64,000 bases of DNA, taken from assembly GCA_950295325.1 (NCBI GenBank), contig OX485808.1, forward strand, positions 15,272,527 through 15,336,526, given 5' to 3'. The stretch's first letter is position 1, and each line of letters begins with the position of its first letter. The notes under the pieces are model-generated. The model was not told the origin of the DNA. It made no database searches and saw only the letters and a program-made list of their open reading frames with translations. Source of the DNA: Polytrichum commune. Lineage: Eukaryota; Streptophyta; Polytrichopsida; Polytrichales; Polytrichaceae. The translations under genes were made by a program, and so were the position numbers. Shown here in pieces: positions 1-64,000 of the stretch.

Positions 1-202
1 GTGATTTTCATCCAAATTTCAATCATCCATGACAGTATTTCATCACAAGTTGCTGAGATGAGAAGGCATGCTTTTAGCCAACAGATGAACTCATCCATCG
101 GCCATGACAATATTTCTTCACATATTCATAACAAATGTCATCCGAAAAGTTACCATAATGACATAAAATACCACATAACACTAAATATCATATTTAGTGT
201 AG
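1..202 (+). mobile_element. MITE family A, right-hand part, cut by window start
   Basis: This is the right half of a non-autonomous inverted-repeat element. It ends in a perfect 23-nt palindrome at 178-200 (ACACTAAATAT, centre C, then the mirror). The interior (the Cat-cc-AAATTTCAATCATCCATGA stretch and the following 150 bases) matches copies at 31681-32055 (opposite orientation) and 40972-41336. No coding capacity is seen; the open frame across it is incidental. Confidence 0.75.
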
Positions 203-1173
203 TTTTGAGCTCCATAACACGTGTTATGAGTGGGCTTGTAACAACGCAAGGCCCACGTTCCGTAGGGAGCAAGACATCCACTAAAATAATGATGCAATTT
301 AATGATTTTCATCCGCATCGGATTTACCCTTCCCCCAACACACACACACACACCAAAGTCCTCCTCCTATTTGCACCACATATATACCTCACGTCTAAAT
401 CTTCACATATAGCCTTTAGGTATATGTGTGGGTACCCGTTCCGATACTATCGGTTAGAAATCAATCTCTCTAGATATCCAAATGTCGTGATTCTCAAATT
501 TGCATTGGAGAATGCGTATCTCTATGCAACACAAATGTAGGTGGGTAGCTATCCATCTCGGGATACACACAAGGCGTTAAAATAGTAGAGGCTCTAAGCA
601 AAAGGCTTGGGCCATGTTTGTTCAATTAGGAGTCGATAATCTTGAGGACCAAAATTTTGAAGCCAAGTATGGTACCGTGCTGTAAATACATACAAGCGAA
701 TCCCTTTCGTCTTGGGAATCACAAGTTTTAGTATGTTGACTCGACCAACATCAAAGAAACTCCAATCATCCAACCATGGAATTCAACTTGGAGGATTAGG
801 TTGTTCATGTGTAGATGTTCCCCTTTAGAAGAGAAAAGTACGATGTTTCATGCTAAACCAAAACGAGCAATTGGTGGGGACCAAATAAAAATAAAAATAA
901 TTAATGTCAATATGAAAATCTTAATGTAAAATAGACCACATCAATTGTTTTCTTTGTTGTTAAATGATCGATGTGACCACTCTCGTTTTATGTTCTTAGA
1001 GATAGCTTGAGTGATTTTGTGATATGAATGGATTAGGAGATTTAATGTTGGATTATGCAAGAAAGAAATACTAACCATATTTTGTTGTACTTAGCATGTG
1101 AGCATATGGTGTTTGAAATCATGCAGCTTCAAAGAAGCATTGGATCAACCAACCCATGAAGGAATTGTGCACA

Positions 1174-1432
1174 TGAGTTAGACAACTCCCGTTCGAAGAT
1201 CTTTGTGTTGGAGTTAGACAATTTCAACTGTGAGTTACACACCTCCCTCTTGGACATTTTTGTGTTGGAGTTGGACAACTCCAACTAGAAGATGTGAATT
1301 GGAGTTAGACAACTCCGACATATGGATGTTGTTCATTGGAGCTAGACAATCCTCAATGAATAAATCTAGTTGGAATTAGACAGTTCCAACTAGAAGAATG
1401 GATGATGGGATCAAACAATTCCGATTAGAGGA
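1174..1432. repeat. Imperfect minisatellite built on GGAGTTAGACAACTCC
   Basis: The 16-nt core, itself a small inverted repeat (GGAGTT ... AACTCC), recurs about seven times with variation near 1174, 1210, 1268, 1301, 1338, 1371 and 1410. The spacing is irregular, about 33 to 58 bp. It is non-coding as far as can be seen. Confidence 0.7.
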
Positions 1433-3645
1433 TTGTGAATGAGCCAAGAGATAAGAAAAAAATCACATGGTGAAATGATCCATGTATATAAATAAGGAAA
1501 GTTCAGTATAAATTTAAAAATACTCGAGACTTCTAAAATTATCTCTCAGATAACATGGATAAAGATGGATAAGACTAGGAGTGCCTTTGGGATATAAGAG
1601 AAAGAGCGAGCTTAGGGGAGAAGAAACGATCATCTTGTGTCTCTCCTATAGTCGGGTGGTTTGAGCTCATAGCAATCACAATATTGAGATTAGGTTGTGA
1701 AGCTTTTTGTAATGTGCAAAGTTTGGAAGTTCTCAATATTGATGTTTGTTGTGCATTCACGCTTGTAGTATTATTCTTTAAAGGAAAAATATGACATATT
1801 TAGATATCTAGAGTGAAGCTACGTGATCATAAGTACGAATTGTGATGTTTCACAACAATAAGGTCTCGAACAAAAGTGAAAACATGTCATAGTGTTTTCA
1901 CCATAAAATAGCATCCTCCCCCCCAAAAAACCTATCATAATATTGTAGTTCACAATATTCTCCATCCCATGACCAATTTCCCATCCCCCCCCCGGTAATT
2001 ACGTCCTAGTGAAGTAAGAAATGCAAGTTGTATATACAACATGTTTGCGGTGTTCACGTTTTGAACCTTTGTATTAAGTTCTATGCATTACCGTGAACGT
2101 ATGTATTCTCATGTATAAGAACATGTATTGCATCACAATTCCGTCACACTACATGCAAATGGGAACATGGCGAGTGTAGTTGTTCTCTTACCTCTTGACC
2201 AAAGAAGTGGAATCTAATAATGAGGCATTGATGTTTGCGAGAAGTATCTTGATAGAAGTAGAAAGAATATTTGGTTGCATTTGTGCATCATAGCCCTTTA
2301 GACTCTCACCCTAGGCTACAAGTGGTTCAAAGCCCAACATGTACAATCTAGGTCCTTCCTCCCTTGCCATTAAAGTTGACCTCTCATCAACCACCGACCC
2401 TTTTGCCTTTCCGTCATAGGCCAAATGCAATGCTCAATCAAAGCTCAATGGAGGGACATATGTCATAAGTCGTGGCACCTTGGTCCACTAACTTAGGTTA
2501 CTTTCATGGTGCATCATGACCACCGTTGTTCATATTCTTTATTAAACATGGATTATAATTGCAATAGAGGTACAAAGTGATTTACTTTTTATTTTATTTT
2601 ATGTACGAGGATATATAAAGAAATTGGGTGATGATTGAATCACTTTAGGTTATTTGAATACTTGTACCATAGGTGATAAGTACATTCGACACTTTGGGGC
2701 CAGACCATGGCGACACTGGAATTTTTTTTAGGGGTTTTTCTTTATTAAAAACATCACGTGGCATTCAAATTTTGAATCATTTCGTGTTGAACATGCCAAT
2801 CACCTACTATGTATGTGCATATTAATTATGATTTCATATATTATATGGTTTAAGAATCGAGAAAACCGTCGTGATAAGTAAGTTAACACTTTAATGTTGA
2901 AATGTTGATTTTTGGAGGTGACACATAAGATTTTGTATAGATTTCAAGAAGTAGAGAAGTAACACGTGGATCGATTTAAAATTCTAGATCATCCTTAAAA
3001 GCTTGATCTAAAAATTTGTTGTTGTTCGGAGTTACATAGTGCAATGAAGTCTTACACAAGAGTTCAATTTTACTAACGAAAGTTCAATAAGTTGTTCGGA
3101 CATTACAGAACACGAATGATTTTGCTTGATAAAATGTTACAATCTCATTAAAAGTGTTAAAGCATTTTGTAACTCCAAATCGTAACACACATGCAGTCAT
3201 TTTTGTGGCTCAAATTTGCAACATGTAATCATGTGATTGGTTGGAACATTCATAAAAGAAGAAGATGTGTACATTTAATTCAAACACACACGTGTCCAAT
3301 CACGTGACCTAAACCTATAGTATATAACATATACTAGAGGGTGGGTGGACGCCGAAAGAATCATTGTTCCCCAAGCTACAAAAAACGACTGGCTGTCAAC
3401 GGCAAAATGATAAGTGGACGGTGCAGAAACGAGCTGGGACGTTAATTTATATGCACGGGTGCAGCGAGCGGGGTCATGATGGCATAGGCCCCAAACTAGT
3501 GTTGAAAACATCGTATCTTACATACCACTCAAAACAACTTGAAAGTTTGACGGTGGGGCCTTATTTTGTTGTTTTGTGATTGGCAATGACCAATGATTCG
3601 TCATGCAATGGCCTTGAACCTCAACTCCCCAAGGTAGTAAAAAAG

Positions 3646-3712
3646 ACCACCTACCTACCTACCTACCTACCAACCAACCTAATACCCACCCACCTACCAA
3701 CCTACCAACCTA
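3646..3712. repeat. Simple repeat (CTAC / CCAAC)n
   Basis: A run of CTAC units passes into ACC/CCAAC units. It lies about 2 kb upstream of the BRO1 start and just upstream of the presumed promoter/leader region. Confidence 0.9.
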
Positions 3713-3837
3713 GGAGTGTGAAAACCACCGAAATATCTCCCCCTTCCTTAGATTTAATCCAATGAAATCACATCAAATATCAGCAAATGTTACCCTCCCA
3801 ATCAGATTAAAGCAAAGGAATAAAATAGTCACGCATA

Positions 3838-5708
3838 TTGAAGCCGCTCCGACGAAAGCCCGGTCCGATCGCTGCGCTGGCAGCGTGGGACGGAATAATT
3901 AGGACCCACTCTGGGGACCGCCACCTCGGATGCCAGCGAGGCGGGCCGAAATGCCAGGTGTCTCACACTAACCTCATCGCCTCCACGCCCTCTCCTTCGC
4001 TTCCCCCGCCCTGCGCTCGTTTCCAAGGACGCCATCAAGAAAGCGAGCTCCCAAACTCAATTGTCGGATTAGGTCGCTCCGAGGTATCCTCTTCTTGCAT
4101 CTCGCCTCCTCCTCCTCCCCCCCTTTTCGTCGTCCTTCTCGCTTCGATCCTTTAACTGTTTCGTTGTCCTTTTGGTGCATTTCTTGAGCCATTTTGAGCC
4201 ATCTTCGGGGAGTTTCGGAGGATTGTGTTGCCGTTGTTGTTTAGGGGGACGAAGGTTTGTCGGGGCTTTCGAAAGCTGCAAAAGATTTGGGGGTGGTACT
4301 TGGAGTTGTCGTTTGAATCTTTGAAATTTCGCTGGATTTTGCGCATTTTTGGAGCCATTTTGTTTTTTTGGGGGAGCCATTTTTGAGCCATTTTCGGAGA
4401 GTCTCGGAGGAGTGTGAACTTCACATCGCGATCTGACCAACTTCAACGAATGATCGAGGTTTTTGTGAAGGATTTTTTTAAGAGTTTGCAATTGGTGGGT
4501 GTGAGAGAGATTTGAGGACGAAGCGGGGATTTTTGAGGAGTTTGGGAGGAGGGTGTTGCTCCTGAGAGGTTTTTTTGAGGCGATCTGGAATTGGGGGGTT
4601 TGAAAGGATCAGGAATTTGGGTTAGGAGGGTTGTTGGGGTTGGTTTGTACAGGTGGGGGTGGTTGGGTGGATCGAATTCTGGTGGTACGATCCATTCGAG
4701 TGGTGTTGGGTTTCTTGTGACATTTTTTTTGAGTAGTGGGTTTTCAGTTCTTTTTTAAGTTCAAAGAAAAATTTCCGTGTTGTTGCGGAGATGGGGTTCT
4801 CGTAGCTGACTTGGAGCTTTTTTTGATGTGGCGGTCGGGGTTTTTGAGGTGAGCTAATTGCAGCAGCCTCTGAAAATGGTCAAAATGAGTCTTGTCATCT
4901 TTCTTGTAGTTTTTAAAGCGGTGATGAGTTGGCTGTTTTTTGAATAGTTTGTTTATTTGGTCCGAGGGCATTTTAACCTCGAATGGCTTCTTGAGTTGCC
5001 CATTCTTCTTCAATTTGTGTATTGGGTCTGTGTGGCACCAAGATCTTGGATTCATCTCTTTCTTGCAGAGGATTCGTGCATAGGATTGCGTTTTGTGGGT
5101 TTTGCACCGGTGTGGCAAGTTTTATCATTTGGTGCTGGAAGCTCGATGCCTTGTCACTCAATCTCATTTTCATCTCTCTCTTGAACTTTGGGTATTGAAA
5201 CTCAAATATTTATTATTCTGTGTTTCTTCGTGTTCCTCATTGGAGTCTTTCTTTGCTGTAGACCACTTTGGGGAGCACAAGTTTGTGACAAGATTTGGAG
5301 GAGTATTTTAAATCTGCTGGTATCCTGTCTCGACAGGTGAAGATCTGACTTTTGAAGGGGTTTTCAAATGATTTTGTTCTTGTTGGAGTTTTATTGATAC
5401 CATGTCCATCAAAATCTCAGCTTTCTGCAATCCGGAATTGAGGCGTCTTGTCGTTCTGCATTTTGTGATGAATTCCAATCTGCACTTTCTTGATTGTTCC
5501 TTTCCGATCTTATACATAGAAAGAAGTCCTCATGGTTTGGGGTAAGGTACTGCAAGGTGGAAATGATGAAATCTTTTGTTGCAGATGTAATCAAGTCAAA
5601 GGTTTAGTGATCCAATATGATGAGTTAGCAGCATGTGATTGAATCAATGTTGGATCAAATGCTGATGATAAGGTTGGTTGGGATTGATTTCGATTTTGCA
5701 GAATCAAA
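3838..5708 (+). promoter_or_regulatory. Probable promoter, 5' leader and leader intron of the BRO1 gene
   Basis: Base composition changes sharply at about 3838 to C/T-rich, CpG-containing DNA, as is common in plant leaders. A GT donor (CCGAG/GTATCC near 4084) and a TTTTGCAG acceptor ending at 5701, seven bases before the ATG, suggest a leader intron of about 1.6 kb. That intron is inferred from splice-site appearance only. The open frames on both strands here are low-complexity or proline/lysine-rich and match no family I recognise. Confidence 0.45.
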
Positions 5709-8700
5709 ATGGGATGTGTTTTCTCCTCTGAAGGTTTAGAGGGCGGCAGCGCTGTAACCAAAACCCCGCAACTTCTTGGCGAAGTTTTTGTGTTTGTTCC
5801 TGGGCTAAGAGTCCCGAAACAGGTTGAAATAAGAGAAGTTTTACAAAAAATTGTTTCTGTGGAGCTTGCATCACGCTTGCAAACACTTCGATCCCAAGTC
5901 ATTGCTGCATCAGGGAGAAATCCGTCAGGCTCCAAATTACGACGCAAGAAGCAACAGTCAGGTGCAACACACAACATTCGAATCTCTTACAACTAATTGC
6001 AATTAACCCTTCACAAGTTTAGGCTATCAAAATTTAACATTCTAAACCTACTCTCTGTCTGTCTGGAGTATTGAGGTTTTTGTGAGTATCCTCATCACAA
6101 AATCTATATATATATGTATATATAGCTGGTAATAAGGTAACATAAGATGATCGCAGATATTCACAAATTTGAGCAATCATATTTTATTTGAAACTTACTG
6201 TCCGTTTGCTTTTTGTAATGAGTTTTTCATGATTATCACCACAAATCCTTGCGAACAATTGTGGTCAATTTGCCAAAAACTTCACTTGGCCGACAGCGTT
6301 AAGACTTACTTAATGTGCTCATTGAATAACCTTTTTGGAAATGTAGGTATGTACACAGAAATATTTAGTTTGGACAAGCTGCTGGTGAAAGGCTAACAAA
6401 AGATGATGAGGGTAACTTAATCTTATGAATTGGAGTTTTGTCATTACATATTCATGTCACTTATGTGGGCAATTATTGATATGGTTGGGCTGCAGAGGTT
6501 TCAAGTGCCTTTGATTTGGAGAAGACGTTGCATTCTTATTTACCTGTGTTGCTGGGCCTTGTGAATGGAGGTGCAATAATCTTCACTACCTACTTGTCTA
6601 TCTATATTTATTTTCTGTGTTTGGTTGTATTCTGTAACTATACACTTCGCATATAGAATTGCTTTCACTCTCAACTGTAAGTTTTAGTACTGCTACAGCT
6701 GTAGTTTGCAGTAAATGTTTAGGGCTACAGTTTTGCGGCTGCAATTTTGCAGCTACGATTGTATGAGCTTTTTGCTCGAGTCTGTAGGGGCTTATGTTAA
6801 ATGTAGTGTAATTGGTGCCATATGACAGGTGAAAAACTATGTACAAGCGTTGTCTTTGAGTGGATCAACGTGGAAGAGGAGAAGAAGGTTAGTCATGGAA
6901 CGAAATTTTAAACCTTGCCTACGATATTTATGTAGTCAAAGTCTTTGGCCAAAGTCAAATGTGAGGACTCAATGTAGATAGTGAAATGCCAATACCAAGT
7001 GTTCAAGTGATTCTAAATCATTCAATTCTGAGTATGATGACAAAAGTTTGACAAGGAGTTCATTTTGAAATAGCTGTCTCTATTGCCAAAAAACGTCTTC
7101 CCTCCGTCTCACCAAAATCAGATATCACTCCTTAACCATTATAGAGTGTCTAAAGTGGGTTGAAACTCTTCACCGAAATGTGCTTTTTTGAGAAACTTCA
7201 AGGATAACTCTAATAACTTCAATATGTTCTGGTTACACTGACTTATTTATTTATTTTAGCTGATAGTGGCTGTTTTTGTTTTTTGCATCGATAGGAAACT
7301 GGACTTGCAAATGCACAATATGAGTTGCTGTCGGTGCTTCAATTGTTGGGAATACTGGCACTGGAAGAAGCTAACACATTATTAACACCAAGACCGCCAG
7401 CGGAGGGGTACAACCCCAAAGTCACTGAAGGTATGTGCTTTGCTTTGCACCCAATGTTTTTTCTTTTGGGCAATATTCATCTGCAAGTTTTTCATCTGAT
7501 GGTAGATCCTGCTGCTAGAATTGCTGCATTGCAAAATCTTCAGTCTATGAAATTCACTTGTGGCTTCCACTGCCCTAAATGCTTAAAAGATGTGTTTATG
7601 GATTGTACATTCGGCAGTGTATGCCACAGGAAATTCACATACACTGAGTTGGTGGGGACATAAATTTCTGTCAAAAATTTGGTTTGACCATTTTTTTGAG
7701 AGCAAACATGGTTGAACCTTCCTAACGTGGTATTATCAAGGACTGGCTAAGCTTGGGTTTCCCACATGTAACAGTGTTTTTCTTTTTTCTGTTTTTTGCC
7801 CCAACAGAGAGCAAAAGGAATGCCATCGAAACTTTATTGAAGGCTTCATCATATTTTGAGTGTGCTATCAGTGGAGTTCTACCAAACGTCCCAGAGGAGA
7901 TCAGGTAATAATCCTTATCAATTTCATTTTAACCATTAAATAACAGAAATATGTACATACGAATCCATAGCACAACTTTTAAACAAGAGGAAGTGGGATT
8001 AAAGTGAATAGATATTTGTGGTATGTATTTGAGTCTAGGTCAAATATACAAGCTCAAATCTTCCTATGAATCATTTTTACAAATATGTATGCTCTGATTG
8101 GGATAATGCTAAATGGGTTAATCTTAAATTGCGTCACTTTTGGCACTTTTAAGTGAAAAATCTCAAGAAATATTGGACTATGCCAATTTATGACCAACGC
8201 AAAGAACTGCGATGCAAAGCTACCAGCTGATGTGACTGGATCATGTAATTTCCTATGCTGATTGATTGCAGTGCAAAGCTACCAGCTGATGTGACTGAAG
8301 CGATGTTCAGAACAATGGAACAGCAAGCCCTAGGCCAGGTGTGTATTCAGTTCAAAAATTCCTACCCAGGTTCAGTTGTTGTTGAATGACTTAATCTGCT
8401 TGAAAGCTGCACTGTGGTATAATTTGCTTGTCTTAGTTCAGTTTAGAGGTAGTATCTGAAAGCGCTTCCAGATTAGGGTTTTAATTCCATTCTAGTTGAC
8501 TCGCTCACTATCAAATTAATAGTGATGAAATGGTTATCCTTCTGTTGTATTTCAGGCTGTGGAGTTGCAGTTAGGATTTGCGATTGATAATGTGAAAGCT
8601 TCACTAGCTGTGAAGCGGAGATTGGCTTGTGAACAGGCCAAAGTTTGGGTTCAGGTTTGTTGCATTCCCTGGTTTTTCTTGATATGGGCTATCAAATTAA

Positions 8701-10745
8701 AGCCATTTAGTTTGTTTTATTGGCAACTTTCTGAAGGCATGCTGGAAATTGTTTAGGTTGTAAGTACTTATCGAGGGGACTCATTCACTGGACTAAATTT
8801 TCTTAGACTTAATTTTGTTTTTCCAGGCAAATGAAAAGATTGCATTTGTACCCTTCTCCGAAGCTTGGAGAGAGAAACATCAATTGTTTGTGAAGTGGAA
8901 ACTGTGTGAAGCTAAGGTACATGATTCCTTCCATTAAATATGTATGACAACAGGTGTCTTTTATTAAGAATGTGTTGTAGGCTTTTGATGTGCGGCCACA
9001 TCTGGTAGCACCTCTTATCTGCATCACAAATTTCTCAAATATGCAATTATTACATCGAAATTGTAATGTTTAATATTATCATACTATAATTAATCATCAT
9101 TTCACGCAATAAAATTTCTAGATAGTTGTATAAAGTGACATGCTCTACTAGTGGATATTTTTCTCTCTGCACCTGCTTCTTGTAGAATATGAAACTCGCA
9201 ATTAGTGCATGATTAGGAATCCAAATTGTGCCTGTAGCCATTTTCCTCAGTTTTTGGAGCCCATATGACTCTTATAGATTATCAAGTATAGATTCTTTGT
9301 GTTTATTATGTGTTAGTATAGGTCCCCTCAATCATGTTGACTATTGAGCTTAGACTGGTTAGCATATTTTGAACATGTAGTCCGATCTCTTTTGAACACA
9401 TCTTTTTGGTGCCAGTTTTTAGATCCACATACCACTCAAATATGGATATCCGGATTATTGTTGTTTTCGCTTTAGGCACATTTACTGTGGATGAAAATAA
9501 CAAACCAATGTAATTACCACAACATTCATTGGAGAAATTTATGATGTTGTTTTAATATTTGATTGTGTTAACATGATTAAGTTTGCACATGGAAATTTGT
9601 GATGTATTTTGCTCATGACGACTGTTGTGTTGTTATTTCAGGCTGCTGCCTACTATTTCCATGGGCTCATTTTAGATGAGGGTTATGAGGATAATGCTCA
9701 TGCACTCTCTTTAGCATCTGTCAAAGCTGCAGAAAACTACCTCAAAGAGAGTCAGAAAGCTCGCACCAGTTTTGGCAGCATGGAACCCCTTACTAAGTGA
9801 GTTCTTTTTTCATCCAAAATGCACTCTATGGATGATGTCATCTTAAAAATATGCGGAGTTGCAAATTGTCGATTGTGGGGAGGGTGATAAAATGAAATAA
9901 TGTGGGACTGATTTATTTTGGGTCGGTGCAGAATACCACCACTGTGGGGTCCCATGAAGTACCTGTCTGAGAAAATTCCAAGAGAAGCATTGCACAAAAG
10001 CCGGATATTCAGAGAAAATTACAGGAACGAAAGGTGAGTTTTATTCCCTTTTATCTCTCTATCCCTAGTTGTGTTCTTTCCAAGTATACACTAAAATCCA
10101 TTTAGTAAGTAGTACATGAGTTGGCACTTCACTTTACACTAGAGCATGAGGGCCTGAGGGAGCATTGTGTAGTAAGGCTCACATGAATTATAGGATGGTA
10201 ATGAAATAGCATTGGGTGGAGAGCCTGGTTGTGCACTACGTCAGCCTCAATTTTCCAACCAGGCACTAATAGGCCTGTGACCACATAAAATTCAGCCTCA
10301 ATTTTCCATGGATGAGTTACAAGGGCCGCCACAATTGCATGAGCACGGTCCTTGGCCATAGTGTAGGCCCTTACTTCCAAGTTTCTTTGCTTGGCATGAA
10401 TTCCAAAGAACATGGTATTTAGAACAGTCACAGGTGTTGGTTGGCCTGCTAACATTTTCTTTTTCTTTTCATCGCAGGCTGCCTACTGCGGTACCCGAGT
10501 TGCCAGACTTCCCATTAGCATTGACGGCTGACCAATTTGTCCTACCCCCGGTTGATGCAGCTTGGGAACTTGAACCGGCCTATGAAACTAAAAACTCCAA
10601 ACCCACTCCTGATGTACCCGCATTCCTTCTTGCGAAGCAGGAACCAAACCAAAAGCAAAACCCAATCGTGAAGTCAGACTTAAGACGTGCGCAGCCCATG
10701 TCTCCACCTTTGAAACCCATGTCAGAGATGCTTCAAGCAAGATAA
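5709..10745 (+). CDS. BRO1-domain protein, plant endosomal-targeting type (11 coding exons)
   Basis: Coding exons: 5709-5961, 6496-6570, 6829-6887, 7295-7430, 7808-7904, 8272-8338, 8556-8654, 8827-8916, 9642-9796, 9932-10033, 10478-10745. All junctions are GT-AG and the sum, 1401 nt, stays in frame (466 aa plus stop). The product starts MGCVFSS, so Gly2/Cys3 fit N-myristoylation plus palmitoylation and membrane attachment. Residues about 25-390 look like the BRO1 domain of the Arabidopsis family At1g17940/At1g73390/At5g14020: YLPVLLGLV in exon 2, YELLSVLQLLGILALEEA in exon 4, LGFAIDNVKASLAVKRRL in exon 7, KHQLFVKWKLCEAK in exon 8, AAAYYFHGLILDEG in exon 9 and MKYLSEKIP in exon 10. BRO1 domains bind ESCRT-III-type partners in endosomal sorting; the plant subgroup's exact role is not settled. 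The C-terminal 80 residues are Pro/Lys-rich and less conserved. Confidence 0.93.
8213..8297 (+). repeat. Partial duplication of exon 6 acceptor region in the BRO1 gene
   Basis: The first 26 nt of exon 6 (TGCAAAGCTACCAGCTGATG and on to ACTG) occur twice, at 8213-8238 and 8272-8297, with a 59-bp offset. Only the second copy has the TTGCAG acceptor and carries on into the conserved exon. The first copy is preceded by ACTGCGA and looks unusable as an acceptor. Confidence 0.85.
9310..9480 (-). repeat. Dispersed repeat family B copy inside BRO1 intron 8
   Basis: Read on the minus strand it resembles the segments at 28680-28880, 30560-30820, 34600-34800 and 45477-45781. Shared stretches are a GGTATGTGG start, an AACGGACACC-like block, ACATGTT, GATTGGACTA and CTAGGCTCAATAG. 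It is non-coding and probably a non-autonomous transposon relic. Confidence 0.55.
10165..10375 (+). repeat. Dispersed intronic repeat shared with the receptor-kinase gene
   Basis: A stretch in intron 10 (ATAGGATGGTAATGAAATAG, then CAATTTTCCATG, then CACGGTCCTTGGCCATAGTG) is found again, in the same orientation, at about 46975-47175 in intron 5 of the receptor kinase. It has no coding potential. Confidence 0.7.
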
Positions 10746-12650
10746 CAGGAGTGGAAAATTTGGCGTTCATACTTCCATCATGGACCCTAATTTCCACTTG
10801 TATTTACAGCCATTGCCCTTTATCTTGGGATCAAATTGGGTCACACACACTTTAATTTTGTTTCTTATAAGTTTCTTACATAGGTAGATTGGGTTTAGGT
10901 AGGCAGGTCAGGTTTCCAGTTCATTCATTGGTAGGTGTAAAACCTTTCCCAATTAGAGGTTAGAGAAGACCCAAAGATTCCTTTCAATAGGATGTTCTTC
11001 AGATGAAATGTATAAAACCCACAGCGCGGTTAGGTTCAGGGTCAAAGTGAAACTCAGGAATTAGGTTTTCGGCACTTCAAAGAAAATGGATTTAAGGCAC
11101 CTTTGGTGCGTGTTTAGATATGTACAGTGTTGTTAACAAACAAAAGGAAACCTTTCACCATTATGTGGTCACTCTTTTCAATTGGATGCCTATGAGTGGA
11201 TTTGATTGTGCAACACCAAAATAAAATGTGTAATGCTTTGGGCTATGTGCCCAAAAAAGTCTTATGACTTATGCATCTCTACTCCAATTTTGAAACCTGA
11301 AATGACAGTCTTCATGATTATGATGCGAAGTTAATAATTACTACACCAGTAAAGATTGTGTGCAAGACGAAACTTGAAATGACAATCTTTTCAATATATG
11401 ATCATTTATGCGAAGCCTCAAAATGTGTGACAATGATACATAGAATTGTTAGTTTTGGGTATACATGCTGGATACCTGTTCAACCCTTGTATTCCACTGC
11501 AAGATTCTTTAACATTAGTAATTTGTATTTGTTGTGTGGCCTACAATTCCTGTAAAGCAATTATCTCGATTGCGGAACGAGGACTTGAAAATCCTGTCCA
11601 TGACTGGTGCTGCAATCAATACTTCAGGGACAGTTCACTTTTTTGCCGACCCTAGGCAGAAAGGGCAAGTGTGTTACATTGAACATTGTTGGGATAAAAC
11701 ACAACTTTTTGTACATGCACATGGTGCCCCTGCAGGATTTGCTATTCATTCAAGGCATTCAATCATACACACAGACAGACTTCTGATGAGTCAATGAATT
11801 TGCAAAGGATCTGAGATGGGTGATAGTCAAGGCTTCTTTTTGCACCCTGTCACAAGCCCATAACATTACTCAGGTGATGAGCTGTGTTCATGGGGCCTGC
11901 AGTAGATTCGAGAATAAAGCCACCAGATGCTGGAATCCCAGTGCTTAAGACTGACTATGAAGTCAAGGCAGCTGAACACAAATCATCAACTAAGTAATGT
12001 TATGAAAAGAAAGGCATTCAAAATTTGGCACATATTCTTGCATGTTGAAGGAAAAAGTGAAAATGAAAAATTGCCCATCACATGGAGAGGCAAAAATATA
12101 AAATCAGTCTGTCAAAAGAAAGGTCCCCTCAACCATTACCTGTCAATCATATCCCATAACTATGGCAATACATTTTGTGTCCCATAATATACAAGCCACG
12201 CTTTGATCTCATAGTGACTTAGGAGATACAAGTCAACTTCTACACTTGTAAGGGACACATAACTAAACCTAATTTAAGTTTATGTTGAGTTTTCAATGTG
12301 ATTGGGATCATTGAAGAGGATCTCATTGAAGAGTCTAAGAGTAGACATGAGCTAACTGAATATTGCAATGATTCCCATAAACTAAGATCCACTCATGTTT
12401 CCAAAAGCGATAGCAAATCCCAATGATAGTACAACCTACGTTATATATTACTTGTGAATCACGTCCAAGTCACAATTTTAGTTTGCAGTGTCCAAGGAGG
12501 TTTTTGGGCATAATCAATCAAAATCTTGGTGTTTCCAAGTCCAACCAATTACAAGTTGTGATATTTTGGTTTTTTTTTCCCGAATTGGGGTTTATTTTCC
12601 TAAACTCTTGAACTTCAACAAGTTATTCCTCAAACTCAACCGGTTTATCT
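10746..12650. other. 3' flank of the BRO1 gene and intergenic DNA
   Basis: The first several hundred bases are the likely 3' UTR; an AATAAA-like signal lies near 11219. Beyond this only short open frames without recognised motifs are present. Confidence 0.5.
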
Positions 12651-12669
12651 ATAACTATCAGTTTATATT

Positions 12670-13195
12670 TTGAAGAGACATTTTTTATGTGCTCATGGAC
12701 CTAACTTTGGACGATCAACCAAGAACTTGGGTTCATTTTTGTCTCAAGCTTGGGTGGATGGTGTGCTCACATGGAAAGTAAATGAGGATGTTGAAGGCAC
12801 ATATCATCCTATGCATCACAGACGAATTTTTGATCAGGAGGACACACTAGGAAAATACAAGATGATGGGAGCTGTGTATGTGCAAGCAGTTGTGGATAAC
12901 TTGAACGAAAACGTCGCACGATTTACCTAGTTTCAACGTATCAAAACTTTTCAATCCAAAGTATTATCCAAGTGATGAAGAAGTTCGTATAACTATGTCA
13001 AAGCAATGCTTGGAGAGTTTGATCATAAAATATGGATTGGCGGCGGTTGAACGCAATGCAAGTAGGCCCGAGTTGCGCGACAAATACTTGTCATTTCCTC
13101 AAGTATTGCAATTTGTGAAAGGAGGTTTTCAAAAGAAAATGCTCTCAAGAGCCACTTGCAAGCTTTATCAAAGTCGGACACTTTGGATGCTTTGA
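12670..13195 (+). pseudogene. hAT-type transposase-like fragment with a frameshift
   Basis: Two adjacent frames give a joined-looking protein segment. The first (12670-12930) contains KYKMMGAVYVQAVVDNLNEN. The second, readable from about 12932, contains SKLFNPKYYPSDEEVRIT and CLESLIIKYG. The pattern of a VDNL segment followed by F-NP-YYPSDEE and LE-LI is what I know from hAT-like transposases related to the KIAA1586/C17orf113/ZNF862 group, upstream of the dimerisation region. The frame changes near 12925, there is no plausible start or DDE-type catalytic part, and no terminal repeats were found. It is most likely a dead element fragment; family assignment is tentative. Confidence 0.4.
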
Positions 13196-13770
13196 TGCGA
13201 ACATCATAATGCAGGATCGAGACATAGAATATGGATTGGAGGAAAACATTTGAGTCTTGGCACAACATGAGGAATCAGAGAGTTCTTACATTGACCTACA
13301 CATTGTAAAAAAACCTCAAAACTTCTCTACATTCATTTATGAAGCGATGTGATTTGATCGTCAATCTTGTGTGAAAACTTAAGATCTTCTCAACCCGTCA
13401 TTTGAAAATTAGTTTTTGATGTTGTCCGTCACATTGAAAGGCACGAAAAAGAGAGTAACTCATCAAATGAGATGAAGGTGGGTCCGTCAAAAAGGAGCAC
13501 TCATAGTTATTTCACAGTAATTGATTCCTTGGACACGGCTTTAATCACCTGCATCTCAACAATATAAGTTATGTGTAAGAACTTGATGTTTCTTTGGAGT
13601 TTGTGGACTCTGTCTGAGGATGTGAATGGCAGTGGAGGCTTGTTATTATGAACGATTAGATGATTTTTTTTGTCCCTGTTATGAGGCCATAATGTGTGTT
13701 GTCATCTCGAATAGAGTTCAGCCAGGGCTAGACAGCCTACCTCAATTAAATGAATTTATCAAGCTACCAC

Positions 13771-14072
13771 TACACTAAATATGAACGCAAACACTAAATG
13801 TCAATAACCCTATGAAAGTAAGTAACATTCAATGTAAACTCCAACACTAAATATCAATTATGGTAATATGTGGAAGTTACATGTATGAATTTAGTGTTAG
13901 TAAGGATATAAAGAAGAAGAAAAAGAATAACAATGATAAGAGGAGAATTCCAACATATCTTCTAGCATATCTTCTAACACTAATTATCCGGAAGTTGGAA
14001 AATTAGTGTTGAGCAGGGTAGGATGGTAACAACATTAAATGTTATCAAACACTAAATATCATATTTAGTGTA
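13771..14072. mobile_element. MITE with ACACTAAATAT-type termini (variant of family A)
   Basis: The left end TACACTAAATATGA and the right end ATATTTAGTGTA are inverted. The right end contains the perfect 23-nt palindrome (14049-14071). Both ends are flanked by CCAC, a possible 4-bp target duplication. The interior differs from the 31.7-kb and 41-kb copies and has several internal ACACTAAAT repeats. Confidence 0.7.
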
Positions 14073-14810
14073 CCACCTGAGGTGAAAATGCAGTCAATTG
14101 TGTTATTATCTTGTACGTACATTTTAGAAGGAATTTTGATCCGAGGCTTGACATCAAAGGTCTTGAATTAGTTTAGTGGGACCCATTTGGGATGAATCAA
14201 TCACAAACTACGGGGTTTTGTTTTTACTAAACTTCCTAGTTGCATGTTATTTCAAAGCTCTGACGTTGGATGAATGAGAGGTAAGGTAGAAAACCCAAAA
14301 ATGATGAATGGCCACTGTTGGTGCACTAGTCTGGGGGTAGTTTCTTGTGTGAACCCAATGTGGTTGATTGTAAAAGTGGTTGGATAGGTGTTTTTTCATA
14401 GCACATGGGATCACTTGTGGGTGCCATTGAGCATTTTGTATGCATTCATATGCAGAGTAGGATGGTTCGGATGCTTAGGTTAGGAAGACTCTAGTGTACA
14501 AATAGGAAGTTTGACTTAGTTGGCTCTTTGGGGAAATGTAACTAATTATTTACAAAGATTAAAATTACGAAACAACTTGCATTCCTCATCATTTCCTCTA
14601 CTCAATCTCTGAAAAATATTTGCACAAATCTCAAGTCACTCTTTTTGGCTGAATTAACTTACTTTCACCGTTTTCCATATACCTACCTTACACTCATATG
14701 CACTAATTTCCACTCTCCAACTATGTGCTCCCAATTGTCAACCGTGCTAGGTTCAATAATCAACACGATTGGGTTCATATTGAAGATTCTCATCCTCCTT
14801 AACTGATCTA

Positions 14811-14975
14811 CTATCACCTTCGCATCTCACCTCTTAAAAAATTGAATGGCTCTCTTTACGATTAACGATTGCTGCCCATACAAGACAATTCCCTTCCCGA
14901 TCCGATCCAATGACCAAACTTGTATGTGGAGTTAAAAGTGCCCACAACAGGACCACATACCTTTGGTAAAGAATC
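14811..14975. repeat. Copy of dispersed repeat family D
   Basis: It shares CCGATCCGATCCAATGAC, GTATGTGGAGTT and the GTGCCCACAACAGGACCACATACC end with the tandem array at 32349-33580 and with 45690-45781. Non-coding. Confidence 0.55.
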
Positions 14976-17900
14976 AAAGTTTCTTTGAAATTCAAAGGGC
15001 ATGTCCGGAGCTACACCAAATTATGTTTTGTGAACTTTTCAACAAACAACTGTAAATTATCATAGATTACTAATCGCAACCTCGTTGGTTGGGAGAAAAG
15101 ACCATCGTGTAACTGCTTAATAATATTGTGAATCGTGATGCTACGAGGCCATTATACTAAAAAAAGGTTCAAGTTCGCTTTGTGGTACTTGGTACTTACA
15201 CCCACAATTAGAAAAGGGCGTGTGAGCAGATTTGAGCAGTGAAAGACATTGTCAAATGCTTCAATCTGCATGTGAGCTCCTTTGTTTTGTCAGTAAGTTG
15301 AAGTACATGTTTGAGTGGGTCATGGGATATATATCTTATGGACAAAACTTCCGCTCAGTCTAAGTTAGGTACTTTGTGTATATCTCAAACTAACTTTAAT
15401 GTCAGAGAGTCACGTACTTATCCCCATAAGCGTGTGTTAACCAGTGTTTTATCCGCACAATCAGTCGAGATCCTAGTGTTTCCAAGTCTAACCGCTTTAC
15501 TACATGTTGACGTTCTTCGGTTTTTCATTTTGTTGTAGTTTGAGGTATATTCCCAAAAACATTCCTCTAAAATGATCGGGGATATTTTTCTTGAAGTCTT
15601 GATGCACTACAACTGGTTATTTCTAAGCTCAACTAGTTCAAATAAATAAATAAATAAATAACCAACGTTGGGCAATCCGACATGAATTTGAGCCTGTTTG
15701 TTTTACCTTGCTCAAGAATCCTCTTGATGCAAGGTGGGGTTTACTACCTACCTTGCACAAGGTGGGCTCTTGGCTTCCTACCTATCTACCTAGTTTTTTT
15801 TCCATCAAGTAGACAGAAGACTTCACAGCGGAACCGAACTGCCAACCACTCCATTCGGAAATGGATACCTCTCCACTATCACCCAGTAGTTTAGGGTCAT
15901 CTCAGACCTCAACTCGTTCATCTATAACTAAGCGGTCGGTTCTCCCCATTCATTGGTTTTCAACGTACAATTACGATCCAATTCTGCATGCTAACTCCGA
16001 CACGATTCTTGCAGTGAACAGATTATTAAATGAAACCTGGGATTTTCTGTGTGTACTTTACTCAATCTAGAAGGTGTGCCGAAAACCAACACGAACCCTA
16101 TAAGCAACACTATGTAGGTACCACAACCAACACATAACGTAAAGTACGTATACCCAAATCCAACACCGGCTTATCTAAACCCAATACCTATACAATAGAG
16201 ATCTATATATATATATATATATATATGAGTTGGATGTATCCTACGTGAATATATGATATACGTGTTGGTTTTAGGTCGCTTACAAATGAAATGTTAATCC
16301 TTACAACTTCTGTGCAACAAGTTGTGTGTCCCTCCATTGAGTAGCCAGACTGGTTAGTGTGAAAGTCTGTTGGGAAGGGAAATTCCCATTGGTTGTTTGG
16401 TTGGGGGGGGGGGGGGGGTTAGAAAGCTTCCTTGGGTAGGGAGCCAGGGTGGCGTCATCTAACAGGTGGCTTCAAAGGGTGAAAAAGAGAAGGGTGGTTG
16501 GGGAGGTGGCAACCACGGAGGTTGTTGCCAGTTACGAAGGCATCACTATATTCATTAATTGGAGACTTTGGAAAGTTAAAAAAAAACTTTACTCATAGTT
16601 TGGGATGCAATATTGTGAATGTGGGGGAACATTGGTAATGAACTTTCTACATATTCATGCATGAGGAGTATATATATTTCTAGATTTAGTAAGTATCTAT
16701 ATCATAATCAAAATAGGCACTAAACACAATATCGGACTTGAAGTCCTTGATTAGCCTCCGAATCATGAAAAAGTCTCCAATTAATGAATATAATGATAGG
16801 CAGGAACGGCATTACGCAGGTCTGGGAAGACGATGTCGACACTGGGTAGGGTTGGGTGTTGTTAACTAGGGTTATCATGAACTTCTTATTTGACGTTTGT
16901 TGTAGCATGTTTGTAAGCTCATGTTGTTTGTACTCAGCCACCGTGAAGCCTCATGACTACTTATTATGGCTACAATACTACCAATAATCTGAACCATTTG
17001 TCACTTGAACTATAAATTGTTTGCTTCTTTGAGAGAGTGTCTCTGTGCTTTGGGACTTGTACTTTTGGTGTGGTTTGTTGATGTGCAGTGTGTTGTGAAT
17101 TGAGTTTTATGGGTTGTTGTGAAGACACTACTTATTGACAGTTTGGAGGAAGCTCTCTAAACCTTCCATTTTTTGTATATAAAGTTGTCTAAAAGTTGTC
17201 TAAAGACATCTAAAAGATCCTATTCTTGAGTGCATTGGATTGTACGAAAAGAAAAGAAAATATAAATGTGACTATTTTAGTGCTATAAATTATGCTCAAA
17301 TTTGGTTCTATGAGTTTTAGGTGTGCTTCCCTACAATGTGTGTTTTCGACAATCGTAATCTCTCCCTTTATTAGTGTCCCAATGCCTAGACGCTAAGGTT
17401 GAAATCACAGGCCGAGCTGAGTCGGCGAGGCTTGTTGATTCTTCCAAATAAAACCCATGACAACAATAGCTTATATTCTTCTTCACTCTCTAGTTTATTA
17501 GTCAACCCACGACAAATGCATTCCTTCTATATGCATTTCATGCACTTTTTGAGGCCTGTAGAAGTGTGTAATATTGTACGCAAGGTTTCGTTAAAAACAA
17601 GATCCCCGGTGCCACTCAATCATTCCATAGCTTCCAATAAGCTTAACGTGTTATGGTAGGCCATTAGCGGTTGGGACACCACATACACCTACACTCCTTT
17701 CCTTCTCTTTTAGGGTGGGTGCTTACATGATGTGCGTGGGATATTTGGTTTTCAAGTATCGGGGTTTGAAATTGGTAGTCAATGAATGATCAACTCCTAA
17801 ACACGTGGATAGAAGATCATTTGTTCAGTACAAATTAATAAGGCCCACATTGAAGAGAAGGAATGGTGTTGCTCTCATTCTCATTACACCGTTTATCCCA

Positions 17901-18989
17901 CTTAGTGCATGTGGCATCAATTCCCAATACACACATTGTTTTTGCCAAACCTCAAATTGGTGAGGGCTGGATTTTTTGCAGTGTGATACTAATTTCATGA
18001 ATACACGCTCATTTATCATACGTTTCAAGAAAATGAATGTGTGTTGTAAAGTGTTTGTAGAGCGCATAATTTGTTTCGGTGAGCTTGATGAGGCTTCTTC
18101 ATCTTCTTTTTAGCGGTGCCATTTACTATTTGAGGCAACTCCTATCATTTAGAAACTAAAGAGGAGCTTGCATTAAGAGTTTCCGGCATCTTGACGCTTT
18201 GGGTTACTAAAACCCTAGATCTTATATTGGCGTTAATTCCACAGCATAAAGAAATTTAGTATCACCTTCAATAATTTCCCACACGTACTATTAGCCCACC
18301 CTCACTAAATGGGATAACCAATGTAGATAAAAAAAAGTTGGTGTTATCATGAGAGGCTTCGTTCCTATCACACACCATATTTTTGGCTTCATTGTCGATC
18401 TATACAAGGACATGGCATGTGATGCGATTGTTAGCTTTGCTTGTGAAGAGTGGAGTTCATAAAAGTGTATTGAAGTTTTGTTATAGTGTACTCAAGTTTT
18501 ACTTGAGTTCCCAAAAATTTAGTTGGGTGTGAATTTGGGGTAGGTTTAGGTTTTGAGTCAATGGTTGCTTTAAGAATTGTGTAGATTAAAAAACTAAATT
18601 ATCCAATAATGTGTTTCTCATCCACCCACTATGTTCATCTTTTAGTGTCTAGGCCCAAAAGTGATCACATAGTCTGTGCCCCAAATGGGACAAAGCCAAC
18701 ATATTTGTTTTTGCTGACTTAAGTTACTAAAAATGTGGATTGTTACATATGAATGTACCTCTCATCCATCCTATTAAAAACATACCCCTCTATAAATTTG
18801 TGCTGGATACATTTCAAATGTGGCTCATTAAACCAATTTGGGATCCGTGAAGCTATTTTTGGTGTCAAATGATGTAAAATAAGCATTGACCTCCGACACA
18901 TTTCATGGGGTTTCGGTTGAATGCTTGTATGCAATAATGCCCACTTGCCATTTTTTTCTTTCCCACCATTTACCAAAGATGTGAATCCA
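14976..18989. other. Gene-free interval with simple repeats
   Basis: I see an AAAT run near 15642-15660, a TA run at 16204-16226, a 16-base G run at 16403-16418, and a dispersed repeat at about 18190-18330 whose inverse is at 37650-37765. No protein family could be recognised in the short open frames. Confidence 0.55.
18190..18330 (-). repeat. Dispersed repeat, inverse copy at 37650-37765
   Basis: The shared stretch reads AAATTTAGTATCACCTTCA here and TGAAGGTGATACTAAATTT there, and extends through CCCACAC and the GGGATAA segment. Non-coding. Confidence 0.6.
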
Positions 18990-18999
18990 TATGCTTCAC

Positions 19000-19563
19000 A
19001 ATTCTCAAAGAATTTCCTTTCAAGATTTCAGAGAACCTAGGCAATACACCAATCGCAACTGGACACATGTATTAATCACCCCCACCTACCTACGTGGCCT
19101 TCCACCGCCGCCACCTGTCAGGTCCTGTTTACCACGTGGCCCCGCAAATTGTCAATCACACGCGTCACTCGGTTTAGGTTTCCTCCCCCACACACTCCTC
19201 CTCCACCCTGTGCGCCGTCCGATTCCCGATCCAACGGTCCACACCCCCTCCAGCTACAGCTGACTGTTCCGGCAGCTCGGATCCTTCGGAGCCCTTACCC
19301 CTCTCCTCTCTTCGCAGCATTCCTTCGCAACACCTTCATCAAGTTTACCAAAATCATCATTCGAACTTTCTCGATCATCAACTCCCTTTCGATTCCTCCT
19401 TCGTGACGGGCTTACCGTAAGAATTCTTGTCTTTCGGTGCGTCGGTGAAGCTGTTTGAAGCAGTTTGAAAAACTCTTAGGGTTTCAGAATCCAAAATAGC
19501 TTCTGTCTTTTCGGAGCTTCAGGACTGAGGGATCATCGTGCTGTGTACGAGGAGGAAATCGAA
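19000..19563 (+). promoter_or_regulatory. Presumed promoter and 5' leader of the Rab gene
   Basis: C/T-rich, CpG-containing DNA from about 19070 to 19410 directly precedes the Rab coding frame, similar in character to the leader of the BRO1 gene. No TATA box can be assigned with confidence. Confidence 0.4.
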
Positions 19564-20199
19564 ATGGCAGGATCAGGTGGAGATTTCGATCATCTCTTCA
19601 AGGTTCTTTTGGTTGGAGACTCAGGGGTTGGGAAGAGTAGTTTGCTTTTACGTTTCACAGCGGACACATTCGACGACCTCTCTCCGACAATTGGAGTGGA
19701 TTTCAAGGTGAAGATGATGACACTACAAGGGAAAAGGCTGAAGCTGACAATCTGGGACACAGCAGGGCAAGAGAGGTTTCGAACCCTAACGAGCTCATAT
19801 TACAGGGGAGCACAGGGGATCATACTCGTGTACGACGTAACGCGAAGAGCGACGTTCACAGACTTATCCGACGTATGGTTAAAAGAAGTAGACCGGTATT
19901 CCACCAACGAGGATTGCATCAAGATGTTGATTGGGAATAAAGTTGATCTGGAGGAGCATGAGCGTGTGGTGACGAAGAAGGAGGGGATTGCTTTTGCACG
20001 CCAACATGGATGCTTGTTCCTGGAAGCCAGTGCTAAGACCAGTATCAATGTGCAACGTTGCTTCGATGAGCTTGTGCAGAAGATTCTGGATACCCCCAGC
20101 TTGACTGCTGACACTGCCCAGTTGAAGAAGAATGTCCTCAGACCTGGCCAGACTCCTGATCATGCTCCTGTGGATAGCGCTGGCGGCTGCGGTTGTTAA
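19564..20199 (+). CDS. Rab GTPase of the RABC (Rab18) class, intronless
   Basis: The 211-aa product has all Ras-fold motifs: P-loop GDSGVGKSS (18-26, Lys24), switch I Thr42 in [15 protein letters not shown] (64-70), NKVD (125-128) and SAK (156-158). The sequences [16 protein letters not shown] and DVTRR, the NxDCIKM segment and the KILDTPSL end match plant RABC/Rab18, a class placed on ER, lipid droplets, peroxisomes or Golgi. The C-terminus GGCGC supplies a Cys-x-Cys for double geranylgeranylation by Rab escort protein and RabGGTase. ATG at 19564 gives the usual MAGSGG-type start; a frame continues seven codons upstream from a GTG but is unlikely to be used. The single exon is odd beside neighbours with 10 and 13 introns; it may be a retrocopy or a lineage-specific intron loss. 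No inactivating change is seen. Confidence 0.96.
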
Positions 20200-20289
20200 T
20201 TCGTTAAGTACGCTCAGTAAGAATACTGTATTCTTGTGATGTTATGTTATGATGATGATGTGTACATATTTTCTCGTTACAAAAAACAT

Positions 20290-21560
20290 TTCTATGTGTG
20301 GGTTCGTATTTGTAATCCTACCCATTCAGACCTTTGCATGTGTGCATGGTCTCACCAATTGAGCTGGGAGCCATGGGAGGGTCTGTTGTGGTGGTGTCTC
20401 CACATTTTGTGCCTCCCTTTTTCTCCGGGACTCGAAAACTTGGATCAAAATTAGGGTATTTAGGAAGTGCTTTGATGTGAATTCAGTGAGATGGGACTAG
20501 GGTTTTAGAAACCGTCGTTCTTCAATTAGCATATGACATGATGAACTTCATCACAATTGAACTTTCCTTTTTTAGGAATGTGATATAAGTTGTTATTCAC
20601 GCATGCTTCTTCGGTTCTCGACAGTAGGAAACTATGTAATCATAGCCTGGCTTGCACACAATTTTGTGCAGATCCTTTATATCCACCTGGAAAAAATGTT
20701 AATTCTATCTCTTCCCTCTACATATTCTTTACAAAACATTTCTCTATGCCTTCATATTTGTATTCCCCATTTGTAGAGGCTTTTGCTGTGTGCATGGTCT
20801 CATCAATTGAGCTGGGAGGGAGCCTTATGAGCGTCTGTTGTGGTTTTGTGTCACATTTTGTGCCTTCCTTTTCCTCTGGGGACTTGAAAAGCTGGATTGA
20901 AATTAAGGGGATTTAGGAAGTGCTTCGATCTGAAATTAGTGAGATGGGACTAGGGTTTCGAGAACCATTTTTCTTCATTTAGCATATGCAATGAATCTCA
21001 GCACAATTGAGTTTCCTTTTTAGGAATGTAATATCAGTTGCTATTCATGTATGCTTGTTCAATTCTCAATAGCACGAAATTTTGCAATCACGGCCCTTGC
21101 ACACTGTTTTTGTGCAATTCCTTTATATCATCCTGAAAACTGTTAATTATACTCTTTCTCTCATTGCAGACACGGATTGAATGGGCCAAGTGCTTCTTTA
21201 TTTGTGTGTAGTATGGAAGCAAGGGATTTGAGGTATCAGTTGTTAAGGTGTCTAGGTTTACCCTTGTATTGTTTGAAAGTAATCTTCCTTGAGGGTAAAA
21301 GGGACTTTGAAATTTAGGGCATCCAGGAACTGCCTTGCAATTTACTGGGTTTTGAGAGCTGGTGTTCTTCATTTAGCATATGACATGAACATCACAATGA
21401 AGACCTGCTTTCCTGGAACTTGATAGTAGTTTATATTCATGTATGCTTGTTCAATCCTTGACAGCAAGAAATCATGCAATCAAAACCCTTGCATTTAATT
21501 TCTGGGCGGATTCTTCACATTTACCTTAGAAATGTTAATGTCTACGTCTTTATTATTTGT
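20290..21560 (+). repeat. Three diverged tandem copies of the Rab 3' flank
   Basis: Blocks at about 20290-20725, 20740-21165 and 21215-21560 share, in order: GTGTGCATGGTCTCA with GAGCTGGGAG (first two copies), TTTGTGCC near CTTTTTC, GGGACTxGAAAA, GGAAGTGCTT, TTAGCATATG, AATGTxATATxAGTT, the ATGCTT..TTC block, GCAATCA, CCCTTGCA and TGTTAAT. Offsets are about 450 and 420 bp. The last two end in TTGCAG/ACACGG and TTGTAG/ACATGG, which look like splice acceptors. Non-coding. Confidence 0.8.
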
Positions 21561-22650
21561 AGACATGGATTGAGTTGTCCCATTGATATTAAGTTCTTGC
21601 AGCCATGGAAAGGATCCGCCCCAAGGGTTGATTAGAGTTGAAAGGAGGATAGTGGAAATTTCATTCTCAAATGGAGGGATGAAGCTATTGACATAGGAGG
21701 TTATGTGTTCTACTTTCAATGAGTACCCCTATGAAGCTGAAAAAGAGACGCAGCAAATATGTATATGCTGTGCCCTTGCCGGTCTGACATTATAGTGGCT
21801 CTTTCTAATAAACAAGAGTAGATGGAAAGCATCTCCTGGGAATGCCTTACGACCTGGTGGTTGACGTAACAATAACGATATTTCTTGATATGCCACTGAT
21901 TGCTTTGAAATGGCTTCCACTGATAAGTGGGCTTTCATGGCTATGCTTCCCATGACTATGCTTCCCATGACTATTATCCCACTCTGAACTACCTTTGTAG
22001 TTTGTCATGAAACTGTGGTTGCGTTGCTAGATGATAGATTCTAGGCTTCTCAATTGATAAGCCTCAATCTCCAGCGTTAAGCATTCAGTTCCCCAGTTAG
22101 TCCAGTTCATAGGTTTTAATATTATTGTGAGGTTGATTCAGTGGTTTTAGATTATAAACCCAAGAGGGGAAGCAAGAGGACGGAACTCCTTAAAGTATGG
22201 CATTTCATTTAGCTAAGGTAACTTGCCTGTATAATTTTCGTCTGCTCTGTGATTCCAGCACCTGAAAAAGGTAATGTTTAATGTGTCATCCCTAAGATTC
22301 AGTATACCTATACAGCAAACCAGAGGTAATTGGGCAGGGAAGAGGTGAGAACCAAACTGCTTTAAGTTTATAAACACCCACAAGACTGTTATATGCCTTT
22401 TAGTTGCCATGCTGAGTGACATCACAATATTCAGGGATGCCAAGTCTTTGGGTGTCTGGAAGTGTGTCATTATGCGGTGACTGATTAATGTACAATGATG
22501 ACATATGTAGTTTGTTCACTTTACAGGCTTCTGTATCTTCGTTTTCATGGTTGTGCCACAGGTGGGATACCTTTTCTTTTTGTAGTTGTTTCTGTGTTTG
22601 AAGAGAAACAAAAAGAAAATAAATTCTGAACATAAATTTTTCCACCCATA
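21561..22650. other. Gene-free interval
   Basis: No conserved open frame was seen. It contains a small direct repeat (ATGGCTATGCTTCCCATGAC, near 21938-21971) and ordinary mixed sequence up to the pogo element. Confidence 0.5.
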
Positions 22651-22892
22651 CAGTCTAACCTTGATAATATCACACCATCCGTTTCACCATAAAGTGTGAT
22701 ATAAACAAGGTGTGACATATTTGATAATGTCACATTTTGAAGATTTGTGCATAATGTGATATTATCAAAAAAAAAAAGGTAGAAAATCAAAATGAAACTA
22801 CAATGTAAAAAAAAAAAAAAAAACAAACACAAGACTTCAATGTTTTTGAATGTAAAATATAATTCAAAATTGTGAATAACAACATGAGCACA

Positions 22893-23528
22893 TCACAATG
22901 TGTCATTGAGATCAGGTAAAGACCTCTCACTAGAGACAAAGAAGCTTCTAATGTCACATTGTTTTAGTGATGTTAAATGTCCAACACCAATTCTAATGAG
23001 TTTGTCATGGATGTTTTCCATTCCTAACAACTCATGAGTGTTGAAAATCTGAGAACCTTGGCTAGCCATAAAATTCAAAACATCTTTAGCATATTTTTGT
23101 GCATCGCTTAGCTTCACTACTTTAGACTCATCATCATTGCTATCAACAATCAATGGGTCTTCTTCCATGGAATCAAGTACATGTTCGCCATCTTGCACTA
23201 ATTGCACAAGCTCCTCAGTAGAATATTCCACCTCAAAATCATCTTCACCTTCCATGTTTATGTACTCTAAAGGACTAAGCTTTTCTATAGGCTTGCCTTC
23301 AACATCCAAACCCAAATTCAATGCGGCGATGAGATTGCCCAATTCCAAAGTTGCTTCCTCCATTTTGGACTTCATACGTTCATCAGAATTGTTGATATCT
23401 GCATTCCACGCTGCAGGCAATATGGCAGACTTTCTCCAACAATTTCTAATGGTTTGATCATCTAATTCATGCCATGCCGCCACACACCATAGCATTGCTT
23501 GAAATAGATCAACATTCAGTTTCCCCAA
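22893..23528 (-). pseudogene. C-terminal remnant of a pogo/CENP-B-like transposase
   Basis: The 211-codon frame begins at a TTG, with an in-frame stop three codons upstream, so it has no proper start. Its first 45 residues (LNVDLFQAMLWCVAAWHEL, then DDQTIRNCWRKSAIL) match the helix following the DDE domain in pogo/Tigger transposases (the iNILDAI-x-W-x-TI-NC pattern). The following 160 residues are acidic and poorly conserved, which fits the known C-terminal tail. The DDE catalytic part and the CENP-B-type DNA-binding part are missing from the sequence upstream on that strand. It lies inside the TIR-bounded element and is certainly its former transposase. Confidence 0.75.
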
Positions 23529-23767
23529 ATCTTGTCCTTAATAATTCATACGCTACCGAATTCACAAAGCTATGCAACAATGCCAACGAAGGCTTACAAG
23601 AGCAAAAAACCAACCAATCACTAGCTTCCAATGTAGCAACAACAACAAAAACAACAACACAACGGAGGACACCTGCACTGCATGAAGAAACACAAGCCTA
23701 TGATAGAAAGTGTGCATTTAAATTCCAAATGAACAATGGTTCATTATATACAAGTGAGCTCGACCAT

Positions 23768-23923
23768 GAGCTTGACTAACCTACCTAGGAGACTGTTTCT
23801 ACTTATGAGCTTGACTAACCTACCTAGAAGACTGTTTCTACTTATGAGCTTGACTAACCTACCTAGAAGATTGTTTCTACTTATGAGCTTGACTAACTAA
23901 TCTAGAAGATTGTTCCTAATTGA
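23768..23923. repeat. 39-bp tandem repeat, four copies
   Basis: Units start at 23768, 23807, 23846 and 23885 with GAGCTTGACTAAC and end in TTTCTACTTAT. The first three differ at few positions; the fourth is more diverged. They lie inside the pogo element. Confidence 0.95.
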
Positions 23924-24577
23924 ATGCCCACTTAGGATGAGCGGCTAACACTTATGATCTTACTAGATTCTCCTATGCGACTATTGACTATAGAAACAGT
24001 GAAGACCGTGCCACATATCTTGAGATTTCTACATTGCAAACCAATTGAACTAATTTAGCTTAAGTCGACACTACTCTGTACCAGCTCAGCTAAACCGTAG
24101 AACTTAACATCCTAAATTACTTCACACAAGCTGAAACCCTCAAAGACACATAGGTGAACACATGTGACGGAAGGTGGGGTGCATAGAGGCCAAGAAGTCT
24201 TGGCAGCGCCGTCAAAGACAACACCTTTGAGTGCCGTGTATAGACAGCACCGTTCAGGGTTGGTGCACAGAGGCGGCTCATGACCCTTTGAATAACATTG
24301 CATTTATCACAGGGGTGGCTCATGACCCTTTTGGCTACTACAATATGTCCATCCAACCATCACATACAATCCATACATCCAACCATCACATACAATCCAT
24401 CCATATTTGATATTATCACATTTACACTACGGATTTTGGAAAAAAATAGTGACATTAACAAGGGTGATAGGGATAATAACGAGGGAGTTTTACACTAAGA
24501 AAATCGGTTTCAAACTTTTAGGTGACAATATCAAGGTGTCCCATTAACAAGGGTGACATTATCAAGGTTAGACTGTA

Positions 24578-26228
24578 CAAGATTGGTTTGGGAAGATTAC
24601 ATCCACTCACTTAATCAAGAACTCTGTGTTCCATGTGTGATTTAGAGATCTATCATAACACATGTTATGGCAAAGTTCTGAACAGGTAGCTTATTTCCCC
24701 TAGGAATTTAGCTTTCTGAATACGACACTGTTTAAAACGGTCTTCTTTTCCCCTATACTATACAGCAATCTATCCTCATGCCTTTCAAACATCAAACAAA
24801 TTGCCAAACTTTCAGATACACATTGAAATCACATTGGGAGTTCATGTGACGCATGGTAAATATCCTCGGACTCCTGTCGTGTGCACACTCTAGTACCCTG
24901 AGTTTTAGAGTTAAACGATTTCTTTTTTGAGTGAGATAGCCACATGTCGCATTGGTTGACACATGTGAAATAGTCGAGATGGCATGAAATCTATGCATGC
25001 AAATTGATAAGGCAGTACGTTATTTGTACGGAAGATTTTCCTCCTCAACCTATATATGGAGTTTTATTTTAATTCCTACATTACAACCAACTTATTCCGG
25101 TGCCATCTACGAGTACTTACCTATAAGACCTCTTACCCAAAGTTTGCAAAGTACAGATCTAAAAACCCGTTGCACATTGTTTGAGACCTTCAAGCTCCTG
25201 CTATTTCCAAGACAGGCTTGGCCGCACACATGCATCGGTGTCTCCACATGGAAAGGAATCTGTTCATTATCTGCCACCCGTCGTTCACCTACAAAAAGAT
25301 GAATAGGCAGGTATACCTAGTGATTGATCAAGAAATTGCGGCTCGGGCCTACGTAAACTCATCAAGTGCAGATGAAGAGGAACTGGTAGAATGTAAGTTC
25401 TAATCCAATTCGATCCAATTCGAACCCACTCGAATCATTTGGGGTTTTTGATGTCATTTTTGGATGGTTTACCTAGACACCATAAAAGTTCAGTTGATTT
25501 CAGCAACCTTATGACAGGTTTTTTATATCCAGTTTGTGTAAGCACACTTCACATGTTTGCCAGGTAAACACAAGGTGACATGTAGAGGTCACACTTATTT
25601 ACCTTTCGAATCCAATCTCCAGTGTCCATTGCAGTTGTTTTGCAAATTTCTTTTCATCATTCAATGTGAAATATTGACCTGTCACATCTTTCATACCATA
25701 TGTTTCTTGTCAAATCCTTTGCGTAAATGATTAGACTCCAATTTCACTGTTGATGAAATGACATGGTTACCTCAAATCATGAAATCACAAAAAAGTTGAT
25801 AACAAAAGCATGCGGTTGTTTTCATCCAAGGTTGTGCTTCAAAACTCCTTGATGGCATCATCTGGTATTGTCAATTATGCTTTACCAAGGCTTAGATATC
25901 ACTTAGTCCACTACATGTAACATAAAACATAAACATCGGATGGTGATCATGTTCAAATAATGTTACACAAGTTTAATTATATGGATATCGAAGACCTTTT
26001 TGTAAAAGGCATAGTAGGCATAAAATGACTACACTGAGTATAATATTTTGTGTCAGGTACTATTTGGATTTACACAATGTTGTATCTTTACACTGTTGAT
26101 GTAATTTTCTACCGAGTAAAGTTGTTAATGTTCCATAATGTCCGGACGGTCAATTTGATATTTTTTGGTAAAAAAAATGAGGTGTACAATTAACAATTAT
26201 AGCATTGCGTAATTTAAAGTAGTAAGTG
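24578..26228. other. Gene-free interval
   Basis: Only short frames without recognised motifs and AT-rich sequence are visible between the pogo element and the palindrome at 26229. Confidence 0.5.
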
Positions 26229-26251
26229 GCACTAAATATCATATTTAGTGC
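26229..26251. repeat. Solitary 23-nt palindrome of the family A type
   Basis: GCACTAAATAT, centre C, ATATTTAGTGC is perfectly palindromic. No partner end is obvious nearby, so it may be a solo terminus left by deletion of an element. A CTTTTT run follows at 26270-26296. Confidence 0.7.
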
Positions 26252-26782
26252 AGTTGGTACATGTCAATTTTCTTTTTCTTTTTCTTTTTCTTTTTTTGGT
26301 TTAATGAGTATCTACATGTTGGTTGCACAATTCACAATGATTTAATGCCATTTGGCTTAATGTTTTTTTCAATCTAAAATTAAAGTTGGTGATAGGATGC
26401 AATATTTTCCTAAAACTAGAATTAGGTCACAAGGGATGAGCTATCATGGCTGATGTGTTGGCAACAATGTAGGTTGTTTTACATTTGATGCAAAGCTAGC
26501 ACTAAATCAACGAGCCACTAACCACGTTGTTTCATTGACTTTTTTGACCTTTTAGAAAAAAAGTTTTTGTTCTGAAAGGAAAAATGCACCTTACCATTTT
26601 TGGTGCAATTTTGCCTCATGAAGCCAAAAACAAATCCATTGGTACACGTAACCCTAAGTGCTTGTGGTACTCCAGATGGTGGGCCAACAAGTACCCAAAC
26701 CATATGAACCGTATGCTTACAGAACATGTCTTGATACAAATGACTAAGTGCTAGAGCCTTGGGGTGTCTATGTAAACTCATA

Positions 26783-27013
26783 CTCCCTCCGTCCCGAAAT
26801 GATTGCCCTACCCCTTGGAAATCTTTTGTCCCACAATGATTGACCGAGATCAAATGCTTATAGATTTTCTTGATGTGGAAATTGTTTGGCACACCAAATT
26901 GTTTGGCAAAATTTTCTACATGGAAAAAATAAAAATAAAAAATTTGAACTTGGACAATCATTTTGGGACAGAAAACTCCGGGGGGTAAGACAATCATTTT
27001 GGGATGGAGGGAG
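26783..27013. mobile_element. Stowaway-type MITE
   Basis: The left end CTCCCTCCGTCCC and the right end GGGATGGAGGGAG are inverted, with inner matches (AAATGATTG against CAATCATTTTG). A TA precedes the left end, and a TA lies two bases beyond the right end. CTCCCTCCGT is the standard Stowaway terminus of plant Tc1/mariner MITEs. The interior repeats GACAATCATTTTGGGA. Length is 231 bp. Confidence 0.88.
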
Positions 27014-28679
27014 TTTATTAAGAAAGGGAAAAAAAAGGCACTGCAACCTTTTAAATCCTCTAAAATTTTGAAGGTTGAATGTTTTGACTCCAAAATTGAT
27101 AGTAGAAATTCTAATGTAATCTAGTGGGACCCTATTGGAAATGAACCAAACCTCAAACTATACGGGCCTTGTTTTTTTGGACTAGAGTCCTTTCACCCAT
27201 GAAGAACGAGTTCACAAACACACCACGAAACTTGAGGCTATTGGTGAGCCTATTTTTTCCGTCCATTCTAGAAACAACCTCATGCGAGAAGTCATTTGGT
27301 CCTTACATTGCCGTCCTTTAGAAATGTGTCCTTTTCTCCAACTTTTATGGAAACGTAGGAACTTGATAACAACCACAACCCAACTATTGTACCTTCAAAC
27401 ACACACACACACCCAAAGTATAACTTGTAGTTGTGTGATCACACCATGGGAATTGTAGTTCCTTATCACTAATTTTCTTCCACTACATGGGTTTGAAATC
27501 TATGAACACAGATTGGAAATCTTTTATTACAATAGATCATTAAATTATTCGTTGAAAGAGATGTAGTGTTAAGAAACTGTGGTTCCCATAGTGTCAACTT
27601 GTGTATGATACATCATATGATTATTTAAGGTATGTGTGGGGGGGCCTTATAGGTCACTCTTTCTCAACTCCTAAATGTCCAAGCATTTTCCATAGTAACA
27701 CACATTGTTCATGTGCTTATAAAATGAATGTTGCAAGGCTAAAACTTTGTGAAACAAACTTGTTGGTATTGACTTGAAGTTCACATGCATTCATACGGAT
27801 GTTGTCTTGAAATAATTTGGCGACTATCTTGTAAGCAGTTGTTTACATTCAAAATAATAAATTCTTCATGATTCAAGATTGCATTGGCAACTTTGAATTG
27901 AAACTTTTGAGGTGTCTTGAGCACATGCAAGTTAATGATGCATCAAAAACATGAGATTTTATGATGAATGTTTATACATGATATGGAAAAAACAATGTTA
28001 CTTTGAATGAAAAACAATACTAATTTAAGACATTCTAAATCATAAAGATGATTATTTTCTATTTGCCAAATAAAAATGGTCTAGTTGTCAACTTTATTCA
28101 TTTTTTATTTGTAGTGCATCTCTTAAATCTTATGAAAATTTAGGATATTTTGAGTTCATTTTGGGACAATATAGGATCCAAGTCAAATTGCTATAATTGC
28201 TTACTCACTACTCATGTTTACATTCCCCATTTCTGACACTTATATTTTGTCCTAAAGTCAAGTTGTGCATTTCAATATGAACACTCGTTATATTGCTTTA
28301 AGAACTCAAATCGTAAATCAAAAGTTGAAAGAGACAAATTTGTCATCGATTAACAATGTCCACTTTGGGCAAGCCTATGTGACCACGAAGGATTACATGA
28401 GGTTTGTGACTTGGAACATCTCTGTAGAAATTAGATATGCTCTAATTCATGTGATCTTAATGTTCTTGTGTTCAAAGCGCAATCACTAATCTTGATAAAC
28501 ATTGTATAATTTGTCTAGATCAGGTAAAAGACCATTGTGTTCAAAGTGTCAATAATAGGCGCTTCTACCTTGATTGTTGAATAATAGGAACCAGTTTCTG
28601 AAAAGAGTGTAAATGTGATTTACTTACGATTTATGCATATGTATGTTATTACAATGTGACAATAATTCGGATAGCTATA

Positions 28680-28880
28680 ATTGAGTGGTATGTGGTTTGG
28701 ATATGGATCAAAAACCAAACACCCAAAAAACATGTGTTCAAAGGGATTGGACTACGAGCTCAAAACATGCTAAACCTTCTAGGCTCAATAGTCAGCACAA
28801 ATGGGAGGACCTATATGACCACTTAATGAGCACGAGAGTCTTCACTTTGATCATGAATAAGAGATTCATATGAGCCCCAT
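28680..28880 (+). repeat. Dispersed repeat family B copy
   Basis: Begins GAGTGGTATGTGG. It is close to the copy at about 34600-34800 (shared TATATGACCACTTAATGAGC and GAGxxTCTTCACTTTGAT). Confidence 0.7.
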
Positions 28881-30559
28881 AAATTATGAGGCAACAGATG
28901 CAACAGGCTAGATTTGGATTTGCTAATCATCTCGCACTAATGGCATGTTTCATATCCTACAAGAAGCGGGTGCATGAGAGAAAAGTATCCGAATAGCACG
29001 CATTTACCCTTAGTAGTTTTTGCAACAATGGAGGTGACAAGGACCTAGAAACTTGTACTTGTTGTCCTCCTTTTTCCAAGTCAAGCTTTTCATTGTAAAA
29101 AGAGGATGGATGCTTTGTGAGGATGCTTTGTGAGACCATGTTTGTAAAGTGTATATAGAGCTAACTTATGTGTGCACTTTCTCCACTTCTTGAGAAGCTA
29201 TAGGACAATGTCACAACTCACTCGACCCTTGAAACTCAATGATGGTCAACTATCCCTATCTCTAAGAGAATAGAGTATGCCACTTTTGCTCTTATAATGC
29301 GATTGAAAAATGAGGAAGGTTTTGTGTTGGAATGTTCCCTATATAAACACCATTAGAAATAGGTTCCCATCATTATTTGAGAATGCAAGATTAGAAATTC
29401 TCAAATCTTTCTTTCGATTGGAGTCCCAACTCTCTATCTGCCACTCTAAGAGAATTAGCCGGTTTGAAACCATCATGATGTATTTTTTAGTCCTATTGGA
29501 CTTTTGGATTCCCAAACTTTAAAATCATCGTTTCGTTTCATTGCTATCAAGTGAGTACATTTGTTTTTGGGTGATGTGGATTGAAGGCGAGAATGTTGTA
29601 CTACAACCTTTATGAGATTCCAAGCTCTATTATTGTGAGTAATTGTTGATATGATTGTGACTGCAAGGGCTGTGTGATATATAAACAAAAAGAAAATTAA
29701 TTTTCGCTCCATTGATGTATATATTATCCATTTTGCAATTTGAAGGCACAGAAGGCATGTGGGCCTCCATGCTGGGACTTTTTCAGCTCTACTCCCATTA
29801 CCGTATCTACCTCCGAGGCCCAAATCTAAAGAGACAATCATATGGTGAAATTTTGTGTTGGCAAGCTTCTACACAACACATCCGCTTTTAAAGTCTTCAA
29901 CTATTCACATAACACTACTTAGTTGTAGGCCGTTGTTTTGTGGGATTCGGGTTTTTGTGGGCATAATGCCTCTTTTATGTTGAGGTTTCTCTTATATTAT
30001 GAGCAGTATTTAGCCGAAATGTTATTTCGTCTGCCATATTGAACTGACGATTGGGATTTGTTGGGCTTGTTTTATTGGAAATTTTCAGGTTTCCCTAGTA
30101 CCTTGCTCATTGAAGTATTGCCATTTCTTTAGGTTGTTGTCGAGACCCATGTTTGCACGCCGAGGGGGGGGGGGGGAGGGGGGTCAACGTGTGCATTATG
30201 TCAATGTTGACACCAACTCTACATGGCCAGGAATTGAGCTAGTAATCCTACTATAGTGTTGTCAGAAAGCGTAGGGCCTACCAGGCTCCCCCTATAGAAA
30301 AGGGAGCTTAAGCATATAGGCTTAGTAATGTTATGCACTATGTTCTCATTCTTTCACTTTTAATTATGGATAAGGAAACAATTATTGTTAAGAATGAAAA
30401 TTCAAAGAGCCAATCTCACTCCTTAAGTTCAAGAATCGAGGGAGAAAACATAAAAAAATTGACACAAAGAACTCGTTATATCATACATAACAATATTGTT
30501 GAAGACTTCCTAGTCTTCAATAATTGGTATAGGAGTTAGTTGTTTCTTAATCATACACC

Positions 30560-30820
30560 TAAATATGAGGTGCATATGGTAAGACTAGCATTCAAGAACG
30601 GACCCAAAAAATGACACATGTTACAATGTGATTGGGCTATGTGCTTAAATTATAGACACCGCTTTAAGGTTCACTCATTGACACAATCAAGTGGGACCTA
30701 TGAGATTGTTTAAAGAGAAATAAAATTCACTTCACTTTAACCTTCTATTACTTTTTGTATCTCAACTCTAATTTTTGAAGTTTTAAATGACAATACCTAT
30801 GTGTGATTCACAACATCCAC
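30560..30820 (+). repeat. Dispersed repeat family B copy
   Basis: Shares ACACATGTTACAATG, GATTGGxCTATGTGC, GACACC, TTAAAGAGAAA, CTCAACTCTxATT and TGTGTGATTCA with the 45477-45781 copy. Confidence 0.7.
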
Positions 30821-31238
30821 TTAAACAAGCTTCATGGGAATCGAACCCAGACTAAATATGTTGAATACATACCCACTTCTAACCAACATGGAGCTAATAA
30901 CATGGTCTTCACTCACTACCAAAAACACATCCTCATATCTTACTTCCTAATGATACTACTTTTCAAACAATATCCAATAGCCCTAACATAGTTTCCGTCA
31001 CTAGTCTTGAATGCACACGCTAATTATGGTCATGTTAGGCTATGAAAAAGTCGCCGCCTCCATAGCCGCACATGGGTACTTTACATGTTGTGATTTTCAA
31101 TGGTTTAGTGTTTCAATGTTTCAATGCTACATAGTAGTAATATTTTAGTGTTATAATATTACACTACACAAATGTTTCATAATCATGATAGGTGTACATG
31201 GTATATCAGTGTTCCCAATTTGTTCCCTAGCGGGTCTC

Positions 31239-31335
31239 AATAATAAAGAACAAGGTGGAAGTTGATTTTGATGTTACCCTTCAGGGAACATCGTGGGGAA
31301 CATCAAAATCCACTCCCACTTTGCTCTTTATTATT
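31239..31335. repeat. 97-nt inverted repeat, 37-bp arms
   Basis: Arms at 31239-31275 and 31299-31335 match at 33 of 37 positions around a 23-nt loop. It could fold as an RNA hairpin or be a small fold-back element. Confidence 0.8.
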
Positions 31336-31680
31336 ATATAAAAGGTGAGATTGCCATCATCTCCCTTAAGAGTATGTGGATAGCTTAGTTGGAATAAATT
31401 TTGGGAGGAAAAATATTTAGGTTTGAATTCCACCATCTGTGTTTGCTTTTTTATAACATTGAAATATCATTATCACACAAATGTTGGATTATTAGCATCC
31501 TAAAGATGAACATTGAATTTATATGGGCATTGCTTTTTTTTAATTTTTTTAATTTTTTGATTAGCAAATTCCATTCCTTTTGTTCGAATTTCATTTTCAA
31601 AACAATCAAGTCCTTTGTAATTTTGATAAACTTTAAGACATTGAACCATTGGAACATTAAAACATTGAATGTGTGTAATT

Positions 31681-32055
31681 ACTACACTAAATATGATAGT
31701 TAGTGCCCATATGGTATTTAATGTCACTATGGTAACTTCTCAGATGACACTTCTCATGAATAAGTGAACAAATATTGTCATGGATGAGTTCATCCATTGG
31801 CCAAATCCCTGCCTTCCCTTATCGGCAACTCGTGATGAAATATTGTCATGGATGATTGAAAATTGGATGAAAATAAACTTGGTAAGTGACAATAATTGCA
31901 ACACTGTAAATCTATAATCCCCAAAAAAAATTTACAAGGAATGACAAATAATGTTGGGTTGACATTTAGTGTTGGTGACACTGTACCGTTGTTTACAATT
32001 AGTATTGAGCAAGACAATCAGAATTGGTGACACTAAATATCATATTTAGTGTAGT
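31681..32055 (-). mobile_element. MITE family A, full copy
   Basis: Both ends carry the ACTACACTAAATAT terminal repeat continued as a palindrome: the left one (31684-31706) has two changes, the right one (32030-32052) is perfect. The interior is the inverse of the 1-202 and 40972-41336 copies, including ATTGTCATGGATGAGTTCAT and ATTGTCATGGATGATTGAAA. Length 375 bp. Confidence 0.85.
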
Positions 32056-32348
32056 GGAATGTGAACATTTATCCGTACGTGGTTTCCAAGGTGATATGCT
32101 TTGCCATTCTAACATAGCTATAATTAGCTTGTGCATTCAAGACTAGTGACAAAAATTACTTTAGAGGGCTCCCTATTCCGACACAAATTAATTATTTTCC
32201 CCTCAAAACATGCCACATGGCATGCTCACATTCGCCAAGTCCCACTTGTATCCCACATGGAAAGTACCTTCCGGCACATGTAAAGATGAAATTGGGAGCC
32301 CCTCTATGGTATGTTGGGGATCCAATAGCTACAGTTTTAGGCTACTAC

Positions 32349-33580
32349 TTATTGTTCATGATTATTGGCTATTGACTTTAGTGTCTACTCCTTGCAAAAG
32401 GTGAAGTAGTTTTTACACCTAATGTCATTGTTCCTTCTAGGACTAGACACTCTATTCACTCTTGCCTCCTACGGAGACCGCAATTCTTCTTCTTCTTCTT
32501 CTTCTTCTTCTTATGTGATTCACGATTGCTAACTGAATGAGAACACTTCCCATCCAATCCAATGACTAGAATTGTATGTGGAGTTCAAAGCACTTGTCTC
32601 TAGTTATTGTTCGTGATTACTGGCCATTGACGTTAGTGTCTACTCCTTGCAAAAGGTGAAGTAGTTTTTACACCTAATGTTCATTGTTCCTTCTAAGAAT
32701 AGACACTCTATTCACTATGGTCTCCTACAGAAACTGCAATTCTTCTTCTTCTTCTTATGTGATTCACGGTTGCTAACTGCATGAGAAAACTTCCCATCCG
32801 ATCCAATGACTCAAATTGTTCGTGGAGTTCAAAGCACTTGTCTATGGTTACTGTTCGTGATTACTAGCTATTGTTGTGGTGTCTACTCCTTGCAAAAGGT
32901 GAAGTAGTTTTTACACCTAATGTCATTGTTCCTTCTAAGAACAAACACTCTATTCACTCTGGTCTCCTACAGAAACCGCAATTCTTCTTCTTCTTCTTCT
33001 TCTGTGATTCACAGTTGCTAATTGGATGAGAAAACTTCCCATCCGATCCAATGGCTAAAATTGTTCGTGCAGTTGAAAGCACTTGTCTCTGGTTATTGTT
33101 CGTGATTACTGGTTATTAATGTGGTGCCCACTCCTTACAAAAGGTGAAGTAGTTTTTACACCTAATGTCATTGTTCCTTCTAAGAACAGACACTCTATTC
33201 ACTCTAGTCTCCTACAGAAACCGCAATTCTTCTGCTTTTTTCTGTGATTCACGGTTGCTAATTGGATGAGAAAACTTCCCATCCGATCCAATGGCTAAAA
33301 TTGTTCGTGCAGTTGAAAGCACTTGTCTATGGTTATTGTTCGTGATTACTGGTCATTGATGTGGTGCCCACTCCTCACAAAAGGTGAAGTAGTTTTTACA
33401 CTTAATATCATCGTTCCTTCTAGGACTAGACATTCCATTCACTCTGACCTCCGACGGAGACCGCAACTCTTCTTCTTCTTATGTGATTCACGGTTACTAA
33501 CAAGATGAAAAAACTTCCCATCCGATCCAACGGCGAGAATTGTCTGTGGAGTTGAAAGCGCCCACAATAATAATAATAGG
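32349..33580 (+). repeat. Tandem array of about 245-bp units with a CTT microsatellite
   Basis: The phrase GTGAAGTAGTTTTTACACxTA starts at 32401, 32656, 32899, 33144 and 33387, giving five diverged units of about 240-255 bp. Each unit carries a TTC run of variable length, GTGATTCACGxTTGCTAAC, CCCATCCxATCCAATG and a GTxGAGTT end. The last unit ends in GCGCCCACAATAATAATA. Single related segments lie at 14811-14975 and around 59330-59960. Non-coding. Confidence 0.9.
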
Positions 33581-33994
33581 GCCATGGCACATGAGGCGGG
33601 CGCCTTGTTACGTTTGTTAAGTTGTGGTGTTGGTGCAGTGCAGGCCTTGCAGGAGACCAGCTGTTATTGGAGACCGGGAAGTCATAGAAGGTCCACAAAC
33701 ACATTCTATATGCATTATATATATATGAACAAATTCCATATGCAAAACACATTTGATATATCGCCCTCTCGAGGACCAATCTGATTGACCACACCCCCAC
33801 ATCTTCTTGTTCCTTGGGTTGGTATTAAAATTTTAAAAAAATCATCATTTTCTTCTCTAAAAGTTTCAAAAGGAGGGCGTCTCGTGGTCGTGCCTCGATT
33901 CCAATGTCGTCCGAGTATGAAAAGACTAATTCCAACAATGACTCTCATTTCCATATCGTTAGTTCACTTGTCTCGATCACACTTACGTACTAAG

Positions 33995-34590
33995 TTAGAC
34001 GTGCCTGGTTCGGTTACTTATCTTAATCAGACACCTAAGGTAGATAGATCCATTCCCGTTAACCGTAAGCAATTTTGCATAAGTGTTGTACAAGTGTGAT
34101 ACTAGAGTGGATTTTTTCCATGTTTGGAAATTGATATTGCAACATTTAACAAACAAACGACACAATTGTAAGTAGCATATATATAGATATGTTTTTCTCT
34201 TTTTTCTTGGTAAAAAATCAGAATGACATTCCTTGCTAAAGAAAAATCTAGACTTGCGGCTTGTTCTGTGAGGATTTTTATTCATTGCGGAATGTATAAT
34301 TCTATCATTGGGATAACCTATCTTCAAGTTTTGAAATTACCGTAAAACTCCAAAGGCAGGATTCTCTCCCAATCCATATCTATAGCATAGGTCAACCTAT
34401 TTCCAATAACTGGGGGATGAAAACTTGAGTACAATCAATGTCCTTTTCGAGGAACCCAAATTTGTGCTTTCTTGATTACTTTTTCCATCACGCCAAATGT
34501 GACATGGACGTGTCTGAAACTTCACGGCTTTTGGAGTCTCTATGTATTAAGATTGGGGGGTTATTGGAAATGGGTATGTGTGCCAAATAT
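33995..34590 (+). repeat. Dispersed repeat family C copy
   Basis: Shared blocks are CCGTTAACxxxAAGCA, TTxxCATAAGTG, GTACAxGTGTGATA, TTTAACAAA, the CCTTTTCxxGGAAC block and the AAACTTCxCGGxTTT block. They recur in order at 39760-40175 and, inverted, at 35555-35985. Confidence 0.75.
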
Positions 34591-34599
34591 TTGGATGGT

Positions 34600-34800
34600 A
34601 TGTGGCTAGGTGTACTTCCAAGAACGGACACCGAAGAGACACATGTTAAAAAGAGATTGGACTACATGATGAATATGTGATAACCATTCTAGGCCCAATA
34701 GCCAAATATAGTCAGAGTGGTCTATATGACCACTTAATGAGCATGAGAATCTTCACTTTGATAAGGAATAAAATATGCATATGAGCCCTACAAATTATGA
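34600..34800 (+). repeat. Dispersed repeat family B copy
   Basis: Starts GGTATGTGGCTAGG and contains AAGAACGGACACCGAAGAGA. Best match is the 28680-28880 copy. Confidence 0.7.
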
Positions 34801-35554
34801 GGAAAGTGACTACGGCCTCAACTTAAGATTTTGCTAATCATCATCTTGTACTAATTGTGTCTTTCATATCCTAGGAGAAGTAAGCTAGTTTTTGTTTATA
34901 TAAAAAAATTAAAAAATTAAAATTAAAACTAAAACTAAAAACCATTTCAAATTTCACCTACCTTAGCATAGTATGTGTGCTCTGGGACTCGTATGTTAGT
35001 ACATTTTTAGTAGGAATGTTATAAGATGGGGGGATTGGGTTCTCAATCCGCAATCAAAGGCGCCCACGAGGTAGATTGGGTACTTTGTCACTAGTGATTT
35101 ATTAAGGAGATTGATGGCATGTGTTTACAAATTAGTATGCAGGAGGAAGATATTCTTGAGCATACTAATGCCAAGTATCATTTGTGTACACTTTAGTCAA
35201 CTTGTAGACCATTGTGTAACATATGCATACACCTCATAACACTATTGAATGACATACTCATGTCAAGTGCACTTGAACACCAAGCGTCACGAGGTGACAC
35301 TAATGATGAAGTTGTTGGTCATAAGTCTAACCTAGCATATGCCTCAAAATAGGGTAAGTGGCACTTATTACGCATGCGACACTAAATACCATAAACAATG
35401 TAGTGGTTTGGGGGAGGATTCCATGCCATTGTGTTCCTCCTTAAACTTGCAATTAACTGTAATTTATCATTATGATCCAACATCCAAAATCGCCCTGTGT
35501 AGTAGGCAACGCCCACAATACTAGGGCCACACATGGTAGACAAACATTTCCTAT

Positions 35555-35985
35555 ACACCCCCCCCCCCCAATCTTAACACATAAAGTCCCCTAAAGCCAT
35601 GAAGTTTACATGTAGCCGTCATTTTCCAACGCAATGGAAAAAACCATGAAGAATCACACATGTAGCCTTCACATCGACGTGATGGAAGAAGTAGATCAAA
35701 AGGGCACGGACTCGGGGTTCCTTGAAAAGGACGCCACTTGTACTCAAGTTTTCATCTCCCAGTCATTGGAAACATGTCTACGCTTGTGAATGGGAGTTGG
35801 GAGAGAATCGCGCCTTGGAAAAAATCACGGTAAATTTCGAAGCTTGAAAAGAGGTTGTGATGATTTTATTTTATTTTTATGTTAAATGTTGCGATCTCGA
35901 TTCCCGAACCTACGGAAAACCACTCCAGTATCACACTTGTACCACACGGACGCGAAATCCCTCCTGCGTGACAGAAATGGGTATG
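35555..35985 (-). repeat. Dispersed repeat family C copy, inverted
   Basis: On the minus strand it follows the order of the 39760-40175 copy (TCCGTAGGT, CGGGAATCGAGATCGCAACA, TTTAACAT). It begins with a C run at 35560-35570. Confidence 0.65.
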
Positions 35986-36046
35986 TCTGCCATACATACA
36001 CCTTACGACCCTTTACGACCCTTTAATTAGTTTCATATGCAACTAA

Positions 36047-36203
36047 GGGGCTGATCACACCGACGAGTTCAAAAAAAAACACCATCCGTCCGGAACTACG
36101 GCTGCAATGGGGTGAAAAGTGGCTGGCCATGATCTATTTCTTAACATAATCCCCAACAATTTCACGGCTTGAACTGGACGAAAACTTTGGTGTGATCAGG
36201 GGG
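36047..36203. mobile_element. Small MITE with GGGGCTGATCACACC ends
   Basis: The left end GGGGCTGATCACACC and the right end GGTGTGATCAGGGGG are inverted, with further inner matches (GAGTTCAA against TTGAACTGG). Length 157 bp. TAA precedes the left end, but the right flank (CAT) does not repeat it, so the superfamily is uncertain. Confidence 0.65.
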
Positions 36204-36443
36204 CATGAGGATGGAAGGGGGGGGGGAAGAAATTAAGTGCACGCAAACAAGGGGAGCAACACCAGGCATTCAAAGCCTGGCAGCAAGCAGACACAACACA
36301 CACACACACACAGAGCCCACAATGCCAGCCCCAGTGGCACCTCAGGAGGCTTCATTATGTGGGAGGTGGGGAGCTGGGGAGGTAGGATTTCACAGGTAGT
36401 TAGGTAAGCTTAGGTCTTTAAGTAGGCAGGCAGTTAGCTACAC

Positions 36444-37625
36444 TAGAGTAGAGGCACCCGTTCCCGATCACTTACGAGATTTTTTCCGGAGAAGTATAAG
36501 GCGGTGCAAAAAAATCCCCGTGTAGGAAGAAGATAGAACTCACGAGGACTGTGAAATTTTCATCAATTTTATTCTTTAGAATGAAATTCTCAGTGAATGT
36601 TTGAAGCCAAACGTTGGCCCGAACATATTACCAATGTCTACAGTCTGCCATAACCACCCATTCCGCTTCGCTTTAGCACTCAAAACCAGGACGTGTGTCA
36701 TGGTAGTATTGGTTATGGCCTAGTTGAGATTCGATCCCCACGTGATCGAAATTCCAGGGCCCTATAGATTGTCGATGGGGTGTTGATCGGGAATAGGCAC
36801 CTCTACTATACATATTTGATGTAGGGTGAGTTTCCCATGAAGACCGTTTGCCCACTAGATTTGAGTGGGAGTAAGGACGAACTCGCCGAGATGTAGAGTA
36901 GACGCACCCATGACCGATCACTTTAGAGATTTTGCGCAAGGTATGGAGAAGTATAAGGTGGTGCAATTCTTCCCATGCATGATGATAGAAATTAGGAGGA
37001 TTGTAATTTTTTTGGTAATTTAGTTCTTGAAATTGAAATTGTTGTGAAATTTTGAAGCCAAAAGTTGGCCTGAACATATTATGTAACATATCTCACAATA
37101 ATGAGATTCAAGAGGCATGTTCCACCCAACCTTAGAGCTTATATACTAGATACTACTATGAGTTGAGGCTCCCTTCAATTAGTAGTTCCATATATCTTAA
37201 CTAGCTCTCCCTCCATGCCTTTAAGATAACTCTAAGTATAGTTAACTCATGGTCGTTACTTACGAGGTGATAACCTAGGGTAAGACCATAGTCTCAACTA
37301 GTAGTGACTCCCTTTACCTTTAGAATTGCTAGAGTACCTAGGGTGGCACCTCTAGTCTTCTAGTAAAGGAGTTTAGTTAAACTAGAGGTTGTAAATAGTA
37401 AATAGTAAATAAATAAGTAAATACACGTTACATATTGCCAATGTCTAGAGTATTCCATAACCGCTCATTTTAACCATTCATTCCTCCTCACTTTAGCACT
37501 CAAAACTAGGACACGTGTCATGGCACTATTGGTTCCGGCTTGTTCAAAATTCCAATACCCTATAGATTGCCGATGGGGTCTTGATCAAGAATAGGCCCCT
37601 CTACTATACATCGAGTTTGGTGAGG
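36444..37625. repeat. Tandem duplication of a roughly 400-bp unit, second copy split by a solo LTR
   Basis: Unit 1 (about 36444-36833) and unit 2 (about 36894-37625) share GGAGAAGTATAAGG, GAAGCCAAA-GTTGGCC, TTTAGCACTCAAAAC-AGGAC, GTGTCATGG, CCCTATAGATTG-CGATGGGG and CTCTACTATACAT. Unit 2 is interrupted at 37082-37432. An open minus-strand frame over this area is a by-product. Confidence 0.8.
37082..37432. mobile_element. Solo LTR of an LTR retrotransposon
   Basis: The 351-bp insert begins TGTAACAT and ends CGTTACA (TG...CA with short inverted ends). It is flanked by TATTA (37077-37081) and TATTG (37433-37437), a 5-bp target duplication with one change. The uninterrupted sister unit reads AACATATTACCAATG at the matching site, so the empty site is visible in the same window. 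No internal retrotransposon sequence remains. Confidence 0.8.
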
Positions 37626-38009
37626 TAAGGTTCGTACGTGCCAACTACATTGATTATCCCAATTAATGAGGGTAGGCTAATAATGAGTGTGGGAAATTAG
37701 TGAAGGTGATACTAAATTTCTTTACATTATGAAATTAGTGCCAACAAAAGATCTAGGAAGCACGGTCATCCCAACACTATTCACTGAAAATAACAACATT
37801 AATTTTTGAAAGTACTAGCATTTGGCATTGTTCACTAGACTTGACTGGAACTTGTAAGTTAAAAAGCACTTTAGTGGGTGCATGAAGATCTAGCGGCCCA
37901 TGTCCATGGCCACCAAAACGTGGTTGATTGACAACTTGTGCTTATCTGCATGAGAACACCTCCGACCCACTATTATGTAGAATCTAGTGGGCAGACGGCC
38001 CACATGGGG

Positions 38010-38031
38010 AAAAAAAAAAAAAAAAAAAAAA
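38010..38031 (+). repeat. Poly-A run of 22 bases
   Basis: It follows CCCACATGGGG and precedes CACTTAATTTG. It may be the tail of a retroposed sequence, but no SINE body or target duplication could be assigned. Confidence 0.5.
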
Positions 38032-38429
38032 CACTTAATTTGACATTGCTAGATTTAATGTGCGGTGTGCGGCATATTTATCATGGGCCACATTAATATT
38101 CACACTCTTTAATTTGGATGTGTTGTCTTGCTGTAACTTATGATCATTGTCGCTTGTCATACTAGGAATTAGCATTTACATTCTGATAGCACTAACCCAT
38201 ATTAGTTTATCTATGTTCAAGATAAATCGTATGGCCCACACTAATACACAATAGTGAGGAAATATATCACTAGAATATTAGTGTGGTCCACAATAATTAT
38301 CCAAGGCTAATGGTCATGGATTGATGATGAATGGTATGGTCCACTCAAAGTCATATCTATATATAGTGAAGTTAGGTAGGTAGGTGGGCATATTGGTACA
38401 CTACCCATTTGAATAACTGTGGCATTGAA

Positions 38430-38755
38430 ATTGGTGTGCCATGATAATTAGAGTGGTCTTCATGTCTTGCGATACATCACCAAGTGTCATATGACGCCCT
38501 AAATAAGTTAGTTGCCATCTGGTATTTGTAAGACAAGTAGTGTGGGTCGACGACGAAGAGTGTCACCCACTCTTAAATCATATAAAGCGTACTTAGGCAA
38601 GAAGGCACATTCTACACTAGACATCCAATTTAATGCGGTAACAATATTGGTGTGCCATGTTGATTAGAGTGGTCTTCATGGCTTGTCATGTCGCACCTGC
38701 CACCAAGTGTCATTCACAACCTACGTAGTTGCCGCCTCGTGATTGCAAGATAGAA
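38430..38755. repeat. Tandem duplication, about 220-bp offset
   Basis: GGTGTGCCATG-T-ATTAGAGTGGTCTTCATG, ACCAAGTGTCAT and GTTGCC recur in order at about 38430-38537 and 38650-38755. Non-coding. Confidence 0.75.
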
Positions 38756-39220
38756 AGAAAAGACAAAAGATAAATAACATCAATATTTTGTACACCACCA
38801 TGAATGGGAGCCCATGACGGTCTTTCTTACCTTGACCATGTTTAGACTGCAAGATAACTAGGACCTCTTCACACACGAGACCAAGGGCCCATCAACTTTG
38901 CATTCTAAGATGCCTCATGGGTCGAAAATGCCGAGACCGTCCAAGTTCACTTCACACTGGAAGGGGAAGGCCTAACAACCTAAAGAAATATTCATGGATG
39001 GAAAGTCTACATGAGAAACTATGGATACCGCTTCATGGTGTGATGGAATTTTACGTCAAGCCCACCTCCAAGGGGTAAGCCCGCCGCAAATTCCAGCATA
39101 CCATATCAATTAAACATCTGTGAGTTCACGGCAGCTCATGCTACAACCTTTGGATGAGAATCAAGGGCCCTCACAAATACACGGTCTTGGCCCTGGACTC
39201 CTGTGCGAAGTGGCCCTTAT

Positions 39221-39378
39221 ATCCCACCCACACTTACTGGTGCGTGCCACCAGTGAACAATGAGTACCAACATTGGTTGCAACCAGTGACTCTCACTGGC
39301 TAAACCAACTCTAAAAATGGCCCTTGCTGGTAGGAATCATTCACTGGTGACCCACACCAGTCAGTGTGCGGGGGCTAT
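39221..39378. mobile_element. MITE with ACTGGTGTGGG terminal repeats, copy 1
   Basis: The left end (CCCACACTTACTGGTGCG, then CCACCAGTGAAC) is inverted at the right end (TTCACTGGTGACCCACACCA, then GTCAGTGTGCGGG), with about 40-bp imperfect arms. A related element lies at 40457-40615. Confidence 0.7.
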
Positions 39379-39759
39379 TAGTGTGTGTTCAATGATGGGG
39401 TTTATAGTGTTGGCTACACTAAATCACATGTCTAGTGTGCTTTAGGTAAGTAGGTATGTAGGTGAGTAGGAAGCAAGCAAGGGTGTAATGAGGTAGGTGG
39501 GCAACAAGTGATTGGAGCGTGGGAAAGATAATGGGGCCCTTTATGACACCCCTCCTAAAAATGCAGCCCAGCCCTTCCCGCCCGACTCATAGCAAGCCTG
39601 CCAAGTGTGCAAAGGAGATCACCGCTACAAACCACATGGGATAAGTTATGTGGGAAAGAATCCGATGCAAGTTTGATACAAAATCACATGAGAATGTTGA
39701 GGATTTCTCAACACCACCATACACTGTCAGCCAACCTACGTATTACTCTATAGAGCAGA

Positions 39760-40175
39760 CAGGCCTATTTCCGTTAACTTAAGCATTCTCACATAAGTGC
39801 GGTACATGTGTGATATTGGGGTGGTTTTTCACACATCTGGAAACCGATATCACAATGTTTAACAAATAAATCACGATTTATTTTCAAGTTTTGGAATTAT
39901 TGTCAACTTTCAAAGTGATAAGACCACCTGAATTTTTGATAACTAGGAGATGTAAATCTTACAATTAATGCCCTTTTCAGGAACTCAAATCTGTGATGGT
40001 TTAGCTTACTTCATCCATCGCACCGAATGTGATAGTGACATGTGTGAAACTTCGCGGTTTTTTTCCCATTACGTTAGAGAATGACGGTTACATGTGTGGA
40101 ACTTCACGACTTTAGGGGACTCTATGTGTTAAGATGGGAGGGGGGCATATTGGAATGGGTCTGTCTACTCTTATA
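39760..40175 (+). repeat. Dispersed repeat family C copy
   Basis: Matches 33995-34590 in order (CCGTTAACTTAAGCA, GTGTGATATT, TTTAACAAA, CCCTTTTCAGGAACTCAAAT, GGACTCTATGTGTTAAGATG). Confidence 0.75.
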
Positions 40176-40456
40176 TAGGGGGGCTTGGGATAGATGCCCA
40201 CCTCTTTAAGCTAAGCCCTCGCCACTATTTCATGAGGTGAAATTATAGCATGTAAATTTATTTATTTGGTCAATTTGATTTTGAAATAAGCATCAAAGGA
40301 CCCGAATTAGCTTGTAGAGGCCCACTTGAAATAAATTAACTATAGATTGGAGTCAAGTTTCTACTAAACCTCCTTTATCTTGGTAATAGTGGTGGGTTCC
40401 ACTCTAAATTGGCGAGGATTTTAGCCTTGGGCCATATATATGTTTGTGTAGACTAA

Positions 40457-40615
40457 TAGCCACCCATACTTATTGGTGTGGGCCACCAACGAACAACTCC
40501 TACTAGTAGGGGGCACTTTTAACTCCAATTTGGCCAACGAGAGCCATTACCTGTAATCATTGTTGGTAGAAACCGTTCAATGTTGGCTCACACCAGTCAG
40601 TGTGGGTGAGCTATA
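40457..40615. mobile_element. MITE with ACTGGTGTGGG terminal repeats, copy 2
   Basis: The left end TAGCCACCCATACTTATTGG and the right end CAGTCAGTGTGGGTGAGCTA are inverted. Length is 159 bp, near that of copy 1. Confidence 0.7.
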
Positions 40616-40971
40616 AGGGGCGCTTTAGATGGGGGTCTAGGGGGAAGAGGGTCCAACACAATGGAGTGATCAAATTGGTGAAGAAGTGTAAGTTGAAAAA
40701 ATGCCTTTAGATGATGGTTCAAGACCAAGAAAAGGTAAAGTGAGGTGTCTCTTGCATGACATCGTGTTGGAGGGAAATACTAATGATTGAACCAAGAAAT
40801 GAAGCTCAAAGGAGAGCTCATATTTCAGAGAACCTTTTTGAAAAGTAAGATCCAAGACATGGTGCGGTTCAAGAGTTCAACTTACTTCAAATTGCTTCAA
40901 AGTGGTCCCTATGTTTCCTTGGACCGTGGACCCCATTCTAAACTTAAAGCGCCCAGTAAAGTTGAGTTATA

Positions 40972-41336
40972 ACTACACCAAATATGATATTTAGTGTCAC
41001 CAACTCTCACTGTCGTGCTCAACACTAATTGTAAACTGTAGTTTAGTGTCACCAACACTAAATGTTAACCCAACATTACTTGTCATTCCTTGTAACTTTT
41101 TGTGGGAGATTATAGATTTACACTGTCACTTTCCAAGTGATTGCTCATCCAAATTTCAATCATCCATGACAATATTTCACCACAAGGTTGCTGACAAGAG
41201 AAGCCAGGGTTTTGGCCACTCGATGAACTCATCCACCATCCATGACAAAAGTATTTGTTCTTTTCTTCACAAGAAGTGTCATCCACCATAGCGACATCAA
41301 ACACCATATGCCACTAAATTTTCACATTTAGGGCAT
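40972..41336 (+). mobile_element. MITE family A, diverged full copy
   Basis: The left palindromic end at 40975-40997 has one change; the right end at about 41312-41334 is eroded. The interior matches the copy at 1-202 closely (CATCCAAATTTCAATCATCC, CGATGAACTCATCCA). Confidence 0.8.
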
Positions 41337-41530
41337 CACCACCCATGATGGCGCCCTGAACTGATGCTCTAATGCTATTCATCAGTTTTGAGTTTAGTTT
41401 AGGTCGCAGATTGTTCAGGTGTCCCACCCATCGCTGCATTTTAAGGGTAAATTTTCTTCGGGATGATTTTCCGACACCTAAGGAGCTTCAGCTGGTTACT
41501 TCTCAAACTCAACCATTTCATATGTAAACT

Positions 41531-41553
41531 ACACTAAATATGATATTTAGGGA
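41531..41553. repeat. Partial family A palindrome without partner
   Basis: ACACTAAATATGATATTTAG is intact, but the last bases read GGG instead of TGT. Confidence 0.6.
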
Positions 41554-42090
41554 AAAACCAATGTCCCCATTTTCTCCTTCAGGTAAATTAATTCGCTTGT
41601 TTTATTCTCTCATCGTTGCAGTTCAGGGCAACTTCTCCATTGCAAAACAACTAAGTTTTGTAGAACATTCACTGAAAATCGGATGTAGAGTAGTTCAGTT
41701 CATCCGTTTTGCAGATGGGGTATACCAACTATGATTTGAAGTAGCCCTTGTGATGTCGGTAACCTTGTGGTTTCTTCACACAAACTTATTACACCAAAAG
41801 TAGACCAAACCCAACTTCCGAGCACTGCTGCTGGACTGAAGCTTAGTCGGGCAGGCAGCTAGCTCATGATCGGCATGGCCGTGAGAAGTACAGCTTTAAT
41901 AGCGCGTGCATGAGCCTCACTGCCCACCCCAGGGCCCACTTACCTTAATTTAGGCAAGTCCTGGAGATTCACTATTTCTACATTCGACTTCTCCAGCCTA
42001 AAATGTTGGAGCCCCTCTCGCAGGTTCCCTGAAGGTGGGAGGGACTCAAAAGTGATTGTGACTTTTATTATTTATTAACTTCTTAATATA

Positions 42091-42180
42091 CAGTCGACCC
42101 TCTTGCATTACGACGACTCACGTTGCTCGACTAGTAATACGACGCAATTTCCCTCGATCGATCAAACTTTCTAGTGTCGA
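42091..42180 (+). mobile_element. Single left end resembling a pogo/Tigger terminus
   Basis: TA followed by CAGTCGACCCTCTTGCATTA resembles the CAGT-x-(A/G)ACCCT start of pogo-like elements. No matching right end was found in the next kilobases, so this is either a truncated element or chance. Confidence 0.35.
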
Positions 42181-43295
42181 ATTTGCCTCCGAATGATAAC
42201 TACGGTCGTTTTCGGACGCGGTTTGTCATATGATAGAGGTAATTAATGTGCATAAGTGATGGGGTCCACGTGTTTTTCGTGGTTCATATGCGATTAGTAC
42301 TTTGGAGGGGAACATGCAAGCGAACGTTGGGGAATGTTGAAGGGATGGTGTGAGCATGTTTCTTCAAACACAAATGATCTTTCATACTTATGTACCTCGT
42401 ACATCATGTATATCAAATGACGTTTTTATATTGAAATAGGCCAATTTTCTTTAGAAACCTTGATAGTATGACATTTGAGGCCAAAAATGTGATTTTGCGC
42501 ACTTTCTTGCACGATGGAATGTGTCTTAATAGTAAAGAGGGAGAACAGAATTTTGCATGTTTCAAGTCAGGAAGGAAACTCATCATCAGTCTCGAAGGGT
42601 GCTTCAGAACTTAGAACGACCTAATCAATTGATTAAGTACGTCGAAGAGATTAGACGGCTGTTGTTATTGTTGTTGTTGTTTTTGTCGTTGTTGTTGTTG
42701 TTGTTTTTATTTTGGTTTTGTTTGTTGTTGTTGCGGGGATATTGGCCGGCTATGGCAGGTGCTAACTTACCTGGCAGAAGCTCCAGGCACATTATGTCGA
42801 CAGATGTATGGAGCTGAGGTTGAAGGACAGTGATGACGCAGTGCTAGGTAAAACATGTAGAATTTGAGCTGGGTGGCTGTGCAGATAGGATGATATGACA
42901 CGCGTAGTAGTTTAGTTTTGCTCAAGAATTTGCAGGCGCTTTCTTTTCTTAGTAGTTTACTTGAGGCTATGTTTGGTTTGGTCGGATCACCTGGAAGGCG
43001 TGGGCCGAATGAGTTTTGGAGCTCCGGTGAAGATCGCCTAACTAACTCGCGTCATGCGGTGCCCGCGGAGGAGGCTCTAATTCAAGTTCCCTCTAGAGGT
43101 GTGGGAAATGCAAGTGGTAGTTAAGCTGGCACTTTGTGAAAGTGCAGTCATCGGTTTAAGATTCGTTCAGAAGTTACACTAGTAACCAGCTTCGCAATGT
43201 GGAAGGGTGTGTGAACAATATGGAGCAGGTCTGCCGCTGGAAGGAGCTGGCCGCTTGTGGTCATGGCTTCGCCGTGTGTCGAGGATTCTTGACTC

Positions 43296-43545
43296 ATGTA
43301 GTTGAAGGTTTTGTTTAAGCAACATCAAGATGCAGAAATAGAACCAGAACCAGAACCAGGACTAGGACCAGGACCAGGACCAGAAGAAGGTAGGGTAGCT
43401 GTTGTTGCATTTAATCATGTAATCAAAGGTTTAGTTTAAGCAACAACAAGAAGCCGAAGCCGAAGCCGAAGCCGAAGAAGAAGAAGAAGAAGAAGAAGAA
43501 GAAGAAAGGGGTAGGGCACTGGAGGTGTTGTTGCATTGCTGGGGG
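43296..43545. repeat. Duplicated unit carrying two different microsatellites, upstream of the receptor kinase
   Basis: Two neighbouring units share GGTTT-GTTTAAGCAACA-CAAGA, a GGTAGGG motif and GTTGTTGCAT. The first contains (CCAGAA/CCAGGA)n at about 43346-43388, the second (GCCGAA)n then (GAA)n at about 43451-43506. Both lie within 300 bp of the start codon and may be in its 5' UTR or promoter. Confidence 0.75.
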
Positions 43546-43555
43546 TGGCTATGAG

Positions 43556-46500
43556 ATGAAGTTGGGAGAGGTGCTGCTCTCTGTGTTGCTAGTGGTGTCA
43601 TGGACATGGCCGGCTGGAGGACTGACCGAAGTAGAGTTCCTGGATGACATGGAGGGCAAAGTCAGGCTTCTCGCCCGCCACGCACTCTTCTTGCAGCTTG
43701 CTGCCGAAGCCAATGACTGCGGTAAGCACCACCACTTCTCAATCTCAATCTCCACTTTCTCGGTTCCGCCATCAAAAGTTTCCTCAACTGTAAAGCTTAT
43801 TGTTTCCAAATTTGAAGAAACAGGCGAGGAAGGGCAGCAGAAGAGTTTGCAAGTCCTGCTTGAGCAAGTCTGTCAAGAGTCTGTCTTCAGAGATGATGAT
43901 GATGTTGTTGTTGTGCTCACATCTCATTTATATTGGTAAGCATCACTTCTCAACAGCTTTGACCATTCTCTTATAGCTCAACTTTCTCGGTTCCGGAATC
44001 ACACCTTTTCTCACTGCGAAGTTGTTGCTGCCAAAATTGAAGGAACAGATGAGGACGGGCTGCAGTAAGAGTCCAGTTTTTTTTTTTGCAAAAGATGGCT
44101 ATGGCAAGAGCCTGTTGTGAGAGATGTTGTTGTTGTCGTTGTTGTGTTTTCACAGCTCGAATATGTTTTGTTGTGTGCAAGTGCAGGCCTGTCGAATTGC
44201 GTCGACAAGTGTTCGCGGCACTCGTGCTCCCCAACCACCAAGGACAATTTCACCTGTGTGCAGGCCCCAAGAAGCATCGCAGATTGCTCCGACCTGCTTA
44301 ACAACGGTACATGCTTACACTTGAAAGTCGACTTCACCGGAAACGGATTTGTTCGGTAAGTGCCAAAACCTCTGAGAAGTCAAATTCCTTTCCGAGGATT
44401 CAGGAGAATCAAGCTCTGTCTGTCAATTGATGTGATATCCTTGTTAGGGCACATTCGTGGCCATGTGCGCACATAGCATTCTCAAGCATGTGTAAGGACT
44501 TTCTCTTTCTATTTGTTCTAGCTTCAAGAGTAAATTTCAAAAAATTGAGGCCCTGATTACATGCATGAATGCCAAGCATGGTCAAGTGGCAAGCTCTTAT
44601 TGGTGGAAACCTCATTGTTACCTAATTTTATTTGGACACAGCCTTCTTCCATCTACCAAGCACTCAACTCAAAGACATTCTTGCTAAAAAGGATCTCACC
44701 GTGTATAGGTACTCTCCAAGATGCTTATCCTAGTGAAAAAACACCCACTACACCACTTAAAATTGCTGTGCAGGAAGTTTGATCCTCTCCAAAGTCAATT
44801 TTACTCTAGGAAATTTGGCCTTATGTGGACCAATGATGCATCAAACGCCAAATTCATCAGCATTGCAGCATTGTTTGATGCAATGGTACTGATTCTTGAT
44901 GAGCTTTGGCTGTTTAGGATTCCACCACAGTTTGTGAATTTCTCAAACCTGAGCCCTGAGTTGACACGGTCGATCTGCTCCCAAGCAAATCTGCAGTTTC
45001 CTGCAAGCAGTGAAACTGTCTTCACCGAACTCGCATTCTGGAACTACTTTGGATCCTCGGCGGGAGTTTGGCGCACTTATCCTGGCCGAGTGAGTGAGAA
45101 CATTCTCTATTCATTTGGGTTCCAGAATTACTTTTTTATTAGGGCAAAGGCGCAATGCATTATGCTCATTGCAGCATTTCAACTTGAAAATATGTATCAA
45201 AATTGTATAGGGATTTGTGCATTAATGTGAAGCTCAACATCTAATTTGTGAATGAATATCAGGAGGCTGATCCGTATAGTGGCTGCATTCAGTATGATCC
45301 CCGCAAACGACCCTGGTAATGTAACACTGCCATTTTTTGCATGTAATTTGAGTTGTTGTGAATGTTTAAAATCTGCTCCAAACATCATCATTTATTTCTA
45401 TCTCATAATAGTATCTATCTTAGGTATACGGGCCTCATGTGGTTGTTCTTCTTAATTGTACACTTCTAGTTGAGTGGTATATGGCAAGACTTGTAGTAAA
45501 GAACAGACAAAAAAAAGAAGACATGTGTTACAATGAGATTGGACTATGTGCACAACTCCTAGACACCATTCCAGGTTGAATTGTTAACACAATTGGGTTG
45601 GTCTATGCAATCACTTAAAGAGAAAGAGAGTCCTCATTTTGACCTCCTATAACTTTTGCATCTCAATTCTGATTCTGAAATGTGAAATGACAACCTGTGT
45701 GATTCATTACAATTCCTAAGTCAATCCAATGGTCAAGCAATTTTACGTGGAGTTGGAAGTGCCCACAATAGGGCCACATACCTTAAAACTCGACAAAACC
45801 ACAGGTGCTCTTGGCCATAATGCGAAGCAGTCGAGTGATTTTCAAAGGACTTATGTTAATGAGTACATAGAATCTCTTGCAATTGGTAGTAACGTACGTG
45901 GCCTTATTGTGGACACTTCCAACTCCACAGACAATTGTGGCCGACATTGGATCATTAGCAGTTGTCTCATCCGATTCACAATTGCGATGAATCACAAAGA
46001 TTGTTGTTTCAAGTTTCACATTTGTAGTTGAGTTGCAAAATTTAGTAGTGGTCAAATTGAAGATTTTTCTCATTCTCATTACAAGTGATCACATAGGCCC
46101 TCCCAATGGTATTAATTGTTGAACCTAGAATGGTTTAAACATTCCGAGCACATAGTTCAATCTCATTGTCACACGTGTCTTTCTGGTGTCCATTCTTAAC
46201 AACAAATCTTCCCATATAGCAATCAAATATAGGTATCCAATTAAGAAGAGTGACCAAATAAGGCCCACAAACCTTCTGAAGAGTGTATGGGGAGTTTGAG
46301 GTTCTAGTGTTACCTCTTCTTCGATTGCATTTAATATTGCAGCGTGAATGAACTACACATTTGTGGAAGACTGGTCTTTTGACTGACAAGAGTGTCTTCG
46401 AAATCTAAACTACTTTCAGGTATATAGTAGCAACTTCAGTGGTCAAGGACCTGGTGATCCTACTTGACACAGGGCAAAACAACGAAACAACATTTTTACT

Positions 46501-49500
46501 TGCAAAGAATGTTGCCACTGAACTTCTGGGCACCATGGCGCCTGCGGATCGTGTCAATGTGGTCAAATTCAACTCTTCTGCAGCAACTTCAATGCAAGGC
46601 ACTTCGGTAATCTCGAGCTTGCTAGACCTTGATCTTCTTTTCTGGATTTAGCATGCTATAGTTTATCTTAAAGCCACTTTAAAATTGAGCTCGAGGGATT
46701 GTGACTAATGAACCCTAAAATCTCTAATTGGTGGAAAAGGCTGAGGCCATCATACTTCACTTTTACAATAGAGCTTGAGAGCATAAGGGACCAAGGTAGT
46801 TTGAATGGGCGAACAAAGGTACGCGGAGTCCTTCATGGCATGCAATGGATATTGTAAATGTTTCATGGTCTGCTGGATTTTTTGTCAAGCCCACCTCAAA
46901 GTGGCGGGTCTCGCACAAAACCAGGAGACCATGACACTTCAAATCTCATTACAACCCATGATTTATCATAACTTATTGTGTAGAAGGGCCCACATGAATA
47001 GGATGGTAATGAAATAGTATTCGGTTGAGAGTCCGGTCATGTATGTCTCTAAACTACAATTGAAGGCCCGTCATGACATAGCTACGATTTTAATTTTCCA
47101 TGACGAGTTTCAAGGATACTCACAACTTCATGGTCACGGCCCTTGGCCATAGTGTACAGTGACCCTTATCACATTTGCTATGGCTTCTAAAGACTAGAAA
47201 CACTGGTTGAGGACTCCTCCTTCGGCACCACAATATACCTTATAGGTATACACTGGATGAAGAAATTATAGACATTATTACTAGAAGTGTTAATTGCCTT
47301 CCACGAATTGTTTTTGACATCTTGATTGATTCCTTTGCAGGTTGTTGTTCCACATGATGCAGATTTACCATCCATCTTCAACATCTCCACTGTGATGAAC
47401 ACTGTGGGCAGTTTCTCAAATATAACTCGAGGGCTCACAAAAGCCATCGCAACCTTCAACACGACCAGTCAACTGAAAGTACCTCTCTTCATGCATTCAT
47501 TCACCTTGCTGTAAGACTAGATTGGCCTTCTCAGATTTTCATTTCCATAACAAACTCAATTTCTTAGGGTTCCATTTCCTCTTCACTTTCTCCAACTTAA
47601 ATTGCCTCTCCAGAGATTGTTTATTGACAAGAACACTTTACTAACCATGTACACTACACAATGAAATCCCTAATTGCAAAAATTGAACGACCATGATGTT
47701 TACGAGACCCAAGGCCTTAACCTTCAACATGTGAACTGGATAATTTCAACCAACCATGTGGGAACCCAGGGGCTTGCCATTGGTAGAGATTGGGTGCAGC
47801 CCATTCAAGGTCTTCACTTTTGATAAGAGGAAATAACCTTCGAGGTCCCTCTAATTCTGGCGATGTCCGTTTCAGGATTACATATGGAATCAGACTGACT
47901 TGAACAAGAAATAGAACACCATAATGCATGCTGGTGGCAACATCAGATTCATCTCTCTCTCTTTCTCTAAACTTCTATTCCCGTGTAGTTGGGTTTTGTT
48001 CCATCTCTGTGTTTGTGTATGCATCTGTGGAGGAAAACTTCACAACCTATGTGATGATGATTTTGGATAAAACTTTGCTTCTAACAAAGCCTCTAATTTG
48101 CATCGACAGATGATAGTGGTGTTGACAGATGGTCATTTTGCGATGAATGCCGGATTCAACAATTCAGCACTCGCAAATGTAGTTTCATCTTTGAGGTCAC
48201 AAGGGGTGGTTGTTTTCTTCTTCAGCTTGGGTCCAGGTGATGCTAGTAACCCTCCTGACCCTCTCATGGCGCTCCGAAGCTTGTCGTGCCAAATGAACAG
48301 CTCTGTCACCTATGTTAGTCTCACAGATGCGCAACGGAATCCACTTTGGGCCATTCGTCCATACTTTGACTACCAAGCGGTGTTGCGGTTTAAAGCAAAT
48401 ACCACCTTCTGGACAGACATTTATGAAGACTTCGACGGGTTGGGTCCCATCGCCACCGTCACTTATCCAGGTCAGATATGACTATGTTTGCCAGCACTAG
48501 CATGAATCGCATGAATTATAGAGTCTCTTGCTAGCAGCCTACTGCCTCAGATACGAGGTGGACTATTTCTAACAGCTGTAACTCAGGCAACTTAAGTGCC
48601 CATTGTTCCTCTCCTACTAGGCTCACCAAGCCCCTCATCACACACAACTTTTAAGATGACCAGTTGACCCGGTGACCCCCACAATGATTGGGTTGACCAT
48701 AGTGGGTAACATCTATCCAGGTCACTAATGTGGGACTGGAATTAAAGAGTCCCTTGGCCCATTGTTCCTCCCCTACTAGGCTTACTGAGGCCTTCAGTCA
48801 CCCCTCAGTTCCCACAACATTTGAGATGATCGGTTGATGCAGTGACTCCCACAATGGTTGGGTAACACTAGCATGGCTTAGTGGAGGATAGAACCCACAC
48901 CGCTTGCAAGGTGGATATGAGTTCCAACCACTCAAGCTACTGGCTTGATGCTTAGAGCCTTCATAAGAAGGTCTCAGTGGAATAAACAGCACATTCTTCT
49001 GTGATGAATGCATCCTTATTTCGCAAATGTGATTATCACTTACCAGATGTTGCTAAAGCTTGAATATGATTTTGAAGACAGGATTTGACAATAAACAGCA
49101 GGAAAGTATGTAGCAATCGGGTGATGTGAACACAGAAGCTTGGACTCTTAAATCATGAATGGTAATGTTTCTGAGGGCAGGAACTAACTAGAGTTAAGTG
49201 AGGGAAACCTTTCCAATATTTTTCCTCTAGAAGTGAACAGTCCTTTAAAAATCCATACTGATGGTGATAATTCCTGTCATTTTTTTTGGCAGTTCTCAGT
49301 GATGGGACTCTATATGGAGTAGCTGGCATTGATGTAGTTGTGAATTCTAGTGACATTTCCAATGCTATCAGGAACCGACGTGTCGACGCAAACGTTCCTG
49401 CTGACCCATTGGCCTGTCAGATGCAGCAGGTATCACAAGTCTCTATCTCTAATCTTGTATCAATCTTGTGTAACAATCACCCAAGTTCCTGAACTTCAAA

Positions 49501-52500
49501 CTCCCAGAGTGTGGATAATGCTCGTAGAATCTGGTTCATTAGTAGGAAACTATAGACAGTGCTGCTCTTATTCTTGTATTAAAAAAGTGATCTCATCAAG
49601 CCAATAGCTTGAGTGATTGGGACTTATCTCCATCTTGCAAGTGGTGTGGGTTCTATTCTCCACCAAGCCATGCTAAAGCACCTCCTGTGGTCCCCCAATC
49701 ATTTGTGAGGTTCACTGGGTTAGCCAGCCATCTTAAAGGTTTTACGTATGGAAGAGCTCGGTGACACTAGTAGGGGAGGAACAGTGAGCGATGAAGTTGC
49801 AATGGTTACAGCTGTAAGAAAGAGCCCCCCTCTTTATTGAGACAGTAGCTTGCAAGTGAAGAGACTTTATAATTCAAGCTAGTGTTACCTGCTCCGGTCC
49901 ACCCAATTATTGTGGAGGTCACTAGGGCAATTGGTCATCTCATTAGTTGTGGGTACAGAAGAGCTCAATGAGGCTAGTAGGCAAAATGGGCGATCAAGTT
50001 GCTCTTATTACAACTGTAAGAAAGAGTCCATCTCTTAATTGAGGCAGTAGCATGCGGACGAAGATACTCTATAATTCATGCTAGTGTTGGCAATCATAAA
50101 CGATATTCTCCTTTTTTTGAAAATGTCAACAGTCTTTCGTTAGTGAGCTTGTGTGATCAATCAGGAAGGCTAGAACCAAAAGATTGTTTATCCCTCAATT
50201 TATCATTGAGCATAATTCGAGATGTAGGAAATCCTCATCCATGATGGTTGTGACTGACCCATTTTCCTACAGGTTAACCTCACCAAGTGCACCAAGGAAG
50301 TAGATGCAGACTTGCAAGCACTTTGTCCTCAGAATGTAGAAACCAATGAGAAGCCTCTGGCTGTTTACTTGAAGAACTTGTGTTGCGACACTTGCAATTT
50401 TCAAGAATCTGGGAAAGTGAACCGCCTCGCTATTTATCTGGGATCAATTTCAGGTGCCTTATTAGTCATTGCGCTCGTCTCCATAATTGCAGTCCTAGCC
50501 TACAAAAACAGAGCCATTCGTGCATCGCTTCGAGAAATTCAAGAAGGTAACACAGCAACAACAACAACTTAAATTTGCTTCTGTTTGCACTTCTCCACTG
50601 CTTATTTCTTTGCCTCTACATCTGTCTTGGGGTGCAGCGTTCTGATGAATTTTGAGAGAAAATCAGAAGCAAAGGGATTTACTATGTAAAGTGACATCCG
50701 TTACCATCTGCGCAGATTTTTCAAAAGCATCAATTGCAACTTATCTGTACACATACAGGGAGCTGAAAGTTGCAACACGCAGGTTTCACAAAGACCAGAA
50801 GCTTGGGGAGGGTGGATTTGGAGAAGTTTACAAGGTATGCACGGATTATATTCTCAGTTGGATACTTGTAGGTCATGACCTATAGATGTCTTTTGATTTG
50901 GATCCACATAGTTTGACCAAGTAGTTTGCCTAAAGTGTCGGTCTCAAGGATATCAAGAATGCAATGAAGTATGAAGTATGAAGTACAAACTGACCAGGAT
51001 CAAAGACCTGTGTTGTTTTAATTGACAACCAAGATATTTTCATAAGGTTGTGCTGATTTTTAGGGACTAAGTTATGGATGCGAGGAGCCCTAACACTGGT
51101 TGTAGGAGGCACCCAATCTACTGAGGATGCAGTAGCAGCAAGGTAGGTGGTGGGTGCCTACTACAGCCAATGTCACAGCAACAGAATTCCATCAATGGAT
51201 GTAGTGGTCAGGCCATGGCAAGGTCACCAATTACAGGTGATAATTTGCCTCATATCCAATCTGAAAAAGAGATTCCAGTAGAAACTCATGGCCTGACTCA
51301 TGGCCTGACCACTACAAGACTTCGGAGCGACAGAAGTGTTTTTAGCAGATTGCCTTACTAAGATTTTTTTTCTTCTCAGGGCAAGATGAAAGATGGTTCA
51401 GTGGTGGCTGTAAAGAAGCTGTCGGATCATTCAAAGCAAGGGAAACGAGAGTTTTTAACCGAAGTGATGGTCATAAGCAAGGTGCAGCATCGAAATTTGG
51501 TAAAATTACGGGGGTGTTGCGTCGAGGGGCCTCACCGACTGCTCGTCTATGAGTATTTGGAGAAAAAAAGTCTCCGTCAGACCTTGCTTGGTACACACAA
51601 TTACCTTCACACATGTCACCTTGCAAGTTCGTGCAATTAATCCTGTAGCTATGGTTGCTTGACTTGATGGCCAACATGCTTGCTTCCATTTCATCCATAC
51701 CCTGCCAATATCATTAAGCAGTAGCTTCAAGCTACTCCCTTTTCTATTTATAGACAGGACCTCCCTGCGATTAGGGTGTGTTTTCATTGAAAAACGGAAA
51801 TGGTATATTGATGACACCTTGGTACCACCTCCTTCAAGTAGGTAGTTTGTTTTAGGGGGTTCTTAGCTGAACCTTCAGTTACCCACTTTGTAAAACTATA
51901 ATTACAAGGTGGAAGGGGTGGAATGTCTATTCAGGATTGTGATTCATGGAGAAACAATTGTGCCATAGATTCTTGATGAAGTCAGCATGCCGTTTTGTGC
52001 TTCTGAATGGAATGCATCTTATTGTAGAGATAGAGGAGGTAAGATGAGAAGGTTCAAGCCCAACTGTCCAAACTTCCCAACCATAAGCAGATGGGAACAA
52101 ATGGGAACATGTGGGTTCAGTGCTTCCAAACACAAGTAGCCTGAGAAAATTCATTATAGAACAATGGTCCGAGCTTACAATACATTCTTTCGAGCATCAC
52201 CACATTCTGATAGGTAATTTTATGAGGAAAACATCGAGGTGAGAATTGCACAGGAAGAGAAAATTGCAGGCATCACATGACAACAAGATTTATGTCAGGA
52301 TAAGTGCTCTGACAAACCCATGATGTGCAAAAAAAACTCTTTTCTAAGTAAAATGTTTATTTTGGAAGGACAGGTGGACCAAAGGAAGCCATGGAGATCG
52401 ATTGGCCGACTCGCTTCAACATCGCCATGGGGACTGCTCGAGGACTTGCATACCTTCATGACGAGCTTCAGCCTCGGATTATACATAGAGACATCAAAGC

Positions 52501-54125
52501 TAGCAACATTCTATTAGACAGCAAGCTTGACGCCAAGATTGCAGATTTTGGACTTGCAAAGCTATTTCCCCAGGAGCAGTCCCATTTCACAACAGATGTT
52601 GCAGGCACATTGTGAGTTTCCAGCATCTACCTATTTCACGAATTTCAGTTGGATCATATTTCTTCTTATTCACTAGCTTGTCATATTGGAATCGGTGAGC
52701 CAAGGGAGCCTTCTATAGGCCGATCTGAGGTTCAGGTCCCATGGGTCAGACCCTATTGTAGACCCTAAAATTCTCCCTAAGGTTTTTTGGATTGAAAGAG
52801 GTCCAAAGGAGTTTGACCCATGCTGTCAAAATTAGGATCCAACACAAGATGTTCTAATGAGCTCTTATAGAAAGGTCCTTCAAAGAGGCACCAGCTTAAC
52901 TCTTTGTTTGGTCCCTCTTAGAGAAACTTGGAGGATAAGTCTATTATCTTCAAGTGTCTCTGTAATTTCTTACACGGGAGATGATTGCAAGTTTCATATC
53001 TGAGTGCCCTTGTAATTTTCTCTAAATATGATTCTCTTGTTGCAGAGGATACGTGGCACCGGAATATGTCACTCGAGGTATTCTTACAGAGAAGGCCGAC
53101 GTGTACAGCTATGGTGTTCTCTTAATGGAAATTGTGACTGGCAAGGTCCACATGAGCCGCACACTCACAGGATGTTTATTTTTCCTTGTGGATGAGGTGA
53201 GCCACCCATCACAACCTCTAGATCCACACATAAACACTGAGTTTACATCTATTCTATCACATGAAATAATAAAATGATATTGACGCCTATCAAACACAGG
53301 TTTGCAATTTCAATATTTTTCGTTTTCTATAGTTCATAGCTGCAAAAGGATGAATTGTGAGTTGAATAAGTGGTGAATGAATCCCCGTCTACATGTTGAG
53401 TTAGCACTGCATCATATTGAACAGTCATAATATGTAACGACACTCAAATTGTATAAATCGATGCCTATCAAATATACAGTTGCAATTTTTATCTTTTGGC
53501 TCAATATTTTTTAGTTGCAAGATTTTAAAGGACGACTATGAGTTGAAAAACTGTGGAATGAATCCTTGTTTAAATGTTGAAGTGGCACTTAAGATTTTAA
53601 ACCTTGAAGGGTTATGCAACGATACAGACTCAACATTAAAAGCTTGCCACTTGCAATTTGAGTTCTAAAATCCAAAGCAACAAAGCTCCTTTTTAATAGC
53701 CTTGTGATCCTTGAAGATTAGTAGTCGCAAATTATGATTACCAATCTTCTGTGCAGGTGAGGCGGTTGTACAAAGAATCTCAAATCTCGAATGACGAAAC
53801 CATCTTACTTGGCGCTGTGGATTCAAGGATCGAGAACACCCTCAACAAAGCAGAGGCACTGAGGGTTTTCAAACTCGCACTTTTGTGCACAACAGACTCG
53901 CCAAATTCCCGGCCAACCATGTCGGAGGCAATTTTGATGCTTCTAGGAACCCAAGAGATTCCGGAGGATCTGTTGAAACACCTTCTAATGTTGGAGTACA
54001 CTACCCACCAAAGCGATGCACACACAGGACCTTTCGGTTCCAATCTAGAGCCTTGGTCGGAGGATGATCTTACTCCTCCTCTTCTCAGTGAACGCAATTC
54101 TCAGACAGTGATAAAATCGTGTTAA
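43556..54125 (+). CDS. Receptor-like kinase with an alpha2-delta-like VWA/Cache ectodomain (14 exons)
   Basis: Exons: 43556-43721, 44187-44355, 44774-45089, 45263-45315, 46420-46606, 47341-47478, 48110-48470, 49293-49429, 50273-50546, 50716-50834, 51380-51590, 52374-52611, 53046-53196, 53757-54125. All introns are GT-AG and 2889 nt stay in frame (962 aa plus stop). Order: signal peptide 1-22; Cys-rich stretch 55-105; VWA_N/first Cache half 112-241 with [13 protein letters not shown] and YDPRKRPWY (228-236); VWA 245-400 with degenerate MIDAS (Asp251-T-G-Q-Asn255, Ser323, Asp350 in LTDG); second Cache half about 415-495 with GVAGIDVVV (Asp477); Cys-rich linker; membrane helix 563-585; kinase 615-865 with GEGGFG, Lys652, HRD Asp750, DFG Asp768 and APE Glu796. 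The kinase is an active RD type closest to LRR-VIII-2/DLSV kinases. The ectodomain order is that of animal alpha2-delta calcium-channel subunits. Ligand and partners are unknown; plasma membrane location is inferred. Confidence 0.92.
43722..44186 (+). repeat. Internal duplication in receptor-kinase intron 1
   Basis: The donor GGTAAGCA-C-AC-ACTTCTCAA and the following ACTTTCTCGGTTCCG-ATCA, TTGAAG-AACAG and the GAGATG-TGTTGTTGT end occur twice, offset by about 216 bp (donor-like sites at 43722 and 43938). The second donor-like site could define a cryptic exon. Confidence 0.65.
45477..45781 (+). mobile_element. Dispersed repeat family B, copy with both ends, in receptor-kinase intron 4
   Basis: The left end GGTATATGGCAA and the right end GGGCCACATACC are short inverted ends, so this 305-bp copy shows the family is a MITE. 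Its right part (GTxGAGTTGGAAGTGCCCACAATAGGG) is the same as the family D tail seen at 14811-14975 and 33520-33590, which links families B and D. Confidence 0.65.
46090..46290 (-). repeat. Dispersed repeat family B copy, inverted, in intron 4
   Basis: On the minus strand it carries TAAGAATGGACACCAGAAAGACACGTGTGAC-like sequence and CTAGGTTCAACAATTAATAC. It lies some 300 bp from the opposite-orientation copy in the same intron. Confidence 0.6.
46975..47175 (+). repeat. Dispersed intronic repeat shared with the BRO1 gene
   Basis: Contains AATAGGATGGTAATGAAATA, AATTTTCCATGACGAGTT and CACGGCCCTTGGCCATAGTG, as at 10165-10375. Lies in intron 5. Confidence 0.7.
48590..48970 (-). repeat. Inverted partner repeat in receptor-kinase intron 7
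   Basis: Two neighbouring diverged copies (sharing CCCATTGTTCCTC-CCTACTAGGCT-AC) are followed by GATAGAACCCACACCGCTTGCAAGGTGGATA. The latter is the inverse of TATCTCCATCTTGCAAGTGGTGTGGGTTCTATT in intron 8. Confidence 0.75.
49600..50060 (+). repeat. Repeat in intron 8, inverse to that in intron 7
   Basis: Two tandem copies share GTAAGAAAGAGTCC/CCCC, CTTTATTGAG-CAGTAGC, ATAATTCA-GCTAGTGTT, GAAGAGCTC and the -GCTAGTAGG- block. The first part pairs with the intron 7 copy across exon 8. Confidence 0.75.
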
Positions 54126-54229
54126 ATAGCCCAATTTGAGAATGTTTTTAGATTTGTAGGGAGAGAACTCACACACTTGAAAGACATCACTCATGTTTAT
54201 GGTTAGTACATGTACATTATAGTAGATGA

Positions 54230-54950
54230 TTGTGCAAGAAATTTTGATGCTTCTAGGAACCGAAGAGATTTTAGAGGATTTATTCAAACACCTTCTCATG
54301 CTGGAGTACACTACATACCAAACGAATACACAACTTGAACCTTTTGGTTCTAATCTAGAGTGGTTGGATGATGACCTTATCCCACCTCTCAGTGAATCCA
54401 ACTTTATACATTGACGAATAGTGGTTAAATAGCCCAATCGGAAAGTGCTTCTTAGATCTGTAGGGAGGGAAGTTGCACACTTGAAAGGCATCACTCATGC
54501 TTATGGTTAGTAGATGCACATTATTGTTGATAGTTGTGCATGCAATATTGATGCTTCTAGGAACCCAAAAGATCTCTTGGAATACCTCATCTGACCCACC
54601 AAACCATTTCACAAGCTGGAGCTTTTGATTCCAATCTAAAATGGTTGAGGGATGACCTTACCCCTCCTTTTCTTAGTGAACACAATTCTCCAACAATGAT
54701 GAAGTTGTGTTAAATAGCTGAATTGGAGAAAGTTTAGATCTATAATGAGAACTCACACACTTGACAAACATCACCATGTTTATGGTTAGTTGATGCAAGC
54801 AAAGTTATAGTAGATGTGTGCGCAAACAATCTTGATGATGCTTGGAGAATCCCCAAGAGATTCCAAAGGACCCACCAAATCAATGCACAAGTTGGAGCTT
54901 TTGGCTCCTGTTGACAGTAAAACTAATTTGCTTTGCCAAGACCTTAGGGT
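54230..54950 (+). pseudogene. Three tandem relics of the receptor kinase's last exon
   Basis: Copies begin near 54230, 54534 and 54818. Each carries the equivalent of the kinase tail coding ILMLLGT-EI (ATTTTGATGCTTCTAGGAAC-CCAAGAGAT) followed by the CCAATCTA-A-TGGT, GATGACCTTA-CCC-CCT, AGTGAA and AAATAGC-AATTGGAGAA stretches and a 3' UTR-like tail (GAACTCACACACTTGA, CATCAC-CATGTTTATGGTTAG). Unit length is about 300 bp, matching 53930-54225 in the gene. Frames are broken; the third copy is truncated. Confidence 0.85.
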
Positions 54951-55014
54951 TTTATTGATGTACAAGAAAAACTATTATATCCAGCCTCCAAATAACTCAC
55001 ATCTTTCTCACTTA

Positions 55015-55441
55015 GGGCGTCCCCAGCAGCCTCGCCATGGGGCATGCCAACGCCAAAAATGGGGCATCCCGGGTTCTTAGGTGGCGGTACCAGCATAAAT
55101 TGAGCCCCACCAATGTCCGGTCCGGCATAATTTAGAACCGGCCCGGGTATAGTAAAGGCCTTCCAACGCCATAAATGGTTCATATGACGACCCTCCTCCG
55201 GCCCGCCAAGAGATTACTTTAATATCAGATACTCCGATATCCTACTTTATCCCATGTCAGATAATAGGTGTCGTTGTCTTATTGATTGCTTCCTAATTAT
55301 ACCGGGGGTATGCCTAGGCTTTGGTGGGCTCTGACTCAAGATGAGCTGCCCCGCCCAAGATGGAGGGCTCCCCAAACACCCTAAACACCATATAATACAT
55401 TATTTTTGGCGGGTTGCTTACTATCTCTCCTGGGCATGCTC
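55015..55441. mobile_element. Tourist/Harbinger-type MITE
   Basis: The left end GGGCGTCCCCAGCAG and the right end CTCCTGGGCATGCTC are inverted (11 of 15). Both sides have TTA (55012-55014 and 55442-55444), the PIF/Harbinger target duplication. The interior is GC-richer than the surroundings, with CATGGGGCATGCCAACGCC-type repeats. Length 427 bp. Confidence 0.85.
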
Positions 55442-55796
55442 TTAGACATTCAACCTCAGGAACCTCTTAAGGTACTGAGGCCTTACTGTGACACTTTATG
55501 TGGCTTTTCTATTTCAGGCAGGTTAAATAGCTTGGAAAATTTTCAAAAACATTCCATAGATTAGCAAATCTATACAAAGTCAAAAAAACATAACTCATAT
55601 GCAACCCACAAAAATTTGTAGAGTTGTTTCAAGAAATGAGCCTTTTCCTTTGCACTTGGGGGGGGGGGGGGGGTCCATTAATGTTGGATTGCTAGGTGAG
55701 AACCACCACAAAATCAACCTTGTTGTAAGTATTATCTTTTATTAGATGAAGGTCTAACCATACTTTGCTTTGACGATCTCTCCTTCTCTCTCTCTC

Positions 55797-55992
55797 AACC
55801 AAGTGCCATGCGACACTAGATCAAATTAATGCTTACAATCCCAATCTAAAATGGTCAAAGACTTTACCCCTCCTCTTCTCAATGAATGCAACTCTCAAAC
55901 ATTGTCAAAATTGTACAGAGAGTATGGCCAAATCGGAGAATGACTTTAGATTGTACGGACAAAACTAACACATTTTAAAAACATCACCATGT

Positions 55993-55993
<1 letters not shown>
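55797..55993 (+). pseudogene. Further relic of the receptor kinase's last exon
   Basis: CCAATCTAAAATGGTCAAAG, then CTTTACCCCTCCTCTTCTCA, then ATGAATGCAACTCTCAAACA, then AATCGGAGAATGACTTTAGA and ACATCACCATGTTA follow the same order as the tail of the kinase gene and the relics at 54230-54950. The front part is missing. Confidence 0.75.
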
Positions 55994-56032
<39 letters not shown>

Positions 56033-56033
56033 A
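55994..56033. repeat. (GA)n followed by a G run
   Basis: Perfect GA dinucleotide repeat of about 15 units running into GGGGGGGGGG. A similar G run occurs at about 55661-55674. Confidence 0.9.
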
Positions 56034-56169
56034 ATGGAAAGGAAGGGGGAGGTGGTGAGAAGATGGGTGGTTGGTTTTTCTCAAGTTCTCGCTTGTTGAG
56101 AATTAGAAATGCTAAGTATTTAATGTGATGTAATCATAATTTTTTTATATTGGTAAATAAATAAATAAA

Positions 56170-58880
56170 GTGATTGTGAGCTCGTTTTCACCTGGAACAC
56201 CCAAAATCACCCTTACATATCCTCAAAGACCCACACACTTTCCAATACACACCATATTGAATAACCTCCCCGGAAAATACAGAGACAAATGCAAACTTAT
56301 GAAAACATTAACATCTTACATATTCCAATGGACACTCCCAAATGAAGTAATATACAACAAATGGTTGCTACAAAGAGACCTCTTCCCTTGGAATAACCAA
56401 ATACAATAAACCACAACATTTCACTTTCAATACAATACTATACGCAAACAAAACACCAACACTTTACTAACATACTACAAACAAACTTCAACCAAGAACA
56501 ATTGAGAAATACTAGATACATCCTCTCACCACAAACCAGACCCCTATATCACATCTACACCAACGACTGTAACCCAAAGAACGACATAGCCTACACACAA
56601 AATACTATCCAAACTCAACACAATATAACCCACATCTATGACAATATTGGCCAACATTTGATCACCATACCTCAAACAAGAATACAACTATGGAAGCAAT
56701 ACCAATCAATACTCAACCGTTCATAACCTTGAACCTCCTACCCAACCATTTGAGACAGAACCAGTTTGGCTATACAAAGACATGAATAAAGAATCCTTAA
56801 AAGCGACCTCAAGCTTTTGCAGTACACACTTCCAAACATCATCAAAGGTTGCCTTATAAATTTCTTCCAAATAACCCACTCCTTTTTTTCATCACATGTA
56901 ACATGCCCTACCACTCTCAAACAATTTTCTCTCCTTTCCCTAGAGATGTAGTATTTGGATCACCAGGAACAAACTTACAACACAAATGGCAGGGCAAAGG
57001 TTATCCCCACCCACACACGAAAAACGAAGCACAAGAAGCCCTCCATTGGGCACACCTTGTAGCCCAAAATGACCAAGACTATGTTACAATCTAGTAACAC
57101 CAGACCAAAACTAGCACCACAAACTTCAATCCCCACAATGGACCCTTCTTAGACTCACACGTCATCACACACTTCAAAAGCTGACACCATCACGTACGAA
57201 GAACCAACAATCATGCCAAAACTGAGTATTGAACCTGAAAAACAAAGTAGTGCTATACACATACTTTGCATTCACCATAAAAATATACTCATCGGATCAG
57301 ATAAACATACGCAACAAATGAACAACATGGCTATCACCCTACAAATCCCCGTAATATTTACACAAGCGGTATCACCTACACCACCAGATACCAAGTAAAC
57401 CATAGTATGAAATGGCCTAGACTCACATACCACCCCCACACTCCTCCCCCCAAATACCCACCACAATTCTATTATTACACAAACCGGTCACTTAAACCAC
57501 CTAAAGAAATAACCCATTGACACTAGAAATATCAAAAAGCAAGTTATGGCATCTAAAGCCCCATCAAACATCAAAACATCACTAAAAGACTATTGGGGCT
57601 ACAAAACATTCTACGAGCATAATTGATGATCATACATCACACTCTCCAACTCCTCAATACCACATACCTTCACGAACTAGCCCATATCTTCACATATTGC
57701 CTCAATGTCCTCTATTTATTAAACACCCAAATTAAGCACAAAAGCCACCCTAACAAAATTGTTCTTGAATCTATGTTACAATCCCACACACAAACTACCA
57801 CACTTCACAAAGTCAAAGCCCATGCCAATATAGATGGCAATGAACATGCAGACGCACTAGCTAAAAAGGGACACATTCGACCATATAAAATCTGCAACAC
57901 CATACCAACAAACACACCCCACCCCTTACTACCTCCATAAAGATTGGTGGCACTCAATGCAAGAAGCAGTAGGCAAAAGCCCCAATACACACCTCGAAAA
58001 TGACATTCTCAAATATGACAAAAGACACAACTTAATAGCTATAGCAAATCAAACACACAAACTATACAAATGGCTAAAAATCAATGATATACATAGAGTA
58101 TTATCCAATGATTTCTAGAAAACCCCAACTATTACAGACAAACAATAGACATGCCTAACTAAATTCCAAATGGGATAGTATATGGGCCACACACAAAACA
58201 TTTTTTCTTTGGTAGAGAAGCCTACCCATCAAGGACATGACCAACTGCAATTCACCAAACACAAATACATGGCTACATGTACTATTTAAATGCAAGCAAC
58301 AACACATTCATGTGTTCATAACAAAATGGCACAACCAAGTTCTTTGGGAACTTCGGAAACTTCTTATACCTAGCAAAATTTCAAGACACTACATGCTTAT
58401 GAACCCAAGAACCTACAATGGACTACCTCAAGAAGACACAATACCAACATAGCTCCTACTATGCATTTGTGGCACATAAAGATGCCATTGTAATGCTAGG
58501 TTTAAACCCAACATACTATAGGTCACAGGCCACCCATATAACCCCCCCCCCCCGACCCCACTAGAAGCCCCTGCACCTTAAATCACAATACAATTTATAG
58601 AATTTGCATATTGTAATGACATATTTGATGCATAAATACTCGACAAAAGAACTACAAAATATCCACCACTCATCAATAGCATCACAACAAGAGGATGAAG
58701 TGTAGCCCCACTCATGGTCTTAGTTGCGGGCGCAAGAGCCATGACACATATTCCATCTATGAAAAGCTTGGAAATCAAAATAAAATTCCCTACCACAAAA
58801 ATCAAGAGTACATTCAAACAAATCAACACAATCGCCACACAATACGCACACTCCATACTAGTTCACAAACAAAGATTATA
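56170..58880 (+). mobile_element. Non-LTR retrotransposon (LINE), 5'-truncated and dead
   Basis: The plus strand is A/C-rich and, in changing frames, encodes the C-terminal half of a plant LINE polyprotein. Parts seen: an eroded first RNase H motif (PLYHIYTND, about 56550); the RNase H end HKVKAHANIDGNEHADALAKK (about 57808-57870); a zinc-knuckle region CNSPNTNTWLHVLFKCKQQHIH (about 58240-58310) followed by VLWELRKLL; and a C-terminal tail (VAPLMVLVAGARAMTHIPSM about 58700-58760, then FKQINTIATQYAHSI). Many stops and frame changes show it is inactive. The reverse transcriptase and endonuclease parts are absent, so it is 5'-truncated as usual for LINEs. It splits the series of kinase-tail relics. 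Confidence 0.82.
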
Positions 58881-59329
58881 AAACCAACAATCTATTGCAA
58901 ACAACCAAGACATACCTTAGAGCATAAAACATTAGAAACACACACCTATGTTGTCAGGCCCGCATTACATTGCAAATCAACAACCCATCACAAACCTTAT
59001 AGATGCACCATTAAACAACACGACAACAAAAATTGGTATTGGCACAAACCGTTATTTTAGCTCAATTAGCAAATGCTTAGGGATATATTGTGGGTTGAAA
59101 CTACATTTCTTGCATGTATTTACATAGCAACACCATGTCACTTTACAACCACATCCACCCAAACAAGCTCCACATGAATCCATCTCGGACCAAATAATGT
59201 GGAACTAACACTCACTCCTAACCAAGAGGGAGTTAATGGCATGGTGTCCAGTCATTGCCAAAATATACCCCTATATCCTACCCTTAAAAGATAGTATATC
59301 TTTAGACAACGCCCAATAGGCATGGTTAC

Positions 59330-59960
59330 AAGGTATTGGTTATTGTTGATGGTTATTGGTTACTAAGGGGCGGTTTACACTATGGACCGTGAAGTCGTCC
59401 CACGGCCGTCTAAGCGATGTGATTGGACATTGAAGTCGTCCCGGGACGACTTGGGTTTACACCAAGGAAAAAATTGGCAGAGTGACCACGGAGGTTGAGG
59501 TCCACAAAATATTATTTTTTAAGCCTACTCTATCCACTGCCATGGTCCAACGGGTTTTCCGTTGGGACAAGCAAAAGAGGTGGTCCGGGAAAAAGAGCAA
59601 GGGCCCATGTCAGAAAAATGCCGTTTTAAGCCTTTTTGGTGCATGGTCATTCTTCATGGTCCACATTCGGTTTACACCTAGTGAAGGGCCCATGAACCAT
59701 GAAAACTAATATTTTAGTAACTCGGACCATGGAAGTCGTCCCATGAAGTCGTCCCACGCAAAATAGGCCTCTTACGTGGGACGACTTCATGGTCCATAGT
59801 GTAAACCGCCCCTAATATAGTGTCTACAACCTCCAAAGGGTGAAGTAGATTTACATCTAACGTTATTGTCCTTTAGGACATGGGCATGGATGTCTTACAA
59901 ACAAACACTCTATTAACTCCAACCCCCAAGACCGGAGTTCTTCTTCTTAGCATGTTCTCC
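59330..59960 (+). repeat. Copy of repeat family D, split by a Harbinger-type MITE
   Basis: GGTTATTGTTGATGGTTATTGG before the MITE and TAGTGTCTACAACCTCCAAA-GGGTGAAGTAGATTTACATC after it continue the order of a unit in the 32349-33580 array (TTATTGTTCGTGATTACTGG, then GTGTCTACTCCTTGCAAAAGGTGAAGTAG). Confidence 0.75.
59367..59812. mobile_element. Harbinger-type MITE inserted in repeat family D
   Basis: Ends: GGGGCGGTTTACACTATGGACC on the left and its inverse on the right, with about 38-bp arms continuing through GTGAAGTCGTCCCACG. TAA flanks both sides (59364-59366 and 59813-59815). GAAGTCGTCCC is repeated internally, including a GTCGTCCCGGGACGAC palindrome. Length 446 bp. The high arm identity suggests recent movement. 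Confidence 0.93.
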
Positions 59961-60034
59961 TTGCATTGATCATGGGTATCCGTGATGCAATTTAGATGTA
60001 CTACCTTTGTTTTGGAAGGTAGGCTCCATGGGAT

Positions 60035-60053
60035 CAAGGGGGGGGGGGGGGGG
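60035..60053. repeat. G run of about 18 bases
   Basis: One of several long G or C runs in the window (others near 16403, 30164, 55661, 56021 and, as C, 58543). Confidence 0.85.
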
Positions 60054-60059
60054 GTAAGA

Positions 60060-61007
60060 AAAGTCATGGCAAGGGTGTCATGGGTGTTTGTCAATGCTCG
60101 AATTTTTAACTTTTGAGACTAGGTACATAAGATATTTTATGGAATTGTGGTGTATAGATTTCATTATGTTTTTGATGGTGGGTTTTAGGGGTGTTGAGGT
60201 CTTTGATTTTCACGAGTGAGTGCTCAAGTATGGCACCCCGAACTCCAATTGTGATGGTCATCAAAGGGTTCACTTTCCATCCTTTGTGTTTTAGTGTATC
60301 TATCAGTGGGTCATATAATCTGTGTTTATTTTCAATAGTTGTCTCTATATAAGATTATTCACTTGAGTTTGTACGTTGGGTGGGGTTGGGAATAAGCCAG
60401 ATCCTATTGAGAACTATACTCTATTTATTCTCATAGTAGAATATTGCATTGGCAGATCAGGTTGAAAAACTTGAATGAAGCAATATACTAATATTATTAG
60501 AATGAAACGGCTAAAAGCAGTTGAATAATATTGTGTCAATATCAGTCATGGCAATATGTAGACTCAATGCATTGTAAATGCATCATGATGTGAATGAAGG
60601 GATGAGGTTAATGATGTTCGACTTTAATTTGAGGCACCAATCATACATAGAATGTTGGGTCTAAGTATAAAAAGAACATGCTCACATGATCATGTCAATC
60701 ATGATCATTATAAGGATGTCAACCTATTCTCCATAAGAAGTTGGATAATTTGTGGAAAAAGTTGTTTGCTAGATAGCCACTTGTCGATGTATGTAAAATT
60801 GAATTTTGTCCATGTTGGTTTCTCTTTTCCTATGTTCTTTGTTCATGGATGTGTGTAAGTTTTGGATTGCTCCCATGTGTGTGGTGGAAGGGCCACTTGC
60901 TATCCAATATGGGAGTGTGTGCCATGTGTATCGGGGGGTGGAGTTTTTTTTAATATGCTCTTTTCTTTTCTTTTTTTGTATGCGTTGGCATTTGCTAATG
61001 TGTTTGC
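60060..61007. other. Gene-free interval
   Basis: No conserved frame or repeat could be identified; AT-rich DNA with a T/C-rich stretch near 60948-60978. Confidence 0.5.
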
Positions 61008-61009
61008 TA

Positions 61010-61356
61010 CATCCTAATCTCCGTAATATCACCTTCCGTAATGTCATTTCCTCTCTTATATCCCAAAACCCTAGGGAACAAATGTGCTCAATTTAACTCC
61101 CTCCTTATTGTCACATTTCCCTCTCATATATCATGAGTTTTGACATAAAAGTAATCCACCAAAGAATTCAAACCACACACTTGCACGCATCACGTTGTCG
61201 TTATTGTCATTATTGTAATGTTGACTCTGAATTATTCCATAATGTCACATGCTACACTAATACTCTATTATCATGCATCCAAGTTGAAACTACATACATC
61301 CATAATATCACGTGCACTTTGATTGCCATAGGCATGATATAAGGGAGGTTAGAGTG
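61010..61356. mobile_element. pogo-type MITE
   Basis: The left end CATCCTAATCTCCGTAATATCA and the inverse of the right end, CACTCTAACCTCCCTTATATCA, match at most positions. TA lies on both sides (61008-61009 and 61357-61358). The ends resemble those of the 22651-24575 element (CAGTCTAACCTTGATAATATCAC), and the interior repeats AATATCAC/AATGTCA motifs. Length 347 bp, no coding capacity. Confidence 0.75.
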
Positions 61357-61594
61357 TACGTCGTTGCCAAAATCTCAAGTGTGTGATGTTTGATTTTTTG
61401 TTTGATTATTTATTCTTTAGTCCAATCAATTTGGTGGACTATGGTTGCTATCAGTAGTCTATATGGATCGTGGTGTAGGGATGATGGATGTCCAATATGA
61501 TTGTCTATTGGGAATATGCCATTGAGGCTATCTATGAAGGTAGAGGTGTCTTCTTGGGTGGTTTGAATAGCATTGATGGCAAGCAATATCGTAT

Positions 61595-61723
61595 CATAAC
61601 ATTATTAAGATGCATAACAATATTCTGTGGGACTGACAATATTCCATAGTCTAAATGTGGGGAATAATCCGTGGAATATTGTCAGTCCCACAGAACATTG
61701 TTATGCATCTTAATAATGTTATG
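61595..61723. repeat. Near-perfect 129-nt hairpin (52-bp arms)
   Basis: Arms 61595-61646 and 61672-61723 are inverse copies with a single difference; the loop is 25 nt. It is either a young fold-back element or a locus whose transcript would fold into a long duplex suitable for Dicer-like enzymes. Confidence 0.93.
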
Positions 61724-62010
61724 TTTGAGTTCTATTGAATAGTTCTTAATATTTTGGTGTCATGGTGTTGATATTTGGTGAGTGGAAGTCTAGAAGTTGT
61801 TTGATAAGGAGTCGTGTATGGCACCTCTAACACCTGCCGAGACGGTGCCGAGACGGTTACGAAAGGAGAGCAAACCCAACCTTGTTGTTTTAGATAAGTG
61901 GTAAAGAGGGTTCTATATATTAGTAGTTTGTTTGCACCTTGTAATAGCACAAGGTGAGAATTCGATGGTTGCAATCTGTAAATACAATGAATTGTATCCA
62001 AGTTTGCATG

Positions 62011-62390
62011 TTTGTGAAAGCAATTTTGATGCTTCTAGAAACCAATGGGATTCGTAGCAAAATCATCAAACAGCCCAATCAGAGAATGTCTCTGGATTTG
62101 AAGATAGATTATAGTGGATAAATGTGCATGCGATTCTGATGCTTCTAGGAACCCAAGAGATTCCAAAGAATCGGTTGACACACCTTTTAATGCTGAACTG
62201 CACTATCTTCCAAATGAATGCACAAATATGATCATTTAGATCCAATTTATAGTGGTCGGAGGATGATCTCACCCATCTGCTGAGTGAAGGCAATTCTCGA
62301 ACGTTGACATATCGCATTAGACTGTACAGTGTTTTGGACCTGTAGGGAGAGATCTCACACTTGAAAGAACATAACAATATTAAGGTTTCT
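62011..62390 (+). pseudogene. Two distal relics of the receptor kinase's last exon
   Basis: A short copy (62011-62110) and a longer copy (about 62128-62390) repeat AATTTTGATGCTTCTAGxAAC and CCAAGAGATTCC-AAGAATC-GTTGA-ACACCTT, CATTTAGATCCAATTTA-AGTGG, TCGGAGGATGATCT-AC and TGTAGGGAGAGATCTCACAC. They share this order with the kinase's last exon and 3' flank, 8 kb upstream. Both are out of frame. Confidence 0.8.
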
Positions 62391-62399
62391 AGTAGATGT

Positions 62400-63863
62400 C
62401 CCTACAGTAATGTGCTTTGCTCAAAATCTGTGTACTTGAATCATGGGTAAGATGTGCACCTCAAACACTCATGTTTTAAATTGGAACTTATCCAAAAGCC
62501 ACAGTTGGGAGTAAAGAAGTTAAATAAATTGCCAGGATGGCCAGGATGACAAGCTCAAGTTCCACTTGGGCATATAGAAAAATCTTGATTCATTTTGAGC
62601 CGACCAATGGATAGATAGGCTTCCAGACAGGTAACACACTAATTGACTCATAATCTGTGACCAAGGGATTACTTGAAATTGATTGCCTATGACTACAAAG
62701 GACTCACCATCATCCTCAAACATCGCGTATGCAAATCGCAGAGATTGGAATGAGGTCACATGCATCACATGAACAGATAGGTATAGTCCAACAAGTCCTT
62801 CATGACAGTCCACAACAGTATTACACATGAATGCATGTTATATAAACCACAGCAAAGAAGGTAGAAACCAGTGTACAGAAAATAGTAACACTGCCACTCT
62901 CTGGCAAAAGTGATTAAAATGAATTCAATTGGTAAGTGAATACAGTTTCATGATCACCTATACTTACAGAAGATGTAAGAGACTTATGTTCAATATCATC
63001 ATATGCTATTACAGAAGCGCATGTCGCTGATTTAATAACATTTCTGAAGAAGGACCAAGCTGTCATCTACAGACCAAATAATTTACCAGAACCAAACACC
63101 CTAGCTTAAAGCACGCCCCACCAGTTTGGTCCTTCCAACCAGAAAGAGCAGGGGAAATTATAAATGTGAGAAAGAATCCAATGGGACATTGTTCTATAAA
63201 CAAGCGAACCTACAAAACCTGCAAGAATGGTGTTCCCAGAAAAGCAGACGACCGTCTGCATAAAGATCAGGAGCGGTTCGCATCCAGAGATCACTACCTT
63301 CACAACAAATAGTTGCCAAGAATCTCTTATCAATGCCCCTAGCCCAGAGACTTGTACTAAAGAACCCAATCCATCTAACATAATCTCTTTGGTACTGGAG
63401 CCTCCTGCCAGCAGCACCTTCTCAATGTAAAAGAAGCAGGGGCATATGAAAATGGGGAACCATGCATAGTCTATATCCTTGACACGACCAGGATGGTTGG
63501 GATATCCATATCATTTACATGGATATCCCACTGGTTTCTCCCCACAAATCGAAGCTCTGACAAATTCTTCAAAGCCAGAAAGAGTGGCACACCACTGGCA
63601 GTAATAACCCCACAGTACCATGAGGCATTACCTGTAACAGTAACCAGTCAGCGCAAGGATGGGCCTCCACACGTGCAAGGATGTGCTGCCTTCACTCTCT
63701 CTGTTTACAATCTCTTCCTCGTCCTTGGAAGTGTGGTCGATCGCCCTCTGCTTCAAAAACAAATCGAGTATAAGCAGTTTCTACATGGAGGGATTTCTCC
63801 AAGGATCGTTTCCCATTGGGCAAGAAGAAACCCCTACCACTTTGACAGAGCCAGGGAAGCTCC
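62400..63863 (-). other. Probable 3' UTR of the minus-strand gene at the right edge
   Basis: The sequence is free of recognised repeats and follows directly after the stop codon of the edge gene. Two open frames of about 100 codons on the minus strand (62520-62828 and 63106-63417) show no family resemblance and are in a position expected for 3' UTR or a downstream flank. Confidence 0.35.
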
Positions 63864-64000
63864 TCATTCATCATCGACCTCTTCTAGCTGGGCCCTCCTT
63901 GCAGCTGCCTGCTTCCGAATAAATATTCCCCAGTGCAAAGCAGCTTTCAACTTTAGCCATCCCACTCTTGGACTGTTTTTGTTTTCGTTTTCACCATTGG
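63864..64000 (-). CDS. C-terminal coding end of an unidentified protein (continues beyond window)
   Basis: The minus strand is open from the window edge to a TGA at 63864-63866, giving 44 residues: an Asn/Glu/Lys-rich start, then [30 protein letters not shown] and an acidic EEVDDE end. The amphipathic basic segment with W, I/F and R/K spacing looks like a C-terminal calmodulin-binding or IQ-like helix, and its character is clearly that of a real coding exon. I could not assign the family. The upstream exons lie outside the window. No counterpart was seen elsewhere in the window. Confidence 0.6.

Follow-up and report, generated by a model that had tools for sequence, protein, structure and literature searches.

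Does a moss receptor kinase carry the extracellular sensor of the animal alpha2delta proteins, and if so, what would it sense? The question was raised by a gene of Polytrichum commune located at 43556-54125 (+) of the window, the whole stretch of 64,000 nucleotides that was analysed (contig OX485808.1, positions 15,272,527 to 15,336,526). According to a 2016 survey, Cache domains in plants and fungi occur in histidine kinases only, and those of Metazoa are for the most part confined to alpha2delta (PMC4822843). In the literature searched, no description of a plant receptor kinase with an alpha2delta-type sensor was found, and such a protein alters the picture given in the survey.

Gene model and related loci

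The original prediction of a gene with 14 exons in one frame was borne out. Every exon was recovered within 43556-54125, with GT-AG at all junctions and an unbroken frame. A custom spliced aligner queried with the model itself returned the same model, which validates the aligner only. The exon boundaries stood as modelled except for the start of exon 3, which the paralogues place at 44918 instead of 44774. Exon 3 as first modelled (44774-45089) contains 48 surplus in-frame residues. A phase-2 junction, read as FV/RIPP in the window gene, is common to the paralogues L001, L002, L003, L004 and L005 (YV/RVPT, FV/RLPT, YV/RLSS, SI/RLIQ), and its counterpart here is the acceptor at 44916-44917. Because these paralogues use the equivalent junction, exon 3 most likely begins at 44918 and ends at 45089, and the protein would most likely have 914 residues (Table 1). 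The longer form of exon 3 could be a splice variant. A search of the whole window with Rfam gave no match at gathering scores.

Table 1. Exons of the receptor kinase gene in the window and what they encode
Feature	Position	Strand	Content
Exon 1	43556..43721	+	Start codon, hydrophobic N-terminus (probable signal peptide, by eye), N-terminal segment
Exon 2	44187..44355	+	Cysteine-rich segment, ending FV/R
3' end of intron 2 (most likely)	44774..44917	+	144 bases, first modelled as exon; absent from paralogues
Exon 3 (corrected)	44918..45089	+	First half of dCache domain
Exon 4	45263..45315	+	Most of the YDPRKRPWY amino-acid-binding motif: Y180, R185
Exon 5	46420..46606	+	Start of inserted VWA; degenerate MIDAS DTGQN at residue 203
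Exon 6	47341..47478	+	VWA domain continued
Exon 7	48110..48470	+	VWA end (TDGH), start of second cache half; Y400 (alpha2delta-1 Y450)
Exon 8	49293..49429	+	Second cache half; GVAGIDVVV with D429 (alpha2delta-1 D491)
Exon 9	50273..50546	+	Cysteine-rich stalk, membrane helix (residues 519-537), juxtamembrane segment
Exon 10	50716..50834	+	Juxtamembrane segment, kinase glycine loop GEGGFG
Exon 11	51380..51590	+	Kinase N-lobe, VAVK lysine
Exon 12	52374..52611	+	Kinase HRDIK, DFG
Exon 13	53046..53196	+	Kinase APEY, next helix
Exon 14	53757..54125	+	Kinase end, C-terminal tail, stop codon

The genome contains eight loci of this family. An RD kinase is present at two of them and a different, non-RD kinase at four; of the remaining two, one lacks a kinase and the other is broken. 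The layout of ectodomain and kinase, in the same order and on the same strand, was found at six of the eight, the window gene included. Thus five further loci share the joint architecture, and one of them, L005, has an in-frame stop. The gene models of L001-L005 and L007 were obtained with the custom spliced aligner and are unreliable at their outer ends and in some very small exons. In L004 and L007, the N-terminus is missing from the stretches used and from the alignment. Contamination was rejected: the contig around the window measures 44.7 Mb, and the paralogues are on contigs C2, C3, C4, C5, C6 and C7.

The model might have wrongly fused two adjacent genes, one for a membrane protein like CACHD1 and one for a receptor-like cytoplasmic kinase. 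The kinase does begin in a new exon, and the paralogue L007 seems to encode a membrane protein that lacks a kinase. Such a fusion is nevertheless highly improbable, because six loci, with kinases of two types, show the same order and strand. In addition, the exons of L001, the product of which is 62% identical to the window protein, differ very little in length from those of the window gene, and the junction phases are the same. Between the upstream stop at 50646 and the 3' boundary of exon 10 there is also no in-frame ATG, which leaves the kinase half without a separate start codon in that stretch. A prediction artefact or chimera was rejected for the recurrence at six loci and the exon structure of L001. 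The dN/dS values (NG86) against L001 were approximately 0.15 for the ectodomain and 0.12 for the kinase, with dS of 1.8-2.0, near saturation. Both halves are under purifying selection alike.

Ectodomain and its relation to alpha2delta

The domains foreseen for the protein were for the most part recovered. The uncorrected protein gave Pfam matches to VWA (E 5e-10) and Pkinase (E 2e-50), the latter with the catalytic motifs of a Ser/Thr kinase, and both Cache halves were detected by profile. A single membrane helix (residues 519-537 of the corrected protein) separates the ectodomain from the kinase and begins about 85 residues past the end of the first dCache. A signal peptide is plausible only by eye, from the hydrophobic N-terminus, and residues 1-22 are below the hydropathy threshold used. 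Of the other expected Pfam and InterPro domains, VWA_N was not detected in the window protein and was weak in three of seven relatives (best E 0.016), and PF08473 (the VGCC_alpha2 region) had no hit in the protein even with E relaxed to 1. PF08473 and PF08399 had no matches against the genome either, but the controls were likewise silent and this search is uninformative. At E 0.1, Pfam dCache_1 (PF02743) recognised neither the window protein nor any of the seven aligned ectodomains, and NCBIfam did not match the ectodomain of L002. PF22673 matched five of the seven aligned ectodomains, and together with the profile alignments it suggests the cache assignment.

The uncorrected ectodomain as a single sequence matched CACNA2D1 collinearly (E ~3e-11), and the family profile matched alpha2delta-1 collinearly at E 1.8e-27. 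With the VWA domain alone, alpha2delta was the best of all solved structures, at 2.2e-8 against 1.5e-3 for the next molecule. The predicted alpha2delta-like order, with VWA inside dCache, was thereby upheld residue by residue as well as in domain order. Judged from its sequence, the ectodomain corresponds to a dCache_1 sensor interrupted by an inserted VWA domain, the arrangement known from animal alpha2delta, and its homology to the N-terminal VWA-in-dCache module of alpha2delta is supported. A plain VWA protein was rejected because both cache halves are present. An independent insertion of VWA is less likely, since the VWA alone matches alpha2delta best and the insertion point is identical.

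The two proteins share the VWA insertion point in the first dCache_1 and the residues of the amino-acid motif. However, the window protein has only the first dCache, no delta part and a degenerate MIDAS, DTGQN instead of the intact DxSxS of alpha2delta-1 and -2. Four B members of the family and L007 have DxGxS at this position. Moreover, the moss protein has a transmembrane helix and an intracellular kinase, whereas alpha2delta has a lipid-anchored tail. CACHD1 is not known to have a kinase, and it has more cache domains than the window protein. Its direct match was weak (E 9e-5, residues 200-288 of the uncorrected ectodomain), and it was absent with the family profile at E 0.01 or better. As described in two papers, CACHD1 has a VWA-cache ectodomain, a transmembrane segment and a disrupted MIDAS (PMC6231325, PMC9901441). 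The kinase-less L007 is close to it in topology.

Homology to alpha2delta and CACHD1 would also fit a regulator of a calcium-permeable channel, to which a kinase was added as output. This is improbable, because the MIDAS that contacts CaV is lost and the VGCC_alpha2 region is absent from the search results for the protein. Animal-type CaV channels are not known from land plants.

Amino-acid site and proposed function

All six ligand residues of alpha2delta-1 (Y236, R241, W243, Y244, Y450 and D491) are retained in the window protein. The codon of W187 is split by the intron after exon 4, and Y188 follows that intron. The six positions of the universal amino-acid sensor (dCache_1AA) motif, Y/F-x4-RxWY...Y...D, are all present. 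The start of the motif is printed as YxxxRxWY in PMC9901441, and the spacing from Y to R in both alpha2delta-1 and the window protein is four residues. According to the same paper, the motif Arg and Asp are essential for ligand binding, and Arg241 and Asp491 are important for the gabapentin effect (PMC9901441). The motif, with Y or F first, is kept in six of the seven aligned ectodomains. L005, the copy with the in-frame stop, has lost the motif Tyr and Asp, and the site is thus not kept in every copy.

We are somewhat inclined to see the gene product as a receptor kinase in the plasma membrane that detects apoplastic free amino acids or small amine-carboxylate compounds. R185 and D429, with Y180, W187 and Y400, would hold a ligand bearing alpha-amino and carboxyl groups. 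The cache may close, perhaps while the VWA domain holds a partner, and bring receptors together, and the assembled receptors would signal through kinase transphosphorylation. Trp163 sits at the position of a Phe in alpha2delta-3 and -4 that hinders bulky ligands. Small amino acids of the glycine, alanine and serine type would therefore be the likeliest ligands of the window member. The B-type paralogues have His or Glu at this position and should prefer other ligands. The lost MIDAS (DTGQN), the degraded site of L005 and the silence of PF02743 are points against the sensor reading, and alpha2delta-3 and -4 show that the motif by itself does not ensure the binding of bulky ligands.

The ectodomain may instead bind mainly proteins or the cell wall, with the VWA domain holding a partner, the cache a structural relic and an amino acid a folding co-factor. 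PMC9901441 presents VWA as a known protein-interaction domain and reports that added Trp or Phe alone had no effect on alpha2delta-1 in its assay, and PMC6231325 describes CACHD1 as functional despite its disrupted MIDAS. Fourteen N-glycosylation sequons in the ectodomain and the cysteine-rich stalk would suit a large extracellular complex. We consider this account unlikely, though worth keeping in mind. The MIDAS is degenerate while the amino-acid motif is kept in most aligned members, and therefore the cache points to being the conserved site. On the amino-acid sensor reading, the small moss family suggests a kind of plant amino-acid receptor, and the window protein is a concrete candidate for direct apoplastic amino-acid perception by a plant receptor kinase. 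It would also make it possible to study, away from any channel, what the amino-acid pocket of alpha2delta, the gabapentin site, evolved for.

Kinases, bacterial relatives and origin of the module

The kinase is of the RLK/Pelle type, with BAK1 and BRI1 as the best solved matches, and its motifs (GEGGFG, VAVK, HRDIK, DFG and APEY) are intact and of RD type. It resembles the kinases of plant LRR- and SPARK-RLKs, receptors whose ectodomains bear no relation to the VWA-cache module. The kinase tree included 23 other kinases, namely the best matches of the A and B kinases and five loci found by exon-wise matches (L065-L069), of which L065 and L068 were covered only partly. L058, L060, L062 and L063, repeats of L042, L045, L040 and L043, were left out; L051-L054 belong to the family itself, as its B loci. 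The nearest kinases in this genome's tree were L065-L067, with a support of only 83/69. L065 has a SPARK domain, L066 and L067 have LRR-like segments read by eye, and the kinase exons of all three have the same lengths as those of the window gene. A single clade for the two kinase types of the family was rejected (AU p = 0.0004), which indicates that one sensor was joined to unrelated kinases. The double fusion means that one sensor module was reused.

Our tentative proposal, which may well prove wrong, is that mosses have amino-acid receptor kinases in which the alpha2delta module was joined at least two times independently to unrelated kinases. Either the module would pre-date the divergence of plants and animals and have been lost from most plants, or it would have been transferred between eukaryotic lineages. 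If true, alpha2delta would be the descendant of a general eukaryotic amino-acid sensor and not an invention of animal channels.

Relatives were also found in bacteria with the A1 profile, which was built from aligner-derived family models. On bacterial dCache proteins, the two cache halves matched side by side without VWA. Among the matches listed, both halves were found in 13 of 30 loci at i-E <=0.05 and in 24 of 30 at i-E <=6, the latter being a permissive cut-off where the second half is concerned. The gap between the halves, among the matches listed, was from -5 to 26 residues and never exceeded 100. Ten bacterial relatives were scanned. Pfam dCache_1 was present in nine of them and VWA, among the matches listed, in none; MCPsignal was found in four, SpoIIE in two and a Ser/Thr protein kinase in four (L037, L029, L018 and L030). 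The idea that dCache with a Ser/Thr kinase is new in itself was rejected on these four. These four have an N-terminal kinase and a C-terminal cache, opposite to the order in the moss protein. Since the order is reversed and the moss kinase belongs to the RLK/Pelle kinases of plants, the pairing in bacteria and moss looks convergent. The amino-acid-binding motif YDPRKRPWY of the moss protein is found in identical form in L011 of Clostridium.

Ectodomain and predicted ligand site

The receptor kinase was predicted to carry an alpha2delta-like ectodomain, with a VWA inserted in a dCache, and the profile searches support this. In a single-sequence search of the PDB, the uncorrected ectodomain matched CACNA2D1 (about 3e-11) and CACHD1 (9e-5). 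The profile of seven family ectodomains (the window protein and its paralogues L001-L005 and L007) matched alpha2delta-1 with an E of 1.8e-27. The alignment is continuous and runs from before the cache motif, across the VWA, into the second cache half. CACHD1 was absent among the 14 profile matches at E <= 0.01. The VWA alone also had alpha2delta-1 as its closest solved relative (2.2e-8), and the next-best molecule was a VWA of the calcium-activated chloride channel family (1.5e-3). VWA_N, VWA and dCache had been expected from a domain scan. In the Pfam scan of the seven members (cut-off E 0.1), VWA was found in six, VWA_N appeared weakly in three (best 0.016), and dCache_1 matched none; the chemoreceptor sensor PF22673 was found in five (best 1.4e-5).

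PMC9901441 sets out the alpha2delta motif for amino acids, with Arg241 and Asp491 among the residues named. These residues align with R185 and D429 of the window protein, and alpha2delta Y236, W243, Y244 and Y450 align with Y180, W187, Y188 and Y400. All seven ectodomains keep R185, W187 and Y188. The first motif aromatic is Tyr in three and Phe in four. The second-half Tyr and Asp are present in six of the seven; L005, which also carries an in-frame stop, has Phe and Gln. Bulky ligands are hindered at the position of Ala217 (rabbit structure), which is Phe in alpha2delta-3/-4, according to the same paper. Among the six ectodomains compared, all but L007, the window protein and L001 have Trp as the equivalent residue; L003 and L004 have His, L002 has Glu and L005 has Gln. 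The VWA metal-site motif, MIDAS (DxSxS when intact), is degenerate throughout, reading DTGQN/DTGQR in the window protein and L001 and DxGxS in L002-L005 and L007. The MIDAS is likewise disrupted in CACHD1, as stated in PMC6231325. A putative ligand would be of the class recognised by the amino-acid motif and would drive receptor activation. Members with kinase type A may prefer small ligands, and the VWA may be a partner-binding surface.

Among the entries listed in the literature searches, as titles and the opening lines of abstracts, none describes this architecture, in agreement with the original prediction; this is provisional, subscription papers and preprints being outside the scope. In the same literature, no paper was found that joins dCache with a receptor-like kinase. 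According to PMC4822843, histidine kinases are the only proteins of plants and fungi with Cache domains. VWA, von Willebrand and Cache do not occur in the main text of PMC10868138, a review of receptor-like kinases, and the part of PMC3019232 available mentions von Willebrand once, alongside alpha kinases.

Gene model and family members

The 14-exon model stands: all introns are GT-AG and the frame is unbroken throughout. The earlier start of exon 3 was moved. Because a phase-2 junction common to L001-L005 (V|R or I|R, then VP/LP/LS/LI) equals an acceptor in the window, exon 3 most likely has the extent given in the table, with a protein of 914 residues. In alpha2delta the sequence here is VHIPT, which points to the same acceptor. 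No ATG for a separate kinase half was found in exon 10 or upstream in frame to the preceding stop. Judged from NG86 estimates against L001, the gene is under purifying selection (overall dN 0.295, dS 1.81; ectodomain dN 0.292, dS 1.97; kinase dN 0.210, dS 1.77). Sequence comparison shows its architecture, motif conservation and kinase motifs. Sequence from the 3' part of the last exon recurs past the stop codon: a near-complete but decayed copy starts at about 54235, and a further fragment at about 54545.

Features of the window, of the family loci and of L065 (window positions unless a locus is named)
Feature	Coordinates	Description
Receptor kinase gene	43556-54125	kinase A: RD, intron-rich
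Exon 3 acceptor	44916-44917	
Exon 3	44918-45089	
Exon 9		stalk and membrane helix
Exon 10		kinase start
Stop upstream of exon 10	50646	in frame
Last-exon repeat	53930-54573	period 304, 2.1 copies
Rab-like small GTPase frame	19480-20199	one open exon; Ras family E 5.8e-58
Tandem array	32349-33559	unit about 245 bases, 4.4 copies
L001		kinase A: RD, intron-rich
L002, L003, L004, L005		kinase B: mostly one exon (two in L004), HGD replacing HRD
L006		broken
L007	1301-7611 (G000 C6:22623300-22629610)	kinase-less: VWA-cache ectodomain, membrane helix, short tail
L065 ectodomain	1287-2186, reverse strand	SPARK, E 1.3e-27; upstream of a kinase close to that of the window gene

The genome search with the window ectodomain gave eight family loci. 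With the L003 or the L007 ectodomain as query, seven of them were recovered each time (L006 was missed) and none new. Across the six frames of L007 and L008 together (18 kb), no match to the kinase profile had an E below 1.2; the same profile gave 2.5e-107 for L003 and 1.8e-35 to 1.7e-9 for five L001 exons. L007 is like CACHD1 in topology, in a plant. It may be similar to an ancestor that had no kinase; alternatively, its kinase may have been lost. A phase-2 intron at RP|WY is common to all seven modelled ectodomains. A phase-0 intron preceding the TDG strand occurs in the window gene, L001, L003, L004 and L007 and is absent from L002 and L005, and a phase-1 intron at TYP| is common to the window gene, L001 and L007.

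Bacterial dCache relatives

The family profile was scanned against bacterial and archaeal genomes and gave at least 30 loci. Of the 30 loci listed, 13 had matches to both cache halves in a single reading frame at i-E <= 0.05, 20 at 0.5 and 24 at 6. The gaps between the halves were -5 to 26 residues and none exceeded 100, whereas about 200 positions, the VWA, separate them in the moss profile. In ten relatives scanned, Pfam dCache_1 was found in nine, PF22673 in all ten and VWA in none. Their outputs were MCPsignal (four), SpoIIE (two) and Ser/Thr protein kinase (four: L037, L029, L018 and L030). The adjacency of the bacterial halves without a VWA indicates that the moss ectodomain is, at the level of sequence, a dCache of prokaryotic type into which a VWA is inserted at the alpha2delta site. 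In the four bacterial kinases the kinase is N-terminal and dCache_1 C-terminal, the reverse of the moss order, so the dCache-Ser/Thr kinase pairing has a bacterial parallel in reverse order. The C-terminal dCache_1 of these four carries the same amino-acid-type motif region.

Kinase lineages and other features

The kinase of the window gene, an RD kinase, carries the catalytic motifs. Its closest solved structures are BAK1 and BRI1, with IRAK4 further down the list. The B kinases are non-RD, a common state among plant immune receptors. A tree was built from 29 kinases (two A, four B and 23 further receptor-like kinases from the same genome); in it A and B each have 100/99 support and stand apart. 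A tree forced to unite them is worse by 40.8 log units (AU p = 0.00038), which shows, as far as the kinase tree reaches, that a double fusion linked the sensor to at least two lineages of kinase. A clusters weakly (83/69) with the receptor-like kinases L065-L067. Kinase identity is 48-53% between A and L065-L067 and 34-39% between A and B; another kinase, L039, has a similar identity to A (49-51%). Kinase exon lengths of 211/238/151 are identical in the window gene, L066 and L067, and L065 has 211/238 followed by a cut match. L066 and L067 have LRR-like segments, read by eye. The A kinase class may be CRPK1/LRR-VIII-2-like and the B class CR4-like.

The window also holds a Rab-like reading frame and a tandem array (see table). 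Elsewhere in the genome, three LEAFY DNA-binding exons (L072, L073 and L074) comprise two D-type (MRDYVHCY/AWCQACY) and one H-type (MRHYVHCY/AWRQACY). The D form is said to be the moss type (reportedly Sayou et al. 2014). The presence of one H-type beside two D-type domains in a single genome may be relevant to how LEAFY binding specificity changed in mosses.
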